Positions 1-54,127 of a DNA stretch of 54,127 nt are shown piece after piece (position 1 is the first letter of the stretch; each line of letters opens with the position of its first letter). This stretch comes from Planctomycetaceae bacterium. GTDB taxonomy: Bacteria; Planctomycetota; Planctomycetia; Pirellulales; PALSA-1355. The stretch is from NCBI GenBank assembly GCA_003153375.1, contig PLYM01000261.1, positions 59,828 to 113,954 on the forward strand, written 5' to 3'. A model generated the notes under the pieces. That model was not told where the DNA came from, did not search any database, and saw only the letters and a program-made list of their open reading frames with translations. A program made the translations under genes and the position numbers.

Positions 1-510
1 CCGCTGCCCGAGGCGCAGTTGGACCGCTTTATGTTCAACATCCGGGTCGACTATCCGTCGGCCAGCGAGGAGGAAATGATCCTCTCGGCCACGACCCGCA
101 ACGAAAAGCCAGAAGTGCGCAAGGTGCTCTCGGCCCGCTCGATTTTGAACCTGCAGAAGCTGGTCGGGTCGGTGGCGGTGAGCGAGTACATCATCAAGTA
201 CGTGGCTCGGCTGGTGAGGGCCACGCGGCCCAAAAGCGACGGAGCGCCGGACTTCGTGCGCGAGCTGGTCGACTGGGGAGCCGGCCCCCGCGCGGGACAG
301 TTTCTGATCCACGGAGGCAAAGCCTTGGCGGCCATGGATGGGCGATTTTCTGTAGCTATCGAGGACATTCGCAAAGTGGCGATTCCCGTGTTGCGCCACC
401 GGGTGAGCACGAATTTTCAGGCCCAAGCCGAAGGCATGACGACCGAAGACGTCATCGAGCGACTGCTCCGCGAAATTCCCACGCCCGATATCCCGAAGTT
501 TTCGAATTGA
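1..510 (+). CDS. MoxR-family AAA+ ATPase, C-terminal part (5' end outside window)
   Basis: The reading frame is open from base 1, so the gene starts upstream of the window. The first visible residues, PLPEAQLDRFMF, are the sensor/arginine-finger region typical of MoxR AAA+ ATPases, followed by the helical lid domain (about 150 residues). MoxR proteins act as cytoplasmic chaperone-like ATPases, usually encoded just before DUF58 and VWA-domain genes, and are thought to insert metals or assemble VWA partners. The same order is seen here: DUF58, BatA-like and VWA genes follow on the same strand. The Walker A and B motifs lie outside the window and cannot be checked. Confidence 0.93.
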   Translation, partial: PLPEAQLDRFMFNIRVDYPSASEEEMILSATTRNEKPEVRKVLSARSILNLQKLVGSVAVSEYIIKYVARLVRATRPKSDGAPDFVRELVDWGAGPRAGQFLIHGGKALAAMDGRFSVAIEDIRKVAIPVLRHRVSTNFQAQAEGMTTEDVIERLLREIPTPDIPKFSN

Positions 511-611
511 CCTTAGAATGAGATTGGGGCGAGTTGGGTTGCCCCCTGCTGGGTGAGCCCCGTGACGCCGCTCGCGTGCCACGGGTTGCCGCGGAAGAAG
601 TTGGCGCACGC

Positions 612-1508
612 ATGCCCGCCGTCGAACAATATCTGAAGCCGGAAGTCATTCGGCAGATTTCGCGCCTCGATCTGCGCGCGCAATTCATCGTCAAGGGCTT
701 CTTGCAGGGCATGCACGCCAGCCCGTTCCACGGGTTCTCGGTCGAGTTCAGCGAACACCGCAAATACACGCCGGGCGACGACCCGCAGGACATTGATTGG
801 CTGGTCTATGCCAAGACCGACAAGTACTACATCAAGAAGTTCGAGGCCGAGACGAACATCACCGGCTATCTGGTGATGGATCTGAGTCGCTCGATGGGCT
901 ACACCTATCGCCAGGAGTTGACCAAGTTCGACTACGCGATTTGTCTGGCCGCGGCCCTCTGCTACCTGATGGTGCAGCAGCAGGACCCCGTGGGCTTGAT
1001 CACGTTCGATCAGAAGATTCGTCAGAGTCTTCCGGCGCGATCGAAGCGCACGCAACTGGGCAACGTGCTGTCGCTGTTGGCCAATTTGCGACCCGAGGGC
1101 GAAACCGACATCGCCAAAAGCTTGATTCAAATCGCGGCCATGTTGCGACACCGCAGCCTGGTGATGCTGTTTACGGATTTGTTCGCCGAACCCGAGCCGG
1201 TGATTCGCGCATTGCGGCGGTTGAGGCACGGTGGGCACGACGTGATCCTGTTTCACATTCTGGATGAAGCCGAGGTGCGATTTCCGTTCGATGGCTTGAT
1301 CGAGTTCGAGGAACCCGAGACGCACGAGAAGTTGCAGATCGATGCCAGCGGCTTTCAGGCCGATTATCTCCGCGAGATTCGCGAGTTCTGCGATCGCTAT
1401 CGCCGCGAATGTTTTCAGAACGGCATCGACTACGTGCAGATCGACACGAGCATGCAGTTCGATCGGGCCCTGACCGAATATCTGACGAGCCGCCGGTCGA
1501 GGTGCTGA
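612..1508 (+). CDS. DUF58 domain protein (VWA-like), MoxR partner
   Basis: A 298-residue protein with the DUF58 signature FSEHRKYTPGDDPQDIDW (about residues 46-63) followed by a VWA-like fold with an intact metal-binding DLSRS motif (D90, S92, S94). The frame is open further upstream to 534, but ATG 612 gives the normal DUF58 N-terminus (MPAVEQYLKPEV). It lies 101 bases after the MoxR gene and its stop overlaps the next start (TGATG at 1506-1510), so it is translated together with the BatA-like gene. DUF58 proteins are the usual partners of MoxR ATPases; the exact client is unknown. No membrane segment is visible, so it is probably cytoplasmic. Confidence 0.92.
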   Translation: MPAVEQYLKPEVIRQISRLDLRAQFIVKGFLQGMHASPFHGFSVEFSEHRKYTPGDDPQDIDWLVYAKTDKYYIKKFEAETNITGYLVMDLSRSMGYTYRQELTKFDYAICLAAALCYLMVQQQDPVGLITFDQKIRQSLPARSKRTQLGNVLSLLANLRPEGETDIAKSLIQIAAMLRHRSLVMLFTDLFAEPEPVIRALRRLRHGGHDVILFHILDEAEVRFPFDGLIEFEEPETHEKLQIDASGFQADYLREIREFCDRYRRECFQNGIDYVQIDTSMQFDRALTEYLTSRRSRC

Positions 1509-3718
1509 TGACCTTCGTGCATGTGGCATTCTTGGGCGGAGTCGCGGCGATCGTCGTGCCGATCGTGCTACACCTGATGATGCGGCAGCAGCCGAAGCAC
1601 CTGGAATTTCCGGCGCTACGGTTCATCAAGCTTCGCGAATCGGCCAACCGCCGGCAGGTGCGACTGCGGCATTGGCTGTTGCTGGCAATGAGGGTCGCGA
1701 TCATCGGGTTATTGGCGCTGGCCCTGGCACGACCCAGCATTCTGGCCTCGGGCATGCTCGGCAACCAGGAGGCGCCGTTGGCCGCCTCGTTGGTGTTCGA
1801 CACCAACCCCCGCTTGCAATATCGGCAGCAGAACAAGACCCGGTTGGAAGTCGCGCAAGAGACGGCCGGCTGGCTGCTGCCGCAGTTTCCGGCCGAAAGC
1901 GACGTCGCCGTGATCGATTCGCGCTCGGCCTCGGCCGCCTTTGCCGTCGATCTGAGTGCCGCGCGACAGCGGATCGAGCGGCTTAACGCCGCGAGCGCCA
2001 CGCAGTCGCTGGCCGCCGCCATCGAGTCGGGGCTCAAGCTGGTGCAGGAGAGCGAAAAACCGCGCAAGGAGCTGTACGTCTTCACCGATCTGGCCAAGGT
2101 AGCCTGGTCGTCCGACGCGATGCGCGATCTGTCGCGGCAACTCAAGGCGCTCAGCGGCGTCGGCGTTTATGTGATCGACGTGGGGGCCAAGGACCCGACC
2201 GATTTCGGTCTCGACAAGCTGCATCTCTCGGGCGACGTGCTGTCGAGCGGCAGCCCATTGCGCATGACGGCCGACCTGGTGCACGTCGGCGCGGGCGACG
2301 AGCGCGGGGTCGAACTCTATGTGCTCGACCATGAAACGCGCAAGCCCGATCTGCGAGCCCAGCAGCAATTCACCGTGCGACCGGGCGAATCGCAGCGCGC
2401 CGACTTCGCGCTGCGCGGACTCGGGCCGGGAATTCATCAAGGCTATTTGAAGATTGTCGGCGAAGACGCCCTGCCCTGCGACGATACGCAGTGGTTCACG
2501 GTCGAAGTGCGGCCGAGCTGGCGGGTGTTGATTGCCGCGCCCGAGGACGCGAAGCGCAAAGCGGCCGATTATGTTTTTTTTCTGTCGCTGGCGCTGTTGA
2601 ATGGTGCGTTCGAGCGCGATGTGATCTCGACCGAGGAATTGGCCGGCAAGTCGTTGGACGGATATGCCGCCGTGTGCATTCTTGACCCGCGTCCGTTGGC
2701 CCCGACGGTCTGGCAAAAGCTGCACTCGTTTGTCGCGACCGGCGGAGGTCTGGGGGTCTTTTTGGGCCGCAACGCCACCCCGATCCAGTCCTTCAACGAA
2801 CCCCTTGCGCAAGAACTGTTGCCAGCGAAGCTGGTGCGGCAGTGGCGCGGCGAGGTCAACCTGGCGCCCGAAAACTTCGAGCACCCGGCGCTCGCCAAGT
2901 TTCGCACGCTCGAGGTCGCCTGGGAGTTGTTGCCCGTGTTGCGCCACTGGCAACTGGGAACCTTGGCTCAAGGGGCGACGGTCGTGGCGGCGTTTTCGAA
3001 TCGCCAGCCGGCGCTTGTCGAGCGGCCGGTCGGCAAGGGCCGCGTGATGCTCATGACCACGCCGATTTCCGACGGTTTGAATCGCCCCGACTATTGGAAC
3101 CTGTTGCCCACCGGCGAGGACAAGGCGGCCTTCGTCACGCTCGTCAATGAGATCGTGTTCTATCTCGTCGGCAGCGGCCAGCAGCGGCTGAATTATACGG
3201 CGGGCGAAACCGCGATCGTGCACCTGGAACCCGGCCAGCAGGCTCCCATTTGTTCGCTGACCACGCCCCGCGGCGACACCTTGAGAATTCCGGTCGACGA
3301 GAAACAAAACGCGATCGTGGTGACATCCACTGACGTGCCTGGCAACTATCGCATCCAGGCCGGTGGCGGCGAACAGGCCATCGATGGCGGATTCAGCGTT
3401 AATCTGCCGGCCGACGTCAGCCAGTTGGAACGCGCCAGCGCGGCGGACCTGCAAGCCGTGTTTGGCGATACCGAATTTCGGCTGGCCCACAATCGCGACG
3501 AGATTGATCGCAGCGTGAGCGCCGGCCGCGTCGGCCAGGAGCTGTTTCCCTACCTGATCGTGCTGTTGGTATTGATTCTCGCCTGCGAGCAGGTGCTCTC
3601 GAACCGTTTTTATCAAGACCACGACACAGCCGTCTTGCGATCGGCCGCCGCGCGGCTGGCTCAGAAGGCGGTCAGCGCGCGGCAAGAGGGACCCGACGTG
3701 GCGGTCAAGTCTCGATGA
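1508..3718 (+). CDS. BatA-like membrane protein with degenerate VWA domain
   Basis: A 736-residue protein with the aerotolerance-regulator (BatA) type N-terminus: a first membrane helix at about residues 5-23 ending in LHLMMRQQ, and a second at about 47-68 (LLLAMRVAIIGLLALALARP). A VWA-like region follows, in which the usual DxSxS metal site is replaced by FDTNPR, so metal binding is probably lost. A middle region resembles the glutamine-amidotransferase-like fold seen in such proteins, and a last helix lies near 677-695, leaving a short cytoplasmic tail. Start ATG 1508 was chosen because it overlaps the DUF58 stop by one base and opens with the canonical BatA helix; the frame upstream of it is shadow. 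The stop overlaps the next start by 4 bases. Confidence 0.88.
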   Translation: MTFVHVAFLGGVAAIVVPIVLHLMMRQQPKHLEFPALRFIKLRESANRRQVRLRHWLLLAMRVAIIGLLALALARPSILASGMLGNQEAPLAASLVFDTNPRLQYRQQNKTRLEVAQETAGWLLPQFPAESDVAVIDSRSASAAFAVDLSAARQRIERLNAASATQSLAAAIESGLKLVQESEKPRKELYVFTDLAKVAWSSDAMRDLSRQLKALSGVGVYVIDVGAKDPTDFGLDKLHLSGDVLSSGSPLRMTADLVHVGAGDERGVELYVLDHETRKPDLRAQQQFTVRPGESQRADFALRGLGPGIHQGYLKIVGEDALPCDDTQWFTVEVRPSWRVLIAAPEDAKRKAADYVFFLSLALLNGAFERDVISTEELAGKSLDGYAAVCILDPRPLAPTVWQKLHSFVATGGGLGVFLGRNATPIQSFNEPLAQELLPAKLVRQWRGEVNLAPENFEHPALAKFRTLEVAWELLPVLRHWQLGTLAQGATVVAAFSNRQPALVERPVGKGRVMLMTTPISDGLNRPDYWNLLPTGEDKAAFVTLVNEIVFYLVGSGQQRLNYTAGETAIVHLEPGQQAPICSLTTPRGDTLRIPVDEKQNAIVVTSTDVPGNYRIQAGGGEQAIDGGFSVNLPADVSQLERASAADLQAVFGDTEFRLAHNRDEIDRSVSAGRVGQELFPYLIVLLVLILACEQVLSNRFYQDHDTAVLRSAAARLAQKAVSARQEGPDVAVKSR

Positions 3719-5979
3719 GCAGCGAGTGGTACTTTAATCCGGTCGGCGGTTTTGTCCTGGTCGGCCTCGCGGCGCTGGTGTTGGTGTTGCTGCTGACGTT
3801 CTTGGGGCTGCCTCGCCACCGGCTGACGCCGCGACAGCGGTGGGCGCTGGTCGGCTTGCGGCTGGCCGTGATCGTGCTGGCCCTGTTGGCGATGCTGCGT
3901 CCGGCGCTCGTGCATACCACGACCAGGCGACAGGCGGCCACGCTCGTGGTGCTCGTCGACAGCTCGCGCAGCATGCTGGTGGCGGACGCGGTGAACGGAA
4001 AGACGCGCTGGGACCTGTTGCGTTCGGCCCTTGACGAGGCCCTTCCCACCCTATGCACCCTCGGCGAGCAATTGGAAGTCAAGGTTTACACGTTCGATGC
4101 CGAGGTGCATCCCGTCGACTTCACTGCGCAAGCTCTTGAGCTGGGCTCAACGCCCGAGGGCGAACAGACGGCGATCGGCGCCGCGATCGAGGACATCTTG
4201 CGCCGCGAAGCCGGCAAGCGGCTGGCGGGGGTGATCCTGATGAGTGACGGAGCGCAACGGGCTTATGCCCCGCGCGATTTGGCGCCGCAAGGACCGACGC
4301 GGCGGCTGGCCGACCTCGGCTATCCACTCTACACCTTGGCATTCGGCCAGGCACGCGGGCTGGGCCAGGCCCGTGACGTGGCGCTCAAAGATCTGTCGGT
4401 CAATCAAACGGTGTACGTCAAGAATGACCTGACCGTGCGCGGCACGCTGTCGATCGACGGCTTCGCCGGACAGAGCATCCCCGTGCAGCTGCTGTTCGAG
4501 ACGCCCTCGGGCCAAATGGAGCAAGTGGCCGGCGAGGCCGTCAAGGCGCGCGAGAACGGCGAGGCGATACCGGTGGAGCTGCAGACGATTCCGCAAACTC
4601 CGGGCGAGTTCAAGCTCACGCTGCGAGCCCGCAAGCAGCCGGGCGAGCTGGTGACCACGAACAACGAGATGAGCACTTTCGTGACCGTGCTCAAAGGGGG
4701 CATCAACGTGCTCTATGTCGAGGGCGCGCTGCGCGTCGATTCGAAATACTTGCTGCTGTCGCTCGACGCTTCCCAGGACATCAAGGTCGACTTCGTGCGC
4801 TTGGACCAGCGCGACGCAAAACTGCGGCCGGTCAGCCTGGAAAAAAACTTTGCACGCGGTAAGTACGATGTCTACGTGATCGGCGACGTCGACGCTTCGT
4901 CGTTCACGCGCGAGGAGCTGGAAACGCTGGCCAGCACCGTGAAGGCCGGTGCCGGACTGCTGATGATTGGTGGCTTTCACACCTTTGGCCCCGGTGGCTA
5001 TCAGGACACGCCGCTGGCCGAGTTGCTGCCGGTGACGATGGACGCCAACGAGCGGCAGCGCCTCGGCGACCCGATCCGCTCGGACGTGCAGTTGCGCGGG
5101 CCCTTGAAAATGCGGCCCGCAAAGCCCTTGGGCGAGAAGCATTATTTGATGCGCCTGGCGGAAGGTGCCGAGCGCGACAACATTTGGAACCAACTGCCGG
5201 AGCTCGAAGGGGCGAACAAATTGGGTGCCCCGAAGCCCGCCGCGCAAGTGCTGGCCGAAACGCCCGACGGCAAGCCGCTGCTCGTCGTGCAAGAAGCCGG
5301 CGGCCGGGTGATTGCCTTCGCCGGCGACACGACATGGCATTGGTGGATGGAAGGGTTCGAGGCGCAGCACAAGCGGTTTTGGCGACAAGCCATTCTCTGG
5401 TTGGCGCGCAAGGACGAAACTTCGGAGGGCAACGTTTGGATCAAGCTGGCGCACCGTCGCTACAGTCCGCGATCGCGCGTTGAGTTCACCGTCGGCGCCC
5501 GCTCGCCGCAGGGGGACGTGCTCACCGATGCCCGCTTCGAGGCCATGGTCACGTTGCCCGACGGCAGCCAACAGAAATTGAACCTTGTGCAGCAGGCCGA
5601 TCAGGTCGACGGGGTTTTCGACGGCACGCAAACGGCAGGCGACTATGCGATCAACGTGACGGCCAGTCACGGCGGCGCGCCGGTTGGCACGGCTCGATCG
5701 CGCTTTCTGGTTTACGAGCAGGATTTGGAATTGGACAACGCCGTGGCCGATCCGACGCTGTTGGCCAGTTTGTCGGCGATCACGAAAGACGCCGGCGGCG
5801 AATCGCTCGCGCCCGAGGAATTGCCGGCGCTGTTGCGGCGCATCGAAGAGAAGCCGGCCGAAATGGACGTCGAGTCGCTGGTCAAGCAAACCCCGTGGGA
5901 CACCTGGCCGTTCTTTCTGGTGTTTGTCGCGCTGATGAGTTGCGAATGGTATCTGCGCAAGAAGTGGGGCCTGGTCTGA
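3715..5979 (+). CDS. VWA-domain membrane protein (BatB-like, extended)
   Basis: A 754-residue protein with two N-terminal membrane helices (about 11-32 and 42-62), a VWA domain beginning near residue 75 with an intact MIDAS motif DSSRS (82-86), a long extracytoplasmic middle part with an amidotransferase-like segment (about 330-560), and a C-terminal helix (about 732-748) ending in YLRKKW. ATGA overlap with the upstream BatA-like gene (3715-3718) shows tight translational coupling. Together with MoxR and DUF58 this forms the four-gene cluster common in planctomycetes; such clusters are linked to envelope stress and protein-complex assembly in other bacteria, but the planctomycete role is not known. 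The next gene is convergent, 11 bases away. Confidence 0.88.
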   Translation: MSSEWYFNPVGGFVLVGLAALVLVLLLTFLGLPRHRLTPRQRWALVGLRLAVIVLALLAMLRPALVHTTTRRQAATLVVLVDSSRSMLVADAVNGKTRWDLLRSALDEALPTLCTLGEQLEVKVYTFDAEVHPVDFTAQALELGSTPEGEQTAIGAAIEDILRREAGKRLAGVILMSDGAQRAYAPRDLAPQGPTRRLADLGYPLYTLAFGQARGLGQARDVALKDLSVNQTVYVKNDLTVRGTLSIDGFAGQSIPVQLLFETPSGQMEQVAGEAVKARENGEAIPVELQTIPQTPGEFKLTLRARKQPGELVTTNNEMSTFVTVLKGGINVLYVEGALRVDSKYLLLSLDASQDIKVDFVRLDQRDAKLRPVSLEKNFARGKYDVYVIGDVDASSFTREELETLASTVKAGAGLLMIGGFHTFGPGGYQDTPLAELLPVTMDANERQRLGDPIRSDVQLRGPLKMRPAKPLGEKHYLMRLAEGAERDNIWNQLPELEGANKLGAPKPAAQVLAETPDGKPLLVVQEAGGRVIAFAGDTTWHWWMEGFEAQHKRFWRQAILWLARKDETSEGNVWIKLAHRRYSPRSRVEFTVGARSPQGDVLTDARFEAMVTLPDGSQQKLNLVQQADQVDGVFDGTQTAGDYAINVTASHGGAPVGTARSRFLVYEQDLELDNAVADPTLLASLSAITKDAGGESLAPEELPALLRRIEEKPAEMDVESLVKQTPWDTWPFFLVFVALMSCEWYLRKKWGLV

Positions 5980-5990
5980 AGCACACTGCG

Positions 5991-6710
5991 TTAGTGCTGC
6001 TCATTCCACTCGGCGCGTCCATAGCGAGTTGCCACGAGCTCGCGGACGCGGTCCCGCGGCCAATCGACCAATACATCCTTCGGCGACCAGGCGGATTGCA
6101 GGGCTTTTTTTAGAGCCCTCGCGCAAAGTGGCAGATTGGTGATGAACTCGCCGTGCGCTCGCTGGTGGCGATAGTCTGGCTGCCGCGGCGGCATCTTCAG
6201 ACATTCGTCGACCAGTGCCAGCGGAAAATCGTAGAGCAACGTGCCGTGATAGAGCAGCGCGTGCCGCTTGCAGCGCAGGCTATTGCCGGAGAACTTCAGC
6301 TCGCCGAGCGCCAGATCGCTCGTTCCTCGTCGCCGCACGCCGGGAGCCAACGGTCGTAGCGCGGCCAGCAACGTGTCGAGCACGAAGCGGTGCGCCTCGT
6401 CGACGGCTCGCAGCGCCGGATGGTTTTCGTACGACAGCACCACCGCGTACATCAGCGAACCGGGACCCGCGACGATCGCCGCGCCGCCGCTGGCGCGCCG
6501 CAAAACCGGGATTCCTTGCTGGCGACAGAACGCCAGTTCCACTTCGTGCGAAGCCTGCGAGCTGCGTCCCAAGACGACCATCGGCCGCGGCGCTTCCCAG
6601 ATGCGCAGCACCTCGAGCGGTTCGCGCCCAGCTTCAGCTTCGTCGAGCAAAGCTTCGTCCAGCGCCAGGTTTTCTTCCGCCGTTTCGAACGTCAGGTCGA
6701 GCAATCGCAT
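5991..6710 (-). CDS. Lipoate-protein ligase A family protein (single-domain)
   Basis: A 239-residue protein with the biotin/lipoate-ligase fold: RRASGGAAIV (71-80, the lipoyl-AMP/substrate loop), the catalytic-lysine region LKFSGNSLRC (138-147, K139) and HGTLLYDF (155-162). This family attaches lipoate or octanoate to the E2 and H proteins of 2-oxoacid dehydrogenases and glycine cleavage. It lacks the C-terminal accessory domain of E. coli LplA, so it may instead be a LipM-like octanoyltransferase or need a partner. The frame is open to 6773, but ATG 6710 (MRLLDLTFET) matches the normal family start. Convergent with the VWA gene; divergent from the HEAT-repeat gene, with an IS between. Confidence 0.85.
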   Translation of the reverse strand: MRLLDLTFETAEENLALDEALLDEAEAGREPLEVLRIWEAPRPMVVLGRSSQASHEVELAFCRQQGIPVLRRASGGAAIVAGPGSLMYAVVLSYENHPALRAVDEAHRFVLDTLLAALRPLAPGVRRRGTSDLALGELKFSGNSLRCKRHALLYHGTLLYDFPLALVDECLKMPPRQPDYRHQRAHGEFITNLPLCARALKKALQSAWSPKDVLVDWPRDRVRELVATRYGRAEWNEQH

Positions 6711-6762
6711 GAGAATCCCTGAGAATTCGTGGTGTAGTGGCCACACGCATCGGCGGGTTCGC

Positions 6763-6790
6763 TTGACGGCCACCGCCGCCCCCCTACACT
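6763..6790 (+). promoter_or_regulatory. Predicted sigma70-type promoter, now cut off by the IS
   Basis: TTGACG at 6763-6768, a 16-base spacer, and TACACT at 6785-6790. Without the IS and one copy of the TTA duplication, this promoter would sit about 41 bases before the HEAT-repeat start codon. The IS target duplication begins at the last base of the -10 box. Transcription from here would now run antisense to the transposase. Confidence 0.55.
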
Positions 6791-6792
6791 TA

Positions 6793-6808
6793 GAGCGTCT
6801 AACAAAAC
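6793..6808. repeat. IS terminal inverted repeat, left
   Basis: GAGCGTCTAACAAAAC, identical over 16 bases to the reverse complement of 7680-7695. The transposase stop codon (TAG on the minus strand, 6799-6801) lies inside it. Confidence 0.95.
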
Positions 6809-7258
6809 TTGGTGACGTAATTCCAGCAGATCATTGAACAGCCGAGCGTGAGGAAGGCTTCGTGGATATCGGCACGTCGTTCATAGCGGGTACGAAGTCG
6901 TCGGAACTGGTGCAGCCAGGACAGCGTTCGTTCAACCACCCAGCGGGTTTCCCCCAGGCCACTCCCATGTTCGGTATCGCGGTGAGCGAGAACAGGGTCG
7001 ATGCCGCGCCGGCGCAGTTGACGCTCGTGGGACGCCGAGCCGTAGGCACGATCTCCCTGGACTTTCTCAGGGCGTCGTCGTGGTCGGCCAGGCTTGCCAG
7101 CGACTGGCGGAACCGCGTCGACCAACGGCACGAGTTGTGTCACGTCGTGCGCATTGGCTCCGGTGACGATGGCCGAAAGTGGAATGCCGTCGGCGTCGGT
7201 CAACAGGTGATGCTTGCTGCCCGCCTTGCCGCGATCCGTGGGGTTGCGGCCCGTTTTT
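6799..7258 (-). CDS. IS5-family transposase, orfB part (made by -1 frameshift)
   Basis: The second frame of the transposase, joined to orfA by a predicted -1 slip at the A5 run (minus strand, 7254-7258). It opens with KTGRNPTDRGKAGSKHH and contains the second catalytic aspartate in GDRAYGS and the glutamate in VVERTLSWLHQFRRL, which is the IS5 C-terminal signature. The first aspartate (VVDS) is in orfA, so neither half is complete alone. The open frame extends upstream to 7572 but that part only shadows orfA. The stop lies in the terminal inverted repeat. Confidence 0.88.
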
Positions 7259-7601
7259 GCCCGCCGAGCACGGCTCGCGCTGTCGCACTGTCGACCACGG
7301 CTCGTGACCAGTCGATCTGGTCCGCACTTCGCAGGCGTGCCAACAACAGGCGATGCAACTGTTGCCAGACGCCTGCTTCGTGCCAGTCGTGCAGCCGTCG
7401 CCAACAGGTCATCCCGCTGCCACAACCCATCTCTTGCGGAAGCATCTCCCAAGGGATGCCGCTGCGCAGCACAAACAAGATGCCGGTCAGCGATTCGCGA
7501 TTGCCCACGGGCGGCCGTCCACCCTTGGGATACTCGCGTGGTGCAGGCAGCAGAGGTTCGATTTCTTCCCATAGATCGTCCGAAACCAACGGCTTAGCCA
7601 T
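7200..7601 (-). CDS. IS5-family transposase, orfA
   Basis: A 133-residue frame starting at ATG 7601 after an AGGAGG ribosome-binding site at 6-base spacing; the start MAKPLVSDDLWEEIEPLLP is the typical DUF4096 (insertion-element) N-terminus of IS5 transposases. It carries GGRPPVGNRESLTGI, the IPWEMLP motif and the first catalytic aspartate (VVDSATARA). After GGQK the frame drifts into a non-homologous tail, while the continuing transposase reads on in the -1 frame, consistent with programmed frameshifting at the A5 run. Confidence 0.9.
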   Translation of the reverse strand: MAKPLVSDDLWEEIEPLLPAPREYPKGGRPPVGNRESLTGILFVLRSGIPWEMLPQEMGCGSGMTCWRRLHDWHEAGVWQQLHRLLLARLRSADQIDWSRAVVDSATARAVLGGQKRAATPRIAARRAASITC

Positions 7602-7679
7602 GGCTGTCCTCCTTGATCCAGAAAATCGGACCCACAAAGGACTACAACCTAGCTCAGACCAGGAATTTCAACCAATACC

Positions 7680-7695
7680 GTTTTGTTAGACGCTC
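7680..7695. repeat. IS terminal inverted repeat, right
   Basis: Reverse complement is GAGCGTCTAACAAAAC, a perfect match to 6793-6808. The TTA target duplication follows at 7696-7698. Confidence 0.95.
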
Positions 7696-7731
7696 TTAGT
7701 TTATTGCCGATCGCCGCCCTGAGTTCCAGCC

Positions 7732-8754
7732 ATGTCGACCAACCCGTCCCGCTCGCCGGAACTCTCGCCTGACGATGCGTTGCCCCCGGTTGAGCCGCCT
7801 AGCGCGGGCTTTATCCTGCAATTGTTTCTCGTGCCCGGCATCATCGTCGTGGTCGTAGTGATGATCTGGTTGATGTTCAATTGGCTGGCTCACAAGGGTA
7901 ACGATCGCGACGAGTTCGTGCGGGCGCTCAAGCGCAACAACGAGGCCCGTTGGCAAGCCGCGTTCAACCTGGCCAACGAGCTGCGCTCCGAACGGCAATC
8001 GGGCAACCTGCAGCTGGCGACCGATCACAAGCTGGCCGAGGAATTGGCCGGCATCCTCAATGCCGAAATTGACAGCGGCAGTGAGGCTGAAAACTCGGTG
8101 ACATTGCGAATTTATTTGTGCCGAGCGCTGGGCGAGTTCAAAGTCACCGACGGATTGCCGACGCTGATCAAGGCCGCCACGACCGAACGTGACGAGCGCG
8201 AGTCCGATGTGCGCCGCGCGGCACTCGAAGGGATCGCCCTGTTGGCTGCCAACGTGCCTGAAGACGACGACCAGTTGATCGCCAACAACGAGCTCAGCGA
8301 CGCGCTCGTCAAGGCCTCGGAGGATTCGCAGGCACGCACGCGGGGCACGGCGACCGTGGCGCTGGGCGTCATCGGCGGGGAAAAGTTCATCGAGCGATTG
8401 CGCGTGATGGCCGAAGACACGAATCCCGACGTGCGCTACAACGCCGCCACGCGGTTGGCGCATCACGGCGACGTGGCCGCCGTGCCGGTGCTGGCCGAGA
8501 TGTTGGACCAGGGCGAGAACGCGGGCGTCGATGCCGAGCCCGAAGAGAAGATGCGGCCGCGCAAACGGGTGATCATCACGATCAACGCCCTGCGGGCCAC
8601 GGGACAACTCGCCGAAAAGAACCCCGCCGCCGACTTCAGCTCCCTCAAAGCGGCGATCGAAAAGCTGCTCGCCGGCGACGTGCCCAGCGACGTCCGCGTG
8701 GAAGCCACCGCCGTGTTGCGGCAGCTCAATGCTCAACCGGCCGCCGCGCCCTAG
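7732..8754 (+). CDS. Membrane-anchored HEAT-repeat protein
   Basis: A 340-residue protein with a proline-rich cytoplasmic N-terminus, one membrane helix at about residues 26-52 (GFILQLFLVPGIIVVVVVMI) and a helical region of HEAT-type repeats from about 100 to 335 (for example SDVRRAALEGIALLA, NPDVRYNAATRLAHHGD). HEAT scaffolds bind proteins; the partner here is unknown. Starts at ATG 7732, 36 bases after the right end of the IS. The IS separates the gene from its predicted promoter at 6763-6790, so its expression may be changed or may depend on read-through or an IS-end promoter. Function not recognised beyond the fold. Confidence 0.8.
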   Translation: MSTNPSRSPELSPDDALPPVEPPSAGFILQLFLVPGIIVVVVVMIWLMFNWLAHKGNDRDEFVRALKRNNEARWQAAFNLANELRSERQSGNLQLATDHKLAEELAGILNAEIDSGSEAENSVTLRIYLCRALGEFKVTDGLPTLIKAATTERDERESDVRRAALEGIALLAANVPEDDDQLIANNELSDALVKASEDSQARTRGTATVALGVIGGEKFIERLRVMAEDTNPDVRYNAATRLAHHGDVAAVPVLAEMLDQGENAGVDAEPEEKMRPRKRVIITINALRATGQLAEKNPAADFSSLKAAIEKLLAGDVPSDVRVEATAVLRQLNAQPAAAP

Positions 8755-9180
8755 TTGCGGCCTGCGCCGGTTGTGAGGCCATGCCAGCCGCGTGGCTCTT
8801 GCGACCGATCCAACACGGTTGCTAGCGCGCCGAAAGCGCGCGAAACCCCTTCATGCGACCTTGACGGTTGGGTAAGACGCAGTCGCTAAATCCTTGGTAG
8901 CTAGCTAGTTGCGAAAAGTTGGCCAACCGGGGTGTCGGACACGCGCGGGGCGGAACTTCAAAAAGATTTTTTCCGCCGCAAGTCATTCCGCAACCAATAC
9001 TTCTCTAGGCCGCCGGCGGCTCGAAGCTCACAAAAAATTTGCCCAAATTCAATTCGTCCGCCAGACTGCTTTGTGCGTTCCGCGCGCACACAACGTAGCG
9101 ATTTCGATCAAGAACTTTAGTAAATAACGCAAAACATTCGCACCCAGAAGCGACTCGAAGCACGAGCGGAGTGAACAGCC
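8755..9180 (+). other. 426-bp gene-free region before the YTV gene
   Basis: No convincing gene. A 6-bp GC hairpin with loop CGAAA (8825-8841, not followed by a T run) lies after the HEAT gene. A possible promoter is TTGACG at 8861-8866 with CTAAAT at 8886-8891, but its 19-base spacer is long. The last 150 bases are comparatively AT-rich, as expected for a 5' leader of the strongly structured YTV gene. Confidence 0.4.
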
Positions 9181-10596
9181 ATGGTCAAAACTTTCGCCTC
9201 AATCCTCGCCCTGACCTGTGCCACGACGGCCTACGGTCAGGAATATCGGTTGGTCTACCAGACGGTTTACGACCAGCAACAGGTGACGGCCTATAAGGTC
9301 GAGAACGAGCTCGTCTACGATGAGCAAGTTCAGACCGTGTATCGGCCCGTGATCGAGACCGAAATGCGCGAAAACCGCTACACGGTCGCTCGCTCCGTCA
9401 CCGAGACCAGCGAGCGAGAAGAGCGCTACAAGGTGCTGAAGCCGGTTTGGGAAACCCAAATGCGCGACTCGAGCTACAACGTCGTGCGTTCGGTGCCCGA
9501 GACGTCGGAGCGCGAAGAGCGCTATGTGGTTGCTCGCCCCGTGCAGGAGACGCAGGAGCGTGAAGAGCGCTATGTCGTCCGCAAGCAAGTGATGGAAACC
9601 GCCGAGCGTGACGAGGCCTACACCGTGAACGAGCCGGTCACCACCTATCAGACCAACTACGTCGATCAGGGTCAGTTCGTCGACCAGCAAGTCGTCACGC
9701 CCGGAGCCACGCGCACTCGCTTGCGTTGGGTGCCGGGGCAATGCCTGGTCGATCCGCTGACCGGCGCGTCGGCCTATCAGCGTGCCGGCCTGGCCTGGGT
9801 TCCCGAGCAAGCGCCGGCCACCGTGGCCATGTATCGCTCGTGGCAGCCGAACGTCGTGGCCCAGCAGATTCCGCAAACGACCTACGTGGCCCGCGTCGTG
9901 ACCCGCAAGGTTCCGGTGCAAGTGGCGCGGGTGGTCGATGAGGAAGTGGTTCGCAAGGTTCCCGTCACGGTCTGCCGCATGGTGCAAGAAGAACAAGTGC
10001 GCAAGATTCCGGTGACCACCTATCGTCAGGTGACCGAGCGCGTCGAACAGCAGACTCCGGTACAGGTTTGCAAGATGGTCGAAGAGGAAGTGGTGCGACG
10101 GATTCCGGTCACCACCTGCAAGATGGTGATGGAAGAGCGCGTCGATCAGGTTCCGGTGCAAGTTTGCAAGACCGTGGCCACGCAGCAAACGGTACGCGTG
10201 CCCCGGGTTGTCGAAAAGCGCATTCCGGTGACCTACACGCAACAAGTTCCGCGAACCGTCGTGATGCGGGTGCCGATTCCGTCCTGTGCTCCGACGCCGT
10301 GCTGCGGTGATTCGGACGTGACGGTCGTTACTCCGGCGGCCTTCCTGGCCCCGGCGGCCGTGACCGTGGCCGCTCCGGCCTTGGCTCCGGCTCCCGCGCC
10401 CTCTTCGGAGCGTGCCGAAGCCCCCAGCACGTTCGGCAATGGCGGCAGCGCGATCAAGCGGCCCGCTCCCAGCGAGTCGCCTCGTACCGGCCAAGGCAAT
10501 GGCCCCAACGGCGCCAACCAGCGTCCGGCCCTGGCCCCGAACGAAAAGGTCGGCCCGGTCGACGAAGAAGCCGAGGCTCAGCAGGACAACAAGTAA
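9181..10596 (+). CDS. Secreted YTV-repeat protein
   Basis: A 471-residue protein with a short signal peptide (residues 1-20, ending TAYGQ|EY). Residues 25-160 hold about six ~20-residue repeats of the form ERYxVxRPVxET(S/Q)EREE; residues 165-230 form a linker (RLRWVPGQCLVDP...); residues 235-365 hold about eight repeats of the form VRKIPVTxCRMVxEE. The tail is Ala/Pro-rich and low in complexity. These match the YTV motif family known from planctomycete exported proteins, which have been linked to the cell wall or surface; the molecular role is unclear. Start ATG 9181 gives the signal peptide directly. A strong terminator follows at 10647-10683, so it is a single-gene unit. Confidence 0.88.
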   Translation: MVKTFASILALTCATTAYGQEYRLVYQTVYDQQQVTAYKVENELVYDEQVQTVYRPVIETEMRENRYTVARSVTETSEREERYKVLKPVWETQMRDSSYNVVRSVPETSEREERYVVARPVQETQEREERYVVRKQVMETAERDEAYTVNEPVTTYQTNYVDQGQFVDQQVVTPGATRTRLRWVPGQCLVDPLTGASAYQRAGLAWVPEQAPATVAMYRSWQPNVVAQQIPQTTYVARVVTRKVPVQVARVVDEEVVRKVPVTVCRMVQEEQVRKIPVTTYRQVTERVEQQTPVQVCKMVEEEVVRRIPVTTCKMVMEERVDQVPVQVCKTVATQQTVRVPRVVEKRIPVTYTQQVPRTVVMRVPIPSCAPTPCCGDSDVTVVTPAAFLAPAAVTVAAPALAPAPAPSSERAEAPSTFGNGGSAIKRPAPSESPRTGQGNGPNGANQRPALAPNEKVGPVDEEAEAQQDNK

Positions 10597-10646
10597 GACC
10601 GTCGGGACTGAGTCCGACCGTCAGCGAAATTCAAGCGACCAGCGCC

Positions 10647-10683
10647 AGGGGCACTGACCAGTTTGGTTAGTGCCCCTTTTTTG
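10647..10683 (+). terminator. Rho-independent terminator of the YTV gene
   Basis: A 13-bp stem (AGGGGCACTGACC pairing with GGTTAGTGCCCCT, one G-U pair), 5-base loop, then a run of T (10677-10682). It lies 51 bases after the YTV stop codon. Confidence 0.9.
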
Positions 10684-10717
10684 CGCCCTGATTACCGCAC
10701 ACGTCGCCATCGTCTCT

Positions 10718-10723
10718 TATACT
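10718..10723 (+). promoter_or_regulatory. Predicted -10 box for the small acidic gene
   Basis: TATACT, only 7 bases before ATG 10731, so transcription would start at or next to the start codon (leaderless mRNA). No good -35 box at 16-18 bases. Confidence 0.45.
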
Positions 10724-10730
10724 GGACCAC

Positions 10731-11147
10731 ATGCGCGAGCTTGATGATGAAGACGATGGTCCGAGCGACGTGAAGGAGGCGATTGCGAGGGCCGAAGCGA
10801 TACTGCCTGGAGTCAAAGCTCCGGATGGGGAGTCCGATCCGCGTTGGCAGGCTCTAATCCAGATCGGCCATTGGATTGAAGACAATCCTGAAGAAGTTTG
10901 GAACTTCGTCGTTCGTTGGGGAAGTGCTGACGATGAAGACCTACGAACGGGGATCGGTTGTGTGCTCGTCGAGCATCTTTTGGACTACCATTTCGACCTC
11001 ATCTTTCCGAGAGTTGAGGAGCTTGCGTTGACGGATCGGCAATTTGCTCACACGTTTTCCACTTGCTGGAGCCTGGGCCAAGCCGAGCTCCCGGGCAACC
11101 GCGAGCGATTCGATGCGCTTTCGGCGAAATGCCGGATGAGCGGCTGA
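10731..11147 (+). CDS. Small acidic protein of unknown function
   Basis: A 138-residue protein, rich in Asp/Glu at the N-terminus (MRELDDEDDGPSDVKE) and mostly alpha-helical by composition, with WQALIQIGHWIEDNPEEVW and a later LTDRQFAHTFSTCW segment. No signal peptide or membrane segment. I do not recognise the family; small acidic helical proteins of this kind include immunity proteins, but no toxin gene lies beside it. No ribosome-binding site precedes the ATG, and a TATACT box ends 7 bases upstream, so it may be leaderless. Codon use resembles the neighbours less strictly (fewer GC third positions), so it could be an acquired gene. Confidence 0.6.
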   Translation: MRELDDEDDGPSDVKEAIARAEAILPGVKAPDGESDPRWQALIQIGHWIEDNPEEVWNFVVRWGSADDEDLRTGIGCVLVEHLLDYHFDLIFPRVEELALTDRQFAHTFSTCWSLGQAELPGNRERFDALSAKCRMSG

Positions 11148-11316
11148 TTCCAGGTCGGCCAACTCCTTTCAGCCACGGTTTGACACCTTGAATCACCTTT
11201 GCCAAACTTACAGCCTGCCTGGCGTGTCATGGAGGGGCAGCCATGTCGCTCGGTAACGCTACGATAGCGGCAAAACGGACACTTATCCCCTTCTCGCTCC
11301 TCGATTGAGCCAGGCA

Positions 11317-12546
11317 ATGACTGCCACTTCTGATTGCTCGACCGACGAGTTGCTCAAGGGCCAACGGGTGGCGCTCGTTGGCCGGCTGGCGGTGATGGCC
11401 AAGCGCGACGCGCAACAATTGATGCGCCGCCACGGAGCCACGGTCATCGACCGGCCCGATGCCTCGGCCACGCTGATCGTGATGGGCGAGAACGGCCTGC
11501 CGCTGGGCGAGGGCGGCTTTGCCGCCGCGCTCGACGAGTCGGTGAGGGCCGCGGCCGACCGGGGCACGCTCGAAATCATCAGCGAGACCGAATTGTGGCA
11601 GCGACTGGGGTTGGTCGACCCCCAACAGAACATTCATCGCGACTACACCGTGCCCATGCTGGCCAAGCTGTTGTCGGTCGATGTGCCGACCCTCCGCCGC
11701 TGGCAAAGGCGCGGCTGGATCGTGCCGGTGCGCGAAGTGCGCCGGTTGGCCTATTTCGACTTCCAGGAAGTGGCCACCGCGCGGCGCTTGACCGAACTGC
11801 TGGCGGCGGGCATCTCGCCGGCTGAGATCGAAAAGGAGCTGGCCGCGCTGGCTCGCTATCTGCCCGGCGTCAAGCGACCGCTGTCGCAGCTCTCGGTGAT
11901 CGTCGAAGGCAAGAGCCTGCTGTTGCGGCAAGGCGACGGCCTGGTCGAGCCGGGCGGCCAGAAGCGGTTCGATTTCGGCGCCGCGGCCGACGCCGAGTTG
12001 TCACCCGGCCAGCCCAGCATCGCGCTCACTTCGGACATTCTGGGCTTCGACGGCCACAGGGCCTTGGATCCGACGATGTCGCCCGGCGAGTTGGTGGAAC
12101 TGGCCGGCCAATTGGAGGACGAGGGACAACTCGAAGCGGCCGCCGAAATGTACCGCGCGGCCATGGCCGCCGGCGGACCGACTGCCGAGATCTGCTTTCT
12201 GTTGGCCGAGCTGCTCTATCAACTGGTTGAATTGCCGGCGGCTCGCGAACGCTACTTTATGGCCATCGAGTTGGACGAAGACTATGTCGAGGCCCGGGCC
12301 AATTTGGGTTGCGTGCTGGCCGAAATGGGCGAAACGGAGCTGGCCATTTCGGCGTTCGCAGGCGCGCTGGTCTATCACGACGCCTATCCCGACGCTCATT
12401 ACCACCTGGGCCGGTTGTTGGACGAAGCCGGCCGCACCGCCGACGCGACCGAGCACTGGGAAGCCTTCCTCCGGCTGGCCCCGAACAGCCCCTGGGCCGA
12501 CGAAGCACGCGAAAGGCTCGATCAACCGGGAGATTTGCCCCGCTAG
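11317..12546 (+). CDS. BRCT - MerR-type HTH - TPR fusion protein
   Basis: A 409-residue protein with three parts. Residues about 13-95 look like a BRCT domain (LKGQRVALVGRLAVMAKRDA, then a conserved HGATVIDRPDASATLIVMG). Residues about 108-185 are a MerR-type winged HTH (TVPMLAKLLSVDVPTLRRW, then a WIVPVREVRRLAYFDFQEV wing). Residues about 255-405 form TPR repeats (EDEGQLEAAAEMYRAAM, YVEARANLGCVLAEMGE, YPDAHYHLGRLLDEAG). This suggests a DNA-binding regulator whose TPRs dock a partner. ATG 11317 is preferred over the TTG at 11305. No metal- or drug-sensing domain is seen. Target genes unknown; the next gene downstream encodes a membrane protein. Confidence 0.8.
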   Translation: MTATSDCSTDELLKGQRVALVGRLAVMAKRDAQQLMRRHGATVIDRPDASATLIVMGENGLPLGEGGFAAALDESVRAAADRGTLEIISETELWQRLGLVDPQQNIHRDYTVPMLAKLLSVDVPTLRRWQRRGWIVPVREVRRLAYFDFQEVATARRLTELLAAGISPAEIEKELAALARYLPGVKRPLSQLSVIVEGKSLLLRQGDGLVEPGGQKRFDFGAAADAELSPGQPSIALTSDILGFDGHRALDPTMSPGELVELAGQLEDEGQLEAAAEMYRAAMAAGGPTAEICFLLAELLYQLVELPAARERYFMAIELDEDYVEARANLGCVLAEMGETELAISAFAGALVYHDAYPDAHYHLGRLLDEAGRTADATEHWEAFLRLAPNSPWADEARERLDQPGDLPR

Positions 12547-12604
12547 ACGGCCTTGGCCTTGGGCTTTTGCCGCCAGCGAGTCGCGGGCGCCTTGGGTGCC
12601 GTTC

Positions 12605-12632
12605 TTGCAAAAACGCTGAGATTCCGTATCCT
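12605..12632 (+). promoter_or_regulatory. Predicted promoter of the polytopic membrane protein
   Basis: TTGCAA (12605-12610), 16-base spacer, TATCCT (12627-12632). It lies about 100 bases before the start codon at 12736. Confidence 0.45.
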
Positions 12633-12735
12633 TCAGGTTGCGCCACGGAGGGCAGCCATCCTATTGGTGGGCGGATTTTAGGCAACTCGTCGCGGGCTCT
12701 TTCCCAACGCGATCGTCCCCGGCAGCGCGGCACGC

Positions 12736-14100
12736 ATGAGCGATTTCTTGTTCGATTACCACAAGGTCCACCCGACGACCTGGGTTTATCTCTCGTCGCT
12801 GCTGACGATCAGCCTGTACTTCAAGTTCAGCCGCGTTTTGAGCGTGCGGAACCTCGACTTGCTGGGCCTGATCACGCTGGCGCCGGGGTTGCTCGTGGTC
12901 GAGTATGGCCTGACTCAAGAGGACCTGCAACTCGAGCAGATCGGTTACATCTGGCTATTCCTGGCCAGCGGCTTGTTCATGATTCGGCTGCTGGTCGATC
13001 CGATGATGGTTCGTCGGCCGCTGCTGGAGCCCAATCTATCGATCGGCGGCATGACGTTTCTGGGCGTTTCGCTGTTGATCTTTCTGATGGCCAACGTGGT
13101 CAACAGCAAGATGACGCCCGAAGACCTGGCCGGGGCCAGGGGGGCCGATCAGGTGCGGGCGCGGCAATCGGCCGATCCCGAGGACAAAAGCCTGGTCATC
13201 CACGGACCGGGCTATCCGCTGCTGCACTTGTTGCCCAGCCTATCGACCCAGGCCCTGCTGACCGACGCGCCCGCGACGGATGCGGCCCAGGAAGGTGGCG
13301 AGCGGCGCGGAGACGTCGTACACATTGCCACGGCGCGGGTGATGGCCATCCTTTCGCACCTGGCAATCGTGATCGGCATGGTGTTGATCGGCTACCGGCA
13401 TTTCGACAACATTCGAGCCGGCATCGCCGCGGCCACGCTGTACCTCTTGTTGCCTTACACCGCCCAGTTGACCGGTCGGGTCGATCATGCCTTGCCGGCG
13501 GCGCTGCTGGTCTGGGCCGTGGAAACCTATCGTCGGCCGCTGATGTCGGGCATGCTGATCGGGCTGGCCATCGGCGTGATCTATTACCCCGTGTTCCTGT
13601 TGCCGCTGTGGCTCGGTTTTTATTGGCAACGCGGACTGCTGCGGTTTTCGCTGGGCGTGGTGATCACGCTGGCCCTGCTGGTCGGATCGCTGGCCTTTAC
13701 GTCCGACAGCCTGGCGAGCTTCTTCTTGCAGTTGCAGCAGATGTTCGGCTGGACCAGCCTGTCGCCCGCCGACATTCAGGGTTTTTGGGGGCTCGATATC
13801 ATTCCGCCAGTCTATCGCTATCCGGTGCTGGTGGCCTTGGCGGCCTTCTGCGTCAGCCTGGCGCTGTGGCCGGCGCAAAAGAATCTGGGGACACTGATGA
13901 GCTGCTCGGCGGCTGTGATGATCGCCACGCAGTTCTGGCACCCTTACGGCGGCGGGCTGTACATGGCCTGGTATCTGCCGCTGGTGCTGCTGACGATCTT
14001 CCGACCGAATCTCGAGGATCGCGTCGCCCTGTCGGTGCTGGGGCAAGGTTGGTTTCCCAAACGCCGCGTGCAGTTGGTCGGCGCCGATCAGGCCGCCTGA
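12736..14100 (+). CDS. Polytopic membrane protein, GT-C glycosyltransferase-like
   Basis: A 454-residue protein with about 9-10 hydrophobic segments and a soluble loop at about residues 125-195. The segment from LYLLLPYTAQLTGRVDHALP through GMLIGLAIGVIYYPVFLLPL resembles the helical repeat of GT87/GT-C polyprenyl-phosphate-sugar-dependent transferases (small aliphatic residues followed by a YP motif). A catalytic Asp/Glu loop that would confirm enzyme activity is not clear, so the family placement is tentative. Starts at ATG 12736 with MSDFLFDYHKV. Its own predicted promoter lies at 12605-12632. Converges with the CoA-binding gene, 39 bases apart. Confidence 0.6.
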   Translation: MSDFLFDYHKVHPTTWVYLSSLLTISLYFKFSRVLSVRNLDLLGLITLAPGLLVVEYGLTQEDLQLEQIGYIWLFLASGLFMIRLLVDPMMVRRPLLEPNLSIGGMTFLGVSLLIFLMANVVNSKMTPEDLAGARGADQVRARQSADPEDKSLVIHGPGYPLLHLLPSLSTQALLTDAPATDAAQEGGERRGDVVHIATARVMAILSHLAIVIGMVLIGYRHFDNIRAGIAAATLYLLLPYTAQLTGRVDHALPAALLVWAVETYRRPLMSGMLIGLAIGVIYYPVFLLPLWLGFYWQRGLLRFSLGVVITLALLVGSLAFTSDSLASFFLQLQQMFGWTSLSPADIQGFWGLDIIPPVYRYPVLVALAAFCVSLALWPAQKNLGTLMSCSAAVMIATQFWHPYGGGLYMAWYLPLVLLTIFRPNLEDRVALSVLGQGWFPKRRVQLVGADQAA

Positions 14101-14139
14101 CGGGCGGCTTGCGACGGTGCGCTCGGGGAAGCTGTACAC

Positions 14140-14520
14140 TCAGGGAAACTGTGCCGGGCTGAGCCCCAAATCGACGATGCTGCAAGCGGCGATCGCCTGA
14201 AGGCCCAGTTGCCTGGCCCGCTCCAGAATCGGGGCGCTTTCGCTGCCCGGATTGAACCAGACTTGGTCGCAGCCCTTGGAGGCGATCTCTTCGAGGGCAA
14301 CCAGGCCAATCGCGGGCGGCAGGTAGACGCTGACGCGGGTGAGATGATCGACCGGCACGTCGGCCAACGAACGGTAGACAGTCAGTCCCTCGATCTGGCC
14401 TCCCTTGGGATTCACCGGATAGACGTCGTAGCCAGCCTGCGCGTGGGCCCGCACCGATTTGTTGCCGAATTTCGCCCGATCGGCGCTGGCTCCCAGAATG
14501 GCGACCGATGGCCGGGCCAT
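14140..14520 (-). CDS. CoA-binding domain protein (YccU-like)
   Basis: A 126-residue Rossmann-type protein. The N-terminus MARPSVAILGASADRAKFGNK holds the nucleotide-binding GxSxxxxK(x)GN motif, followed by YPVNPKGG and VSVYLPP, and a late VWFNPGSESAP: the signature of CoA_binding_2 proteins (E. coli YccU family). These proteins bind CoA or related nucleotides; the physiological role is unknown. ATG 14520 is used rather than the longer open frame to 14565 because the family starts at this point. Lies 73 bases downstream of the secreted HEAT-repeat gene on the same strand. Confidence 0.82.
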   Translation of the reverse strand: MARPSVAILGASADRAKFGNKSVRAHAQAGYDVYPVNPKGGQIEGLTVYRSLADVPVDHLTRVSVYLPPAIGLVALEEIASKGCDQVWFNPGSESAPILERARQLGLQAIAACSIVDLGLSPAQFP

Positions 14521-14593
14521 GATGCTGCATCCTAGTCGGGCTGAAGTGGCCGAGCGTCTCGTCAACGTTCTTCGCCGGTCGTTTCCCGCTCGT

Positions 14594-15820
14594 CTACTTC
14601 TTCTCGTCGTCGCGCCGCGCGTCGAGACTTTGGGGCTTCTTCTGCGCGGCGTACCAATAGCGCCAGGCCTGGCCGTCGAACTGAAAGTCCGCGCCCGACA
14701 GGGTACACAGGGCTTGCAGCACCGAGCGATTCTCGATGTGATGCACGATCGTCTCGGTGCTGGCGCCGGCCGTCATGCCGCCGAAGCTGCCGCCGGGGCC
14801 TTTGCCGAAGGTGGCTCCCATGCCCCCCGGATTGCCCTTCTGAATCGTGTAGCTGTGCGTGGAGACCAGCGCATCGATCAAGGCCGGAATCGCGCTCGGG
14901 TCGCGCATGCGAGCCAGGCAGACCGCGGCGCGGTTGATGATCGGGTTGTCCTTGCTCTTCAAGGCCTGAAGATACTCGCGAATCGCCGGCTTGTAATTCC
15001 TGACCGCGACGAATTCCAGACTGGCCAGGCGAATCTCCTCGTCGCCGTCGTGCAGCGAGGCATCGACCAGGGTTTCCATGGCGCTCGACGATTTGAGCCG
15101 CCCCAGCGCTTCGAGATAGAGCAGGCGGATCGCGCGATTTTGCTCCGTGTCGAAATACTTGGCCAGCGGCTTGGCGGCATAAGGGTCGTCGATGGCCTTG
15201 ATATTGGCTTCCGCCACGTCGGCCTTGTCGGAGTGCAGCCAATTGTGCCACCGCTTGAGCTTGTCGGCCCAATCCGACTGGGCCAGCTTGTCCTTGCGCT
15301 GCTGCTCGCGCAGTTCGAGTTCCTGCGGCAATAGCCATTCGCCTTTGTAACGGACATAGCCGTTCTCGGTCATCAGCGTTTCACGCGTCACCCAGCGGTC
15401 TTGCACCTTCGCATAACCCAAAGCGTGACGCGCGCCGGCGTGATTGGAATCGATCGTCAGCAGGCGCTCGAGGTGGACCTTGCGTTCGTTGGGCAGCCGG
15501 TTTTCGCGGCACCACTCGGCCAGCGTCCACTGGCCTTCGACGGTGTTCGGATAGTTGGAGCGAATGCGGTCATATTCCAAGTCAGCGGCGCTTTGCCGGC
15601 GGACGTTCTTGACCTGGGCCGAGTCGAGCGTGATCTGCCCGCCGCTGGCGGTTCTGATCACGTAGTTTTTGCGCGGCGACTCATCGCGATTGACCCACTC
15701 GCCGCGCACCTTGCCGCCATCGTGTAACACGAAAATCTCGGCTCGCGCCGGCGCGGCCAACAAGCCGCCCAGCAACGCGCAAACCAGGGCGAGACGGGGC
15801 AAGAGCCCAACGGTTTTCAT
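14594..15820 (-). CDS. Secreted HEAT-repeat protein
   Basis: A 408-residue protein with a signal peptide (about residues 1-27, MKTVGLLPRLALVCALLGG, cleavage after APARA). The mature part begins with a small beta domain (IFVLHDGGKVRGEWVNRDE, seen in many planctomycete exported proteins), then a helical region (about 70-150) and HEAT-type repeats (about 175-300, for example DEEIRLASLEFVAVRN, NRAAVCLARMRDPSAIPALI). A Gly-rich insert (about 320-345) precedes a final FDGQAWRYWYAAQ segment. The ORF is open to 16093 but only ATG 15820 gives a signal peptide. Divergent from the MoaB gene. Confidence 0.78.
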   Translation of the reverse strand: MKTVGLLPRLALVCALLGGLLAAPARAEIFVLHDGGKVRGEWVNRDESPRKNYVIRTASGGQITLDSAQVKNVRRQSAADLEYDRIRSNYPNTVEGQWTLAEWCRENRLPNERKVHLERLLTIDSNHAGARHALGYAKVQDRWVTRETLMTENGYVRYKGEWLLPQELELREQQRKDKLAQSDWADKLKRWHNWLHSDKADVAEANIKAIDDPYAAKPLAKYFDTEQNRAIRLLYLEALGRLKSSSAMETLVDASLHDGDEEIRLASLEFVAVRNYKPAIREYLQALKSKDNPIINRAAVCLARMRDPSAIPALIDALVSTHSYTIQKGNPGGMGATFGKGPGGSFGGMTAGASTETIVHHIENRSVLQALCTLSGADFQFDGQAWRYWYAAQKKPQSLDARRDDEKK

Positions 15821-15910
15821 ACGCTTGCAGAGCCACGCAGAGGCGGCCCTGTCGCACAAAAAAGGGATGTCGCGGCGGCGGCCACAATTCGCCGGGCCGC
15901 TATTGCTCAG

Positions 15911-15916
15911 TATACT
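15911..15916 (+). promoter_or_regulatory. Predicted -10 box of the MoaB/MogA gene
   Basis: TATACT at 15911-15916, about 80 bases before the start codon at 15996. No good -35 box at 17 bases, so recognition by the main sigma factor is uncertain. Confidence 0.4.
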
Positions 15917-15995
15917 TATCAAGGCCGGTCGGGGCGAATTGCGACTGGCCGTTTGCCGCAAATTTGCGGGTTTTATCCATTGTAGAGGCCCGCCG

Positions 15996-16505
15996 ATGAG
16001 CCAGACCGTTAGAGAACACCGAGCCAGTTCGCCCGAGGGGGTGCGCTGTACCGTCATTACGGTCAGCGACACTCGCACCGAGGCCACCGACACGGGGGGC
16101 CAATTGCTGCACGATCTGCTCGTGGCCGCGGGTTACGAGATCGCCCGGCGGCAAATAATTCGCGATGATCCACTCACGATGCGACCGCTGTTGGAAGCGC
16201 TGCGCGACGACGCGCAGGTCGACGCCGTGCTGCTCACCGGCGGCACGGGGCTGAGCAGCCGTGATCAGACGTTCGAAACCGTCTCAGCGCTGGTGACCAA
16301 GCCCCTGAGTGGTTACGGCGAACTGTTTCGCATGCTCAGCTATCAAGAGATTGGCGCCGCGGCGATGCTCAGCCGGGCGGTTGGCGGGCTTATGGGGCGC
16401 ACCGTGGTGCTGACGATGCCCGGCTCGCCGGCGGCCGTTCGCTTGGCCGTCGAGCGTTTGATCGCTCCCGAATTGCGCCATCTGGTGCGCGAAGCGCGCC
16501 GCTAG
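15996..16505 (+). CDS. MoaB/MogA-like molybdopterin biosynthesis protein
   Basis: A 169-residue protein of the MoCF-binding fold (MoaB/MogA/CinA-N). It carries VITVSDTRTE (about 21-30), LLTGGTGLSSRDQT (the GGTG nucleotide loop), and VVLTMPGSPAAVRL near the C-terminus. MogA/MoaB adenylates molybdopterin before molybdate insertion. Length fits MoaB. Starts at ATG 15996, where the family N-terminus begins; the frame extends much further upstream only as shadow. It is followed by the DNase I-like gene after 162 bases on the same strand. No other Mo-cofactor gene is visible in the window. Confidence 0.88.
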   Translation: MSQTVREHRASSPEGVRCTVITVSDTRTEATDTGGQLLHDLLVAAGYEIARRQIIRDDPLTMRPLLEALRDDAQVDAVLLTGGTGLSSRDQTFETVSALVTKPLSGYGELFRMLSYQEIGAAAMLSRAVGGLMGRTVVLTMPGSPAAVRLAVERLIAPELRHLVREARR

Positions 16506-16667
16506 CACGCGCGCGAGGGACCATTGCGCCGCGAGTGCCGCGGCCGAAAATCGACCTGGAGTCGATCGCCGCGTTGCACTATCCTACGCACCCCAATATG
16601 GCCAGGTTGCCCATGGATGTGAGCACCTGGCCTCGCTCTTTGCCACGAACCGTCCACGGAGGGACGC

Positions 16668-17645
16668 ATGCGCAAGTTTCTTTCGCTGGTGGTCGTCGCC
16701 GGTGTCATCTTTGGCGCCGTCATGTTCTTCAAGAACTTCCAGATCATGGGTCTGGAAGCGATTTCGCTGGCGCCGCGTAGCGCCGACGACGTGCAACAAG
16801 ACGGCAGCCAGCCGGCCGTCGATCGGCAAGGCGGGACGATTCGCGTGGCGTCGTTCAACATCCAGGTGTTTGGCGAGAAGAAGCTCAATAAGCCGCGCGT
16901 GCGCAGCCTGTTGTGCGAGATCATTCGCCAATTCGACATCGTCGCCATTCAGGAGATTCGCTCCAAGCTCGATATCATGCCGCAGTTCATTGATGCCATT
17001 AACTCCACCGGCCGGCATTACGATTATGTCGTCGGGCCAAGGTTGGGCCGTACATCGAGCAAGGAGCAGTATGCGTTCGTGTTCGACACCGCCAGCATCG
17101 AAGTGGATCGCAGCGCGCTGTATACCGTGGCCGATCCCGACGATCTGCTGCACCGCGAGCCGCTGGTCGGTTGGTTCCGCGTCCGCGGTCCGGCGCCCGA
17201 CCAGGCGTTTACGTTCTCGCTGGTCGACATTCACACCGATCCCGACGAGACGCGGCAGGAGCTGGACGCCCTGGCCGATGTATTTCTCAAGGTTCGCGAT
17301 GACGGGCGGCACGAGGACGACGTGATTTTGCTGGGCGATCTGAACGTCGACGACCACCATTTGGGCCGTCTGGGCCAGATCTCGCACATTCATTGGGCCA
17401 TCTCGGGGGTGGCCAGCAACACCCGCGGCAATAAACTGTACGATAACATCATCTTCTCCGATCAGGCCACGACCGAATACACGGGGCGTTGGGGCGTGTT
17501 CGACATGATTCGCGAATTCAATCTCACCACCGAAGAAGCGCTCGAGGTCTCGGACCACATGCCCGTGTGGGGTGAGTTCAGTATCTATGAAGGCGGCCAG
17601 GGCGGGCGGATCGCCACGCGGCCGTTCGTCGCCACGCCGCAATAG
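16668..17645 (+). CDS. Membrane-anchored endonuclease/exonuclease/phosphatase-family protein
   Basis: A 325-residue protein with an N-terminal membrane helix (about residues 4-21) and the DNase I-like fold after it: SFNIQVFG (N64), AIQEIR (E96), VDIHTDP (H189), LLGDLNVD (D224, N226) and VSDHMPVW (D296, H297). All catalytic residues are present. Substrate could be DNA, RNA or a phosphorylated small molecule; the single helix suggests action outside or at the membrane. Starts at ATG 16668. It is 3 bases before the HD-domain gene, so the two are probably transcribed together. Confidence 0.85.
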   Translation: MRKFLSLVVVAGVIFGAVMFFKNFQIMGLEAISLAPRSADDVQQDGSQPAVDRQGGTIRVASFNIQVFGEKKLNKPRVRSLLCEIIRQFDIVAIQEIRSKLDIMPQFIDAINSTGRHYDYVVGPRLGRTSSKEQYAFVFDTASIEVDRSALYTVADPDDLLHREPLVGWFRVRGPAPDQAFTFSLVDIHTDPDETRQELDALADVFLKVRDDGRHEDDVILLGDLNVDDHHLGRLGQISHIHWAISGVASNTRGNKLYDNIIFSDQATTEYTGRWGVFDMIREFNLTTEEALEVSDHMPVWGEFSIYEGGQGGRIATRPFVATPQ

Positions 17646-17648
17646 CCG

Positions 17649-18230
17649 ATGCACCTCTCGCCCCGATTTAGCGAAGCCCTGGTCTATGCCTGCCAGCTGC
17701 ACGGCCAACAGGTTCGCAAGGGCTCGGGCATTCCCTATGTGTCGCACCTGCTCGGCGTCGCGGCGCTGGCCTTGGAACATGGGGCCTCGGAGGACGAGGC
17801 GATCGCGGCCCTGCTGCACGACGCCGTTGAAGATCAAGGCGGGCCGCCCGTGCGCGACGACATCGAGCATCGCTTCGGCGCGCGGGTGGCCGCGATCGTC
17901 AGCGCCTGCACCGATGCCGACACGACGCCTAAGCCTCCCTGGCGAGGCCGCAAAGAGCAATATCTGGCCCATCTGACTACCGCCGACCAGGGCGTGCGAC
18001 TGGTTTCGGCCGCCGACAAGCTGCACAACGTGCGCTCGCTGCTCGTCGACTATCGCGTGCACGGCGACCAACTCTGGGAACGCTTCTCGGGCGGAAAGGA
18101 TGGCACGCTTTGGTACTATCGGGCCGTTGTGAAAATTCTCGCCGCCGGCCCGTCGAGCGCGCTGGTCGATGAGTTGGATCGGGCGGTGAGTGATTTGGAG
18201 CGGCTGGTGACAAATCCGGGCGCGGGATAG
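17649..18230 (+). CDS. HD-domain hydrolase, Mesh1-like (small alarmone hydrolase)
   Basis: A 193-residue protein with the HD_4 fold of RelA/SpoT hydrolase domains: CQLHGQQVRKGSGIPYVSHL (H18, H33), AALLHDAVEDQGG (H57, D58, E61, D62), then RLVSAADKLHNVRSLL. It has no synthetase or regulatory domain, matching stand-alone Mesh1-like enzymes that hydrolyse (p)ppGpp or related pyrophosphates. It could instead be a general HD phosphohydrolase. ATG 17649 is separated from the preceding phosphodiesterase gene by 3 bases. A terminator lies downstream at 18347-18389. Confidence 0.8.
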   Translation: MHLSPRFSEALVYACQLHGQQVRKGSGIPYVSHLLGVAALALEHGASEDEAIAALLHDAVEDQGGPPVRDDIEHRFGARVAAIVSACTDADTTPKPPWRGRKEQYLAHLTTADQGVRLVSAADKLHNVRSLLVDYRVHGDQLWERFSGGKDGTLWYYRAVVKILAAGPSSALVDELDRAVSDLERLVTNPGAG

Positions 18231-18346
18231 ATGCCAAAAAATTTCTCCTCGACAAAATCGGCCAGTTGAAATTAGGCCAGCCGTTGTGATAGCCTGCGAT
18301 TCGTCGTGAAGGGTATCCGCGGAGCCTGAATCAAACAGCTATCGAA

Positions 18347-18389
18347 CGAGCCCATTGCCGGGATGTTCCGGCGATGGGCTCGTTTTTTT
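18347..18389 (+). terminator. Rho-independent terminator after the HD gene
   Basis: A 15-bp stem (18347-18361 pairing with 18368-18382, one G-U pair) with a short loop, followed by seven T (18383-18389). It separates the HD operon from the interrupted protease gene. Confidence 0.85.
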
Positions 18390-18433
18390 GTCGAGTCACC
18401 GAAACCCATTCCTCCTGATGCACCAGGTGAAGC

Positions 18434-19840
18434 ATGCGACACTTCGGAGCGATCCTGCTCGTGTTGGTCTTGAGTTCGAGGGCCCCCGCGCAACAGTTTT
18501 CCGGCGATGACGCCTGCGTTGACGGACGGTGTCCACTCCAGGCCGCGCCCTCTGCCCCGTCGGCCGCCGACTTGCGAGTCGACGCGCGACCCATCGCACG
18601 GATCGTCAACCAGCGCGGCGCCGTGCGCGCGGCCGGCACCGGTACGCTTGTCGACGTGGATGCGGACGGTGGCCTGGTGATCACCTGCGCGCACCTGTTT
18701 CGTGAAGGGACCGGCGCGGTCAGCGTCACGTTTCCCGATCAGGCGACGCTCGCGGCCAAAGTTGAAAAGATCGACGCCGATGCCGATCTGGCGGCATTGT
18801 CGATCCCGACCACCACGATTGAGCCGGTGACGGTCGCCACGACCTATCCGCGCCGCGGCGACTCTTTGGTGTCATGTGGCTACGGGGGCGATGGCCGACT
18901 GTGGTGCAATCGAGGGCAGGCCTTGGGCTATGTGGCCACCGCCAATGGCCAGAACCTGGAGACGTTGGAACTGAGCGGCGCGGCCCGCTTCGGTGATTCG
19001 GGCGGACCGGTGTTGGATCGCGATCACCAATAGGTCGCCGTATTGTTCGGCACCAATGGCCGCGTGGTCGACGGCACCTATTGCGGCCGCGTGCGACGCT
19101 TCCTCTCGGGTCTGTCACGCCGATTTCGTCCTGCGGAGCCGCCCGCCACAACCGTTGAGCGACCGCCGACTCCCGGTCCCTTGCCCCCAAATTCATCGGC
19201 GCTGCCGGCGCCTCCGGCGGCACCGCAACCGGATCGGTTGGCCGATCTGGAACAACTCATCGCACGGATTCAGCAGGCCTGGCAAGTGATGAATACGCGG
19301 GTCGACGCGCTAGCCACCGCCACGGCCGATGCACAGAAGGCCGCTAGCGCCGCCAAGGACGTGGCTGAGGGGGCGACTCAAGCCGCGCCGCCGGCGCCGC
19401 CCACGATCGACGTGCCGGCGAATTCGCAGCCAGCCGACACGATCGGCAATGCAATTGAAAAAGTGGCCGAGCCCTGGATCTCGGCGAAGTTGGCGGCGCT
19501 TTTGGTGTCGGTGGGCGTGCCAGGCGGAATCGCCGGCGCGGCCGCAGGCGCTGTCGTGTGGCTCGTCATGCGCCGCGGCCGTCAGCGCTTGCAGGGTGAA
19601 TTGGACCGCATCAAAGGCACCGGCGCGAGTGCCGCAGCGCCGAGTGGCGACTCGGCAGATGCTGCCGTGCGGCACCACAATCAATACGTCGCCTATGAGA
19701 CTTCGGCGCTCGACAAAGCCTGGGCCGCTGCCCACGCGCATGTCGGCGAGCGCTATCCGGGCGCCGTTCCTTATTTGAAACTCGTTGAGGGAGTCAAAGA
19801 CCAGTTGATCTCGGGCAATAACGATCCGCAGCTTTCGTGA
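18434..19840 (+). pseudogene. Trypsin-like serine protease with membrane anchor, interrupted by in-frame TAG
   Basis: The frame runs from ATG 18434 with a single TAG at 19031-19033. First part (199 aa): signal peptide (about 1-20, ending APAQ), then a chymotrypsin-fold protease with H87 (TCAHLF), D118 (DADADLAAL) and S189 (FGDSGGPV), so all three catalytic residues precede the stop. After the TAG the same frame continues VAVLFGTNGRVVDGTYCGRV, which is the expected end of the protease barrel, then a Pro/Ala-rich linker, a coiled-coil-like segment and a membrane helix (SAKLAALLVSVGVPGGIAGA and onward) plus a cytoplasmic tail. The continuation shows the stop is a late single-base event, a read-through codon, or an error. 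A product ending at the TAG would lack part of the barrel. Confidence 0.8.
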
Positions 19841-19851
19841 AGGAGATTTCG

Positions 19852-20236
19852 ATGGCAACCGTGGCACCGACTTTTGGAACCGATGAAATCCTGTGGTACG
19901 ACAACGGCAAGTGGGGAGACGCCGGTTATGCGCTGGCCAATCCCAATGGCAAGACATGGACAAACAATTCATTGGAACCAGGTTCCGCCGCGCGCCACGG
20001 CGATTGAACTGGTTGAAGACCGGCTGTACGGACTGGCAGAGGCCGGGTTATTCGTGGAAGGATTCAACCGCGCCGTCATCGGTTTGGATCGCCGGCTGTG
20101 GGCCGTGGCCGTACCTGTCACGGTGCGTTACGAAGGCGACGTGCGGCCGGGCATGGACGTCGTGGGCTTCGCCTTCGCCGAGTCAGCGGGCGAGGAGTCA
20201 AAAGGCGCCACGGCCGTCGGAGTCGATTCGGCTTGA
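19852..20236 (+). pseudogene. Small protein gene with a +1 frameshift
   Basis: ATG 19852 follows a good AAGGAGA site and opens MATVAPTFGTDEILWYDNGKW in frame 1, which runs to a TGA at 20005-20007 (51 aa). If one G of the GG pair at 19981-19982 is removed, the reading continues smoothly into frame 2 as SLEPVPPRATAIELVEDRLY and ends at 20236, giving about 128 residues. The second part by itself has no credible start or ribosome-binding site. Family not recognised; it may be a phage-like structural or tail-associated protein. It lies 11 bases after the interrupted protease gene, so two neighbouring genes each carry one lesion. Confidence 0.6.
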
Positions 20237-20261
20237 GAGAAACTAATGGCTGCTCGGCGTC

Positions 20262-21077
20262 TCACTTCCAGGGGTTTGGCCAATCACCCCAACGCTCCAG
20301 ATAAATCCGATAGGCTTCCGACTGCCCGCGCTTGCTGATCAGCCAGGACTTGGCCTGGGCGATCAGTCCTTGTTCCTCGTCGAGCGAGATTTGGGCGAAC
20401 AAAACCCGGGTGCGAAGGAACACGAAGTAGGTGTCGAGCACGTCGCAACGGCAGTAGTCATTGATCTCGGCGATCTTACCCTCGTAGAACAGGTCCTGCA
20501 CCATGTGCCCTTGGATGTCCATCTTGCCGGGTTTTCCCAACAGATTCGTAGCCAGGTTGAGCCCGCCGGTAAATCGGGTCGAGCCGAAATTGGTCAGCAG
20601 TTCCTGCAAGTCGATGTGGGCGTCGAGGTTGTAGCGGTTGCGATATTGTTCGAAGCTTTTGGCGCCGACGTTGAACCAGCCCGGCACGCCGATGCCATAG
20701 CGGAAGGCAGCCAACTCCAGCAGCGGCAGATCGAACGTGCGGCCGTTAAAGCTCACCAGCGTCGGCCGGCGATATTTTTCCCAGCCGCGCCAAAAGTGCT
20801 GCGTGATCACTTGCGGGCGAAATTGCGGCTCGTCAAGCACCGAGATATCCAGCAGCCGAAAGTCGGCCGAGATCTTGGCCACTCCCACCGAGATGGGCAG
20901 TTGAAAGGTATAGGGCACGAAGTCGCTGTCGTACTGATCGCGCAGCTCCTGGCGATAGCGCTCGATGGCCGCCTTCGGTTCGAGACCCGCGCCTGGATAG
21001 CGAATCTTGGCGATCAGCTCCCCATCGGCCACGCTCTCGATGTCAAAGGCCAAATAGCTTACAGTCGTGTCGGCCAT
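20262..21077 (-). CDS. 3'-5' exonuclease, DNA polymerase B exonuclease-like (DEDDy)
   Basis: A 271-residue protein with the DnaQ-like DEDDy fold of the PolB exonuclease relative family: YLAFDIESVADG (D12, E14), LVSFNGRTFDLPLLE, and NDYCRCDVLDTYFVFLR (D and Y of the last motif). These enzymes remove nucleotides from 3' ends; this family lacks a polymerase domain and its role (repair or RNA/DNA trimming) is not settled. ATG 21077 is used because the frame above it to 21266 is not conserved in style. It is convergent with the interrupted gene pair and divergent from pepT. Confidence 0.85.
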   Translation of the reverse strand: MADTTVSYLAFDIESVADGELIAKIRYPGAGLEPKAAIERYRQELRDQYDSDFVPYTFQLPISVGVAKISADFRLLDISVLDEPQFRPQVITQHFWRGWEKYRRPTLVSFNGRTFDLPLLELAAFRYGIGVPGWFNVGAKSFEQYRNRYNLDAHIDLQELLTNFGSTRFTGGLNLATNLLGKPGKMDIQGHMVQDLFYEGKIAEINDYCRCDVLDTYFVFLRTRVLFAQISLDEEQGLIAQAKSWLISKRGQSEAYRIYLERWGDWPNPWK

Positions 21078-21224
21078 CGTGCGGTCCTGCCTTGCGGGTG
21101 GGGGTTGTGCGTGCCAGCCTACCAGAAAGGGCGCCGCGCGGTGAAGACGGCGGACGCCAGGTGAAACAAAATGGTTGCCATGGAACGAACGCCTTCGTTG
21201 TGAACGAATTCGGCCAACGACCGT

Positions 21225-21254
21225 GGCAAGACAGGTGAAGGCAAGACAGGTGAA
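21225..21254 (+). repeat. 15-bp tandem duplication before pepT
   Basis: GGCAAGACAGGTGAA occurs twice in direct tandem (21225-21239 and 21240-21254), ending 4 bases before the GTG start at 21259. Each copy carries the AGGTGA-type ribosome-binding motif. Confidence 0.9.
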
Positions 21255-21258
21255 TACG

Positions 21259-22500
21259 GTGATCAATCAAGAGCGTCTCTTGCGGCGATTCCTGAAGTAT
21301 GTGCAGATCGACACGACGGCCCGCGAGGGGCAGACGACCTATCCCAGTTCGCCAGGACAACTCGAGCTGGGTCGCCTGCTGCGCGACGAGCTGTTGGCAA
21401 TCGGCCTGAGCGACGCGCTGCAATCCGAGATGGGAATCGTGCTGGCCACGCTGACCTCGACGGTCGATCACCAGGTGGACGTCGTCGCGCTCAACGCCCA
21501 CGTCGATACGTCGCCCGAGACCACCGGCGCCAACGTGCGTCCACAGGTCGTGACCAACTATGCCGGCGGCGACATCGTGCTGCCGGGGAATCCACAGGTG
21601 GTGATTCGCGTGGCCGAGAATCCTGAATTGAAATCCTGCATCGGTTGCACGCTGGTGACCACCGACGGCACGACGCTGTTGGGCGCCGACGACAAATCGG
21701 GCGTGGCCGTCATCATGGAGACGGCTGCCTATTTGCGCGAGCATCCGGAGATCGAGCACGGCCCAGTGCGGATCTGTTTTACCTGCGACGAGGAGATCGG
21801 CCATGGCGTCGATCACGTCGACTTGAAACAACTCGGCGCTGTCGCCTGCTATACCCTCGACGGACAGGGTGCGGACGAAGTCGATGTGGAGACATTTTCG
21901 GCCGACCTGGCCGTGGTGACGGTGAGCGGCGTCAACATTCATCCGTCGATCGCCAAGGGCCGCATGGTCAATGCCCTGCGCGTGGCGGCGAATTTCATCG
22001 ACCGCTTGCCGCGCGCCACCTTGTCGCCCGAAACCACCAGCGGTCGCGAGGGCTTCCTGCACCCTTATCAACTCACCGGCGGCGTGGCCGAAGCCCGCAT
22101 GCGCATCCTGCTGCGCGATTTTGAGACCGCAAATCTGGGCCGCTGGGCCGATCAGTTGCGCGCGGCTGCCCAGACCACCGAAAGGGAGTTTCCCGGCGCG
22201 GCGATCGACATCGAGGTCACGCCCCAATATCGCAACATGGCCGAAGGCTTGTCGGCTGAGCCGCGCGCGGTCGCCTTTGCGGTTCGGGCCTTGGAACAGC
22301 TTGGCCGCAAGCCGCGGCAGACAATCGTCCGCGGCGGCACCGACGGTTCGCGATTCACCGAACTCGGGCTGCCCACACCGAATTTGTCGACCGGCGAGCA
22401 CAATCCGCATTCGCCACTGGAATGGACCTGTCTCGAGGAAATGGTGCAGGCGGTCGAAATGCTGGTCGAACTGCTGCGAACCTGGGCCGCCCGAGTTTGA
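21259..22500 (+). CDS. pepT: Peptidase T (tripeptide aminopeptidase)
   Basis: A 413-residue M20 metallopeptidase. The zinc ligands and catalytic residues sit where they do in PepT: NAHVDTSPE (H81, D83), GADDKSGVA (D144), CDEEIGHG (E178/E179), YTLDGQ (D201) and a C-terminal HNPHSPLEW. PepT removes the N-terminal residue of tripeptides in the cytoplasm. GTG 21259 was chosen because it gives a family-length protein beginning VINQERLLRRFLKY; the upstream frame to 21175 adds 28 unconserved residues. A 15-bp tandem duplication carrying the ribosome-binding motif lies just before the start. Confidence 0.92.
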   Translation: MINQERLLRRFLKYVQIDTTAREGQTTYPSSPGQLELGRLLRDELLAIGLSDALQSEMGIVLATLTSTVDHQVDVVALNAHVDTSPETTGANVRPQVVTNYAGGDIVLPGNPQVVIRVAENPELKSCIGCTLVTTDGTTLLGADDKSGVAVIMETAAYLREHPEIEHGPVRICFTCDEEIGHGVDHVDLKQLGAVACYTLDGQGADEVDVETFSADLAVVTVSGVNIHPSIAKGRMVNALRVAANFIDRLPRATLSPETTSGREGFLHPYQLTGGVAEARMRILLRDFETANLGRWADQLRAAAQTTEREFPGAAIDIEVTPQYRNMAEGLSAEPRAVAFAVRALEQLGRKPRQTIVRGGTDGSRFTELGLPTPNLSTGEHNPHSPLEWTCLEEMVQAVEMLVELLRTWAARV

Positions 22501-22759
22501 CGCTGGCAAGGCGTCAGTTCGGCAAAGTTTGACGGTGCGGTCCAGTTTGCCTGCTGGCACGGATGGCGAAGCTGGTGAATCTGTTTCACCCAGGGCCGCT
22601 AGTCTTACCATTTCGTCTGGGTTCAATAAACTTCGTGGCTCCCGTTTGCCGACAAAATCCGAACAGCGACGCTGATAATCACAACCCTTGCAATGCTGTC
22701 AAGCTGGTCATGCTCGCCCACCGCTTGCGCGCTCCCCGCCGAGCCAGAGAGGTCCATCC

Positions 22760-23731
22760 GTGCCACGCCTAGCGATCGTCATTTCCGCGGTCGACAACTT
22801 CGAGTCGATGGAAGGCACCTTGGTTTCCGTGCTGGAGAACCGGCCCGCCGATTGCGAAGTGATCGCGGCCCTGAGCCAGCCCTACGCCGATCCGTATGAC
22901 CTCAAGGACGAAGTGCGATTCGTCCAGGCCAGCAAGCGGCCGACGAGCATCACGGCCATCCAAGCGGCCCTGGCGGTCACGCGGGCGCCGTTTGTGCACC
23001 TGTTGGCCAGCGGCTGCGAGGTGAGCGAAGGTTGGGCCGACCGGGCTTTGTCGCGATTCGGCGACCGGCAGGTGGCATCCGTGGTTCCGCTGGTGTTCGA
23101 TGCGGACGTTCGAGAGCAGATTCTCGCGGCCGGCGTCGGCTACAACCGAGGCGGACGTCGCGTGCTCGTCGGTCAGGGCCAACGCGAACTGCAGGCCCAG
23201 ACCCAGGCCAAAGTGGTGGGCGCATGCGGCTTCGCGGCCTTCTATCGCAAAGCGGCCTTGGACTTTGTCGGTGGGCTGAGCACGCAACTGGGCGGACGTC
23301 AGGCCGACGTCGACCTGGCCCTGGTGCTCCGCCGAGCGGGCTTCGAAGTGGCGCTGGAAAGCGAGTCGCGCGTCTACGCCCGGCCGTCGGTCGACGCAGC
23401 CGAGGGCCCCTTCCGCCAGGCGCTGCACGACGAGCGGCTGTTTTGGCGCAACATCTCGGGCTCGCCGCTGAGCGCCATGACGGCCCACGCGGGCGTCGTG
23501 GCGTTCGAGGTACTGCGTAGCCTGGGCCGCCCGCGAATGTTCACGCAGTTGGCAGCGCGCCTGATGGCCTGCTGTCAGTTGCCCGGCTATATCCGGCATC
23601 AACAGGCGCTCGACCAGTTGGGCCGTCGTGCCCTGCGGTCGCGCCCCGCGCACGAGCACGTGCGAATCGACCGTGGCCACAAGGTGCTAGGCCATTCTGA
23701 GTCAGCCCGGGCGCAAGTGCCCTCGCACTAA
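22760..23731 (+). CDS. Glycosyltransferase family 2-like protein
   Basis: A 323-residue GT-A-type protein. It opens with PRLAIVISAVDNFESMEGTL and has FVQASKRPTSITAIQAALAV, FVHLLASGCEVSEGWADRAL and GACGFAAFYRKAALDFVGG, in the order of GT2 nucleotide-binding and acceptor regions. The DxD metal motif is not a clean one; SGCEV takes its place, so activity is uncertain. No membrane helix, so probably cytoplasmic at the membrane face. GTG 22760 with AGAGAGG upstream is chosen over the longer frame from 22688. Converges on the HhH/HTH gene with a strong hairpin between them. Confidence 0.75.
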   Translation: MPRLAIVISAVDNFESMEGTLVSVLENRPADCEVIAALSQPYADPYDLKDEVRFVQASKRPTSITAIQAALAVTRAPFVHLLASGCEVSEGWADRALSRFGDRQVASVVPLVFDADVREQILAAGVGYNRGGRRVLVGQGQRELQAQTQAKVVGACGFAAFYRKAALDFVGGLSTQLGGRQADVDLALVLRRAGFEVALESESRVYARPSVDAAEGPFRQALHDERLFWRNISGSPLSAMTAHAGVVAFEVLRSLGRPRMFTQLAARLMACCQLPGYIRHQQALDQLGRRALRSRPAHEHVRIDRGHKVLGHSESARAQVPSH

Positions 23732-23803
23732 GCGACGATGCCGCGCCAGCCGACCAGGCAGGATGCTTGGCCGCCCTCGACCGTGGCGAAGCCGAGAAAC
23801 GAA

Positions 23804-23861
23804 ACTGGCCTGACGCACACACCAGCGGGGTTCTCCTCGCTCGCGTGCGCTTCAGGCCAGT
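23804..23861. terminator. Intergenic hairpin between convergent genes (possible bidirectional terminator)
   Basis: ACTGGCCTGA (23804-23813) pairs perfectly with TCAGGCCAGT (23852-23861), and the inner CGCAC (23814-23818) with GTGCG (23845-23849). No long T run follows on the plus strand, so its terminator strength is uncertain. It sits between the GT2 gene end (23731) and the HhH gene end (23886). Confidence 0.6.
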
Positions 23862-23885
23862 AGCGGATTCGTATTTTCCTCGAGA

Positions 23886-24992
23886 TCAGTCCTCGGTGGT
23901 CGCGTCGGCCGTCGCTTCTTCGTCTGCCAAGGCGCCCTTGCCGGGGTAGAACAGCTCGCGCGTCGCCCGGAAAAGTTGCAGATCATCTTGGTCGGTGGCT
24001 TCGGCGTTGAACTTGGCCTCGAGCTGAGCCATGAGCTGCGCGCCCTCGGGCCAGCGGACTTCCATCACGCGGCTGCAATCTTCCAAAAGCTGGTAGACGC
24101 GGGCCCGGGTGACGCTCATCTTCTTGGCCTGTTGCCGAACGCTTTGCGGCAGACCGCTGATTCCCAGCCGGCCTTCGCTCAGCTCGTGGATGGTCTCGCC
24201 CGCGTCGATCATGACCTGGTTCAACAGCGGCACGGCCAGGTGGTCGCGCACTTCGTCGACCGAGGGAACACCGGGATGCGCGAGCACCTGGGCGATCCAA
24301 TTCTCGATCGGCTGAATGAACTTGGGCACGATTCGCAGCGCCAAATGCTCGCTGCTGCCGGCGGTCGAGAGCATTTCGTGTACGACGTAGAACACTTCGA
24401 GCACGACCCGCACGCGCTTTTCGCCGTGCGTCTTCAGCTGGCGGATTTCCGCGACCGTGTGGCTCGCATACTGTTCGAGCGGAGTGTGCCAGATCACGGT
24501 CGGCAGCGCTTGCAGCGTGGGGGCCAACCGACCCAGCTTTTCGCGGCCGATGCCTTGCTCGATGACCGTCTTCTGCCATTGCGCCCACAGCGCTTCGGAG
24601 ACAATCGACGGATCGAAGGTCGTCGGCTGCCGACGTGGCTTCTCGATCGGCGAAACAATTCGCTTGGCCCCGTCGTTCAGTTCCGTCAGCCCGAACGGCA
24701 CGGCCGGCGGATGATCTTTCGTGGCTCGCGACAACAGCTTGACCAGCGAACTGATCTTCTTTTGCCCGATGCCAGGCGTGGCCGACAGCTCTTCGAAGGG
24801 CGTCGCCAGCAGGTCTTTAATCGTGCGGCCCAAAAAGGCCAGCGGCAGTCGCCGGTCGTTCGGCAGTGCCCAGTACGCCAACGGCTTTTCCAGCCGATCG
24901 GCGAATTTGTCGTCTAGCAGCGTCTTCTTCAGCGACTGAAAGCTGCTGACAATTTTGTAATCCTCGACCGAAGTCACTTTCGTCGTTTTCAT
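23886..24992 (-). CDS. Helix-hairpin-helix / HTH protein of unknown function
   Basis: A 368-residue soluble protein. Residues about 64-88 (TPFEELSATPGIGQKKISSL) form a helix-hairpin-helix of the type in RNA polymerase alpha C-terminal domains. Residues about 285-325 (KKMSVTRARVYQLLEDCSRV) resemble an HTH recognition helix of sigma-like regions. This suggests a nucleic-acid-binding factor linked to transcription, but no known family was recognised. The start ATG 24992 (MKTTKVTSVEDYK) follows GGAGAGA; the longer frame to 25145 is not supported. An 856-bp gene-free stretch lies upstream on the minus strand, unusual for this dense region. Acidic C-terminal tail. Confidence 0.7.
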   Translation of the reverse strand: MKTTKVTSVEDYKIVSSFQSLKKTLLDDKFADRLEKPLAYWALPNDRRLPLAFLGRTIKDLLATPFEELSATPGIGQKKISSLVKLLSRATKDHPPAVPFGLTELNDGAKRIVSPIEKPRRQPTTFDPSIVSEALWAQWQKTVIEQGIGREKLGRLAPTLQALPTVIWHTPLEQYASHTVAEIRQLKTHGEKRVRVVLEVFYVVHEMLSTAGSSEHLALRIVPKFIQPIENWIAQVLAHPGVPSVDEVRDHLAVPLLNQVMIDAGETIHELSEGRLGISGLPQSVRQQAKKMSVTRARVYQLLEDCSRVMEVRWPEGAQLMAQLEAKFNAEATDQDDLQLFRATRELFYPGKGALADEEATADATTED

Positions 24993-25848
24993 GGGTCTCT
25001 CCCTCCCCGCGAAACCAAACACGGGAAACTTGTCGAAACGGCTCGGTGAATCCTTCGAGCCTTGCCGCTCCGATTGCCTCAAATCGTCACTCATCTCAGG
25101 GCCTCTGTTCCAAGAAGTCCCTACGCAAATCTCAAACCGCCGCAAATCTCAAACCGACACTGCCTGGGCCTCAAAAAAACTACGCGCGCCAGCAACACGC
25201 ACCCGCGGCAAAATACCGACAAGGCACACGTCAACTTTGGCGTCATCGTTCAACTCACAGGAGCCAAGCCAAACGACTCAGCTCACCATCTTCAGGCGGG
25301 GGGGGCGCTCGGGGGGGGGTATCTGTCGAATTCCGTTGTAGTGCTGGGAGTCAATCCGTTCTTTCCCCGACCATCCACGCCCATCAACCTTCGTACAGAG
25401 ACCGTGCCTTCGTCTTGAAGACCCAGACCTCTTCAGGAAGCTGCTAACTTGCCCTACGAAGATTTGCCGTTATTAGTTCGAAATTTTTCTCGAAAATCAC
25501 AGCGAGGCTACAGGTACTGGTCCTACACTCATCGGTGGCTGGCGACGTAGGTTGCGAAATTCAGCGCCAGGATTACGCTCTTCGCCAGCCATTTCTCACG
25601 CCCGCTATTCTGCTCCTGAATCGCAAAACAGTCAAGTCAAAAGGAGGGGTCGGACGCGGGGCTGTGATGTCACGACGGTTCATAAGTAGAAATAATTATC
25701 CAACTTAACTATCCAAAACATTTCTCAAAAAAAATTCAGTTTGGCAATTCAAAAAGCCCCCGAAATAGGAATAATACGGGTGGCCAGCAGGCGGCCCTTT
25801 GCGCAACCGCGCAACAAGCTTCGTTGCCTACCCGATCACTGGGCCGGA
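24993..25848. other. 856-bp gene-free region with G-tracts and an AT-rich block
   Basis: No gene is supported. Open frames here lack normal codon usage. It contains eight G (25298-25305), CGCTC, then nine G (25311-25319), and an AT-rich block (about 25680-25790) with two copies of TTGGATA 13 bases apart on the minus strand. It must hold the promoter of the HhH/HTH gene and the 3' end of the hydrolase transcript. A non-coding RNA is possible but no structure was recognised. Confidence 0.5.
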
Positions 25849-26589
25849 TTAGAACTCGACTTCCATCAAGTCGTAGCCCAGCTCGGTCTCGGGAAAGACA
25901 ACCCGGGCAGCCGCCAATTTGAGGGGATCTTCGCCATCCGCTGAAGGGCTCACGTGTACCAGCACGAGTCGCCCCACTTGGGCGTCATGTGCCAGGCGGG
26001 CCACGGCGCTCGTCACGCTGTGGCCGGTCAATTGGGCCATGTCGGCCATGGCGTCGGGGAAGTAACACTCGTGGACCAACAGGTCGACGCCGCGAATGGC
26101 CTCCACGTACGCGGACTCGGTGCTGGCCGTGGTATCGGTGACATAGGCCATCGAATGTCCCGGCCAATCGAGCCTGAAACCCAGCGCTCCGCCAGGGTGG
26201 TCAAGTGCGAAATACGACAATTGGCCGCCGGCGGCCAACGGCACCGGGGCGACCAGCGGCCGAAATTCGCAGGGTGGCTTGACCGGAAACAGGGCCTCGT
26301 TGAGCAAATGCTGCTCGATAGCCGCCAGCTTGTCGGGGGCCGCATGCACCGTGACCCGGTGCGCATTTTTGTCCCGCAGAACGTCGAACAAGTACGTTAC
26401 GCCGATCACGTGGTCCAGATGTGCGTGCGTGAGAAAGATATCCAGCTCGGGCGTGCACAAGTATTTGCGCACGCGGTACATGGCCGTGCCAGCGTCGAGC
26501 ACGATGCCCAACTCAGGCAGCATCAGGCACGCCGTTTGGCGCTCGTCGTTGGGATGATAGCCGGTGGTTCCCAACAGATGGAGCTTCAT
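25849..26589 (-). CDS. Metallo-beta-lactamase-fold hydrolase (RNase Z/PqqB-like)
   Basis: A 246-residue protein with the MBL fold: FLTHAHLDHVIGVTYL (H55, H57, D59, H60), AYVTDTTAST and VHECYFPD, then GHSVTSAVARLAHDAQVG and VLVHVSP for the remaining metal ligands. This arrangement, with the HxHxDH motif early and no exosite arm, matches tRNase Z-like and PqqB-like hydrolases; the substrate is not clear. The start ATG 26589 (MKLHLLGTTGYHPNDE) is the family N-terminus. Downstream of the AsmA-like gene on the same strand, 126 bases apart. Confidence 0.85.
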   Translation of the reverse strand: MKLHLLGTTGYHPNDERQTACLMLPELGIVLDAGTAMYRVRKYLCTPELDIFLTHAHLDHVIGVTYLFDVLRDKNAHRVTVHAAPDKLAAIEQHLLNEALFPVKPPCEFRPLVAPVPLAAGGQLSYFALDHPGGALGFRLDWPGHSMAYVTDTTASTESAYVEAIRGVDLLVHECYFPDAMADMAQLTGHSVTSAVARLAHDAQVGRLVLVHVSPSADGEDPLKLAAARVVFPETELGYDLMEVEF

Positions 26590-26715
26590 GGTGCGCCGCT
26601 GGAACAAATCGGATCGCGAGGCGCCCCCGCCGGGGTGGCCCAGCGGCCAATGTACCATGTTCGTCGCGGGCACCGGGAGAGTCGGGCGACTTTTTTGCGC
26701 GGTTTTTGCAGCCGG

Positions 26716-29700
26716 TTACGGCGAACCCGGCAGCAGTTTCTCGAGGGTTTTGACGCCGTTGATCAGCACGCCCTTGGTTGCGCCTTCGAGCATCTTTCCG
26801 GCGATTTGATCGAGAAAGTGCCGGTCCAACAGCGGCCGTTCGAGCGTGCCTTCGATGGGAATTTGCACGGTGGCCCCTTCCATCGTTCCCAACGACAAGT
26901 CGATGCCCAGCAGCTTGGCCTGAACGGGCACATCGGCCACCATGGAAATCGTTTCGTCGAGCCCCACCGAACCGTGCGTCGTGATCGGCGTGGTGCCGAC
27001 CACGAACGTCAGCCCGCGGTGATAGATGCGGCCATTGACCAGGCGAAACTCGATGTTCGAGTCGTCAACGCTCAACAGCGACCCGCTCTGCTCGGTGAGC
27101 TTCGAGGGCAGCCCCTGCCGCAAGATCGTGGTCAACTCGCCAAACACCACCAGAAACTGCTGGGCCAACGGTCCCGGCCGGGCCTGGGCTCGCAGGGCGA
27201 GCTTTCCCGATGCGTCGCCGGCCCGTGGATTGCTCAACGGAATTCGACCGCCGTCCATCGTGATCGACAAGCTTCCCTCGGCCACCGTGGCATCCGAGAG
27301 GATCGGCGCCACGAACTTCAAGCCTCGCGAGCACATTTCAGACGTCATGTGAACGTTGGTCAACAACGGCCCGCTCGGCACCAGCAATTCGGCTGGGCCC
27401 GGGCTGAGCCGCACGACTGGCGACGTGGTCAGGCGGCCTTCGGCGACCTCGACATCGATCGGTTGCGTGCGAATCTGGCCGCCGGCAAGTTGTGCAACGA
27501 TCTCTCCGGGGCCCACGCTTAGGCCATTGACCAGCATGCCGGCCCAGCCGACCGAGGCATCGCCGGTCACGTCGCGCCATGAGTCGCCAACGAGCGGATC
27601 GCCCGACAAGTGGCCGTGCACGTTGAACTGGCGCGTCTGGTGCCCCACGACCTGCACGTTCTGGCCGACATAGGGTTGCCAGATCGGGGCCAGCTTGGCC
27701 CAGTCATATTGGATTGTGCCCTTGAGATCGATGTCGCCGCCGGTCGAGGCCAATGCCAACGAGCCGCTGGCGTCGCAACTCAGCGCGTCCGAGGCGATCT
27801 CGACCTTTTCGATCTGCAACCGCTCCTCGGCCGTTTGATACTTGACGTTACCAATCATGGCGATGCGCTGCTCGCGCCAGACCACTTGCGGAGTGGCCGC
27901 GACGGTTTGATCGACCAACGACAGCTGATCGACCGTGCCGTTGACCTGGCTGGTCATCGCGCCGGCTTCATACTTCAGCGTGGCGTCGCCCGACAACTTG
28001 CCCGATAGGGCCCACGTGAGCCGGGTACGGGGGTCGTGTCGCCAGTATGCCAGGTGGCCCAAGTCGGCCTCGATGTGGGCGGCGCCGCCGTCAGCCGTCC
28101 AACCGCTGGCGCCGCGATCGAACGAGGCGCGCTGCAGCGAAACGCTGTTGGTGCCGGCCGTGAGGTTTGCTTCGCTCACGTTGGCGTGTGACTTTTCCAG
28201 GTCATAGCGACCGACGGCTGACGCGGTGACGGCCTTCTCGCTGATGAACCAGCCGTGGCCCCAAAGTTGAAACTGATCGAGCTCGCCCGCGGCCTGCTGA
28301 ACTTCGACGGCTTTGGCCGAACAGTTGAGCGTGGCCTGCAAGCTGCCCGTGCCGGCCAGGCCCCAGCCGCCAAGTCCCAGGCACGATTCGAGTCGCGGCG
28401 CCCAACTGGCCAGCGGGCCGCGCCACGAACATTGCAGCGGCACAGGGGTCGTGGCCGGGTCGGAGACCGGCTGCGTGGTTGCCACGTCCAATCGCTCGTT
28501 TCCGGCACTCACCGCGAGCTGAGCCCGATCGAGACGCTTGAGCGTCTGTTGACTCCATTGGCCGGCCATATCGAGCCGCGCGGTCAGGTTGTCTTCGCGC
28601 CAAGGTTGATGGTTGAGCGCGACCAGTTGGAACCCTTGGGCCTGAAACGTGCCCTCGGCCGCGAATTGATCGTCGGCCGAACGCTTGAGCGCGAGTTGGG
28701 CCTCGCCTTGGCCAGAGAGTTGCAACTGGTTCAAGTCGGAAAACTGCCGCAGTTGGGCCACGAGTTGAGCGAGGTCAAACTTGGCCGACGCGGTCAGGTC
28801 GTCGAGCGAGCCGGCCGCGCTAACTTGCAGAAAGTTCGAGTTGCAGTGGGCCGAGTCGACCACGATGCCGTCTTTGGTCTCGTGGGTGGCAAATTCGATC
28901 GAGAGCGGATTCTCCCACACCAATCGCCGGCCGCCCTCCCGCGCTTCGAGTTGGCTGGCATCCACGCGGCCGGTCCAGGTCATGCTGTCGGCCTGTTGGC
29001 GGCTGCCCAGGGTCAGGCTCACTTGGCCGGCCGTGATCTCGGTGCCTTCGCGAATGCGCAGAGTCGAGGGCAGCATCGCGGCCAGCCGGGCCAGGTCGAG
29101 GTTTCCCTTGAGCTCGTAGTTTTCATGCGCCAACTCGCGGACCCGATTCGCGGCCGAAAAGTCGCTAAGCTTGGCACTGCCGGTGAGCGTCAGCGTGCCC
29201 AGTGTGCAATCGACCGACAATTTCTCGATCTGCACGATGTCGCCCTGCTGCACGATGCGGCAGGGCATGTCGATGCGGTCGAGCTGGATGCGGTCTTCGC
29301 CCAATGGCGTCGCGCCGAAAACGAAGCCCGTGGCCGCGACTTCGCCGCTGACTCTGGCTTCGCCTCCTTGGGCCATCTCGCCCCAAGCCCCGGCCAGTTG
29401 CGCGGAGAGCCGACCCGTGACTTGCGCTTTGTCGACGCGGCGGCGCAGTAGCGGCTCGAGCAGTTCCAGCGGCAGCGCCGTGCACTGGCAGTCGAGCTTG
29501 CCGTTGGCCAAGGCCGCCGACTGATCGGCGGCGCCTTGGGTTTGCAGATCGACCTTGAAGCTGGCCGGCTGCTTGTCGTCGTTCATCGTGCCCGAGGCCG
29601 TGAGCGTCACTGTCTGGTTGGCCTGCGATAACCCGCAGCTCAGCGCCAGATTTTCGATCGTGAATTGTCGGCCCGATTGCTGATCGTCGATGCGGATCGT

Positions 29701-30207
29701 GGCCTCGGTGATCTCCAGCTGCGCCGCCACCTGCGAATTGCCCGGCGTCGAGAGAAAGGTCGCGAAGGCCCGCTCCAGGTTGGTGTCTTTTTCCAACGCC
29801 ACGATATGCACCACCGGCCGCGTCACGCGCACCGGACCGAGGTCCGAAAGATCGAGCAGTAGTCCCAGCAGCGTCTTGTCGGTGCTCAGCGTATCGACCG
29901 ATACCAACACGTCGCCCTCGGGGTCGGAGATTTGCAGGTTCTCGACGACCACCGGAGAGAACCAGCCCAGCGAAGCGCTGCCCAGCGAAAAGGTGCCGTC
30001 GAGCTGCAAGGCGGACTGCACGGCCCACGGCCCGATCGGGGTGTAGGCAACAATCGCCGGCGCGAAGTAACCGCCCACGCCCAGAGCGCAGACGGTCAGC
30101 AGCGCGCCATAGCGAAAGGCCCGCGACTTGCGCCGGGGTGGCTTGGCCGGTTGAGCGGGAGTGGGCTTTTCGTTGGTCTTGGAGCGGGGCGTGTCGACCG
30201 TGGCCAT
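26716..30207 (-). CDS. Large AsmA-like membrane-anchored protein
   Basis: A 1163-residue protein with a Pro/Lys-rich cytoplasmic start, one membrane helix (about residues 30-52, AFRYGALLTVCALGVGGYFA), and a long beta-rich extracytoplasmic part. The section after the helix (PIGPWAVQSALQLDGTFSLG) and the C-terminal part (VPVQAKLLGIDLSLG, GTLERPLLDRHFL) resemble AsmA/DUF748-type repeating bridges, which in other bacteria carry lipids between membranes. That role is inferred from family resemblance and is not shown here. ATG 30207 (MATVDTPRSK) is preferred to the upstream frame. Divergent from the LarA-like gene. Confidence 0.72.
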   Translation of the reverse strand: MATVDTPRSKTNEKPTPAQPAKPPRRKSRAFRYGALLTVCALGVGGYFAPAIVAYTPIGPWAVQSALQLDGTFSLGSASLGWFSPVVVENLQISDPEGDVLVSVDTLSTDKTLLGLLLDLSDLGPVRVTRPVVHIVALEKDTNLERAFATFLSTPGNSQVAAQLEITEATIRIDDQQSGRQFTIENLALSCGLSQANQTVTLTASGTMNDDKQPASFKVDLQTQGAADQSAALANGKLDCQCTALPLELLEPLLRRRVDKAQVTGRLSAQLAGAWGEMAQGGEARVSGEVAATGFVFGATPLGEDRIQLDRIDMPCRIVQQGDIVQIEKLSVDCTLGTLTLTGSAKLSDFSAANRVRELAHENYELKGNLDLARLAAMLPSTLRIREGTEITAGQVSLTLGSRQQADSMTWTGRVDASQLEAREGGRRLVWENPLSIEFATHETKDGIVVDSAHCNSNFLQVSAAGSLDDLTASAKFDLAQLVAQLRQFSDLNQLQLSGQGEAQLALKRSADDQFAAEGTFQAQGFQLVALNHQPWREDNLTARLDMAGQWSQQTLKRLDRAQLAVSAGNERLDVATTQPVSDPATTPVPLQCSWRGPLASWAPRLESCLGLGGWGLAGTGSLQATLNCSAKAVEVQQAAGELDQFQLWGHGWFISEKAVTASAVGRYDLEKSHANVSEANLTAGTNSVSLQRASFDRGASGWTADGGAAHIEADLGHLAYWRHDPRTRLTWALSGKLSGDATLKYEAGAMTSQVNGTVDQLSLVDQTVAATPQVVWREQRIAMIGNVKYQTAEERLQIEKVEIASDALSCDASGSLALASTGGDIDLKGTIQYDWAKLAPIWQPYVGQNVQVVGHQTRQFNVHGHLSGDPLVGDSWRDVTGDASVGWAGMLVNGLSVGPGEIVAQLAGGQIRTQPIDVEVAEGRLTTSPVVRLSPGPAELLVPSGPLLTNVHMTSEMCSRGLKFVAPILSDATVAEGSLSITMDGGRIPLSNPRAGDASGKLALRAQARPGPLAQQFLVVFGELTTILRQGLPSKLTEQSGSLLSVDDSNIEFRLVNGRIYHRGLTFVVGTTPITTHGSVGLDETISMVADVPVQAKLLGIDLSLGTMEGATVQIPIEGTLERPLLDRHFLDQIAGKMLEGATKGVLINGVKTLEKLLPGSP

Positions 30208-30580
30208 GGGAAAATTCCGATGGTAGGAAGGCGGAGGCGCGGCGTGGGATGGACGGCTCGGGCCGGGGATTTTAGTCGGGCGCGTCGAATCGTGGGTAGG
30301 CACCTTTCGCGCGAGAAATTGAAGCGGGCGTGCCCCCCGGCGGACGAAATGGAACCAGGGTCCGTCTTCTTATAGAATCGGCAGCGCCGGCCGCGAACTG
30401 AGGATGGTCGACGGGCAATCGTGGGACGGCTAGGATACTGTTGGTTGCCCGCGGTTTTCGCGTTCGAAGCGTTGGTTCAATCGACGCGTGGATTCGGCTG
30501 GCGCGGGCAACGGCATGCTAGCTTGCCAGCAAACGAGCACGTACTGGCCGCACCCAATTTCTCGCAGGACTCACCCCGCC
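30208..30580. other. 373-bp divergent intergenic region
   Basis: Separates the AsmA-like (minus) and LarA-like (plus) genes. It contains TATAGAAT (30371-30378) and TAGGATACT (30431-30439), which are possible -10 elements on the plus strand. No convincing -35 boxes or gene were seen. Confidence 0.35.
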
Positions 30581-31882
30581 ATGTCAGCTTTCCCCTCGAT
30601 CTTTCGCGTGCGACAAACGTTCGAGCGCCCGCGCGTGGCCGACATTCCGGGCCAGGTGCGCCAAGAGCTCGAGAAGCTGCGCCTGGAACAGTCGATCAAG
30701 CCCGGCCAGAGCGTGGCGATTACCGTGGGCAGCCGGGGCGTGGCGAACATCCACATCATCGCCAAGGCGATGGTCGACGCCATCAAGCGACTGGGCGCAG
30801 CGCCGTTCATCGTGCCCGCCATGGGCAGTCACGGGGGCGGCACCGCCGAAGGTCAGCGCACGGTGCTCGCGTCCTATGGCGTGACCGAGGAGTTCTGCGG
30901 TTGCCCGATCCGCGCGAGCATGGAAACCGTGGTCGTTTGCCAGACGGCCGAAGGTTTCGACGTCCATTTCGATCGCCAGGCGTTCGGCGCCGATCATGTC
31001 GTGGTCTGCAATCGCATCAAGCCGCACACCGACTTCGTGGGCGACATCGAAAGCGGGCTGATGAAAATGATGCTCATCGGCCTGGGCAAGCACGAGGGCG
31101 CCAAGGTTTATCACCGGGCGATTCAAGACTATAGCTTCGGGCAGATCGTTCGCAGCGTGGGGGCTCGCGTGCTGGAGTCGTGCCGCATCGTGGCCGGCCT
31201 GGGCATCGTCGAGAACGGTTACGACGAAACGGCCGCGATCGTGGGCGTCGGCCCGCGCGAATTCGAGGCCCGCGAAAAAGAGCTGCTGGTGCTGGCCAAG
31301 ATGCTGTTGGCTGGCTTGCCCTTCGACCAGGCTCATCTGCTGATCATCGACGAGATGGGCAAGAACATCAGTGGCACCGGCATGGACACGAACGTCGTGG
31401 GCCGCAAGTTTCTCTCGCACCGCGCCGCGCCCGAGGAATTTCCGAAAGTGAAGCGGATCTTGATTCGCGGCCTGACCGAGGCCACGCACGGCAACGCGTC
31501 GGGCATCGGTCTGGCCGAATTTTGCACGCGCCGCGCGGTCGAGCAGACCGATATCGAGATGACACGCATCAATTGCCTGACGGCAGGGCACATCGCGGCC
31601 GCCATGCTGCCGCTCGATTATCCGACCGACCGGGCGATGCTCGAGGCCGCGATTCCGACGATTGGCATGGTCGAGCCGCAGGACGCCAAGCTGCTGTGGA
31701 TCCACAACACGCTCGAATTGAGCGAGGTGGAATGCTCGGCCGCCTTTTGGGACGAAGCCGCTGGGCGTTCGGATCTTGAAATCCTCAGCGATCCCCGTCC
31801 CCTGCCCTTCGATGCGGCGGGCAATCTGCCGCAGGGCGGAGTGCGTGCTCTGGCCGCAAAGAATGAGCACGTCAGAGCTTAG
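30581..31882 (+). CDS. LarA-like protein (lactate racemase N-terminal / DUF2088 domain)
   Basis: A 433-residue protein with the LarA-type fold: AMGSHGGGTAEG (H84), VVCNRIKPHTDF (K147, H149), GLMKMMLIGLGKHEGAKV (K162, K170, H171), and a late DEMGKNISGTGMDTNV. In LarA proteins, such His and Lys residues hold a nickel-pincer cofactor; here they look preserved in the first half. No larB, larC or larE gene for cofactor synthesis is near, so racemase activity is not certain and another 2-hydroxyacid isomerase role is possible. Starts at ATG 30581. Convergent with the M50 peptidase gene (28 bases). Confidence 0.8.
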   Translation: MSAFPSIFRVRQTFERPRVADIPGQVRQELEKLRLEQSIKPGQSVAITVGSRGVANIHIIAKAMVDAIKRLGAAPFIVPAMGSHGGGTAEGQRTVLASYGVTEEFCGCPIRASMETVVVCQTAEGFDVHFDRQAFGADHVVVCNRIKPHTDFVGDIESGLMKMMLIGLGKHEGAKVYHRAIQDYSFGQIVRSVGARVLESCRIVAGLGIVENGYDETAAIVGVGPREFEAREKELLVLAKMLLAGLPFDQAHLLIIDEMGKNISGTGMDTNVVGRKFLSHRAAPEEFPKVKRILIRGLTEATHGNASGIGLAEFCTRRAVEQTDIEMTRINCLTAGHIAAAMLPLDYPTDRAMLEAAIPTIGMVEPQDAKLLWIHNTLELSEVECSAAFWDEAAGRSDLEILSDPRPLPFDAAGNLPQGGVRALAAKNEHVRA

Positions 31883-31909
31883 CGAGCGCCTTGGAGCTTA
31901 ACGGGCGCG

Positions 31910-34150
31910 TTAGAGCTTGAAGTTGAACGTGCGGATCAGATAGCGCCAGACGCGCTGGCCGAGGGGTTGCCAGTTGGCCGATATTTTGGCGGTGCCTCGC
32001 AGACCCTGGATGAGCCGGCCGTCGGGATCCTCGATCGCGGCCAAGGCCTGGAACGTGGTGTTCAGCGGACGCTCCATGCCCGACTCGTCCTGCTTGCTCA
32101 TCAATTCGCCGCCGGCCTTGCTCGACAGGTGGCGCGGCGAAACCTTGATCTCGGGACCGATCTCGCCGATCTGGGTGTGGAAGGAGCGATACGGCATTTC
32201 GTCGAGCTTGACCGTCACCGGCTGGCCGATCTGCACGAAGTCGATGTCGTCCTGATCGATCGCGATGTGCGCTTCCCATTCGTGCGGGTTGCCGATTTCG
32301 CAGAACAGACGCATGTCGCCGGCCATGTAGGCGCCGAGGTTCTTTTCCTCCAGCGGGCTACCCGACCAGCGGGGCAGGTCGCCGCCATTGCTCGGGCGCG
32401 CCGGCACTTCCGGCGGCGGCAGCACCGTGCCGGCCACGGGCGCTACCAACTCCAGCCGCTTGAAGTCTTCCTGCTTGTGCTTGAGTTGAATTCTCAGCGA
32501 CTCGAGCGACTTGGTCACTTCCGGCAGCTCGAGCGCGGCCCCGCGGTCCTTCAACGAGAACTGGGCCTTTTTCAGGGTCTCGATTTTGACTTCGTTCTTC
32601 TTGATCTGCGATTCGATCTCTCGGATGTCATAAGCCAGATCGAGGTTGACGAGCTGGCCCAGCGTTTCGCCGGCCGCGACCTGTTGGCCGGGTTTGACGA
32701 CGATCTTTTCGAGGGTGCCCGGCACCTCGGCGTAGACGGGCGAGGCATTGCGCGGCTTGAGTTCCAGGGTACACAGCACCCGATAGGGCAGCGGGCAGAA
32801 CGTGATGAAAAGCGCGGCCACGGCCAAAATGCTCAATGTGATATTGACGTTCTTGCGTTTCACTTGATCGAGCCTTCCGGGGACGTAGAAGAATTTTCCC
32901 ACCTTGTACAAGGGCATGGCCACGAGGCTCGTGATCGAGATCACGGCCAGCGTCTGGCTAACGACCTTCAGGCCGTACGGTTCGAACACCTTGTACAAGA
33001 ACCAGATAATTCCAAACAAAATGAGCCAGCGGTAGATGGCCGCCGCGATCGTAAAGCAGGCGAAGAAAATCTGGTTGCGCTGGGGCAGAAACGGGTCTTC
33101 GGGCTGCTCGAGGCCCAGGCACCAGGTGCCCAACTTGCGATTGAGAATCGTGGTCGACTTCTGCCGCAGGTTGGGAATCTCCATCAGGTCGGAAAGGATG
33201 TAGTAGCCGTCGTAGCGCAGCAGCGGGTTGGCGTTGAACATCACGGTGCTGACCGAGCAGATGAACATCGTGCTCAAGCACAACTGGTGCAGCAAGCCGG
33301 GCTCGCTGAACCACCACAGGAACGTGCAGATCGAGGCGATGACGATTTCGATGTACATGCCCGCCGCGCCAATATAGGCGCGGTGCCACTTGTTGGGCAG
33401 CATCCAGGAATCCGAAACGTTGCAATACAGGCAGGGCGTCATCACGAGAAACATCACGCCCATCTCGTGGCACTCGCCGCCAAAATGTTTGCACGTCAAT
33501 CCATGACCGAACTCGTGGATCACCTTGGTGACGGCCAGCGTGGCGCCCAGGTAGATCCAGTTCTTGGCCTCGAAGAACTGATGGAACGTGGGCAGCTTGT
33601 TGTGGAACTGATCGAACTGCACCAGCACCAGCGACAACGCGGCCAGGGCCAGCACGGCGCAGACGAACCGCGCCGGACCGCCATAGATCCAGCGCATCTT
33701 CGGATATAGCCACTCGAGCAGGTTGTTCGGGTCGATGCCCTTGAAACGCATCGCCAGGATGTTCGAGAGCGAAGCGAGAACCTCTTTCCTCCGTTTCTCG
33801 CCGCGCCGCTTCTTGAGCTGCACCCCCTGCCCCGACACGTTGGCGATGACCAGGCCGTTGCCGTGCAACATGCCGACGAACTGGCCCAGTTCCTCGACCG
33901 TGATCTTCTGGGGCGGAAACAGCTTCTCGAACTCGATTTTGATCTCGTCGAGACTCGTCTGGCCGTCGAGCATCTTGAGGATCGCGTACTCTTCCTCTTG
34001 AAAGCGGAAGTAGTGCAGGCCGACCGGTTCCTTGACGACCCAATACAGCTGACCGAGATAGCGGTGCTGCAGCGCGGTCAGATCCGGGCGCATCCGCATC
34101 GGAAGCTGCCGCGCGGAGCTGGAAACCAGACTGTCGGCCAACGTGACCAT
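31910..34150 (-). CDS. PqqD-like / M50 site-2 protease / HlyD-adaptor fusion
   Basis: A 746-residue protein in three parts. Residues about 22-110 look like a PqqD-type winged helix (RPDLTALQHRYLGQLYWVVK ... YAILKMLDGQTSLDEI), a fold used for peptide recognition in RiPP pathways. Residues about 155-450 are a polytopic M50 metalloprotease with the zinc site KVIHEFGHGL (HEFGH 212-216) and the late NPLLRYDGYYIL motif carrying the third ligand aspartate. Residues about 465-745 form a biotinyl-lipoyl/HlyD-type adaptor with a helical hairpin. It is the last gene of a three-gene minus-strand operon with two other adaptor genes. ATG 34150 is used. No ABC or RND transporter is adjacent. Confidence 0.85.
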   Translation of the reverse strand: MVTLADSLVSSSARQLPMRMRPDLTALQHRYLGQLYWVVKEPVGLHYFRFQEEEYAILKMLDGQTSLDEIKIEFEKLFPPQKITVEELGQFVGMLHGNGLVIANVSGQGVQLKKRRGEKRRKEVLASLSNILAMRFKGIDPNNLLEWLYPKMRWIYGGPARFVCAVLALAALSLVLVQFDQFHNKLPTFHQFFEAKNWIYLGATLAVTKVIHEFGHGLTCKHFGGECHEMGVMFLVMTPCLYCNVSDSWMLPNKWHRAYIGAAGMYIEIVIASICTFLWWFSEPGLLHQLCLSTMFICSVSTVMFNANPLLRYDGYYILSDLMEIPNLRQKSTTILNRKLGTWCLGLEQPEDPFLPQRNQIFFACFTIAAAIYRWLILFGIIWFLYKVFEPYGLKVVSQTLAVISITSLVAMPLYKVGKFFYVPGRLDQVKRKNVNITLSILAVAALFITFCPLPYRVLCTLELKPRNASPVYAEVPGTLEKIVVKPGQQVAAGETLGQLVNLDLAYDIREIESQIKKNEVKIETLKKAQFSLKDRGAALELPEVTKSLESLRIQLKHKQEDFKRLELVAPVAGTVLPPPEVPARPSNGGDLPRWSGSPLEEKNLGAYMAGDMRLFCEIGNPHEWEAHIAIDQDDIDFVQIGQPVTVKLDEMPYRSFHTQIGEIGPEIKVSPRHLSSKAGGELMSKQDESGMERPLNTTFQALAAIEDPDGRLIQGLRGTAKISANWQPLGQRVWRYLIRTFNFKL

Positions 34151-34213
34151 CAAGAGGACTCAGCTTTGAGGTTGCCGCCCGAGCGACGCAGCGATGCGCG
34201 TTAGCTCTCGGCG

Positions 34214-35164
34214 TTAATTTCTTTCAGGCGTTTTGCGTGGGCCGGCCAAGGGACGGGGCGTGGGCTCGGCGGCCTGGTCGATGTGAATCGTCATGTTGGC
34301 CTTCAGGCCGGCGCGGACCAGCAGTTGGTTGTTCTCCAACGGGCTCTCGATTTCGGCCGTGACCGGCAACAATCCGCCTTCGACCACCGGGCTGACATAG
34401 ACGATGTTGCCCGTTACCTTTTCGACGCGGCCGCGCGGCAGCATGACTTCGACGGTGACCTTGCGGCCTTCGATGTCGCCTGGGCCCCAATCGGCGGCGT
34501 CGAGATTGCCGCTCACGCGCAACCGATCGACGCGCACGATTTGCATCACCGGATCGCCGGGGGATACCCACTCGCCGACGTGGCGATAGATCTTGTTGAC
34601 GTAGCCATCGAACGGCGCGTGCAGAACGCGGCGATCGACCCCGACCTGGGCGGCGCCGACCTCGGCCTTCTTGGCTTCGGCGGTCAATTTGTTCGAAGCA
34701 TTTTCCTGCGTGGCTTTGACCGTTCCCAGCACAGCCTTGCGATATTCGAGCTCGGCCCGCAGGACTTCAATTTCCGATACCGCGCGGGCCTGGCCGCGGT
34801 TGGCCTCAATCAGCCTTTCCCAGGCCTTCTTGGCCACTTCCGCCGTGACCTTATTGAAGTCGATGTTCACCTTGCTGTCGGCTTCTTGTTGCGCGACTTC
34901 GTAATCCTTTTGCTTGACAGTCAATTGGGCTTGCGCCTCGCGATCGTCGACGCGTGCCACCTCGGCGTCTTTCGTGACGCGGGTGCCTTCCTTGGCGTTG
35001 ACTTTCACCAGTACCCCAGGGTCCGAGGCCGGCACGGCCTGATCTTCGATCGAACTGACTTCGCAGTCGAGGATGACGGCCTCGCGGGGCGCGGCTTCGT
35101 TGGGTGGGGCCACCTTGGGCGCCAGAACCAGGGCCAGCGTCACGAGCAGGTGTGTCGAGAACAT
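34214..35164 (-). CDS. HlyD-family periplasmic adaptor
   Basis: A 316-residue exported protein with a signal peptide (MFSTHLLVTLALVLAPKVA). It has the lipoyl half-motif GVLVKVNAKEGTRVTKDAEV, a long alpha-helical hairpin (about 85-155, coiled-coil), the second half-motif VLHAPFDGYVNKIYRHVGEW, and beta-barrel segments (GNIVYVSPVVEGGLL). This is the standard membrane-fusion-protein order. It lies between the M50-fusion and GAF-adaptor genes (63 and 75 bases), so it probably works with both. ATG 35164 was chosen because it begins the signal peptide and follows GAGAGAGG. Confidence 0.87.
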   Translation of the reverse strand: MFSTHLLVTLALVLAPKVAPPNEAAPREAVILDCEVSSIEDQAVPASDPGVLVKVNAKEGTRVTKDAEVARVDDREAQAQLTVKQKDYEVAQQEADSKVNIDFNKVTAEVAKKAWERLIEANRGQARAVSEIEVLRAELEYRKAVLGTVKATQENASNKLTAEAKKAEVGAAQVGVDRRVLHAPFDGYVNKIYRHVGEWVSPGDPVMQIVRVDRLRVSGNLDAADWGPGDIEGRKVTVEVMLPRGRVEKVTGNIVYVSPVVEGGLLPVTAEIESPLENNQLLVRAGLKANMTIHIDQAAEPTPRPLAGPRKTPERN

Positions 35165-35239
35165 GCGATATACCTCTCTCTCAAAGGGATGAATTCCGTT
35201 TGCCATCCGCGCGGGCCCGACCCCGCGCCCGATGGGTCC

Positions 35240-37255
35240 TTAGAAAATCCTGAACAGGACCTTCGACTGAATGAACGAGAACAAGTCGTGGAACCAGACG
35301 TATCCGATCGGGGCTCGGCCGCAATTCACCTTGGCCGTCACCACGGCGCCGCTGCGACGGTCGGGAACGTCGTTCTTGTCGATGGCCACCCGCAGCAGCA
35401 CGGTATTGCCCTCTTCGCCGCGGACTTCGGCCGTCTGGTGAATTTCCTTCACGGTGCCGATGTGCGTGACGCCGGGATTCGTGGCCGTGATGTATTTAAC
35501 CGTCAGCTTGCCGTCGAACTTGCTCAAGGCATCGTTGATGAAGCCCATGCGGTCTTCACCCATGGTCACTTCCAACTCCCAGTCGCCGGCCGGTTCTTCG
35601 ACGGTCATCATCAATTGACCGAGCTGCACCGGACGCATGATCAACAGGTTGTGTACATCCCAGGTCGTGATTTGTCCGTCGACGGGGCTGGTGATCGTCA
35701 ATTGCTTTTGCTTGTATTCGAGCAGCTTGAGCTGATCGTTGAAGCTCTTGTGTTCCTCGATGAAGGTCTTTTGCTCGCCCAGCAGCCGGGCGCGGTCACT
35801 TGGATCGAGCCGCGGATCAGCCAACCGGGTTCTGACCGAGTTCTTTTTTTCCAGGGCCGCGTCGCGCTGGCCACGCATGGCCGTGATCTTGCCGTCCAAT
35901 TCGAAGCTCTGCATCCGCGCCAGCAGTTGCCCCTTCTTGACCATCTCGCCGTGCCTGACGGGCACGTCGACGACGTCGCCGTCGAGCTTCGAGAACACCT
36001 GCCGACGGACGACCGGCAGCAGCTTGCCCTTGCCCGAGAGTTCGAAATCGCTGGGCCACAGGCAGAGAATCAACCCGACCAGGAGCAATGCGATCGAGAT
36101 CGAAATCGTCCAGGGAAGCTGGCGGGCTTCGACCACCCATTTCGATTTGCCGATCGCGCGCCACACCGGCATCAGGAACAGCTCGTTGTGTTCCATCACG
36201 TTCGCCAGCGCGATCGAGCTGTGGTCGGCCACGACGTCGACGCGCTGCAGCAACCCTTCGCGGGGGCGGCTGTCTTCGATCTGTTCGATCACCAGCGCGC
36301 CCAAGACGCGCGGCGTCTCCAACGGATTCTGCGGATCGTGCGGTTCCTTGAGCGGCACGATGGCCACGGCTTTCGAATGGACTTCGTCGACGTAGTTCTG
36401 CACTGCTTCTTCGACCTGCGGAGCCATCATCGACGTGTCGCCGGTGTACCACACGGTCTCTCCCGTCGCGACCACGGCCGTGGCAAGTTGGGTCAACAGC
36501 TGCACGGTGTTCGATCGCTTGTCGAACGTGTCCTGGCCGCTGACGGCTTCGATGACGCATTTGCGGCCGCGATTGATGGCCACGCTGACACGGTCGCACT
36601 CGATCAGCCGGCGAGCCTCGTTGGCAATCGTGTAGGCCGTGCCCCGCTCGTCGAGACCCTTGTGTACCACGCGGGTGAAACTCTCGAGCTGGGCCCACAG
36701 GGCCTGGCGATCCGAATAGTGTTGCAGCTTGCGCGACTTGAGATACTCGCTGGCCAACTCGCACATTTGCACGAGAAACCGCAGATAGCCGCGTTGCACC
36801 GAGGGGTTGCTGCCCGGGCGCTGAAAGATCTCCAAGACGCCGGCCGTTTCGTTGGCCGTCTTCAGCGGACCCATCACGAGCAGGAAATCGGTGGGGTTGC
36901 TGCCCTCTTCGGCATTGCCCGAGCCCGAATGTGGGGCCATCAACAGGCCCTCGCCGCTCGTGATCACCTTCCGCAGCAGCTTGCCATGCCGCACCTGGTC
37001 GTCTTCACTCTGGTCGAGCCGCGTTTCGCGGAGATTGATTTGATATTCGAGGGCCAGTTGACCCGATTCGCTGACCGTCCACACCGCTCCGCCGATCGCG
37101 GCCAAGGCCGTCACGACGCGATTGAGCACGGCGTCATAGAACTCTTGGGGGCTAATCTCGGACTTGGAGATCTGGGCGATTTCGCGCACCAGATTGCGAA
37201 TCTGCTGCTTTGTCTGTTCGACAAGTTCCGGATCGACGGACTGTTCAGTGCTCAT
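35240..37255 (-). CDS. GAF-GAF-TM-HlyD adaptor protein
   Basis: A 671-residue protein. Residues about 35-170 and 195-355 form two GAF-like domains (LNRVVTALAAIGGAVWTV; TGETVWYTGDTSMMAPQV; VAIVPLKEP; RVLGALVIEQIED; DVVADHSSIALANVM). One membrane helix lies at 381-400. The part after it is an HlyD-type adaptor: FSKLDGDVVDVPVRHGEMVK, a helical hairpin, then ITSPVDGQITTWDV. This places two sensor domains in the cytoplasm and an adaptor outside, in one chain. It is the first gene of the operon with the HlyD and PqqD-M50 genes, with a possible TATAAT box about 220 bases upstream. Confidence 0.85.
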   Translation of the reverse strand: MSTEQSVDPELVEQTKQQIRNLVREIAQISKSEISPQEFYDAVLNRVVTALAAIGGAVWTVSESGQLALEYQINLRETRLDQSEDDQVRHGKLLRKVITSGEGLLMAPHSGSGNAEEGSNPTDFLLVMGPLKTANETAGVLEIFQRPGSNPSVQRGYLRFLVQMCELASEYLKSRKLQHYSDRQALWAQLESFTRVVHKGLDERGTAYTIANEARRLIECDRVSVAINRGRKCVIEAVSGQDTFDKRSNTVQLLTQLATAVVATGETVWYTGDTSMMAPQVEEAVQNYVDEVHSKAVAIVPLKEPHDPQNPLETPRVLGALVIEQIEDSRPREGLLQRVDVVADHSSIALANVMEHNELFLMPVWRAIGKSKWVVEARQLPWTISISIALLLVGLILCLWPSDFELSGKGKLLPVVRRQVFSKLDGDVVDVPVRHGEMVKKGQLLARMQSFELDGKITAMRGQRDAALEKKNSVRTRLADPRLDPSDRARLLGEQKTFIEEHKSFNDQLKLLEYKQKQLTITSPVDGQITTWDVHNLLIMRPVQLGQLMMTVEEPAGDWELEVTMGEDRMGFINDALSKFDGKLTVKYITATNPGVTHIGTVKEIHQTAEVRGEEGNTVLLRVAIDKNDVPDRRSGAVVTAKVNCGRAPIGYVWFHDLFSFIQSKVLFRIF

Positions 37256-38061
37256 GCAAAATTACCAGCGACGTGGGTCGAAAGGACAGCTAAACGAGCG
37301 GACGAAAACGGCGATCGCAACCGCGCCAAGATGACAACTACCCGAACGCGCGGGTTCCAGGCAAGATCGGCCGGAATTCCGCCTTGAAGTATCCCTTAAT
37401 CATAGTCTGTTGCGAGCGCAACCGTGCGTCTCGCCCCCCAATCCAAAAGACTGGCAAAGGCGTTAAATCGAGACCCCAAGGATTATACCGGCGAACTGCC
37501 GTTAGGATTATGTGTCGATCGCTAGCAAACGATAAGAACGGCCCTGCCGCCTGGCTTTGGACAGCGCTAGCCGAGTGTCCTTCGCCGACCTGCACCCCAC
37601 CTGGGAATGGGTCGCTCGTGCGACGCCGCATCCACCCCGCCTGCCGCCCTCGAGTCCCTGCCGCCCCCTCGCAAAACATTGCGCCGAGTTGTATTCGCCA
37701 AAGTGCTCGCAGGCTATTCCGGCCTTTTCGCCACCGGCCTGGCCAGGTTCGGCCCAAGCCCGCCCGTCGTACCGCCCATCACGAATTACGCAGGCCGCCC
37801 CGCCGGGGTTCTCAGCCGCATTTCCAGCCCTTTGACCCCGCGTGCTTCTCGTTCCCTCGGCTGCGAAAAACGTAGCCTAAAGCTCAATTGAGCAGGTTCA
37901 GCAAACGAGTTCAAGCGCAGTGGCGGAATTCGCCTTGGCCCTATTCGTTGGGATCTTGTGGCTGGGCCATTTGTCTGCCCCTGCGTGGTATGCAACCAGA
38001 CTCAACGTTACACTGATGCGGACCCCGGCTCCGAGGGGACAGTCGTCACAGGCGTTCGCCG
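37256..38061. other. 806-bp gene-free divergent region
   Basis: Separates the operon ending at 37255 (minus) and the GT4-like gene (plus). Open frames here are Pro/Arg-rich and lack normal coding bias, so none is called. It holds the TATAAT box at 37482-37487 (minus), a perfect 12-bp palindrome GCTCAATTGAGC at 37882-37893, and a possible plus-strand TACACT at 38009-38014. No RNA gene was recognised. Confidence 0.45.
37482..37487 (-). promoter_or_regulatory. Predicted -10 box of the GAF/HlyD/M50 operon
   Basis: TATAAT on the minus strand, a perfect consensus -10, but no clear -35 at 16-18 bases. It would give a leader of about 220 bases before ATG 37255. Confidence 0.4.
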
Positions 38062-38769
38062 ATGCGCATCTTGTTCATGCACCATTTTCCGCTCGGGTTG
38101 GGAGATGCTGGCCAATTGGTCCAGCAATGGGCCCGCGCACTGGTGGCCGCGGGTCACGAGACGGTGCTGTTGATCGTCGACGATCAGGTGGGTGGCGGCG
38201 AATCGCTCGAAGTCGATCGCATCGTGGCGCGCGCCGGCGATTCCCAGGCCGACTTGCCCTTCGAGCTGCCCCGCTTTGGCACCCAGCAAGGCGATCGCCA
38301 GCAGTCGGCGTTTGCCACGCTCACCGATCGGCAACTCGCTCAATATCGCGACCAGGTGCGGCGACGGCTCGACGCGCAGATCAACCGCTTCGATCCCCAG
38401 GTGATTCACGCGCAGCACATCTGGGTGCAAGGCCAGCTCGCGCTCGAAACCGGCGTGCCCTATGTGTTGAATGGCTGGGGACCGGAGTTGATCGATTACG
38501 AGCGCGACGCGCGCTATCGCGATCTGGCCGATCAGGCCGCCGAGAACGCCAGCCGGATTCTGGTGCCGCACGAATCCATTGGGAAGCGCGTGGTCGAAAC
38601 CTTTCCGATCGCCGCCGATCGCGTGCTGGTGATGAACAGTGATCTGAATCTGAGCGACGCGCCCGTGAGCGCCGACCGTCGGGTCGTGGCCGGCGATCAG
38701 TTGCTGGCGCTCTATCGCGTCGTGCTCGAAGAGCGCTTCGGCGACCTCATCGATCCGACCTTACGCTGA
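38062..38769 (+). CDS. GT4-like glycosyltransferase N-terminal domain only
   Basis: A 235-residue protein beginning MRILFMHHFPLGLGDAGQLV, the acceptor-domain start of GT-B/GT4 glycosyltransferases, with DPQVIHAQHIWVQGQLAL and VPYVLNGWGPELI following. It ends near VLVMNSDLNLSDAPV, where a full GT4 would continue with the nucleotide-sugar domain (about 150-200 more residues). So it lacks the donor-binding half and is probably inactive as a transferase by itself, or works as a binding or assembly partner. Its last 9 bases overlap the end of the APC permease gene on the other strand. No frameshifted continuation is seen. Confidence 0.72.
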   Translation: MRILFMHHFPLGLGDAGQLVQQWARALVAAGHETVLLIVDDQVGGGESLEVDRIVARAGDSQADLPFELPRFGTQQGDRQQSAFATLTDRQLAQYRDQVRRRLDAQINRFDPQVIHAQHIWVQGQLALETGVPYVLNGWGPELIDYERDARYRDLADQAAENASRILVPHESIGKRVVETFPIAADRVLVMNSDLNLSDAPVSADRRVVAGDQLLALYRVVLEERFGDLIDPTLR

Positions 38770-40191
38770 CTCGCTGGCGGCCAGGGGTTGCCCCTTCACA
38801 CGTTCGCCGACCGCGAAATAGACAATCGCGCCGATCGAGATCAGTCCCAAACCGATCATGCGATCCATCGGGCGTGCCCAGTACATGCTGGCCAACAGAA
38901 AGATATAGAAGCCCAGGAAAACGGCCGGCACGACCGGATAGCCCCAAGTGCGATACGGTCGCGGCGCATCGGGCCGGCGCAGCCTCAGTACGAACACGGC
39001 CAGCACGGCCGAAAAATAGAAGATGGAGCCGCCGAAGACGGTCCATTCGGTGAGGATGTCGAACAGTTGCACGTTCGGATCCCAACTCAGGCCGCCCATC
39101 AGGATCAACGCGCTCGACCAGACGCACATGCCCCCGATCGCCCAGGCCGGGGTTCGCGTGGCCGGATGAATGCGGCTGAAGCGGGCCAGGAAACGGTGAT
39201 CGCGCGAGACGGCGAACAAGACCCGCGGCCCCACGAGGATGTTGACATTCAGCGCGCCGAACAGCGAGACCATGATCATCGATTGCATCAGCTTGGCGCC
39301 GAAATTGGGCAGCAAACGTTCGCAAACCAGCACGGCCGGGCAAAACGTGGCCGCAATCTCGCGCGAGCTGAGTGTCAGGTGATAGGCCAGGTTCGCGCCG
39401 GTGTAGAGCACGATCAGGATCAGCACGCCCGTGATCAGCGCGATCGGCACGTTGCGTTCCGGGTGGTGTACTTCTTCGGCCACGACCGTCACGTTGCCCC
39501 AGCCGTCGTAGGCCCACATGATCGCGGCCAGTGCCGTGCCAATACCCAGCACGAGTCCATGGTCGAGGCGCCCCGGCCACAGCGCTCCCAACTCGAACGG
39601 TTCGGAGCGAATGGCGATGAACGGCAAGGCGGCCAGAAAGGCGACGAAGCCGGCCTTGATCAGGGTGGCCCCGTTCTGCAAACCGCCCCCCCAGCGCGTG
39701 CCCAGGATGTTGATCGCGCCCAGCAGGCAGATCGCGGAGACGGCGACCAGCTTGGGATGCGTGCCGATGATCGGAATGTCGGAGCCGGCGAAGATCGTGG
39801 CGAGCGAGTCGGCCATGTAGACGGCCAGCGCCGCGATCGCCCCGCTGCGGATGACCCAAAACTCGGCCCAGGCCCACAGGAACGACCACAGCCTGCCGTA
39901 GGTCTCGCGCAGAAAGACATAGGTTCCGCCGGCGTGCGGAAACATCGAAGAGAGTTCGGCCAGCGCCAGCGCGCCGCAAAGATTGATCAGCCCGCAGAGG
40001 ATCCACAGCGCCAGGATCAGGCCCACGAAACCCTCGGTCGCTTGGGCAATCAGCTGGGGCTTGTAGAAAATGCCCGAGCCGATCACCTCGCCGACGACGA
40101 TCGTCACGACCGAGAACAGCCCCAGCACTTTTTCCAATTGGTGGCTGTTGGGCTCAGACGCTCGGGCGTTGGACATCATCCGGCCAAGCAT
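38761..40191 (-). CDS. APC-family amino-acid permease (LAT-like)
   Basis: A 476-residue protein with about 12 membrane segments. The first segment has VVGEVIGSGIFYKPQLIAQA (the GSGIF substrate motif), then FPHAGGTYVFLRETYG, MWAYDGWGNVTVVAEEVHHP and SRDHRFLARFSRIHPATRTP, which together are typical of the LAT/APC superfamily. It probably imports or exchanges amino acids. Start could be ATG 40191, 40179 or 40176. It is divergent from the PLP-enzyme gene (96 bases to its ATG). A link to that Cys/Met enzyme is suggested only by position. Confidence 0.87.
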   Translation of the reverse strand: MLGRMMSNARASEPNSHQLEKVLGLFSVVTIVVGEVIGSGIFYKPQLIAQATEGFVGLILALWILCGLINLCGALALAELSSMFPHAGGTYVFLRETYGRLWSFLWAWAEFWVIRSGAIAALAVYMADSLATIFAGSDIPIIGTHPKLVAVSAICLLGAINILGTRWGGGLQNGATLIKAGFVAFLAALPFIAIRSEPFELGALWPGRLDHGLVLGIGTALAAIMWAYDGWGNVTVVAEEVHHPERNVPIALITGVLILIVLYTGANLAYHLTLSSREIAATFCPAVLVCERLLPNFGAKLMQSMIMVSLFGALNVNILVGPRVLFAVSRDHRFLARFSRIHPATRTPAWAIGGMCVWSSALILMGGLSWDPNVQLFDILTEWTVFGGSIFYFSAVLAVFVLRLRRPDAPRPYRTWGYPVVPAVFLGFYIFLLASMYWARPMDRMIGLGLISIGAIVYFAVGERVKGQPLAASESA

Positions 40192-40225
40192 AGCGGTCCG
40201 TCGTGAACCGTGCTAGCGAGTGGAC

Positions 40226-40231
40226 TATACT
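40226..40231 (+). promoter_or_regulatory. Predicted -10 box of the PLP-enzyme gene
   Basis: TATACT, 57 bases before ATG 40288. No strong -35 box was found. Confidence 0.4.
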
Positions 40232-40287
40232 AGGAGCCCGCCCGGCGACGTTTGGTTGTCGGCGGTTTCACGGCTTTCGAGACGACC

Positions 40288-41469
40288 ATGGACAGCGCCG
40301 ACGACATTTGCCCCCGCCCCCAGCGATTGCTACCGCAAGCGACGCAGCCGCACGCGCCACCGATTTATTTGTCGAGCGTGTACGAGTGCCTCGATCCCGA
40401 GCAGGCCGACGCCTTGCTGGGGGGACGCGAGCAGGGTTATGTCTACGCTCGCGACGGCCATCCCAATGCCGACCTGCTGGCTGAAAAATGCCGCCAACTT
40501 CACGATACCGAGCGCGCCACGATCGCCGGCTCGGGCATGGCCGCGCTGGCCGCGGTCGTGCTCTCGCAACTCGCGCCTGGCGATCATGTCGTGGTCAGCG
40601 ATCAACTCTATGGCCGCACGCTGTTGCTCTTCTCGGGCGAGGCGGCCCGGCTCGGCATTACCAGCACGCAGGTTGACATCTGCAACCTGGCGGCGGTCGA
40701 GCAGGCGATGAGCGAGCGAACACGCATGATCGTGGTCGAGACGATCAGCAATCCGCTGTTGCGCGTGGCCGATCTGGCAGCATTGGCCAACTTGGCCCAC
40801 GCCCACGGCGCGACGCTGCTGGCCGACAACACCTTCGCCTCGCCGGCGGTCTGCCGACCCCGACAATGGGGCGCCGACTGGGTGATGGAGAGCCTGACCA
40901 AGATCATGAACGGCCACAGCGACGTCATCTTGGGTTTGTTGTGTGGTCCGGCCGCGCGGTGGCAGCGCGTGCCAGCAGTGCTATCGACGTGGGGGCTGGC
41001 GAGCGCGCCGTTCGATTGCTGGCTGGCCATGCGCGGCTTGGGAACGATGGCCTTACGCGTCGAAAGGGCCAGCACCAATGCGCTGGCGGCGGCCCGGCTG
41101 TTAATCGATTCGCCGGGAGTCGCGGCTGTCTACTATCCTGGGCTCCCCGATCATCCGGACCACGCCGTGGCACGGCGGCAGTTCGGCGAGCACTTTGGCT
41201 CGATCGTCAGCTTCACCCTGTCGGGCGGTCTGGACGCGGCGCGGGCGTTCATTACGGCGGCCCACCGGATCCCCTTTTGCCCCTCGTTGGGCGAGCTGAG
41301 CACCACGCTCAGCCATCCCGAATCGACCAGCCATCGGGCCCTGACCCCCCAGGAGCGGTCGCGGCTGGGGATCGCCGGCGGCACGATTCGCCTGTCGGTG
41401 GGCATCGAATCCACCTCGGCGGTGCTGGCGGCTCTGGCCGAAGGACTGGCTGGCCTGGGCGCGACTTAG
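40288..41469 (+). CDS. Cys/Met metabolism PLP-dependent enzyme (cystathionine gamma-synthase-like)
   Basis: A 393-residue fold-type I PLP enzyme. It has YLSSVYECLDPEQADALLGG, YVYARDGHPNADLLAEK, the phosphate-binding GSGMAAL, VETISNPLLRVADLAAL, the catalytic lysine in ESLTKIMNGHSDVILG, and the C-terminal GTIRLSVGIES. This matches cystathionine gamma-synthase, gamma-lyase and methionine gamma-lyase relatives; exact substrate cannot be chosen. ATG 40288 is preferred to TTG 40252. A GC-rich hairpin-like stretch follows at 41478-41512, but its T run precedes the stem, so it is not a classic terminator. Confidence 0.87.
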   Translation: MDSADDICPRPQRLLPQATQPHAPPIYLSSVYECLDPEQADALLGGREQGYVYARDGHPNADLLAEKCRQLHDTERATIAGSGMAALAAVVLSQLAPGDHVVVSDQLYGRTLLLFSGEAARLGITSTQVDICNLAAVEQAMSERTRMIVVETISNPLLRVADLAALANLAHAHGATLLADNTFASPAVCRPRQWGADWVMESLTKIMNGHSDVILGLLCGPAARWQRVPAVLSTWGLASAPFDCWLAMRGLGTMALRVERASTNALAAARLLIDSPGVAAVYYPGLPDHPDHAVARRQFGEHFGSIVSFTLSGGLDAARAFITAAHRIPFCPSLGELSTTLSHPESTSHRALTPQERSRLGIAGGTIRLSVGIESTSAVLAALAEGLAGLGAT

Positions 41470-41538
41470 TCGTTTTTTCCCCGGGGCCGCTTTTTCCGCC
41501 GGCCCGGGGACTGCTCTGGACTCAACAGTAGAAAAAGT

Positions 41539-41544
41539 TATGAT
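41539..41544 (+). promoter_or_regulatory. Predicted -10 box of infA
   Basis: TATGAT (41539-41544), partly overlapping TAGAAT (41544-41549), 53 bases before the infA start. No clear -35 box was seen. Confidence 0.35.
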
Positions 41545-41597
41545 AGAATTCGGTTGGATGTTTTTCCGTAAGTGGTAAACCATGTTTGGAGTTGCGT

Positions 41598-41825
41598 ATG
41601 ACGCAGAAGCAGAAGGAAGAAGCTCTAGAAGTCGAGGGCGTGGTGACACAAGCCCTCGCCAACACGCGATTTCGCGTGCAGCTTGATGGCGGACATTCGG
41701 TGATCGCGCACGTTGCTGGCAAGATGCGGAAGCACTTCATTCGTATCGTGCCGGGCGACCGGGTTCGCGTTGAACTCTCTGCCTACGACCTGACCAAAGG
41801 CCGTATCACGTTCCGCGAGCGCTAA
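41598..41825 (+). CDS. infA: Translation initiation factor IF-1
   Basis: A 75-residue OB-fold protein with the IF-1 signature: [60 protein letters not shown]-1 binds the ribosomal A site during initiation together with IF-2 and IF-3. ATG 41598 ([10 protein letters not shown]) follows GGAG; TTG 41586 would add only four residues. It stands alone rather than in a ribosomal-protein operon. A hairpin at 42025-42046 could end the transcript. Confidence 0.95.
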
Positions 41826-42162
41826 GCCTCTTAGCGGCCGTCTCGCCTCGATTTCTAGTCCCGGCTTGCACGCTCCGGCTCGGACCTCGCTGTCTGGCAG
41901 TCCGTCCGTCCCTGGGTCACTGCTAAGCGGGCGTTTCCGCAGCCGAACCTTGCTAGGCGCAGATCGCGACTTCACCTACGATTGGGCTCGCCCCCTAGCG
42001 GTCGCGGCCAGTTTTCGAGCATTGAGAGCCGGCAGCCGGCTCTTTTCGACCGCAGCCTTCCAAAACAAGCCTTCGTTCGCAGGGTATCAGCGCATGAATC
42101 GGCGCTCCGCCGCCGCCCTGGGTTCCACTCCGCCGTGCGACATATTCAGGAGATCCCGAGCC
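41826..42162 (+). other. 337-bp region between infA and the exported protein gene
   Basis: No gene supported. It contains the perfect 9-bp inverted repeat at 42025-42043 listed separately. The rest is GC-rich and without recognised signals. Confidence 0.4.
42025..42046 (+). terminator. Possible weak terminator after infA
   Basis: AGAGCCGGC (42025-42033), one base, then GCCGGCTCT (42035-42043), with four T at 42043-42046. The stem is perfect but the T run is short. Confidence 0.45.
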
Positions 42163-43854
42163 GTGAAGAACCAATTGCTCTCTCTGTTGGCCGTGGCGCT
42201 GGTCGCCGGATCGTTGCTCGAGTGTTCCGCCAAGGAAGACGCGCCCGTGCTGGTGCCTGGCAACAAGCCGGTCGCCATCATCTCGTTCGCCAGCTATGAC
42301 CGGCTGATGGCCGACCTGGCGCTGATTGGCGACATGGCCGGCATGGAGGATCTCGACAAGAACATCGAAGGCGCGATCGAACTGTTCACCCAGGGCCAGG
42401 GCCTGACCGGATTGGACAAGACGCGTCCGTTCGGCATCATTCTGGCCACCGACGGCACGCAGTTTCAGCCGCTGTTCGTGCTGCCCGTGACGAATCTGAA
42501 GTTGCTCCTCGAATCGTTGGCCGGCCTGCTCGGCGATGCGGTCGACGCGGGCGACGGCCTTCTCGAGTTGAGCATTTTCGATCAGAAGATCGTCGTCAAG
42601 GAAAAGAACGGCTATGCCTTCATGGCCGCCGCGCCCGAGGCGCTGGTCGATCTGCCGCAAGACCCTGCCAAACTCTTCGGCGGACTCGACAAGTCGTACG
42701 ACATCGGGGCACGTTTGTATCTGCAAAACTTGCCGCAGGAATATCGCTCGCTGCTGGTCGATTCGCTGCGCGGCGGCGTCGAGGCCGGCCTGGCTCGTCA
42801 GCCCGACGAAACCGACGAGGCGTATGACGCGCGGAAGAAGCTGGTGACCGATCAGATCGATTCGATCAGCGCCACGATCAGCGAGTTCGATCAATTGACT
42901 CTGGGCGTGGGTTTGGACACCAAGGCTCGTTCGGCCCGCGCCGAGTTGGTGATGACGGCGCTGCCGAACACCGACTCGGGCAAGATGATGAGCCAGATCA
43001 AGGCCGCGCCTTCCGCCTTCGCCGGCTTCCTGCTGCCCGATGCGGCCGCGTCGCTCAACATTTCGGCCAAGGTGGGCAAGGAGAGCGCCGGTTTGATCGC
43101 GGGCGCTTTTCAATCGTTCCGCGGCACGATCTTCGAACGCATCGATGCCGAAGCACGGTTGCCGAACCCCGCTTCGAAAAAGCTCGCCAAGGAATTGATT
43201 AACGAATTGCTCGACGCCATGCAAACCACGTTGGGCACGGGCAAGATCGACGTCGGCGCGGTGCTCACCCTCAGCGATCATTCGCTGGCCCTGGCCGCCG
43301 GGGCTTATATCTCGGATCCGAAGGCGCTTGAGGAATCGCTGAAGAGATTCGCCAAGTCGACGGCCGACGACAAAGACATCCCGGGCATCAAATTCAACGC
43401 CGAGACCTATGCCGGCGTGCAATTCCACACCACGCAGCTGCCGGTACCGCAGGATGGACCGGTGGCCAAGGCGTTGGGCGAGAAGCTGGACGTGGCCTTC
43501 GGCATCGGACCGAAAAGCGTCTACCTGGCCTTGGGTGCCGACGGCCTGAAGTTGTGCAAGACCGCCATTGATCGCTCGAAATCCGATGCCGGCAAGCCGG
43601 CGCCGCCGATGCGAGTCAACGTGGCCTTGGCGCCGATCTTCAAGTTCGCGGCGGCCCTCAGCGATCAGCCCAACCTTACGGCTCAGGCCGACGACCTGGC
43701 CAAAGCCAGCGGCAAGGATCAGGTACACGTAACCGTCTCGCCCGAGGGCTTGACCACGACCATCCGTATCGAAGCTCAAGAGGGCGTGCTCAAGATGCTG
43801 GGCTCCGCCTTTCAACAGGCCGGCGGCCTCGAAGGCCTGTTGCCCGGCAATTGA
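42163..43854 (+). CDS. Exported protein of unknown function
   Basis: A 563-residue protein with a signal peptide (about residues 1-23; VKNQLLSLLAVALVAGSLLE followed by CSAKED). The Cys lies in a poor lipobox (LLEC), so a lipoprotein is unlikely. The mature part is soluble and made of repeated alpha/beta segments (KPVAIISFASYDRLMADLAL, DKTRPFGIILATDGTQFQPL, DVGAVLTLSDHSLALAAGAY). I do not recognise the family; similar exported proteins seem common in planctomycetes. GTG 42163 is used because it gives the signal peptide and follows AGGAGA. A strong terminator at 43895-43928 ends the transcript. Confidence 0.72.
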   Translation: MKNQLLSLLAVALVAGSLLECSAKEDAPVLVPGNKPVAIISFASYDRLMADLALIGDMAGMEDLDKNIEGAIELFTQGQGLTGLDKTRPFGIILATDGTQFQPLFVLPVTNLKLLLESLAGLLGDAVDAGDGLLELSIFDQKIVVKEKNGYAFMAAAPEALVDLPQDPAKLFGGLDKSYDIGARLYLQNLPQEYRSLLVDSLRGGVEAGLARQPDETDEAYDARKKLVTDQIDSISATISEFDQLTLGVGLDTKARSARAELVMTALPNTDSGKMMSQIKAAPSAFAGFLLPDAAASLNISAKVGKESAGLIAGAFQSFRGTIFERIDAEARLPNPASKKLAKELINELLDAMQTTLGTGKIDVGAVLTLSDHSLALAAGAYISDPKALEESLKRFAKSTADDKDIPGIKFNAETYAGVQFHTTQLPVPQDGPVAKALGEKLDVAFGIGPKSVYLALGADGLKLCKTAIDRSKSDAGKPAPPMRVNVALAPIFKFAAALSDQPNLTAQADDLAKASGKDQVHVTVSPEGLTTTIRIEAQEGVLKMLGSAFQQAGGLEGLLPGN

Positions 43855-44207
43855 CCCTTTTCGTCGCCCAAAGCTCTTTCCGCCGTTCACCGTGGGCACC
43901 GATCTTGAGAAAGGTCGGTGCCTTTTTTCATGCGCGGGATGAATTCCCCCCGACAGGCCGGAAAACACCCAGAAACGCAGATTTGTTTCTTGTTGCGACC
44001 CGTGGGGTGGCTGATTAGCATTGGTTTGGTCGCGAAAAATCCTTCGCCAAAGATGCCCGTAAGGTTGCGGCCGCGAGGAATTGTCTTTCGCGGGGCCGAA
44101 GGCGCGCGCGGCGCTAACAAGGCGTCTTTGGGCAATCCACGATAGATCAAGCCATCGGTTGAACGCTAACGAATTCATCGGATTCATACCGCGCGGGAGT
44201 TGGCATC
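43855..44207 (+). other. 353-bp region before the first modular surface protein
   Basis: No gene supported. It begins with the terminator at 43895-43928. The rest is the presumed 5' region of the surface protein; no clear promoter was found. Confidence 0.4.
43895..43928 (+). terminator. Rho-independent terminator of the exported-protein gene
   Basis: GGCACCGATC (43895-43904) pairs with GGTCGGTGCC (43913-43922, one G-U pair); six T follow at 43923-43928. Confidence 0.9.
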
Positions 44208-47200
44208 ATGAGTCGGGGGCAGCGGTACACTTTTCATCCAGGCAAAAACCCGTTGTCACGCGATCGCAAGCGTCGCAAGAACTCTCTCTCCCGCCGGCTC
44301 GCGGCCGAGTGTCTCGAAGAGCGGCGGATGCTCTATGGCTTGAGCACGGGGTCGGGCGATGGCAGCCTCAATATCGCGGTCGATGGTTACGGTTCTTTCG
44401 GCAGCGCCGTGGGCGGCACCCAGGCGGGCGAAGCGATCTACGACCCCGTGGGACCCATTCAGGCTGCCAGCACGACGTTCGAATCGGGGGTCGCCATTCG
44501 CTTTGGAACCTCCGGGGCCCGGCAGTTTCTCACCTCGGGCAACATCGGTTCATCGACCAGTCTGGGCGACGTGGCAATCAGCGGCACGTCCACTTCGGCC
44601 AACAGCACCTTTACCTACAACACGCTGAATTTCCAATTGCTGCAAACCGTCGCTCCGATGAGCAATAGTTCCGGCGTGCAGACCGGATCGGTGTTGGGCC
44701 AGTCGTACGAGATCACCAACACCAGCAGCGGGCCCGTGGAATTCGAGTTAGTACGTTATCTGGACGGCGATTTGCTGTTCGATGGCTCGCTCGTCGATGG
44801 CGGCGGCCGAACCACCTTGGCCAACAGTGAGTTCCTTTTCGAAACCGACGCGGGCGGAACCGGCACGACCAGTACGACCTTCGTTGGCATCGACACGAGC
44901 GGCGGCACGGTCGAAGCCTCGGATCGGTACGAAATCGATGCGTATCCCTTGCTCGAGGAACGCGTGATCGCCGGCAACCCGTTGGCCAACCACATCACGG
45001 GCGACAACAACGGCGACGGATTCGTCGACGCGGGCCAAGAATACGACGTCACCTTGGCGTTTCGCACCGTGTATACCTTGGCGGCGGGGCAGTCGGCGTT
45101 CTATTCCACGCGCACCGTTTTCGGCTCGGGCAATCCGGGTGACGTGAACATTGCGATTCCGACCGTCTCGGCTCCGGACGTCGCGCAGTTGGAGGGTGAC
45201 AGCGGGACGACCCCCTTCGTCTTTCCCGTGACCCTTTCCCGTGCTCCGCTCTCGCCGGTAACCGTCGTTTATGCCACGCAAGACGTCACCGCGACCGCCG
45301 GAGTCGATTATCAACCGACCAGCGGCACGCTGACCTTCTTACCCGATGGCGGCCTGACGCAGTTGGTCACGGTCGAGGCGTTCGGCGATCTGACGCCCGA
45401 GCAGGACGAAACGTTTCTGTTGGCGTTCCCGGAAGTGACGGGCGGAATCACGGATCGGCCGGGGGCCATTGGCACGATCGTCAACGATGACGTCGAGCTT
45501 TCGATCAACGACATCAGCATTGTCGAGGGAAACAGCGGCACCCGCAACGCCGTGTTCACGATCACCGCGGCCGGTCAAACCTCGCGACCCGTCTCGGTCA
45601 ACTATGCCACCGTCGACGTCACGACTTCTGGTTCAAGCGACTATCTGCCTCGTGGCGGCACGATTACCATGCCGGCGGGAACGAACTCAGCGACCGTGAC
45701 GGTTCCGATCGTCGGCGACACGCTGAGCGAGCTGACCGAGACGTTCGACGTCGTGTTGAGCAATCCGGTCAACGCCCGGATCGCCAAGGGAATCGGCGTC
45801 GGCACGATTTTGGATGACGATGCGTTGCCCTTGCTGTATGTCAACGACGTGCAGATTACGACCGATGATGCTCAGGCGCTAACGGCCGTCTTCACGGTCG
45901 CTCTCGACAGGCCGAGCGGCACGACGGTAACCGTCGCGTATACCACGGTCGACGGCACGGCTCACGCGGGCACGGACTACACCGCGGAGAGCAATACGCT
46001 GGTCTTTCCCATCGGGGTCGCTTCGCTGCAAGTCACGGTGCCGGTCACGACGCCGTCGGTGTACACGGCGAACGAGGGCTTTTATTTGCAGATTTCCAAT
46101 CCCTCGGCGGCCATCCTCGGCGATCCGCTGGGCCAGGCGACGTTCGTCTACTCGACTCCGCCGGTCGGCAATTACATCATCGACGACGGCGGGCCGGGCT
46201 TCTCGCAGACAACCGGTTGGACCACGCTCACCAACACCCTGGCCTATCAACTCGACTACACCTATCACGCCGCGGGCAACGGCAGCGGACACTCCGACTG
46301 GACGTTCACGGATTTGCCGCTGGGTTCTTACCAGGTGTTCACCAAGTGGATTCCGTTCGTCAATCGGGCCACCAACGCGCCGTACTCGATTTACGATGGG
46401 CCCACGCCGCTGGCCACGGTGCGCGTCAATCAACAAGTCATGCCAGCCGGCGATGAATCCGACGGCGTCCTCTGGCAGCCGCTGGGAACCTGGAGCACGA
46501 CGACCGGCATGCTCAACGTGCGCTTGAACGACAACGCCAACGGCTATGTTGTCGGCGACGCGGTGCGGCTGGTGCTCAATGGTATTGCCCCGCAACAGCC
46601 CGAAATGAACGTGGACGGGTTTGGCGTCTCGATTCCGACCGGCGACACGTTGCCGGCCGATGCCGATGGCACGTCGTTCGGCACCGTGCTGGCCACCACC
46701 GACTCGTCGACCGAGACCTTCATGATCAGGAACAACGGCAACGCGCCGTTGCACCTGGATGGCGCCCCGCGTGTCGCGATCAGCGGCGCCAACCCGCAAG
46801 ATTTCCGCGTGGTCACGCAGCCGGCCTCGACCGTGAACCCCGGCGAGTCGACTACCTTTACGATGATCTTCCATCCGATGACCACGGGCTTGCGCCAGGC
46901 CGAGGTGTCGATCGCCAACGACGACACCGACGAGCATCCTTACACCTTTGCGATTCAAGGCGTGGGCACCAACGGTGACGATGGCCTGGGCGCCGGAGTG
47001 TTGGGCGGCGCCACCACGACGTCGGCGATCGCCCCGCTGCACAATTCCAGTTTGCCGATGGACGTCAGTGGCGACGGAGCCGTCTCAGCCGTCGATGCGC
47101 TGATCTTGATTCAAGACCTTAGGGCGCCGGCGCTGGACGGCTCGGCAAACTATTATATGGACGTCAACGGCGACGGAGCGGTCTCGCCTCTCGACTTGTT

Positions 47201-47552
47201 GACGGTCGTCGATTATCTGAAGTCCGCCGGACCGCAGTCCCAGGCCACGCCCACCGCCCAAGCCTCGGCCGCGGTGGCGAGCCCGGCGGCCTCCTCGGCG
47301 AGTGTCGCGGCGGCTAGCGTCGTAACGGCCAATGTCGTGACTGGAAATGTCGTCACGGCCGCGGCCAATGGTCAAACCGTGGCATTGCCGGCCGGATTGC
47401 CAGCCTCGGCTGTCGATCAGGCGATGAGCCAGTTGTCGGCTGCCACGCGCACGGTCGCCAAGGCCGTGAGTCCCCCAATCGTCGTCACCCCGATCAAGAA
47501 GAGCACCCCCGCCAGCCGCGTTACCCCCGGGTTGGATTCGCTAGATGGCTGA
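44208..47552 (+). CDS. Modular surface protein with Calx-beta, golvesin-like and dockerin domains
   Basis: A 1114-residue protein. Residues about 27-43 (LSRRLAAECLEERRML) are the planctomycete LEPR-XLL-type export motif, not a classical signal peptide. Residues about 45-310 are unassigned. Three Calx-beta repeats follow (about 315-430, 430-545, 545-650; for example SIVEGNSGTRNAVFTI and GTILDDDALP). Residues about 653-791 form a golvesin/xanthan-lyase-like sugar-binding domain (RATNAPYSIYDGPTPLATV), then a choice-of-anchor-D-type Ig-like domain (about 798-920) and a type I dockerin with two calcium loops (DVSGDGAVSAVDALIL; DVNGDGAVSPLDLLTV). The tail is Ala/Ser/Val-rich. It is probably secreted and calcium-dependent. 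It is tandem with a related gene. Confidence 0.85.
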   Translation: MSRGQRYTFHPGKNPLSRDRKRRKNSLSRRLAAECLEERRMLYGLSTGSGDGSLNIAVDGYGSFGSAVGGTQAGEAIYDPVGPIQAASTTFESGVAIRFGTSGARQFLTSGNIGSSTSLGDVAISGTSTSANSTFTYNTLNFQLLQTVAPMSNSSGVQTGSVLGQSYEITNTSSGPVEFELVRYLDGDLLFDGSLVDGGGRTTLANSEFLFETDAGGTGTTSTTFVGIDTSGGTVEASDRYEIDAYPLLEERVIAGNPLANHITGDNNGDGFVDAGQEYDVTLAFRTVYTLAAGQSAFYSTRTVFGSGNPGDVNIAIPTVSAPDVAQLEGDSGTTPFVFPVTLSRAPLSPVTVVYATQDVTATAGVDYQPTSGTLTFLPDGGLTQLVTVEAFGDLTPEQDETFLLAFPEVTGGITDRPGAIGTIVNDDVELSINDISIVEGNSGTRNAVFTITAAGQTSRPVSVNYATVDVTTSGSSDYLPRGGTITMPAGTNSATVTVPIVGDTLSELTETFDVVLSNPVNARIAKGIGVGTILDDDALPLLYVNDVQITTDDAQALTAVFTVALDRPSGTTVTVAYTTVDGTAHAGTDYTAESNTLVFPIGVASLQVTVPVTTPSVYTANEGFYLQISNPSAAILGDPLGQATFVYSTPPVGNYIIDDGGPGFSQTTGWTTLTNTLAYQLDYTYHAAGNGSGHSDWTFTDLPLGSYQVFTKWIPFVNRATNAPYSIYDGPTPLATVRVNQQVMPAGDESDGVLWQPLGTWSTTTGMLNVRLNDNANGYVVGDAVRLVLNGIAPQQPEMNVDGFGVSIPTGDTLPADADGTSFGTVLATTDSSTETFMIRNNGNAPLHLDGAPRVAISGANPQDFRVVTQPASTVNPGESTTFTMIFHPMTTGLRQAEVSIANDDTDEHPYTFAIQGVGTNGDDGLGAGVLGGATTTSAIAPLHNSSLPMDVSGDGAVSAVDALILIQDLRAPALDGSANYYMDVNGDGAVSPLDLLTVVDYLKSAGPQSQATPTAQASAAVASPAASSASVAAASVVTANVVTGNVVTAAANGQTVALPAGLPASAVDQAMSQLSAATRTVAKAVSPPIVVTPIKKSTPASRVTPGLDSLDG

Positions 47553-47729
47553 TTTAACTTGGAAAGCGCCTCTGGTTGCGGCCCTCTGACGGCCCAATTA
47601 GTATTGGCAGGGGCTTGTTTGCGCCGTTTCTCCTTGACTCGCGTGGTGCGAGGTCATTGCCCACCCGGAACATTGCAATGCGGCGGACCGCTGCCCGGTT
47701 CCGCGGCCGTTTTCTCCCAAGGCTTTTCC

Positions 47730-50700
47730 ATGGCGTATCGAAGATCGCATCGTCGAGACAGTTGTGTCTCGTCTCGCAGCTTACGGCGCGGCCGCCTTGC
47801 GATTGAAGACCTGGAAGATCGGCGTCTGCTGAGCGCCGCGCCGGGCACGTGGACCAACCTGACCAACCAAATTCCCGATCCAGGCGGCGCGCAAACCATG
47901 CAGTTGCTGTCCGATGGCACGGTCATGGTTCAGGGAGGAAACAACGAAGCCTCAAAACGTTGGTACCAACTTAAGCCGAACGTCAGTGGGAGCTACGTGA
48001 ATGGCTCCTGGTCGCAGCTTGCCTCGATGAACCTGCAGCGGTTGTTTGCGCCGGCAGCGGTTCTGCCCAGCGGCAAGGTCCTCATCATGGGCGGCGAATA
48101 TTCAGGGCCGAATACCGACTCGAACTTTACCAACACGGGCGAGATTTACGACCCGGTTGCCAACTCGTGGACGAGCATCACCAACTTCCCCCAGGCTCAA
48201 TTCGGCGATGACCCCATTGAAGTGTTACCCGACGGGCGTGTCCTGGCCGGATATCTCTCGGGGCCGCAGACATATATCTATGATCCCGCATCGAATAGTT
48301 GGTCGCAGACGGGCACGAAGTTGCTGGGAGATGCCAGCGATGAGGAGACCTGGGTCAAACTGCCCGACGGGAGCATCTTGTCGTACAACGTCTTTTCGAG
48401 TTCGGCGACAGCAGCGCATGCGCAACGATACATTCCCTCCACGGGAACGTGGGTGGACGCCGGAATCCTTCCGTCTGAATTGAGCAGCGACGCGGTAGGC
48501 AGTGAACTAGGCCCGGCATTCTTGGTGCCCGATGGAAGGGCCTTCTTCCTCGGCGGCAATGGCGCTACTGCGTTCTACACCCCGTCCACGAATACTTGGG
48601 CGGCCGGGCCCGCAATCCCGGGCGGTTTCGTTGCTGCCGACGCCCCCGGCGCGATGCTTCCAAACGGCGACGTGCTGTTTGCCGCCTCGCCTCTGGGCAC
48701 CATCGGTTCCGATGGTGCCTATACGTTTCCCGCACCATCAAAGATCTTCGAATTTGACCCGGTTGCGGGCACATATACGGATGTCACGCCATCGGATCTC
48801 GTGAATACGAATTCCGACTTTCTAATCATGCTGGTTCTGCCCACCGGACAGGTCATGTTGACCACCGAAACGCACCAGATCGAGATCTATACGCCGACTG
48901 GCTCGCCCAACGATGCCTGGCGGCCGACGATCACGAATATCACGAGCGACGGGACGACGTATACGCTCACCGGTACGCAACTCAACGGCATCTCGGAAGG
49001 CGCGACGTTCGGAGATGATGATGAGATGGCGAGCAACTATCCGATCGTGCGACTTCGCAATCAGGCGGGGACCATCTTCTACGCGCGGACATTCAACTGG
49101 AGCAGCACGGGCGTGGCCACGGGTAGCACGCCGGTGTCGGTGCAATTCACCCTGCCGCCGGGACTCCTCCCAGGCAGCTACGGCGTGACGGTCATTGCCA
49201 ACGGGATTGCATCGACGGAGCTCCAGGTCAATCTGGGCGATTTCGACGTCACCAATGTGACGCAGTTCGAAGGCGACGCGGGCTTTACGAATTTTGTCTT
49301 CACGATTTCTCAGCCGGCCAGTATCAACACGAGCACGGTCGCCTACACCACGGCCGATGGTTCAGCCCAGGCCGGCAGCGACTATGTCGCTCAGACCGGC
49401 ATCTTGACCTTCGCGCCGGGCAACACGTCGCAGCAGGTCACGGTTCAAGTGCTGGGCGATACGGTCGTCGAGTCGGATGAGAATTTCTTTCTCAAGCTGT
49501 TTGATCCGCAGCACCCGGAAATCGCTCGCGGCAGCGGGGTCGGCACGATCCTGAACGATGACGTTGACCTGACGGTTACCGACGTCAGCGCGTTGCAGCT
49601 CACCTCCGGAACCACCACGGCCGTATTCACGATCTCGGCCGTGGGCACCGTGCCCTACAACGTGGTGGTTAACTTTGGCACGGTCAACGATACCGCGTTT
49701 GCCGGGGTCGATTACCTGCCCACCAGCGGTATCGTGACCTTCGCGCCGGGAGGAGGATCGGTCAACGTTACGGTGCCGATTCTCAGCAGGGCGCTCTATC
49801 ACTCCCCGGAGACCTTCTTCGTCCAGCTAACGAATTCGGCGGTCAGTGCCGCCAACCCGATCAACGGCCATCTCACGAAGGGGGTCGGCGTCGGCACGAT
49901 TACGAACGTCAATCAGCCGCCCGAGTTCTACGTGAACGACGTTCACGTCACGGCCGCTCAGGCCGGACCCGCCAATGCGGTCTTCACCGTGGCCCTCGAC
50001 AAAGTCAGCGGCGACACCACCTACGTGCAATATGCGACCGCCGACGGCACCGCTCAGGCCGGCGTGAACTACTCTGCCGAGAGCAATACGCTGACCTTCG
50101 CGCCCGGCGTCACGTCGATGCTGGTCACCGTGCCGGTGATGACCAATGGCGTGTATACGCCCGACGAGCAGTTCTTCCTGAACTTGTTCAATCCCGTGCA
50201 CGCCGAGATCACCGATCCGCAGGGCATGGCCACGATCATCTTCGGCACGCCGCCCCCGGCCGAACGGATCGTCGACGACGGCGACGCCGCCTATGGCGAG
50301 ACCAACGGCTGGACCAACTTCACCAACACGCTGGCCTATCAGCTCGATGCCGAGCAACACCCCGCGGGCGATGGCAGCGGCTTTGCCGATTGGACGTTCA
50401 CGGGCCTGCCCGCGGGAAACTATGAGGTGTTTGCCAAGTGGATTCCATTTTCGAATCGGGCCACGAATGCTCCTTATACGATCTATGATGGCGCCACGCC
50501 CTTGGCCACGGTGCGCGTGAATCAGCAGGTCATGCCCAGCGGCGACCAGTCGAATGGCGTCGTCTGGCAGAGCCTGGGCACGTTCAACGAGTTCACCGGC
50601 AAGCTGACGGTGCGGCTGAACGACAACGCCAATGGAATGGTCGTGGCCGATGCGATTCGCGTGGTCAGCGGCGGCATTGGCTCGCAGGCACCGCAAATGG

Positions 50701-52088
50701 ACGTCTCGGGAAGCGGTCAGTCGATCGCCGACTCGACGGTCGGTCCCGCCGCGGCGGCTACATTCGGCAACGGCACCGATTTTGGCGGTGTCGCGGCCTT
50801 CAGCAGTTCGTTCATCAACACCTTCACGATCACGAACACGGGCAATGCCGACTTACTGTTGACCGGCGCTCCGCGGGTCAGCATCTCGGGCGCGAATGCC
50901 AGCGACTTCACCGTCGTCTCGCAACCCCCCTCGACGATCGCGGCTGGCGCGAGCGCGACGTTCCAGGTGATGTTCCATCCGGGCGCCGTGGGAGAGCGGA
51001 CGGCTGTGTTGTCGATTCCCGACAACGATCCGACCCAAGCTCCTTACACATTCAACATTGCCGGCACTGGGACCGCTGCCGGACCGAGCCAACTGGTGGT
51101 CGACGATTCGGGTGGCGGCTTCCAGGCTGCGGGCGGCTGGGCCACGAATGCCAACACGCTGGCCTATCAGGGCGAGCTGCGATCCGACGCCGCCGGCCAA
51201 GGCGCGGATCACGCGACGTGGGCTTTTTCCGATCTGGCGCCGGGAAACTACACCGTCTATACCACCTGGGTGCCGTTCCAAAACCGCGCCACCAACGCGC
51301 CCTTCACGATCATGGACGGCGGCACTTCGCGCGGCACGGTGCTAGTCAACGAGCAACAGAACCCAGCCGATGTCTCGTATGGTGGGGTGATGTGGAAGGC
51401 ACTTTCCACGCTGAACGTGGCCAGCGGCACGCTGAGCGTGAACCTGAACAACCAGGCCAACGGTTATGTGATTGCCGACGCGGTCTACCTGGTTCACAAC
51501 GACCTGCCCAGCGCCGTGGCGACCACGACGAACACGGGCACGGCGGGCGCCGGCACAACGTCGTCCAGCGGCAACACCTCGTCGACGGGCACGACGTCTT
51601 CGACCACCAACAGCGTGGGCGGCGGTTCGTCGCTTTTGGGCGGAACGACGATTCACAACGCCGCCAATCCGCTGGACGTCAATGGCGACGGCGCCGTTTC
51701 GGCCTTGGACGCGCTGATCCTGATCGATCACCTTTTGGCTCCCACGCCTGACACGTCGACGGCTTATTTCATGGACGTAAACGGAGACGGCGCGATCTCG
51801 CCCGCCGACTTATTGGCGGTAATCAACTTCCTGCACACCCCCGGGCCGCAATCCGCGGTGGCCACTTCGCAGGCCGCGGCGGCTGCCGACGCGGCGATCG
51901 GACAGTTGGTCGCCACGCCCGCGGCGGCCACGGCTGCCGTCAGCAGCGCCGCCACGGTCAGCAGTGTCGCCACCAACAGCAACGCGGCCACGAACGGGGC
52001 CCTGATGCAGGCCGCCGCCATCACGGTGGCCAAGAAGAGCACGAGCTCGGCCGACTCCGGCTCGCAGGTCGATCCGCTGGCGGGCTAG
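47730..52088 (+). CDS. Modular surface protein with Kelch-like, Calx-beta, golvesin-like and dockerin domains
   Basis: A 1452-residue protein beginning with the export motif LAIEDLEDRRLLSAAPG (about residues 23-39). Residues about 40-390 contain Kelch/galactose-oxidase-like propeller repeats (LPSGKVLIMGGEYSG, LPDGRVLAGYLSGPQTYIYD, VPDGRAFFLGGNGATAFYTP). Then a TIG-like domain (about 397-503), three Calx-beta repeats (about 505-843), golvesin-like domain 1 (about 843-980), anchor-D-like domain (about 987-1113), golvesin-like domain 2 (about 1120-1257), a Thr/Ser linker, and a type I dockerin (about 1313-1370). ATG 47730 is chosen; the frame upstream to 47559 lacks the motif. Large parts match the preceding protein, so the pair arose by duplication and shuffling. 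Confidence 0.83.
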   Translation: MAYRRSHRRDSCVSSRSLRRGRLAIEDLEDRRLLSAAPGTWTNLTNQIPDPGGAQTMQLLSDGTVMVQGGNNEASKRWYQLKPNVSGSYVNGSWSQLASMNLQRLFAPAAVLPSGKVLIMGGEYSGPNTDSNFTNTGEIYDPVANSWTSITNFPQAQFGDDPIEVLPDGRVLAGYLSGPQTYIYDPASNSWSQTGTKLLGDASDEETWVKLPDGSILSYNVFSSSATAAHAQRYIPSTGTWVDAGILPSELSSDAVGSELGPAFLVPDGRAFFLGGNGATAFYTPSTNTWAAGPAIPGGFVAADAPGAMLPNGDVLFAASPLGTIGSDGAYTFPAPSKIFEFDPVAGTYTDVTPSDLVNTNSDFLIMLVLPTGQVMLTTETHQIEIYTPTGSPNDAWRPTITNITSDGTTYTLTGTQLNGISEGATFGDDDEMASNYPIVRLRNQAGTIFYARTFNWSSTGVATGSTPVSVQFTLPPGLLPGSYGVTVIANGIASTELQVNLGDFDVTNVTQFEGDAGFTNFVFTISQPASINTSTVAYTTADGSAQAGSDYVAQTGILTFAPGNTSQQVTVQVLGDTVVESDENFFLKLFDPQHPEIARGSGVGTILNDDVDLTVTDVSALQLTSGTTTAVFTISAVGTVPYNVVVNFGTVNDTAFAGVDYLPTSGIVTFAPGGGSVNVTVPILSRALYHSPETFFVQLTNSAVSAANPINGHLTKGVGVGTITNVNQPPEFYVNDVHVTAAQAGPANAVFTVALDKVSGDTTYVQYATADGTAQAGVNYSAESNTLTFAPGVTSMLVTVPVMTNGVYTPDEQFFLNLFNPVHAEITDPQGMATIIFGTPPPAERIVDDGDAAYGETNGWTNFTNTLAYQLDAEQHPAGDGSGFADWTFTGLPAGNYEVFAKWIPFSNRATNAPYTIYDGATPLATVRVNQQVMPSGDQSNGVVWQSLGTFNEFTGKLTVRLNDNANGMVVADAIRVVSGGIGSQAPQMDVSGSGQSIADSTVGPAAAATFGNGTDFGGVAAFSSSFINTFTITNTGNADLLLTGAPRVSISGANASDFTVVSQPPSTIAAGASATFQVMFHPGAVGERTAVLSIPDNDPTQAPYTFNIAGTGTAAGPSQLVVDDSGGGFQAAGGWATNANTLAYQGELRSDAAGQGADHATWAFSDLAPGNYTVYTTWVPFQNRATNAPFTIMDGGTSRGTVLVNEQQNPADVSYGGVMWKALSTLNVASGTLSVNLNNQANGYVIADAVYLVHNDLPSAVATTTNTGTAGAGTTSSSGNTSSTGTTSSTTNSVGGGSSLLGGTTIHNAANPLDVNGDGAVSALDALILIDHLLAPTPDTSTAYFMDVNGDGAISPADLLAVINFLHTPGPQSAVATSQAAAAADAAIGQLVATPAAATAAVSSAATVSSVATNSNAATNGALMQAAAITVAKKSTSSADSGSQVDPLAG

Positions 52089-52215
52089 CCGGCCATTGGC
52101 CCGGCGGCACCAGCGCCTTTTCTTGCCCGCTACAATTCGCTAGTCTGGGCGGTCCTGACGTAGCGGCCCACGCTGGGGCCGCTGGCACTAATTGGCCATC
52201 CGGCAAGGATTTTCG

Positions 52216-53484
52216 ATGCCTACCGCTGTTCGCTTTTCTCCAACCCGCACCGAGATCGCCGGCGTCGGCGTCGAGCAATTGGCTCGCCAGTTCGGCACGC
52301 CCACCTACGTCTACGACGCCGCCAAGATCGTCGAGCGCATTCACGATCTGCGGGCGTTCGATCACGTGCGCTACGCCCAGAAGGCGTGCTCGAACCTGGC
52401 CATTCTGGATCTGATGCGGCGCAACGGCGTGTTGGTCGACACGGTCAGCGCGGGCGAGATTCGCCGCGCCCAGGCAGCCGGCTATGCGCTGCACGGCGAC
52501 CCGCCGCCGGTCGTTTATACGGCCGACATCTTTGATGCCGAAGCCCTCGAGATGGTGGTCAAGCATTCGATTCATGTGAACTGTGGCTCGCCCGACATGA
52601 TCGAACAATTGGGTCGCGCCGCGGCGGGCCGCGACATCACGTTGCGGCTGAACCCCGGCTTCGGCCACGGCCACAGCCAGAAGACCAACACCGGCGGCGA
52701 GCATTCGAAGCACGGTATATGGCACGCCGACCTGGGCAAGTGTTTGCGGCTGGCCAAGGAGCATGGACTGCGGATTTCGGGTCTGCACATGCACATTGGC
52801 TCGGGCACCGATCTGGAGCATCTGTCGCAGGTTTGTGGCGCGTTGGAAAAGGCGGCCGGCGAGATCGGGCCGCAGTTGGCTTCAATCAGCGCCGGCGGCG
52901 GCCTGCCGATTCCCTATCGCGAAGAGCAAAGCTACGTCGATCTCGACGCCTACTTCGCACTGTGGGATGCCACGCGCCAGCGACTGGCCGCGGCTTTCGG
53001 CCATCCGCTGCGTTTGGAAATCGAGCCCGGCCGCTACCTGGTTGCCGAGAGCGGGTTTCTGATCGCGCAAATCTGCGCGGTCAAGCAGATGGGCAATAAC
53101 ACGTTCTACTTGCTCGACGCCGGCTTCAACAATCTCGCTCGACCGATCCTGTATGGCGCCTATCACCCGATGGCAATCGTGCCCCGCGGCACGGCGGCCG
53201 CGCCGCTGCAGGACGTCGTCGTTGGCGGTCCGCTGTGCGAGTCGGGCGACATTTTCACGCAGGAAGAAGGCGGCTTTGTCCGCACCCGCTCGTTGCCCAA
53301 GGCCGAGGTGGGGCAGTATCTGGTCATCGAATGCGCCGGGGCCTATGGGTTCGTGATGGGTTCGAACTACAACGCCAAGCCGCTGGCCGCCGAAGTGCTG
53401 GTGTGCGATGGCCAGCCCCACCTGGTGCGCCGCCGCCAGACGTTCGAAGACATCATCGCCGGCGAGCAGATTCCTGGCGCGTAG
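52216..53484 (+). CDS. lysA: Diaminopimelate decarboxylase
   Basis: A 422-residue fold-type III PLP enzyme. The catalytic lysine lies in VRYAQKACSN (K56), with NPGFGHGHSQKTNTGGEHSK, GLHMHIGSGTDL, SISAGGGLPIPY, LEIEPGRYLVAESG, GGPLCESGDIF and GAYGFVMGSNYN following in family order. It converts meso-diaminopimelate to lysine. ATG 52216 (MPTAVRFSPT) follows AAGGA; the TTG at 52192 is not needed. It follows the surface protein after 127 bases and precedes the ferredoxin gene, which has its own promoter. Confidence 0.93.
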   Translation: MPTAVRFSPTRTEIAGVGVEQLARQFGTPTYVYDAAKIVERIHDLRAFDHVRYAQKACSNLAILDLMRRNGVLVDTVSAGEIRRAQAAGYALHGDPPPVVYTADIFDAEALEMVVKHSIHVNCGSPDMIEQLGRAAAGRDITLRLNPGFGHGHSQKTNTGGEHSKHGIWHADLGKCLRLAKEHGLRISGLHMHIGSGTDLEHLSQVCGALEKAAGEIGPQLASISAGGGLPIPYREEQSYVDLDAYFALWDATRQRLAAAFGHPLRLEIEPGRYLVAESGFLIAQICAVKQMGNNTFYLLDAGFNNLARPILYGAYHPMAIVPRGTAAAPLQDVVVGGPLCESGDIFTQEEGGFVRTRSLPKAEVGQYLVIECAGAYGFVMGSNYNAKPLAAEVLVCDGQPHLVRRRQTFEDIIAGEQIPGA

Positions 53485-53609
53485 TGTGGCAGGTTCCCCC
53501 GGGTGGATTGGCGGTGTCTTGCGCGCCGTACTGGCGCGGGGCTCCAGGGAACTGCCGCAAAAAGGGGCCGAAAACTGCCCGTCCGACGCAATTTAACCAG
53601 TTGGGGGCG

Positions 53610-53638
53610 TTGGCGATCTGCCGATTTCTCTCTATGAT
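53610..53638 (+). promoter_or_regulatory. Predicted sigma70-type promoter of the ferredoxin gene
   Basis: TTGGCG (53610-53615), 17-base spacer, TATGAT (53633-53638). The likely start site is about 40 bases before ATG 53684. Confidence 0.6.
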
Positions 53639-53683
53639 TGAAAGACTCGACATCGGAGCGCTACACCACGAGGATGTGCTGTT

Positions 53684-54076
53684 ATGGCCAAACAAGGGCC
53701 CCGCAAGAAACTGCCGAAAGAGCTCGCCGTCATCAACGCCGACAATTGCACGGGCTGCGAGGCCTGTCTTGAGGTTTGTCCGGTCGACTGCATCATCAAG
53801 CTGCAGCAGTACGACAACATGCAGAACCTGCAGAGTTGGTGCCAGATTGATCTGGAGCGCTGCGTCGGTTGCGAGGTTTGCGTACACATTCCGGGCAAGA
53901 AGACCAATCCCTACGATCTGAAGGTCTGCCCTTGGGATGCGATCGAAATGATCGAGACCGAGCAGGTCGCCCAGGTCGTCGCCCAGATTGGCGGCCCGCC
54001 CCTCTATATCCAAGACAATTGGGACCGCCTGGTCGGCACGGCCCAGCACCTGGCCGAATTGAAGGCCAGTAGCTAG
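53684..54076 (+). CDS. 2[4Fe-4S]-type ferredoxin with a widened second cluster motif
   Basis: A 130-residue protein with two cysteine motifs. The first is the standard CX2CX2CX3CP (C22, C25, C28, C32; NCTGCEACLEVCPVDC). The second is CX2CX2CX15CP (C60, C63, C66, C82; CVGCEVCVHIP then KVCPWD), with a 15-residue gap before the last cysteine. Extra cysteines lie at 36 and 53. It probably carries electrons for an unknown partner in the cytoplasm. The ATG follows GAGGA. Its own promoter is predicted at 53610-53638. Length exceeds the classic 55-60-residue ferredoxins because of N- and C-terminal extensions. Confidence 0.88.
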   Translation: MAKQGPRKKLPKELAVINADNCTGCEACLEVCPVDCIIKLQQYDNMQNLQSWCQIDLERCVGCEVCVHIPGKKTNPYDLKVCPWDAIEMIETEQVAQVVAQIGGPPLYIQDNWDRLVGTAQHLAELKASS

Positions 54077-54127
54077 TCGTCCCTGATAAATCACGGATGT
54101 CGTAGGAATTTGAGGGTGCACTGGACG

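Follow-up and report, generated by a model that had tools for sequence, protein, structure and literature searches.

The three minus-strand genes described here probably encode the inner-membrane and periplasmic core of a secretion machine that resembles type I secretion, works without an ABC transporter, and has as its cargo giant surface proteins tagged at the N-terminus by an LExR-xLL motif. They lie in a window of 54,127 nucleotides (the whole stretch of DNA that was analysed) from a Planctomycetaceae bacterium, and they belong to the secondary SecA_DEAD, type-I-related module of Kamneva, Poudel and Ward (2015; PMC4452313), in which secondary SecA_DEAD proteins are encoded beside GAF-HlyD, HlyD and M50 genes, with no ABC transporter. 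These authors proposed that SecA is the motor and M50 the membrane part; they named neither cargo nor tag, and called the biological role of the module "completely unknown". The tag has a separate history: it has been recognised since 2004 (Studholme et al. 2004, as cited in PMC8567305), and a proteomic study of Tuwongella regarded the motif RRLxxExLExRxLLA, carried by 8 of the 10 longest proteins, as a likely novel N-terminal export signal (PMC8567305). No export machine for the LEPR-XLL/PF07595 tag is named in PMC4452313 or PMC8567305, and in the text of the latter the terms HlyD, M50 and type I secretion do not occur. Planctomycetes have unusually many giant proteins and a tag that has been on record for all those years without a known exporter; joining the tag to the SecA/HlyD/M50 module offers a testable answer to both puzzles. 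The module and the tag are each known separately, and the link between them appears to be new: no paper joining the two was found in the open-access literature searched (subscription papers may exist).

Table 1. Coordinates in the window of the operon, of the parts of gene 3, and of two candidate clients.
Feature	Position	Strand	Basis or remark
Gene 1, GAF-GAF-TM-HlyD adaptor, 671 aa	35240..37255	-	Pfam and AlphaFold model
Gene 2, soluble HlyD/RND-type adaptor with N-terminal hydrophobic signal	34214..35164	-	Pfam HlyD_3
Gene 3, RRE(PqqD)-M50-TM-HlyD fusion protein, 746 aa	31910..34150	-	Pfam Peptidase_M50 and HlyD
Gene 3, RRE/PqqD-like predicted leader-binding domain, residues 17-105	33839..34105	-	VIA-align to RRE proteins
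Gene 3, HEFGH zinc site, residues 213-217	33503..33517	-	Invariance in 63 homologues
Gene 3, site-2-protease membrane core, residues 195-390	32984..33571	-	VIA-align to RseP
Gene 3, C-terminal MacA-like periplasmic adaptor, residues 454-738	31940..32794	-	Alignment to MacA
Candidate client 1, exoprotein, Calx-beta, Golvesin_C, dockerin, N-terminal ...RRLAAECLEERRML	44208..47552	+	Motif only; outside operon
Candidate client 2, exoprotein, N-terminal ...RGRLAIEDLEDRRLLSA	47559..52088	+	PF07595 site 47784-47843; outside operon

Architecture and conservation of the operon

A first-pass annotation, made from the sequence, had described three minus-strand genes separated by gaps of 63 and 75 bases, each encoding an adaptor segment, and these genes, their domains and their coordinates were all verified by sequence and Pfam searches. 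The three genes begin with ATG at 37255, 35164 and 34150, which leaves 75 bases between genes 1 and 2 and 63 bases between genes 2 and 3; a longer frame from 35206 is an alternative for gene 2, and a TTG start at 34153 would extend the product of gene 3 to 747 aa. HlyD-type Pfam matches are present in all three products. Gene 1 matches GAF_3 (residues 35-170), GAF (206-350), Biotin_lipoyl_2 (419-447) and HlyD_3 (520-629), with a single transmembrane helix placed at about residues 380-400 on the basis of sequence and model. From the AlphaFold model (pLDDT 88), the tandem GAF domains are predicted to be cytosolic and to be followed by the transmembrane helix and a periplasmic lipoyl/hairpin/barrel adaptor; in relatives this gene is kept upstream of the HlyD and M50-HlyD genes. 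Gene 2 matches HlyD_3 with an E-value of 6.9e-17, scores 78.8 bits against TIGR01730 (under the cut-off of 94.9), and has a signal hydropathy of 2.2.

The model of the gene 3 product (mean pLDDT 88.8, from a 55-sequence alignment) consists of three parts, and in Pfam the protein matches Peptidase_M50 together with HlyD_D23/HlyD_3. The sequence match to a PqqD-like domain is weak (TIGR03859, E 0.043). In structure alignments with VIA-align the N-terminal part has the winged-helix fold of RRE/PqqD domains, superposing on lasso-peptide RRE proteins with bound leader (5v1v, 5v1u and 6jx3; Z 9.8, 9.7 and 9.6), and the membrane core superposes on E. coli RseP (7w6x; Z 9.8); the C-terminal part aligns to MacA of the MacAB-TolC pump (9qgy; Z 17.5, rmsd 5.2 over 229 residues), with the proviso for all these comparisons that middling Z values can be common and that function does not follow from a shared fold. 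A second zinc motif (N307/P310/D315) lies downstream of HEFGH, and both the HExxH and the NxxP/D motifs of M50 site-2 proteases are found within the membrane core. Gene 3 is expected to encode a working protease, because the residues of the zinc site (H213, E214, H217, N307, P310 and D315) are invariant in 63 homologues, including those of E. coli, Kosakonia and other Alpha- and Gammaproteobacteria. The RRE alignment and the invariant catalytic residues bear out the earlier assignment of a PqqD fold of the peptide-recognising type joined to an intact M50 protease.

The M50-HlyD gene was found in 55 of 57 order-level relatives, mostly from different families of one order, at identities of up to 74%, and in 46 of 196 genomes in a profile search evenly sampled over the phylum. 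The order GAF-HlyD, HlyD, M50-HlyD is kept in nearly all loci of the main copy with covering contigs and recurs across Planctomycetota: the conserved gene order on which the first-pass annotation had staked its reading is retained. This genome carries a second copy of the operon on contig C147, which would be dedicated to the PKD-rich protein linked to it. A third, divergent M50-HlyD copy on contig C12 (L034:7149-9458) stands alone, with neither GAF nor HlyD partners of its own, about 4 kb from a protein with the motif LEDRRLLA.

The genes flanking the window operon that were tested with Pfam encode DUF748, Lar_N/DUF362, a glycosyltransferase, an amino-acid permease and a metallo-beta-lactamase fold; there is no efflux pump, outer-membrane channel, ABC exporter or RiPP modifying enzyme among them. 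Three of these genes were considered as parts of the operon and rejected as core parts because their linkage in relatives is rare or inconsistent: the downstream DUF748 (AsmA-like) gene recurs in a few relatives only (cluster c8), and the permease and glycosyltransferase genes are inconsistently linked.

Tagged giant proteins and M50-HlyD genes

The proteobacterial loci, which are plasmid records retrieved solely by M50-HlyD similarity, contain operons in which a giant gene (reaching 48.7 kb in Variovorax) is followed, in some cases after a DUF3467 gene, by adaptors and M50-HlyD; most also include SecA-like genes, TolC genes or both. For two of the giants the annotation reads LEPR-XLL protein, and an N-terminal LExR-xLL tag is present in all 12 giant neighbours with a readable N-terminus (E. 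coli, Kosakonia, Methylosinus, Alisedimentitalea, Pseudosulfitobacter, Pontibrevibacter, Thalassospira, Azospirillum, Burkholderia, Mesorhizobium, Variovorax and Cupriavidus), a count that leaves aside Azospirillum TSA2s, Magnetospirillum and two records that are truncated at the beginning. Examples are LESRQLFDGA in E. coli and LEPRLLLSAD in Mesorhizobium; in Alisedimentitalea the tag precedes the annotated start by a short distance, in the same frame. The Phyllobacterium locus, whose neighbour has no tag, counts against the association.

Among planctomycetes, a tagged ORF is present in 12 of the 22 paralogue loci, as compared with 3 of the 40 control windows (Fisher p 7e-5), the controls being taken from the same or related genomes at partly random and partly hand-picked coordinates. 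For the copy in the window the putative cargo link is limited to homology and co-occurrence, because its own orthologue group shows no enrichment of tagged neighbours (1 of 17 loci). As regards co-occurrence, the curated LEPR family NF012209 scores over its cut-off in 20 of the 196 genomes, and 19 of these have M50-HlyD (46 of 196 overall; p 6e-13); the corresponding figures are 12 of 13 in the other classes only (p 9e-10) and 11 of 11 at the level of families, versus 23 of about 69 families (p 7e-7), where the family total was estimated from the genome list and kinship was treated up to family level. Two results count against the link: one genome (G187) has an above-cut-off LEPR match without M50-HlyD, and M50-HlyD is absent from 3 (G194, G104, G145) of the 11 genomes in which the older and noisier Pfam motif PF07595 is matched at about E 0.005 or better. 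When tag-positive genomes without M50-HlyD were searched again with a broader profile, essentially plain adaptor matches were all that emerged. Weak PF07595 matches (E up to 0.05) were also tried as a co-occurrence marker and discarded for their noise, since M50-HlyD is present in 19 of the 40 genomes. On the whole, these sequence comparisons make it fairly probable that the module exports LExR-xLL giants.

Two candidate clients are encoded in the window (Table 1), with the tag cores LEERRML in the first and LEDRRLLSA in the second. The PF07595 match of the second (G000:C10:107611-107670) scores 26.9 bits in the genome search, above the cut-off of 25.5, but 20.6 bits when the ORF is run through hmmscan. 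Both exoproteins, which are paralogues in tandem, have LExRR tags as well as Calx-beta, Golvesin_C and choice-of-anchor D domains, and the dockerin near their C-terminus is notable in a planctomycete surface protein.

The SecA-like ATPase and the choice between readings

The operon had been characterized as lacking a pump or channel gene next to it. Locally this holds for the flanks tested, and no SecA-like gene lies beside the operon either; as a description of the system, "without a pump" is misleading, since a SecA-like ATPase gene forms part of related operons and this genome has one elsewhere. The SecA-like gene is found directly upstream of the triplet in several orthologous loci (L047, L101-L103, L110, L114, L133 and L153), and the SecA-linked forms mostly cluster inside the main clade (in a quick tree with many weak branches). 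The ATPase of this genome (contig C133; 654 aa) shares 51% identity with its operon-linked counterpart in L060; its domains are SecA_DEAD, PP_bind and P-loop only. Short SecA-like ATPases, defined as frames under about 750 aa and excluding an ambiguous contig-end fragment in G185, occur in at least 27 of the 196 genomes, all 27 of which encode M50-HlyD as well (Fisher p 4e-21; at the level of families 12 of 12, p 1.5e-7); judging from coordinates, the M50-HlyD gene lies less than 10 kb from the short SecA-like gene in 15 of the 27. OEP genes are present in this genome on contigs C147 and C81, and several planctomycete paralogue loci have a linked OEP/TolC gene.

These components suggest a mechanism in which the cytosolic RRE of gene 3 would bind the arginine-rich LExR-xLL leader, the truncated SecA-like ATPase, encoded elsewhere, would feed the unfolded chain and supply the energy, and the M50 site would trim the leader within the membrane. 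The MacA-like, HlyD and GAF-HlyD adaptors would form the conduit to a TolC-type channel, with the tandem GAF domains gating or regulating it. The copy in the window may then act as a general exporter for many scattered tagged proteins, two of which would be those of the window. The role of the RRE as tag receptor is a tentative assignment, about which we are slightly more doubtful than confident, and the existence of SecA-less operons in E. coli, Burkholderia and Variovorax counts against the scheme, as energy may come from another source there.

The same SecA-less operons favour a different machine for giant proteins, in which the tag would pass through canonical SecA-SecYEG and M50 would merely be a quality-control or release protease at a periplasmic conduit; enzymes of the RseP type are indeed often quality-control proteases. 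This reading is unlikely, considering that the tag is not built like a Sec signal: its region is arginine-rich, with a peak 12-residue hydropathy of 0.07-1.80 and hence no Sec-like hydrophobic core, whereas the peak is 2.2-3.0 in five of six signal controls (Sec or lipoprotein) and 1.66 in the sixth. Moreover, in a domain search the SecA-like partner did not match the C-terminal region of canonical SecA, which contacts SecY, and the RRE domain would be left without a role.

The first-pass annotation itself had envisaged a RiPP-like device, in which the PqqD domain and the M50 protease cut a small modified peptide and the adaptors, possibly as one mixed ring, export it. The export device stands in so far as its abundance of adaptors, PqqD fold, M50 protease and conserved order are concerned, but the small-peptide cargo does not, and we regard the RiPP-like device as very improbable. 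RiPP leader-binding proteins share the RRE fold, and the PqqD/M50 half of gene 3 matches the daptide and epipeptide proteases; the scores, however, are well under the equivalog cut-offs, both for the daptide M50 model NF041824 (E 5.9e-51 and 173.8 bits over residues 30-408, cut-off 300) and for the epipeptide (YydH/LiaK) protease model (47.6, cut-off 225), and gene 3 differs from these proteases by its fused C-terminal adaptor and by the absence of RiPP enzymes among the flanking genes tested. No RiPP enzyme is annotated in the proteobacterial operons, as none was found beside that of the window; paralogues and proteobacterial homologues adjoin instead TolC genes and giant LExR-xLL exoproteins, the giant tagged protein being the conserved proteobacterial neighbour. 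Marginally less credible still is a small-molecule efflux or envelope-stress adaptor system that shares its loci with adhesins by coincidence or co-regulation: HlyD/MacA-type adaptors do mostly serve efflux pumps and the window copy has no linked cargo, but there is no ABC, MFS or RND gene in the homologous operons, planctomycete paralogues and three classes of Proteobacteria both show cargo linkage, and the co-occurrence with the tag and the SecA-like ATPase is phylum-wide.

The proposed ABC-less machine for tagged giants can be set against several known systems. It shares with the module of Kamneva et al. the combination of GAF-HlyD, HlyD and M50-HlyD, a truncated SecA-like ATPase in the same genome and the absence of a linked ABC gene, but in this genome the SecA-like gene is unlinked, and the RRE fold and the link to LExR-xLL are additions of the present analysis. 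With the LEPR-XLL family (NF012209) and the Planctomycete extracellular motif (PF07595, Planc_extracel) it shares the tag, which is carried by linked giant genes elsewhere and probably by the window candidates. Like type I secretion (HlyB-HlyD-TolC) it has adaptors in the operon, a TolC-type channel (encoded elsewhere here, linked in paralogues) and giant repeat-rich cargo; unlike type I secretion it has no ABC exporter among the window neighbours tested or among the genes annotated in the homologous proteobacterial operons, its putative signal is N-terminal rather than C-terminal (N-termini being what we examined), an RRE and an intramembrane protease are joined to one adaptor, and there are three adaptor types. 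Finally, the folds of MacA and RseP recur in the adaptor and in the protease core of gene 3, but there the two are joined in one protein, and a MacB partner was not seen. It is conceivable, although we would say so with more reserve than for the tag receptor, that this is a distinct secretion class, SecA-like-driven and GAF-gated, extending from planctomycetes to E. coli plasmids and neither ABC type I nor plain Sec, in which the RRE-protease-adaptor would be receptor, signal peptidase and conduit subunit at once. Such a system would suggest that RiPP-style leader recognition has been recruited for protein secretion, and the related proteobacterial operons, including those of E. coli, offer tractable hosts.

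Other genes and carriers of the related loci

One E. coli plasmid (L166/L187, NZ_CP081687.1) has genes for a giant, Ig-like tagged protein, M50-HlyD, two adaptors and TolC. Among 5426 complete E. coli genomes, 24 (about 0.4%) contain the M50 gene, and 21 of its 25 places are on plasmids. In alphaproteobacterial loci (L161, L164, L165, L168, L194 and L201) the gene for a DUF3467 protein (about 100 aa) lies between the giant gene and the adaptors, with only its position before the adaptors visible in L201; the protein is possibly a chaperone or an extra subunit.

Among planctomycetes, a ClpB-like AAA ATPase (L061:2644-5325 and L062:2223-4919) is encoded next to two paralogue operons, each of which includes a tagged giant gene as well. 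A short protein (cluster c6) is encoded convergently to M50-HlyD in OEP-linked copies (L033:12389-13105, L053:10244-11320, L054:7514-8362 and others); it has a conserved C-terminal RPLYFExxxxERYG region and no Pfam match. Very large proteins of cluster c14 adjoin the operon or the giant cargo (L053:15744-19001, L063:10762-16725 and L064:15195-19001), and the copy in L063 combines a protein kinase domain with WD40-type repeats.
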